Shown piece after piece: positions 1-11,171 of a stretch of DNA of 11,171 nucleotides (the first letter of the stretch is position 1; each line of letters opens with the position of its first letter). Below the pieces are notes generated by a model. It made no database searches, was not told the origin of the DNA, and saw nothing but the letters and a program-made list of their open reading frames with translations. The DNA comes from Candidatus Bathyarchaeota archaeon (GTDB lineage: Archaea; Thermoproteota; Bathyarchaeia; RBG-16-48-13; GCA-020355125): positions 1-11,171 of the forward strand of contig DAOVAG010000014.1 of NCBI GenBank assembly GCA_030671165.1, in the 5' to 3' direction. The position numbers were made by a program, and so were the translations under genes.

Positions 1-469
1 TTGTATGTTATTATTTTCGATCATTTTTCCTTGATTAGAGGTAAATATTATCTCCAATACTTTCACTACGCTTTAAAAGCGTCATATACATGGACATGTA
101 TAAGATTAATAAAAATCATAATCAATATTGGATTAAGAATGTTAGTTATAACATTATGGTAATGTAATAGATGAAAGAATCTACATTCTATACTTGAAAT
201 AGAGGTGACTATATAATTACTAATCATAAAAGTGTTAAAAATAACGGTTTAACCGCAAAATAAACATCATACTCAAAACTAAATCTATTTGATATTCAAA
301 AACTATCATGTTTATGACTATATTTTTTAAATTTAGATATTATTTTTAGATCAATAGTTCTTTTCTTCTAAGTCTTAGCTGTTACAGATATAGTTGAGAA
401 ATTATTTACTAAGGCTTAAATGTGAGTTAGACAATGATAAAGTGGATAAATTAGGAGATAGATATAGAC
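1..469. other. intergenic region, no gene seen
   Basis: This AT-rich stretch holds no open frame longer than about 25 codons with coding character on either strand. It contains two adjacent palindromes at 68-102, a small dyad CGGTT-T-AACCG at 245-255, and a TATA-like CTTAAATG at 414-421 ahead of the coiled-coil gene. The gene upstream of it lies outside the window, so the left palindromes could belong to that gene. Confidence 0.6.
68..102. repeat. two adjacent perfect palindromes
   Basis: Two perfect dyads sit side by side. The first is ACGCTTT-a-AAAGCGT at 68-82, with 7-bp arms and a 1-nt centre. The second is TATACATG-ga-CATGTATA at 85-102, with 8-bp arms and a 2-nt centre. They are two bases apart. 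They could be tandem operator sites or two small hairpins. No protein partner can be assigned from the sequence. Confidence 0.6.
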
Positions 470-856
470 TTGTCTACTCAGAACAATGAACCTGCTCTTT
501 TAAGAGAATTCCGAGAGTTATACAATTATGTATATGATGTTGGTAAATATGTCAACATCATCTATAAACGACTTGAAAAAATTGAGACAATGATTGAGGA
601 CATCTCAACGAAAATCGATGAGAGAACGACAGCAAATAGGAGCGACATTTCAGAGATCTTAGAGAAGATGTTTACCAAGTCTCAATTCAATGAATTTATA
701 GAGGAACTACGTGGAAACATAGAAGAAAAATTACCCTCACTTCCAGAAATTTTGGGAACAACCAAAGAAGAACCCTCTTCATCAAGGTATTCAAAAATTT
801 CTGAACCACCTAAACCGCCATATAAAGAGAAACGACAAAAAGGTATCTTTGGATAA
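470..856 (+). CDS. coiled-coil protein of unknown function
   Basis: I do not recognise this 128-residue protein. It has no membrane segment or signal peptide. Residues about 9-90 are charged and helical with heptad-like spacing (LREFRELYNYVYDVGK, then KRLEKIETMIEDISTKIDE), which suggests a coiled coil and perhaps oligomerisation. Residues about 95-118 are a Ser/Pro/Glu-rich linker. The protein ends in a basic, Pro-rich tail, PKPPYKEKRQKGIFG, which could be a short binding motif (inference). The TTG start at 470 is supported by an AGGAGA site at 453-458, 11 nt upstream; no ATG in frame gives a better start. A TATA-like CTTAAATG at 414-421 would give a leader of about 25 nt. The gene stands alone and converges on small minus-strand ORFs 20 nt downstream. 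Coding status is fairly secure; function is unknown. Confidence 0.7.
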   Translation: MSTQNNEPALLREFRELYNYVYDVGKYVNIIYKRLEKIETMIEDISTKIDERTTANRSDISEILEKMFTKSQFNEFIEELRGNIEEKLPSLPEILGTTKEEPSSSRYSKISEPPKPPYKEKRQKGIFG

Positions 857-876
857 AATCTATAATTATCGTAATT

Positions 877-1023
877 TCAAGAAATATAAAAAGGATTCCT
901 ATCCCATCTGCCAATAATTATAGCTTCGTTAAGAATTTTCTCAGCCTCTCTCTTTATTATTTTATTTGGATCTTGATTATTTTTTACTGGATCGACAGAG
1001 TTTTTAGGTATATTATGTTTCAA
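877..1023 (-). CDS. small ORF, 48 residues, possible gene or fragment
   Basis: This minus-strand frame runs from a TTG at 1023-1021 to a TGA at 879-877. Its codons have the purine-first pattern of real genes. The product is charged and helical in its second half (IIKREAEKILNEAIIIGRW) and ends DRNPFYIS. An AGAGG site lies 9 nt before the TTG. The start overlaps the stop of the 19-codon ORF upstream in the four bases TTGA, so it could be translationally coupled to that ORF, or the two could be halves of one roughly 66-residue gene split by a -1 shift. I do not recognise the sequence. It is too short for the plus-strand frame over the same bases to be excluded outright. Confidence 0.4.
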   Translation of the reverse strand: MKHNIPKNSVDPVKNNQDPNKIIKREAEKILNEAIIIGRWDRNPFYIS

Positions 1024-1079
1024 GATACATTTCCTCTTTCTCTAAAAATATCTACTTTTTTTGAGGATAGTTTAGTCAT
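1020..1079 (-). CDS. very short ORF, 19 residues, upstream part of the small ORF pair
   Basis: The minus-strand ATG at 1079-1077 follows a good ribosome site, GAGGGT, with about 3 nt spacing. It encodes MTKLSSKKVDIFRERGNVS and stops at TGA (1022-1020). The next ORF starts inside this stop (TTGA overlap) in the -1 frame. The strong ribosome site makes translation plausible, either as the first part of a frameshifted gene or as a leader peptide. It is short enough to be chance. Confidence 0.3.
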   Translation of the reverse strand: MTKLSSKKVDIFRERGNVS

Positions 1080-1083
1080 ATTA

Positions 1084-1413
1084 CCCTCTTCAAACCAGCT
1101 TTAGGTTTCCAATTGTAACAGAGACTAACCAAGCATCCTTAAACTGCAGATCAATGGCTTTATTATGTTTGATATTTATGATAGTATTCTAGAATCTGCT
1201 TCTTTCCCTAATGCGACTATATTAATTTTAAATAACTAACTAACGCTTGATCTATCCATCTCCTTAAGAAAGAAAGTGATAATCAACTATTTATAGAATC
1301 ATTTACGGTTGTGGGGGGGTTATAAAAAGTTTGAGTTGACGTATAGCTGCGAATACAACTATATGTAACATAAATCAAAAGAATAGTAAAAAAATTGGTT
1401 TTTTTGAGAAAAG
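1084..1413. other. gene-free stretch with possible decayed coding remnants
   Basis: Short coding-like minus-strand segments occur here, broken by stops. One begins at an ATG at 1259-1257, directly after AAGGAG, and reads on past a TAG as FKINIVALGKEADSRILS. Another ends LQFKDAWLVSVTIGNLKLV just before the GAGGGT site of the 19-codon ORF. The order and strand match the small ORFs below 1079, so this may be a decayed gene. The stretch also holds a G7 run at 1313-1319 followed by TTATAAAAAG at 1320-1329, a TATA-like sequence on the plus strand with no gene after it. Confidence 0.3.
1388..1405 (-). terminator. T-tract terminator after the pyruvate-kinase-like gene
   Basis: Reading the minus strand, about 20 nt past the stop of the upstream gene there is a run of seven T (bases 1394-1388). 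It is preceded by seven A, as A7-ccaa-T7, a small AT hairpin. Archaeal RNA polymerase commonly stops at such T tracts. The symmetric layout could also work for transcripts coming from the left. Confidence 0.45.
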
Positions 1414-1986
1414 TTATCCTTCTCTTGGTTTAGCTAGAATTTCCTTTATTTTCAATTCAAAGAATTTTCTGGGATAAGAGGGTTTAACAACTATCGCTGT
1501 GTCTGCACCATCCCCGGTTCCAGCGATTGAAATAACTTCTTTATCCACGGGTATTAATCCTGCATCTGCAACCATTAAGACGATTTCAACGCAAACTTTC
1601 ATACCTTGACTGAACCGATAGAGTGTTTGAGCAATAATCTCATTAATAGATTTTCCTCCAAATTTTTGAGTAAAAGCGGTATTAACGTCTCCGCTTAAAG
1701 CATGAGTACCAGTAAAAATTGTAATTCCTTTTTTTATGAGACTTGTTCTTTCTTCTGTAGTCATTGTCCAACCTTTATCTTTATACCCTTCTGAGATTGT
1801 CACAGCAATAATGTTAAACTTGGAGTTTTTAAAAATATCAACTGCTTGTAAGACTGTACCACCATGTGTAGAAGATATGATAATATCTCTAATATTTAGT
1901 TCAACTGCTCTATCATAAGCTAATCTAAGTGTCTCACTTGTATTAATTTGCCCCTTATTTTCATAATAGGTAATGCTTTTTTTCAT
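1414..1986 (-). CDS. pyruvate kinase C-terminal-domain-like protein (COG1751 type)
   Basis: This 190-residue protein resembles the stand-alone archaeal proteins that share the fold of the C-terminal alpha/beta domain of pyruvate kinase, without the catalytic barrel. Seen in the sequence: a Ser/Thr/Gly loop, SSTHGGTVLQA, at residues 38-48; THALSGD at 94-100; and the family's hallmark C-terminal block at about 130-169 (VCVEIVLMVADAGLIPVDKE, then ISIAGTGDGADTAIVVKPS). The Gly-rich loops suggest binding of a phosphorylated ligand or nucleotide, but no reaction is established for the family as far as I know. It should not be named pyruvate kinase. The length is full for the family. The ATG is supported by AAGGAA, 6 nt upstream (1998-1993). 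The gene is monocistronic, with a TATA-like box at 2050-2041 and a T tract after its stop. Confidence 0.85.
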   Translation of the reverse strand: MKKSITYYENKGQINTSETLRLAYDRAVELNIRDIIISSTHGGTVLQAVDIFKNSKFNIIAVTISEGYKDKGWTMTTEERTSLIKKGITIFTGTHALSGDVNTAFTQKFGGKSINEIIAQTLYRFSQGMKVCVEIVLMVADAGLIPVDKEVISIAGTGDGADTAIVVKPSYPRKFFELKIKEILAKPREG

Positions 1987-2040
1987 AATCTATTCCTTAT
2001 GTTCTATGTTATTATTGATAATTATGATAGATTTTATGAA

Positions 2041-2050
2041 TTTATAAATG
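2041..2050 (-). promoter_or_regulatory. TATA-like box for the pyruvate-kinase-like gene
   Basis: On the minus strand CATTTATAAA lies about 55 nt before the ATG. This would place the transcription start near 2018 and give a leader of about 30 nt carrying the AAGGAA ribosome site. The match is to the general archaeal TATA consensus only. Confidence 0.4.
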
Positions 2051-2052
2051 AT

Positions 2053-2091
2053 ATATCTAAAGAAGTTAATTAGATATCAAAGAATATCTAA
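2053..2091. repeat. three copies of ATATCTAA in alternating orientation
   Basis: ATATCTAA occurs at 2053-2060 and 2084-2091, with its exact inverse TTAGATAT between them at 2070-2077. The middle and right copies form a dyad with 8-bp arms and a 6-nt spacer. The cluster sits just upstream of the TATA-like box of the minus-strand gene, where an archaeal activator or repressor could bind. This is inference from position and symmetry. Confidence 0.45.
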
Positions 2092-2299
2092 AACGATTAT
2101 TTGTAAATAATTGGAATCCAAAGAAGTTATACATTACATAATCGTTTCTAATTTAATTGTGATTCTTTAAAAGTTGATATTTTTTCTTTGAGAAGAATAA
2201 TATATTTTTCAGATGTCATTTAGCGAAAAAATATGAATTATTAAATGAGAAATAATATTATTTGTAAAAAAGGTCATTTCACTTGTTAACATAAATTTG

Positions 2300-2322
2300 A
2301 ATATAGATTTTAAATCTATATT
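2300..2322. repeat. 23-bp perfect palindrome, candidate operator
   Basis: AATATAGATTT (2300-2310), a single central T (2311), and its exact inverse AAATCTATATT (2312-2322). Eleven-base arms with a one-base centre are long even for AT-rich DNA. It lies 165 nt before the winged-helix gene start and about 85 nt before that gene's TATA-like box. It may be a binding site for a dimeric regulator, possibly the neighbouring winged-helix protein itself (inference). Confidence 0.5.
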
Positions 2323-2407
2323 TTGTATGCATAAACAGAATATAAAGCCTAACTCTATATCCAATCTCTATATTTAATATAAGGTGAAAAATAACGATTT
2401 AAATCAG

Positions 2408-2417
2408 TTTTATAAAA
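2408..2417 (+). promoter_or_regulatory. TATA-like box for the winged-helix gene
   Basis: TTTATAAAAG lies about 75 nt before the ATG, so transcription would start near 2436-2440, at or beside the second copy of the GGTGAAAAATAA direct repeat. A repressor bound there would block initiation. The assignment is from consensus and distance only. Confidence 0.4.
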
Positions 2418-2486
2418 GAATATGTTGGTGAAAAATAAATAGCCTGATGATTCTTTATTTTAATTATTAAAAAAGGGGGTAATTTT

Positions 2487-2771
2487 ATGAAAAATTCTTC
2501 AAGACGTTCTAGATTAGATATATACTTTGATCTGTTACAAGTTCTCGAGCTAGGTGTGGATAAACCGACACGAATTATGTATAGTGCAAATCTATCTTGG
2601 AAAACGCTTAATGAGATACTTTCTACACTCATCTCAAAAGGTTTCATAAAAGAAGTTTATGTGAAGACTTCAAAGAGATACCGAATAACCGAAATAGGAC
2701 ATAATGCACTTTCTTATCACCGGAAGTCAATAGAAGGGTTGAAAGTTATGAAGAGTTGGGTTAGATCATGA
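2487..2771 (+). CDS. winged helix-turn-helix transcriptional regulator (HTH_45/ArnR1-like)
   Basis: This 94-residue protein has the layout of the small archaeal winged-helix regulators: an opening helix with the typical RSRLDIYFDLLQVL (residues 7-20), a second helix after KPTRIMYSANLSW (27-39), the recognition helix KTLNEILSTLISKGFI (39-54), the two-strand wing ending in KRYRITEIG (63-71), and a C-terminal helix (72-92) that usually makes the dimer. It should bind DNA as a dimer; the target is unknown. The ATG is supported by a strong AGGGGGT site at 2474-2480 with 6 nt spacing. It is a single gene behind a 500-bp spacer rich in palindromes, which fits self-regulation but does not prove it. 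Family assignment is confident; regulon and ligand are not readable. Confidence 0.85.
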   Translation: MKNSSRRSRLDIYFDLLQVLELGVDKPTRIMYSANLSWKTLNEILSTLISKGFIKEVYVKTSKRYRITEIGHNALSYHRKSIEGLKVMKSWVRS

Positions 2772-2936
2772 TCTTTTCTTTCACAATTTGGAATTTCGAA
2801 AAATAAAAATTATTCTTAAAGTTCTATCAATGTTAAATGAATGAAACCATTATGTGTATACAGTTCTAAAATAAACTCTCTTAAAATTATTAAATTGTAT
2901 ATATTTTAAACTGAAATGAAAGTAATCTGTAATATT

Positions 2937-2947
2937 CTTTATAAGCG
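2937..2947 (+). promoter_or_regulatory. TATA-like box for the aIF1A gene pair
   Basis: CTTTATAAGCG lies about 100 nt before the TTG start and would give transcription from near 2970, with a leader of roughly 65 nt. A second AT-rich candidate, GTATATATTTTAAA, lies at 2897-2910. Either would drive both aIF1A and the OB-fold gene. Confidence 0.4.
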
Positions 2948-3026
2948 ACCCATCACATGATGAGTTAAAGTCTTCGTTATTTTATTTTGGAAAACCAACA
3001 TAAATAATCGATTATGTTAGTGTTAT

Positions 3027-3032
3027 GGGTGA
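3027..3032 (+). promoter_or_regulatory. ribosome binding site that fixes the TTG start of aIF1A
   Basis: GGGTGA lies 5 nt before the TTG at 3038. It matches the TCACC part of the archaeal 16S 3' end. A TGA stop at 3035-3037 directly precedes the TTG in frame, so translation cannot begin further upstream. Confidence 0.7.
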
Positions 3033-3037
3033 CCTGA

Positions 3038-3349
3038 TTGGGTAAAAAGAAAGTATTAACCGAGTCCGATATCAAACCTCGTTTACCTAGAGATTATGAG
3101 GTTTTAGGTTTCGCTGAAAAACTGTTGGGTTACGATAGGGTTCAGGTTAAATGTATGGATGGATTCACTCGATTATGTAGAATTAGAGGAAAGATGAAAC
3201 GAAGAGTTTGGATAAGAGTCGGTGATGTTGTTCTAGTATCCCCTTGGGATTTTCAAAATTCGAGAGGCGATATTACGTTTCGTTATAGACGAAATCAAGC
3301 AGATTGGTTAAGAAGAAATGGCTACTTAAAAGATGTCCAATTTGCTTAA
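3038..3349 (+). CDS. eif1A: translation initiation factor aIF1A
   Basis: This 103-residue protein is the archaeal homologue of eukaryotic eIF1A, which binds the small ribosomal subunit A site with an S1-like OB fold and promotes scanning and initiator tRNA placement. Clear family signatures are LPRDYEVLGFAEKLLG (16-31), the RNA-binding strand block VQVKCMDGFTRLCRIRGKMK (35-54), RVWIRVGDVVLVSPWDFQ (56-73), the DI..RY motif (79-83) and the C-terminal WLRRNGYL (90-97). Its length is normal for archaea, which lack the acidic tail of the eukaryotic protein. The start is TTG, forced by an in-frame TGA just upstream and backed by GGGTGA. The stop lies 15 nt before the OB-fold gene, so the two are very probably co-transcribed. 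Confidence 0.96.
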   Translation: MGKKKVLTESDIKPRLPRDYEVLGFAEKLLGYDRVQVKCMDGFTRLCRIRGKMKRRVWIRVGDVVLVSPWDFQNSRGDITFRYRRNQADWLRRNGYLKDVQFA

Positions 3350-3364
3350 AAGGTCTTGTAGTCA

Positions 3365-4054
3365 TTGCCTGAAGTGTCAATAAGAAGGATGTTTAATTAT
3401 AATGGTAGGGGACGTCCTAGAGGTAGATCGAATTCATATGAAGGTTTCTTAAAATCGATTGTCTCAATCGCTCGGAAGTATGATTTAGAACCGGATCAAT
3501 TATTTGAAGCATTCGTTGAGGCATGGAGTAACAAGTTGTCTCAATACGGAATTTTAACGATCTCATGTAGGGTAGTGAATCATGATTCTGCTACTTTTCT
3601 TATAACTAATGAAGAAAATGTAGTTTCACAGTTTCCTATAACATTGGATGTTCTGAAAGAACCGGAATACTATAAGAATCAACTTCACTATTTCTCCGAA
3701 TTTAATTATAGAAATAAAAATCAAGATAATAAGATAAAAAATATCAGCGAATTAAGATATGGCATGAAAGGAATTGATATCAAAGCAAAAGTTATTGAGA
3801 TTCCACCAGGTATAAATGTTTTAACAAGATTTGGAACAACTGCTTATGTGTCTAACGTGAAGATCGCTGATGAATCGGGATCTATAAGACTTAGTTTATG
3901 GAATAATCAGGTAGATAGCGTGCATGTAGGTGACGAGATTGAACTTAGAGCCTGTTATATCTTTCGGTACAGAGGGGAACCTCAATTAAGATTGGGCCGA
4001 AAAGGCACATTGACAACCATCAACGAGAAGGAACCAAATTCTCTAAAAAAATAA
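3365..4054 (+). CDS. RPA/SSB-like OB-fold nucleic-acid-binding protein
   Basis: This 229-residue protein has one OB fold at about residues 128-218. Seen there: SELRYGMKGIDIKAKVIEI (128-146), TRFGTTAYVSNVKIADESG (154-172), IRLSLWNNQ (174-182), VGDEIEL (188-194) and FRYRGEPQLRLGRKG (200-214). This is the pattern of archaeal single-stranded DNA-binding/RPA domains (RFGT..., D..G.I.L.LW, VGD, RG...L..GR.G). The N-terminus is basic with RGRPRGR (residues 15-21), then a helical segment (24-60) and a small mixed region (61-110) I do not recognise. It probably binds ssDNA or RNA. The TTG start follows AAAAGGT (3348-3354) by 10 nt; a nearer TTG at 3356 is followed directly by a stop. Placement 15 nt after aIF1A suggests one transcript and leaves an RNA-related role open. 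Confidence 0.82.
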   Translation: MPEVSIRRMFNYNGRGRPRGRSNSYEGFLKSIVSIARKYDLEPDQLFEAFVEAWSNKLSQYGILTISCRVVNHDSATFLITNEENVVSQFPITLDVLKEPEYYKNQLHYFSEFNYRNKNQDNKIKNISELRYGMKGIDIKAKVIEIPPGINVLTRFGTTAYVSNVKIADESGSIRLSLWNNQVDSVHVGDEIELRACYIFRYRGEPQLRLGRKGTLTTINEKEPNSLKK

Positions 4055-4143
4055 AATAGCCATATTATTTGTAATAACTTATTAGTGTACGTCCTCAATG
4101 GCTGTCTTGTTTGTAAGGCGTACGAGATAAATAGCTTAATTTT

Positions 4144-4287
4144 ATGGTGTTCAAAGCTGAAATATGCTCTATATTAAAAGTCGTTGTTTTGATCGCGATA
4201 ATACTATCATTGATCTTGTTTATACCTCGTGCAAAGTTTAATCATAAAGTTGATGAAAACATGAAAGCCTTGAACGAACACAAATAA
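4144..4287 (+). CDS. possible small single-helix membrane protein
   Basis: ATG at 4144 to TAA at 4285-4287 gives 47 residues. Residues 10-28 form a clean hydrophobic helix (ILKVVVLIAIILSLILFIP), followed by a basic turn (RAKFNHK) and a short charged helix (VDENMKALNEHK), as expected for a membrane anchor with its basic side in the cytosol. No convincing ribosome site precedes the ATG, so it would be leaderless or weakly translated. A TAATCAAA inverted repeat begins right after the stop and could end the transcript. The composition is more protein-like than chance frames nearby, but the call remains uncertain and no function is implied. Confidence 0.35.
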   Translation: MVFKAEICSILKVVVLIAIILSLILFIPRAKFNHKVDENMKALNEHK

Positions 4288-4314
4288 TAATCAAATATTG
4301 TTTATGTTTGATTA
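4288..4314. repeat. inverted repeat after the small membrane ORF
   Basis: TAATCAAA (4288-4295) and TTTGATTA (4307-4314) form 8-bp arms around an 11-nt loop, beginning one base after the stop of the 47-residue ORF. AATAATCAAAT recurs as a direct repeat near 4340. Confidence 0.35.
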
Positions 4315-4384
4315 AATTGACACATTGAATCCAACCCAAAAATAATCAAATCTTAAAAATATCTGTTTAAAGAATTGAAAAAAT

Positions 4385-4480
4385 ATGATTCCAGAAGATT
4401 ATGAAAACGTCAGAGTGATACTGAAAAACTCAAAATATACTGAAGAAGAAATAATTGAGTCTAATAATTCAGATCAGTAG
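4385..4480 (+). CDS. doubtful 31-residue ORF
   Basis: ATG at 4385 to TAG at 4478-4480 gives a small acidic peptide (MIPEDYENVRVILKNSKYTE, then EEIIESNNSDQ). Codon use is protein-like, but no ribosome site or promoter is evident. It could be a gene remnant or chance. Confidence 0.18.
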   Translation: MIPEDYENVRVILKNSKYTEEEIIESNNSDQ

Positions 4481-4492
4481 ATGTGTTTACTG

Positions 4493-4540
4493 AATGATAT
4501 TTATTTTTATTTATCGAACAATTTGACCTGAAATATCATT
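4493..4540. repeat. 10-bp inverted repeat over the polymerase stop
   Basis: AATGATATTT (4493-4502) and AAATATCATT (4531-4540) are exact inverse copies with a 28-nt AT-rich loop. The right arm overlaps the stop codon of the minus-strand polymerase. It may form a 3'-end hairpin on the polymerase mRNA. The T-rich plus-strand loop might stop transcripts arriving from the left. Confidence 0.4.
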
Positions 4541-6437
4541 AGAAATAATTCAAAAGAGTCCCGTTTCTTTTAACGTCTTTAATATATTTGAGATTCATTG
4601 GTTTAAAGGTTTGATTTAGAGCTGTTCGGAGATTTCGTTCGTAATCTTTTATATTTACTTCTTTAATGTTCCTTAATTGTTCAGTAGGTTTCACTGTGAA
4701 AGTTCTATTACGATATGTGAAGGGTTTAACTTTAACAAAGTTGACGACGTCTCCTCGCCGTACTGTTTTACCTAGATCGATAAGTTGAAGGGCACATTGG
4801 TAAGGTTGATGTAAAGCTATATCGTTTATTTTATCTTTTGGATCTTCGTGAAGTTGTACGTTATATGTTAAATCTTTTTTACTAATTATTCCCATTTGTA
4901 GATCAGTTAGAACTTTATTTATGATATCTTGAATACGTTGTTTAGATTTTTCAAAGTCTCCCCAATTGTTCACTTTTACCATCGCTTTTACACAATCTTT
5001 GAAAATATTTTGTATGAAAGGTGGAGAATTAGATTTAACAGCGGTTACTCCCTTTATGTCAGGTGTACCATCTCCTCGTATACCAAAGTAAGCTTTCATA
5101 GCTTTTGGAAGTATACAGACAGAGTATTGTTCATCCACAGCAAGATCTAATTTAAAGCGATCTTTTACAGTCTTGATGAGCCACAGCACTTGTTCATTAC
5201 TTGGATTATCTAGAAAGAGTGAATCTGTATCTCCATAGATCGGGTGGAGTCCTCTTTCTTTTGCTATGTTATACGTTGTTTGAAGACAATGTCGACCATA
5301 TGCCGTGATGGATTCCGCAAGTGAAGGGTGAGATAAACCTCGAATACGAATTGTAACACCGTAACTTGAAACAAGAATTCGTTTGAGTAGTTGAGATGTA
5401 GCTTTAGCTTGCCATCTCGCTTCAGGGGTTATGGTCTTACTTTTTGAAAGAGGTTTAAACCAGTGAATACGTAGATCTTTTAAGGCTCCTATTAATATTG
5501 AATAAACTCCTCTTTTTAATGTGCACACGGTGTGTTCAAGTTTAGGTACTCTGTTATCTTGACATTCTTGATGAAAACAGTTTATGGTTTCATAAGAGAG
5601 ATTATATGAATCGATTAAACTTGGATATAGGCTCTCAAAATCTAGAACTATTGTGTTGAAGTATACTCCAGGTTTAGGTTTAAATGTGAGAGCTCCTTGA
5701 ACACGCTTCTTTGTTTCACCTCTTCTTAACTCTTTAGAGGTTGGTATTAAGATTCTATTTCTTCTAAGATAGTTATGGAGAATGGACTTAATCCAAGTAC
5801 TGACATGTCTGTTGGAGTAAGCCATCGATAGAGGAATATTGCCTACTCTTGAAAGAATAAAAGCTAAGTAATATCGTTCTAGGTCAAGATTCTCATTTAA
5901 ATTCAGTATCTCAGAGGGGATGTGCGGAATTGGTTGTGTACAGAGAGTAAACCATCTTTTTAGTAATTCATATTTTGAAGAATTAATCTCTTTTATTTCA
6001 CGATATTTCTCTTCAAATCTCTTCTTTGTCTTGTTTGAGATCGTATATATTGGTTTTATTTGATCTCCTTTAATTATATGTTTAGCTCCAAAAATTAATC
6101 CTTTATCATACACATAACTCAGAATGGGGGGGATTTCAGCCTCCCAAGACTTTTCAAATTTCTCAGAAATATACTTAAGATCAGAGAAATCCTCCAGATG
6201 TATCTTTGTTATTTTTATTGGTTGGTCTGAAAAGAGTTCATTTTTTATTACTATCTCAGTTTTTAAATTTAGAGCTTCAATAATTTTTTGATCGTTTGGA
6301 GATAACGAATAAGGTATGAAAAAATAGGGTTTATACGTTCTATCCACTATTTCTTCACAAACATTTTTTTGATCGTTAAAGAAAATAAGTTTAACGCCTT
6401 GATCAGTTACTTTAATCTCAATTAAGTAATGAACCAT
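4539..6437 (-). CDS. family B DNA polymerase lacking the 3'-5' exonuclease domain
   Basis: The palm signatures are complete: motif A DFESLYPSLI (266-275), motif B around K352-G360 (KRILVSSYG), motif C YGDTDSLF (401-408, D403 and D405), and a KxY-like KAYFG (448-452). The thumb is recognisable (EDPKDKINDIALHQPYQCAL, 531-550; RRGDVVNFV, 560-568). The N-terminal domain is present up to YVYDKGLIFG (108-117). The exonuclease domain that should follow is missing: only about 70 residues separate this from the helix ERYYLAFILSRVGN (187-200) that leads into the palm, against roughly 200 in replicative archaeal PolB, and no Exo I DIE, Exo II or Exo III motif is seen. At 632 residues it is about 150 short of the usual length. 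Motif B has Val356 in place of the usual Asn of NSxYG. The C-terminus NGTLLNYF looks like a PCNA-binding PIP box. It probably acts in repair or translesion synthesis, like PolB2-type enzymes (inference). ATG follows AGAGGT by 11 nt. Confidence 0.93.
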   Translation of the reverse strand: MVHYLIEIKVTDQGVKLIFFNDQKNVCEEIVDRTYKPYFFIPYSLSPNDQKIIEALNLKTEIVIKNELFSDQPIKITKIHLEDFSDLKYISEKFEKSWEAEIPPILSYVYDKGLIFGAKHIIKGDQIKPIYTISNKTKKRFEEKYREIKEINSSKYELLKRWFTLCTQPIPHIPSEILNLNENLDLERYYLAFILSRVGNIPLSMAYSNRHVSTWIKSILHNYLRRNRILIPTSKELRRGETKKRVQGALTFKPKPGVYFNTIVLDFESLYPSLIDSYNLSYETINCFHQECQDNRVPKLEHTVCTLKRGVYSILIGALKDLRIHWFKPLSKSKTITPEARWQAKATSQLLKRILVSSYGVTIRIRGLSHPSLAESITAYGRHCLQTTYNIAKERGLHPIYGDTDSLFLDNPSNEQVLWLIKTVKDRFKLDLAVDEQYSVCILPKAMKAYFGIRGDGTPDIKGVTAVKSNSPPFIQNIFKDCVKAMVKVNNWGDFEKSKQRIQDIINKVLTDLQMGIISKKDLTYNVQLHEDPKDKINDIALHQPYQCALQLIDLGKTVRRGDVVNFVKVKPFTYRNRTFTVKPTEQLRNIKEVNIKDYERNLRTALNQTFKPMNLKYIKDVKRNGTLLNYF

Positions 6438-7192
6438 TAGAGAGACAAACCTCTAAGATGACGATTAGTCTTGCCAAATTATTTAGAAATCAAGTACCTA
6501 AAAACTAAACCTCTTTAATTACACCATTTAACATTCCTGATTAATTATAAAAATATTTACCCAGCGTTTTTATCATTAATACACCTATACCTAAACCAAA
6601 TTTTCTTAATGAAATTATGCAGATTATGTTAATCTTTAAAGATTTGACCATGATTTTTGCACATAAGTCACCGATAATACCGCCTACTTCTTAGGCTATA
6701 AACTTGAACTCTTAACGTCTAAATGTATATGATGATTTTGAAATAACCTACCATACAGATATCCTCTTAACTATAGTCTAGAGTTATCTCTCCTCCCATC
6801 CTTACTTTCATACGTTATCAGTTTACAGAATATCTAGTTAAGTGTCGCCTAATGTATAGACCTGCCTTTGACAACATACCTTTTAACGTTAACTATTACC
6901 CCTGTAATTAATAATTTAGTTTAGTCGTATAATAAAACTTTGTTTATACATCTACATAGAAAAAGTATTAGTTTTATAGATATTCCAAACTCAAAAATAA
7001 GAATGGATGACTCTAAAATTTAAATGTTGAAGTTATGTAAAGACATGAATTACAAAAATATTAATTGTTGATCAAAATAAGTTATCAATTTAACTATAAT
7101 CAACTTTAATAAAAGTAATCTAGAACTATTACGAAAAAGATAATAATCATTATTATTCGCACAATTATATCTACCGAACTCGAGGCTAAAGT
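6438..7192. other. 755-bp divergent gap without a recognisable gene
   Basis: I checked both strands by eye and found only frames under about 25 codons. Seen here: a perfect 14-bp palindrome AATCTTT-AAAGATT at 6631-6644; GCCTA-cttct-TAGGC at 6682-6696; a pyrimidine-rich plus strand near 6788-6812; and palindrome 7140-7156 near the MFS start. TTATAAAAATATT at about 6545-6558 could be a minus-strand TATA box for the polymerase. Confidence 0.5.
7140..7156. repeat. 17-bp perfect palindrome ahead of the MFS gene
   Basis: ATAATAAT-c-ATTATTAT has 8-bp arms and a one-base centre, 37 nt before the MFS ATG. A TATA-like TTTAATAAAA at 7105-7114 would put the transcription start inside or next to it, a good position for a repressor operator. 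The low complexity of the arms weakens the call. Confidence 0.4.
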
Positions 7193-7615
7193 ATGTTCTC
7201 TACCTTACGAAATCCTAAATTGCTAAAAATTTACCTAATTCCCTTATTTGCTGTACTCTTAGGAACCATGACACAATCAATAGCTGTACTTTATGTATTT
7301 GAACTGGGTGGGAGCACTTTTGAAATAAATCTGATCTCAACTGTGCGAAGCTCCATGGGTATTCTCTTAATTGTTCCATTCGGAATCCTATCTGATCGTT
7401 TTGGTCGAAAACCGATGGTCCTTTATCCAAGATTAATACAATTCTTAGGTGTAGTAGTTTACGCTTTTGCTACAAGCCCTAATCATTTACTCATTGCTTC
7501 AATAGTAGGTGGATTTGCCGGTGGCGCTTTTTTTCCGGTTCTTCTTACAATGATTGGTGACCTTAGTGAAAGAGAAAATATACAAGAAGTGATAATTACA
7601 TTCTTCTTATTTTAA
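7193..7615 (+). CDS. MFS transporter, N-terminal part, cut by an in-frame TAA
   Basis: These 140 residues are the first four helices and the start of helix 5 of a major facilitator superfamily permease. Helices lie at about 11-34, 45-64, 78-94 and 98-121. The loop between helices 2 and 3 carries the canonical motif A, GILSDRFGRKP (64-74). The frame ends in mid-helix at ...ITFFLF followed by TAA (7613-7615), and the same frame resumes directly with IIGMLIGPTI, the motif C region of helix 5. Both halves together make 392 codons, a normal 12-helix length. ATG follows GAGG (7182-7185) by 7 nt. Alone this fragment should not transport. It is a pseudogene, or an error or recoding at one codon. Substrate is not predictable; the nearest families are drug or metabolite effluxers. 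Confidence 0.85.
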   Translation: MFSTLRNPKLLKIYLIPLFAVLLGTMTQSIAVLYVFELGGSTFEINLISTVRSSMGILLIVPFGILSDRFGRKPMVLYPRLIQFLGVVVYAFATSPNHLLIASIVGGFAGGAFFPVLLTMIGDLSERENIQEVIITFFLF

Positions 7616-7624
7616 ATTATAGGT

Positions 7625-8371
7625 ATGTTAATTGGGCCAACGATCACTAGTCTATTATTAACTTTTCCACAAATAATTCTAAGAAACATTTATCAATTAG
7701 TTTTGGTAGGTCAAATACTCTTTTTCATTTATCTTTTTACACAAATTAAAGAGACAAAACTATCAAACGAGAAAAAACAAAAAATTGATTATAAACATGA
7801 ATTATCCAATTTATTCAACACAAGAAACTTTCAAAGCCTTATTTTAATGGGATTCTTCTACTTTTTTTACAACACCATAATCCGAACATATCTACCGATT
7901 TATGCTAAAGTTGATTTAAATCTCTCAGATGCTGAAATAGCATCATTGTCCATATTTCGTAATTTAGCAGTCATGTTAATTCGTTTAACAGGAGCGACTT
8001 TATTAGCCAAAGTCTCAATTAAACGGTTTCTTATCATAGCAATAGCGTTAGGAGGAATAAACAGTTTCTTGGTACCTCTTAATACTTCTTATTTACCTCT
8101 GATATTATCAATCTTTCTGTCAGGTTTAAGTTATGGTGCAGTAATGAGTCTTGGTTCAACACTTGTATCGATTAGCTCATCAATTGAAAATCGAGGAGTT
8201 GCCAACAGCATCTATATGGCCTTTAATGGAATAGGAAGAATACTAAACATGGTAACAACACCCATTGCAGATACATACGGTAATGTTACACTTTTTATGG
8301 TAGGAGGTTTCTGTGCTTTAGGCGCAATTATTCCCACTCTGTTTTATAAAATTAAAAAAAGTTTAACTTAA
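7625..8371 (+). CDS. MFS transporter, C-terminal part, same frame after the TAA
   Basis: This 248-residue stretch continues the same reading frame as the preceding N-terminal part. It begins in helix 5 with motif C, GMLIGPTI, has helix 6 (22-40), a basic cytoplasmic loop (41-65), and then the six helices of the second bundle (about 70-92, 105-128, 133-150, 156-180, 195-214, 222-241). It ends YKIKKSLT. The ATG at 7625 is simply the first Met after the stop; only a weak AGGT precedes it, so independent translation is doubtful. Codon use matches the first half, so the break appears recent or artefactual. It would be functional only if the TAA were absent, read through, or if the two halves assembled. 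Confidence 0.82.
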   Translation: MLIGPTITSLLLTFPQIILRNIYQLVLVGQILFFIYLFTQIKETKLSNEKKQKIDYKHELSNLFNTRNFQSLILMGFFYFFYNTIIRTYLPIYAKVDLNLSDAEIASLSIFRNLAVMLIRLTGATLLAKVSIKRFLIIAIALGGINSFLVPLNTSYLPLILSIFLSGLSYGAVMSLGSTLVSISSSIENRGVANSIYMAFNGIGRILNMVTTPIADTYGNVTLFMVGGFCALGAIIPTLFYKIKKSLT

Positions 8372-8465
8372 CGGCTATCATAAACGCTGATAAATATGAT
8401 CATCACCAATTGAATATTAGAACAATCACGATGATTTCGATAAAGAAATCGTATACACCCTTGTT

Positions 8466-8480
8466 TACTCCTTAGGAGTA
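8466..8480. repeat. 15-bp perfect palindrome
   Basis: TACTCCT-t-AGGAGTA has 7-bp arms with more G+C than its surroundings. It lies 95 nt past the MFS stop, between convergent genes. It could be a short hairpin or a protein site. Confidence 0.4.
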
Positions 8481-8519
8481 TTAAAACAGTCTATTTATTC
8501 TATTTGTTAGAGAATCAAA

Positions 8520-8549
8520 CAATTATTTCTATTTGTTAATAAATAATTG
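8520..8549. terminator. stem-loop between convergent genes
   Basis: CAATTATTT (8520-8528) and AAATAATTG (8541-8549) form an exact 9-bp stem with a 12-nt loop. The loop contains one copy of the CTATTTGTTA direct repeat. Its position between two converging genes suits a bidirectional 3'-end element, but the stem is AT-only apart from one closing pair and lacks a long T tract. Confidence 0.3.
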
Positions 8550-8707
8550 ATTTCAATAAAATGGTATATAATCTGCTTCTAAAACATTAGAGAAGATAAG
8601 TTTGTTACGAGATAAATTTTATCTAAATTTTTGAAACTGGAAAATTCGTAAGAAGTAACTAGATGGCATCCTCAAGAGACTGAATAATGTCTGATAATAC
8701 AGCTACA

Positions 8708-9142
8708 TTATAGCGAGTTAGATTCTGATTGGTTTAGAATCAACCTCGCTTTAATGAGTTTACGATATAAAAATTCCAATTTATTTGAATTCTTTTTCGT
8801 GATGGCTTTCAGTAAGTCACCTTCAATTTCAAAAACATCGAGACGTTTATAATAATCTAATGATTCATGGAAGTGTGCTAGTACGATCTGTCCAGTTAAA
8901 ATGGGGTGATTATTAGTAAGATTCGCCCCTGAATATTGTATTCCATGTTCAAGCTCGACTTCAAGTCCTTGAATAAAATCTTTGAGGGATATTTCAAGTT
9001 CTCCTACATTCAAATTCGAAAGAATAACAGAGGCTTCTTCTGATAATATTTTATTATTTTTTAATTTCGTCCAATCTCTGAAATTTAATTCTTTACAAAT
9101 TCTTTTCACTTCTTCTATAGTAACGTACTTAGGAAGTTTCAT
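8708..9142 (-). CDS. DUF5661-like protein of unknown function
   Basis: This 144-residue protein matches the pattern I associate with DUF5661: an N-terminal helical part (residues 7-48), FIQGLEVELEHGIQY (56-70), and TNNHPILTGQIVLAHFHESLDYYKRL (76-101, quoted in parts: ILTGQIVLAH, then FHESLDYYKR). Conserved E63, E65, H66, H90 and E93 could bind a metal, though this is inference; no function is established. The last 40 residues are basic and helical. I place the start at the ATG at 9142-9140 rather than the ATG four codons earlier (9154), because GAGGAA lies 6 nt before it, inside the longer frame. A TATA-like box at 9188-9179 then gives a leader of about 15 nt. Its 3' end carries a strong inverted repeat. 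It is divergent from tupA with no evident functional link. Confidence 0.75.
   Translation of the reverse strand: MKLPKYVTIEEVKRICKELNFRDWTKLKNNKILSEEASVILSNLNVGELEISLKDFIQGLEVELEHGIQYSGANLTNNHPILTGQIVLAHFHESLDYYKRLDVFEIEGDLLKAITKKNSNKLEFLYRKLIKARLILNQSESNSL
8712..8750. repeat. two-block hairpin over the 3' end of the DUF5661-like gene
   Basis: AGCGAG (8712-8717) pairs with CTCGCT (8745-8750), and GATTCT (8721-8726) pairs with AGAATC (8736-8741). The blocks are separated by 3-nt gaps on both sides and close a 9-nt loop. Thirteen of fifteen possible pairs match. It lies inside the last 13 codons, ending 2 nt from the stop. It may be a 3'-end RNA structure. Confidence 0.55.
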
Positions 9143-9146
9143 ATTA

Positions 9147-9152
9147 TTCCTC
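9147..9152 (-). promoter_or_regulatory. ribosome binding site choosing the DUF5661-like start
   Basis: On the minus strand GAGGAA falls between the two candidate ATGs and stands about 4 to 5 nt before the second one. A ribosome site inside the longer frame favours the downstream ATG at 9142. Confidence 0.55.
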
Positions 9153-9178
9153 ATATTTATTAAAAGGTTAAAGTTCCG

Positions 9179-9188
9179 TTTAAATTTT
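9179..9188 (-). promoter_or_regulatory. TATA-like box for the DUF5661-like gene
   Basis: On the minus strand AAATTTAAAC lies about 40 nt before the chosen ATG, so transcription would start near 9157 with a leader of about 15 nt. Consensus match only. Confidence 0.35.
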
Positions 9189-9386
9189 TATTGGCGATTG
9201 TAAATTTTTAGTTCTAATGTTTTTGCGTCTACAATGGGGCGTCTTTTTTTTTTGTTTAATTGAAAGTTGCTTCCGATAGTTTTATACCTAAATATTTTTG
9301 TTATGAATTAACCTTCAACGATATTTAAGCGATAACTATTTTTTTTTACGCGTTCTATACGATTTTATTTTTTAGTGATAATAAAA

Positions 9387-9396
9387 TTTTTAAATA
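9387..9396 (+). promoter_or_regulatory. TATA-like box for the tup operon
   Basis: TTTTAAATAC lies about 50 nt before the tupA ATG. Transcription would start near 9417, giving a leader of about 25 nt that holds the CGGAG ribosome site at 9428-9432. No obvious metal-sensor palindrome is present next to it. Confidence 0.45.
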
Positions 9397-9440
9397 CATC
9401 ACATTCAATATGTTTAGAAAAACATAACGGAGAAAATTAA

Positions 9441-10436
9441 ATGAAAATTATGAGTGTCAGGTTTTGGGGAACACTCAGTATAATCACGATTATCATTTTG
9501 GTGTTTGGAACGGCATATTCTTTAGGATTCAGCCCATTTACAAATGTTAGAACAAAACTAGTGATTTCAACGACTACGAGTCTCTACGATACGGGACTTC
9601 TTGAAATTCTTGAAGAATATTTTGAAATCAATTATCCTATTGATACATATTTCATCTCATCAGGTACAAATAGTGCAATACAGTATGCTAAAAATGGGGA
9701 TGCTGACATGATTCTAGTTCACGCACCATCGAAAGAATACACTTTCTTAGAAGATGGTTATGGTGTTTGTAGAAAAATTTTTTCTTATAATTATTTTACT
9801 ATTATTGGACCAGTAGAAGATCCAGTAAATATTATTGGTTTATCTCCAACTCAGGCTTTAGCTAAAATTGTTGATGCTGGGAGAAAGAGTGAAATCACCT
9901 GGATATCTAGAGGGGATGAATCCGGCACTCATAGTAAAGAGAAAGAATTATGGACTGCTTCAGGTTTCGATTGGAATGAATTAAGGAATGAAGATCGATG
10001 GTTTAGGGAATCTGGCACAGGTATGGGTAAAACTTTACAAATAGCAAATGAAAAGTCTGCTTATACTTTAACAGACATTGGAACTTACATTACATATTTC
10101 TCAGATCATTTGATAAGCCTTGATATTTTAGTTGATTCGGAAAGAGATTTACTCAATGTTTATAGTGCAATAGCTGTTAATCAGACTTACAATCCTGATG
10201 TGAATTTTGACGGAGCAATAACATTCATAAAATTTCTAACTTCTGATATTGGTCAACAGATAATCGAAGAATTTGGGCAAGAGACGTATTCTCAGCCACT
10301 TTTCTATCCCGCTGTACAACTATTAAACGATAATACAGTTCCAAATCTTGTAAACTGGATAATTGAATTAGCCTACTTCAATGGTTCAGAATGCCCCTTG
10401 AAATATCAAAATAATCATAAAGAAATGTATAGTTAG
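9441..10436 (+). CDS. tupA: tungstate ABC transporter, substrate-binding protein
   Basis: This 331-residue protein is the extracytoplasmic oxyanion-binding component of a tungstate importer. Residues 9-30 form a hydrophobic signal or anchor helix with no lipobox cysteine, so it is probably held in the membrane by an uncleaved N-terminus or released (inference). The binding-site signatures are strong: ISTTTSLYDTGLLE (42-55), SSGTNSAIQYAKNGDADMIL (73-92), VHAP (93-96), SRGDESGTHSKE (156-167) and GTGMGKTLQIANEKSAYTL (192-210) with TDIGTY (211-216). These are the TupA pattern, distinct from the molybdate protein ModA. Tungstate would serve tungsten-pterin enzymes such as aldehyde:ferredoxin oxidoreductases. 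The C-terminal roughly 15 residues (CPLKYQNNHKEMYS) look like a lineage extension. ATG follows CGGAG by 8 nt. The permease gene starts 37 nt after the stop. Confidence 0.93.
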   Translation: MKIMSVRFWGTLSIITIIILVFGTAYSLGFSPFTNVRTKLVISTTTSLYDTGLLEILEEYFEINYPIDTYFISSGTNSAIQYAKNGDADMILVHAPSKEYTFLEDGYGVCRKIFSYNYFTIIGPVEDPVNIIGLSPTQALAKIVDAGRKSEITWISRGDESGTHSKEKELWTASGFDWNELRNEDRWFRESGTGMGKTLQIANEKSAYTLTDIGTYITYFSDHLISLDILVDSERDLLNVYSAIAVNQTYNPDVNFDGAITFIKFLTSDIGQQIIEEFGQETYSQPLFYPAVQLLNDNTVPNLVNWIIELAYFNGSECPLKYQNNHKEMYS

Positions 10437-10473
10437 AAATAATTATATGGTTTATTAGAAGAAGTGTTAATAA

Positions 10474-11136
10474 ATGACTATTGAGAGAGAAATTTTTGAA
10501 ATTGTTATCAGAGCCATTGCAATATCTGGAGCTGCTACTTTTCTTGTAGCTATCTGGGGAGTACCGATTGGAATATTTTTAGGATCTAGAAAATTTCGCG
10601 GGAGAACTTTTATCGTAAGTTTCCTAAATGCTATGATGGGTATGCCCGCTGTAGCTCTTGGATTAATCTTATATTTAATTTTTTCAAAATCTGGACCTCT
10701 AGGATTTCTTCATCTTTTATACACACCGCTTGCCATTATAATTGGACAAGCAATCCTGATTACACCGATTACAATCAGCCTAGTTACAAGTACAGTAGAG
10801 ACAATCAACCCTGAAATAAAAAATTTAGCGAAAACTTTGGGTGCATCTGAGACTGAGGCAGCTATGGCTGTATTGAAGGAATCGATCAGTGGAGTTTTAT
10901 TAGCAGTTGCAACTAGCTTCAATCGAGCCATAGCCGAGTTAGGTGTAGCGCTCATGCTGGGTGGAAATTTACGAGGATTAACCAGAGTCTTAACCACTTC
11001 TATAGCATTAGAAACGACTAGAGGAGAATTAACACTTGGAATAGTGCTGACACTAATATTAATAGGAATTGTTTTAACGATTAATCTTTCCATAAATTTA
11101 CTCCAAAAGAGAGTAAGGAGTTGGTTATGGAGATGA
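10474..11136 (+). CDS. tupB: tungstate ABC transporter, permease
   Basis: This 220-residue membrane protein is a MetI/BPD-type ABC permease with about five helices (roughly 14-36, 47-70, 84-106, 139-162 and 186-210). The cytoplasmic EAA-type loop, which docks the ATPase, is seen as NLAKTLGASETEAAMAVLKE (117-136). The sequence MMGMPAVALGLILYLIF (54-70) and ELGVALMLGGNLRG (155-168) are typical of TupB/ModB-like permeases, and the full length is normal. The ATG lacks a strong ribosome site (only AGAAGAAG upstream), so coupling to tupA may help. Its last codons contain the ribosome site and the start of the ATPase gene. The stretch around 10710-11147 is also open on the other strand, but that frame is only antisense. 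Confidence 0.93.
   Translation: MTIEREIFEIVIRAIAISGAATFLVAIWGVPIGIFLGSRKFRGRTFIVSFLNAMMGMPAVALGLILYLIFSKSGPLGFLHLLYTPLAIIIGQAILITPITISLVTSTVETINPEIKNLAKTLGASETEAAMAVLKESISGVLLAVATSFNRAIAELGVALMLGGNLRGLTRVLTTSIALETTRGELTLGIVLTLILIGIVLTINLSINLLQKRVRSWLWR
11115..11120 (+). promoter_or_regulatory. ribosome binding site choosing the tupC start
   Basis: AAGGAG lies inside tupB, 6 nt before the ATG at 11127 and 12 nt before the alternative ATG at 11133. Spacing favours 11127, giving a 10-nt overlap with tupB rather than the four-base ATGA overlap. Confidence 0.55.
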
Positions 11137-11171
11137 TTGTTCTTCAATCAATCACAAAGAATTATGATGAA
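11127..11171 (+). CDS. tupC: tungstate ABC transporter, ATP-binding protein, 5' end only
   Basis: Only 15 codons are inside the window: MEMIVLQSITKNYDE. The form (hydrophobic strand, then L..ITK.YD) is that of the first beta strand of an ABC ATPase, just ahead of where the Walker A loop would come. Gene order after tupA and tupB, the overlap with tupB and the AAGGAG site make it very probably the ATPase that powers the importer. The catalytic motifs lie beyond the right edge and cannot be checked here. Confidence 0.8.
   Translation, partial: MEMIVLQSITKNYDE

Follow-up and report, generated by a model that had tools for sequence, protein, structure and literature searches.

An Exonuclease-Less Family B DNA Polymerase Related to PolB1 in Bathyarchaeia and Hermodarchaeota

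Introduction

Can an archaeal family B DNA polymerase lose its proofreading domain entirely and remain a working enzyme, and if so, to which polymerase line does it belong and what might it do? The question is raised by a gene of a Candidatus Bathyarchaeota archaeon. It lies in the window, by which we mean the whole stretch of 11,171 nucleotides that was analyzed (DAOVAG010000014.1, contig C205 of our set), and which belongs to a 1.18-Mb genome that is 77% complete and comes from a fragmented assembly. The initial annotation, made from the sequence alone, saw here a family B polymerase with a missing exonuclease domain and an intact palm, and compared it with the PolB2 type.

Domain architecture

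The gene and the parts of its product are as follows:

4539..6437, minus strand: exonuclease-less (exo-less) family B DNA polymerase, PolB1-related; 632 aa, ATG start
5916..6437, minus strand: N-terminal region, residues 1-174, common to PolB1; residues 21-174 correspond to 1s5j 36-191, and residues 165-175 align gap-free with the full-length PolB1 B1_L001
5868..5915, minus strand: short linker, residues 175-190, where the exonuclease domain would sit, from the anchor-to-anchor residue count
4584..5867, minus strand: palm, fingers, and thumb, residues 191-618, from PF00136 at 202-613, the AlphaFold2 model, and PDB comparison
5616..5642, minus strand: motif A, DFESLYPSL, residues 266-274, catalytic D266; D in 150/150 proteins
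5358..5384, minus strand: motif B, KRILVSSYG, residues 352-360, V356 replacing the usual Asn; Val in 148/148 readable of 150
5220..5237, minus strand: motif C, YGDTDS, residues 401-406, catalytic D403 and D405; GDTDS in 150/150
4542..4583, minus strand: disordered C-terminal tail, residues 619-632 (pLDDT < 50), with a conserved hydrophobic/aromatic end motif that is clamp-binding-like

In a Pfam search the window polymerase matches PF00136 at residues 202-613 (E = 7e-34) and no other family at E ≤ 0.1. PF00136 is matched by all 70 aligned members of the exo-less family, while the exonuclease family PF03104 is not among the best 25 of the 28 families found at E ≤ 1 in these 70 proteins, which leaves at most one member that could match it. 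The genome's own full-length PolB1 does match PF03104 (E = 3.7e-20).

Alignment with the structure of Sulfolobus PolB1 (1s5j) locates the loss. The window polymerase aligns in two stretches, residues 21-174 with chain residues 36-191 and residues 180-615 with chain residues 388-823, and skips the exonuclease (chain residues 192-387). Between anchors at query residues 174 and 191 we count 17-20 residues in 30 of the 150 family proteins, compared with 204-212 in the 16 full-length PolB1 (out of 17 rows) taken into the same alignment. The estimate in the initial annotation of about 70 residues in place of the exonuclease is therefore too high: the number is about 17, and the N-terminal region common to PolB1 extends as far as residue 174. 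Within the stretch missing from the window polymerase, the full-length PolB1 of the same genome carries LDIE, NGDDFDLRY, and YCLMDS; we take LDIE to be Exo I and YCLMDS to be Exo III.

The AlphaFold2 model of the window polymerase (pLDDT 90.5, pTM 0.85) was read for secondary structure rather than coordinates. It has two short strands and helices in residues 118-191, and in this predicted structure the number of strands is too low for an exonuclease fold; the fold that might have been hidden in residues 118-186 was thus not recovered. Judged from the sequence comparisons, the whole exonuclease domain is lost, with a linker of about 17 residues in its place, and the N-terminal domain and the palm, fingers, and thumb are kept. 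On this point the initial reading stands.

Active site, motif B, and C-terminal tail

We assembled 150 family proteins (the window protein, 29 from loci, and the 120 listed relatives; some are near copies, and a few are truncated by contig ends), with a median length of 634 residues and a 10-90% range of 624-642. The motif A aspartate and the GDTDS of motif C, including both catalytic aspartates, are present in 150 out of 150, as the initial annotation had noted for the window protein, and the motif B lysine is also conserved. Its description of the palm motifs as intact holds for motifs A and C; it missed a substitution in motif B, which throughout the family reads K-x3-V. Valine takes the place of the usual asparagine in all 148 readable proteins (two of the 150 were missed by the pattern). 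The asparagine is found in 17 out of 17 full-length PolB1 rows and 1s5j, and in seven out of seven PolB3-clade rows and 5mdn. All 11 PolB2-clade rows have the valine, four of them together with the HGIVD-type motif C of classical PolB2; these rows come from Bathyarchaeia and Hermodarchaeota only, Sulfolobus PolB2 being outside the set.

A further change is confined to part of the family: The fidelity tyrosine, equivalent to RB69 Y567, is glycine in all eight Asgard copies. In the RB69 polymerase, a water molecule links N564 of motif B to the dNTP beta-phosphate, and Y567 probes the minor groove and safeguards fidelity (PMC3564110). The RB69 Y567A mutant is described as having weaker discrimination and better mismatch extension (PMC3377560).

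Between motif A and the fingers there is a Cys/His cluster, CxHxxC...HxxC (C287, H289, C292, H302, and C305; window positions 5523-5579, minus strand). Both the exo-less and the full-length PolB1 enzymes of Bathyarchaeia and Hermodarchaeota have it, 1s5j has part of it, and 5mdn lacks it. From its residue pattern, the cluster could bind zinc.

The C-terminal tail ends in a conserved motif of the form [LIM]x[DNE][FYW], which occurs within the last 16 residues of 121 out of 128 distinct tails (shuffled tails: mean 9.6, maximum 20). A classical clamp-binding box with glutamine was considered and rejected, as it occurs in none of the 150 tails; it is the looser end motif that lies far above the shuffles. 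Similar ends are seen in some full-length PolB1 tails (for example, TKLEAFF in L015). The exo-less tail resembles a clamp-binding box minus the glutamine and may bind the clamp.

Distribution of the exo-less family

Of 7999 candidates scored in a protein search, 1427 were relatives at E ≤ 0.001, a number that will include full-length PolBs. The genome scan yielded 25 loci, of which 17 are titled Bathyarchaeota and six are Hermod-named; one more comes from the miscellaneous Crenarchaeota group-6, and one lies in a Bacteroidales-labeled bin. The closest relative with a named record, L025 from a Candidatus Bathyarchaeota bin, is 85% identical to the window polymerase. Among 250 genomes of the class Bathyarchaeia, many of them incomplete, 51 carry the exo-less gene, and the scores separate the two kinds of enzyme (exo-less copies >350 bits, full-length PolB1 ≤281 bits). 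All 13 carriers in a sample of 300 genomes of the phylum (the window genome and 12 others) belong to this same class. In the Asgard phylum of Hermodarchaeum, eight out of 227 genomes carry the gene at E ≤ 1e-86. Six of these are Hermod-named bins, in which PolB1-like matches and another PolB match are likewise found; the two Hermod PolB1 examined (L103 and L104) contain Exo I and III motifs.

The initial annotation had allowed for a misassembled full-length PolB, and the fragmented, 77% complete assembly might seem to favor such an artifact or a deleted copy. The same architecture in 150 proteins from many independent genomes, with their narrow range of lengths, excludes it. Two of the loci (L034 and L036) lie within records titled chromosome, and the window polymerase is only 36% identical to the PolB1 of its own genome. 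We regard this explanation as already refuted. A pseudogene is likewise ruled out, by the widespread relatives of the same architecture and by a dN/dS of ~0.2 between the window gene and L025. This ratio points to purifying selection and argues for a working enzyme.

Several individual genomes deserve mention. Three that are 92-97% complete (G059, G135, and G149) have an exo-less copy with no second match at E ≤ 1e-60, so that a full-length PolB1 was not observed in them; in G059 the exo-less copy is accompanied by a 770-aa PolB match alone. These genomes may have lost the proofreading PolB1, or their assemblies may have gaps. Two different exo-less copies occur together in G185 (C55 and C64) and in the JAUWZP01 bin (L035 and L046). 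The Bacteroidales-titled contig (L030, JAFGAK010000042.1) carries an exo-less PolB otherwise found only in archaea and is probably mis-binned. PolB frames of 1159-1693 aa were seen among Hermod PolB1-like (L106-L108, L110, L111, and L114), viral PolB1-like (L128), and other PolB sequences (L093 and L096); their matches are mostly split near the motifs, consistent with inteins. No frame of this length was found among the exo-less copies listed in the class and Hermodarchaeum-phylum scans.

A viral or mobile origin of the gene was considered and gained no support from the two viral loci read or from the phage matches. Scanning viral sequences with the exo-less family alignment gave 21 loci, whose best segments are 23%-35% identical. 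The two with the lowest E-values (L127 and L128) encode full-length PolB1-like polymerases with exonuclease motifs, and none of 119 matches in phage records covers 80% of the query.

Phylogenetic position

The best curated NCBIfam matches of the window polymerase are to the PolB1 models named "DNA-directed DNA polymerase I" (NF004417, NF004419, and NF004415; E = 1.7e-105). Against NF004417 it scores 353.9 bits, below the 780-bit equivalog cut-off, compared with 1093 for the PolB1 of the same genome (C32).

We built a palm tree of 70 rows, in which 33 of the 70 aligned exo-less proteins were used (28 from Bathyarchaeia and five from Hermodarchaeota). Sequences that were short, broken, or had long insertions (L090, L091, L093, L094, L096, and L112) were left out, as were L105-L111 and L114, Hermod PolB1 matches that are split or partial. 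The names of two reference clades are our own: "PolB3 clade" follows 5mdn (PolB3 in PMC7544198), and "PolB2 clade" is based on four rows with an HGIVD-type motif C and on the RadA-like neighbor of L095.

The 33 exo-less rows form one clade (100/100), divided into Bathyarchaeia (100/98) and Hermodarchaeota (100/99) and set off by a long stem branch of 1.04 changes per column. This clade is joined with PolB1, including 1s5j, in a group of 51 rows (100/100), apart from the PolB3 (5mdn) and PolB2 clades. A clade made up of full-length PolB1 alone is supported at 83/47, which is too weak to separate a sister from a nested position of the exo-less enzymes. Holding exo-less and PolB2 sequences together was rejected by the AU test (p-AU = 0.0015), with the caution that long branches meet in this tree. 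The comparison with PolB2-type enzymes in the initial annotation therefore has to be replaced by a relationship with PolB1: The tree and the AU test reject PolB2 membership, despite the common motif B valine. Neither placement with PolB3 (5mdn) nor an intact exonuclease was found for the exo-less clade in the tree and the anchor alignment.

Genomic context and co-occurring polymerases

Besides the exo-less enzyme, the window genome encodes PolD (DP2 on C106), the full-length PolB1 (C32), and a PolB2-clade enzyme (C90). The second full-length PolB and the PolD that the initial annotation had proposed to look for are thus both present, and since PolB1, PolB2-type, and PolD enzymes stand in the same genome, the exo-less polymerase is accessory. 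The PolB2-clade gene has a Rad51-family (RadA-like) gene just upstream. At this locus (L095, G000:C90) there is a row of genes for Alba (386-682), a Cdc6/ORC-like ATPase (792-1979), the Rad51-family protein (2576-3634), and the PolB2-clade polymerase (3657-5756), whose YADTDS motif is intact.

PolY was not detected in the window genome or in two others of its genus, all three of which are incomplete (65%-78%). Over the 250 class genomes, PolY is found in 36 of the 51 carriers and 93 of the 199 non-carriers, and PolB2 (E ≤ 1e-70) in 27 of the carriers and 86 of the non-carriers; these are raw counts that ignore relatedness and completeness. A substitute for PolY or PolB2 is not supported by these counts, and the exo-less enzyme therefore seems to add to the known translesion polymerases rather than replace them.

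We find no operon partner: Among 30 loci, several with short flanks, no gene cluster besides the polymerase itself occurs in more than seven, and no damage-response gene recurs beside it. The commonest neighbor cluster (seven loci) is represented by LipS2 lipoyl synthase in both members checked. A hydrolase-like gene precedes the polymerase in six Hermod loci; the one member checked has matches below the family cut-offs. A linked iRadA was not found: The 10 further ORFs of the window that were scanned give no Rad51 match.

Two other features of the window may be noted. The gene at 3365-4054 (plus strand), which immediately follows an eIF1A gene and converges with the polymerase gene, encodes a protein whose C-terminal half has an Ssb-like OB fold; L025 is the sole locus of the 30 in which a relative of it neighbors the polymerase. 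At 7193-7615 and 7625-8371 (plus strand), a major facilitator transporter is split by an in-frame stop into two ORFs of the same frame, which by its sequence is a pseudogene or a sequencing error.

Proposed role and alternatives

We propose, with a probability of roughly 0.6, that this is an accessory, proofreading-free polymerase of the PolB1 line that would extend mismatched or lesion-distorted ends while tethered to the clamp. The sliding clamp would recruit it via the C-terminal tail to stalled primer ends, which it would extend, perhaps also inserting opposite some lesions. Extension would be favored because the primer cannot move into an exonuclease site and because motif B is without the dNTP-contacting asparagine; in the Asgard copies, the extra Tyr-to-Gly change should further relax base selection. 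It would be an extender like PolB2 or Pol zeta, yet not a PolB2. The intact motifs A and C in 150 out of 150 proteins, together with the dN/dS of ~0.2, argue for a working enzyme, and the main support for the extender role is the parallel with PolB2. Sulfolobus PolB2 is described as a translesion extender without exonuclease activity that, despite having no proofreading, copies undamaged DNA accurately (PMC8764526), and the error-prone behavior that the initial annotation thought probable, alongside translesion synthesis by an active enzyme, therefore need not result from exonuclease loss alone.

That same accuracy lends some plausibility to a gap-filling polymerase of base excision or end repair, with ordinary fidelity on undamaged DNA, as does the stand-alone, accessory gene in varied contexts. 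The motif B changes, foremost the Asgard Tyr-to-Gly, exceed what mere loss of proofreading would entail, and we consider this role improbable. A shade less probable again is a Pol alpha-like enzyme that lengthens primase primers before handover to PolD or PolB1, a task for which proofreading is unneeded. Pol alpha is indeed a B-family enzyme with an inactive exonuclease (PMC2527604) and is among the PDB relatives of the window polymerase (4b08, 80 bits). However, a gene carried by just 51 out of 250 class genomes does not serve replication in general, neither a primase gene nor another replication gene recurs beside it in the 30 loci, and Pol alpha keeps the inactive exonuclease domain (PMC2527604) that is absent here.

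Loss of the motif B asparagine, which in RB69 contacts the incoming nucleotide (PMC3564110), might instead mark a catalytically inactive structural relic. This we think very unlikely: The motif A aspartate, both motif C aspartates, and the motif B lysine are conserved, the gene is under purifying selection, and the PolB2-clade rows also have the valine, Sulfolobus PolB2 being active (PMC8764526).

We also advance a wider proposal tentatively, at slightly less than even odds: A B-family translesion polymerase free of proofreading may have arisen in archaea on two or more occasions, as PolB2 and as a separate PolB1-related clade in Bathyarchaeia and Hermodarchaeota that lost the whole exonuclease and underwent the same motif B Asn-to-Val change, its Asgard branch then acquiring a site like that of RB69 Y567A.

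The exo-less clade is an old, conserved extra polymerase of some uncultured archaea, standing beside their normal replicases. With it, the replication and repair repertoire of Bathyarchaeia and one Asgard lineage gains another kind of B-family enzyme. With the proofreading domain gone rather than decayed, it offers a natural test of the role of this domain in archaeal PolB1 and a compact, naturally exonuclease-free scaffold for enzymology. The Asn-to-Val change common to the exo-less and PolB2 rows may be a molecular signature of enzymes that do without proofreading.

Comparison with known polymerases

Kazlauskas et al. (2020) divide archaeal PolBs into groups B1-B10, and in the section considered here, B2 (with bacterial G2) is the one archaeal group whose Exo motifs are described as absent or altered (PMC7544198). 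Exo-less sequences may sit unremarked in their B1 group. The decay of the PolB2 exonuclease is treated by Timinskas et al. (2025; PMC11791011), and the enzyme later named PolB2 was described as inactivated by Rogozin et al. (2008; PMC2527604). Our search of open-licence PMC papers turned up no account of a PolB1 clade that lacks the exonuclease.

By NCBIfam and the tree, the closest relative of the exo-less palm is PolB1 (Dpo1; 1s5j), which in Sulfolobus binds the subunits PBP1 and PBP2 (PMC5418573). In contrast to PolB1, the exo-less enzymes lack the Exo I-III domain (~17 residues instead), have valine for the motif B asparagine, and form a separate clade on a long stem.

Like the catalytic subunits of Pol zeta, an extender (PMC11791011), and Pol alpha, they are B-family enzymes without proofreading; both of these, however, keep an inactivated exonuclease domain (PMC2527604), and as PDB matches they are distant (31 bits for Pol zeta and 80 bits for Pol alpha, 4b08).

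The resemblance to PolB2 (Dpo2) and its bacterial homologs lies in the lack of proofreading, the motif B valine (11 PolB2-clade rows), and an accessory role. PolB2 often occurs alongside other PolBs and has a described D(K/R) motif (PMC7544198), and it is associated with PPB2 and iRadA (PMC11791011). In Sulfolobus, Dpo2 is induced by DNA damage (PMC7390963). There are also differences: PolB2 retains a decayed exonuclease domain (PMC11791011), whereas the exo-less clade has lost the whole domain, and the first motif C aspartate is mostly missing in PolB2, although some TACK PolB2 also keep a DxD motif C (PMC11791011), whereas GDTDS is present in all 150 exo-less proteins.
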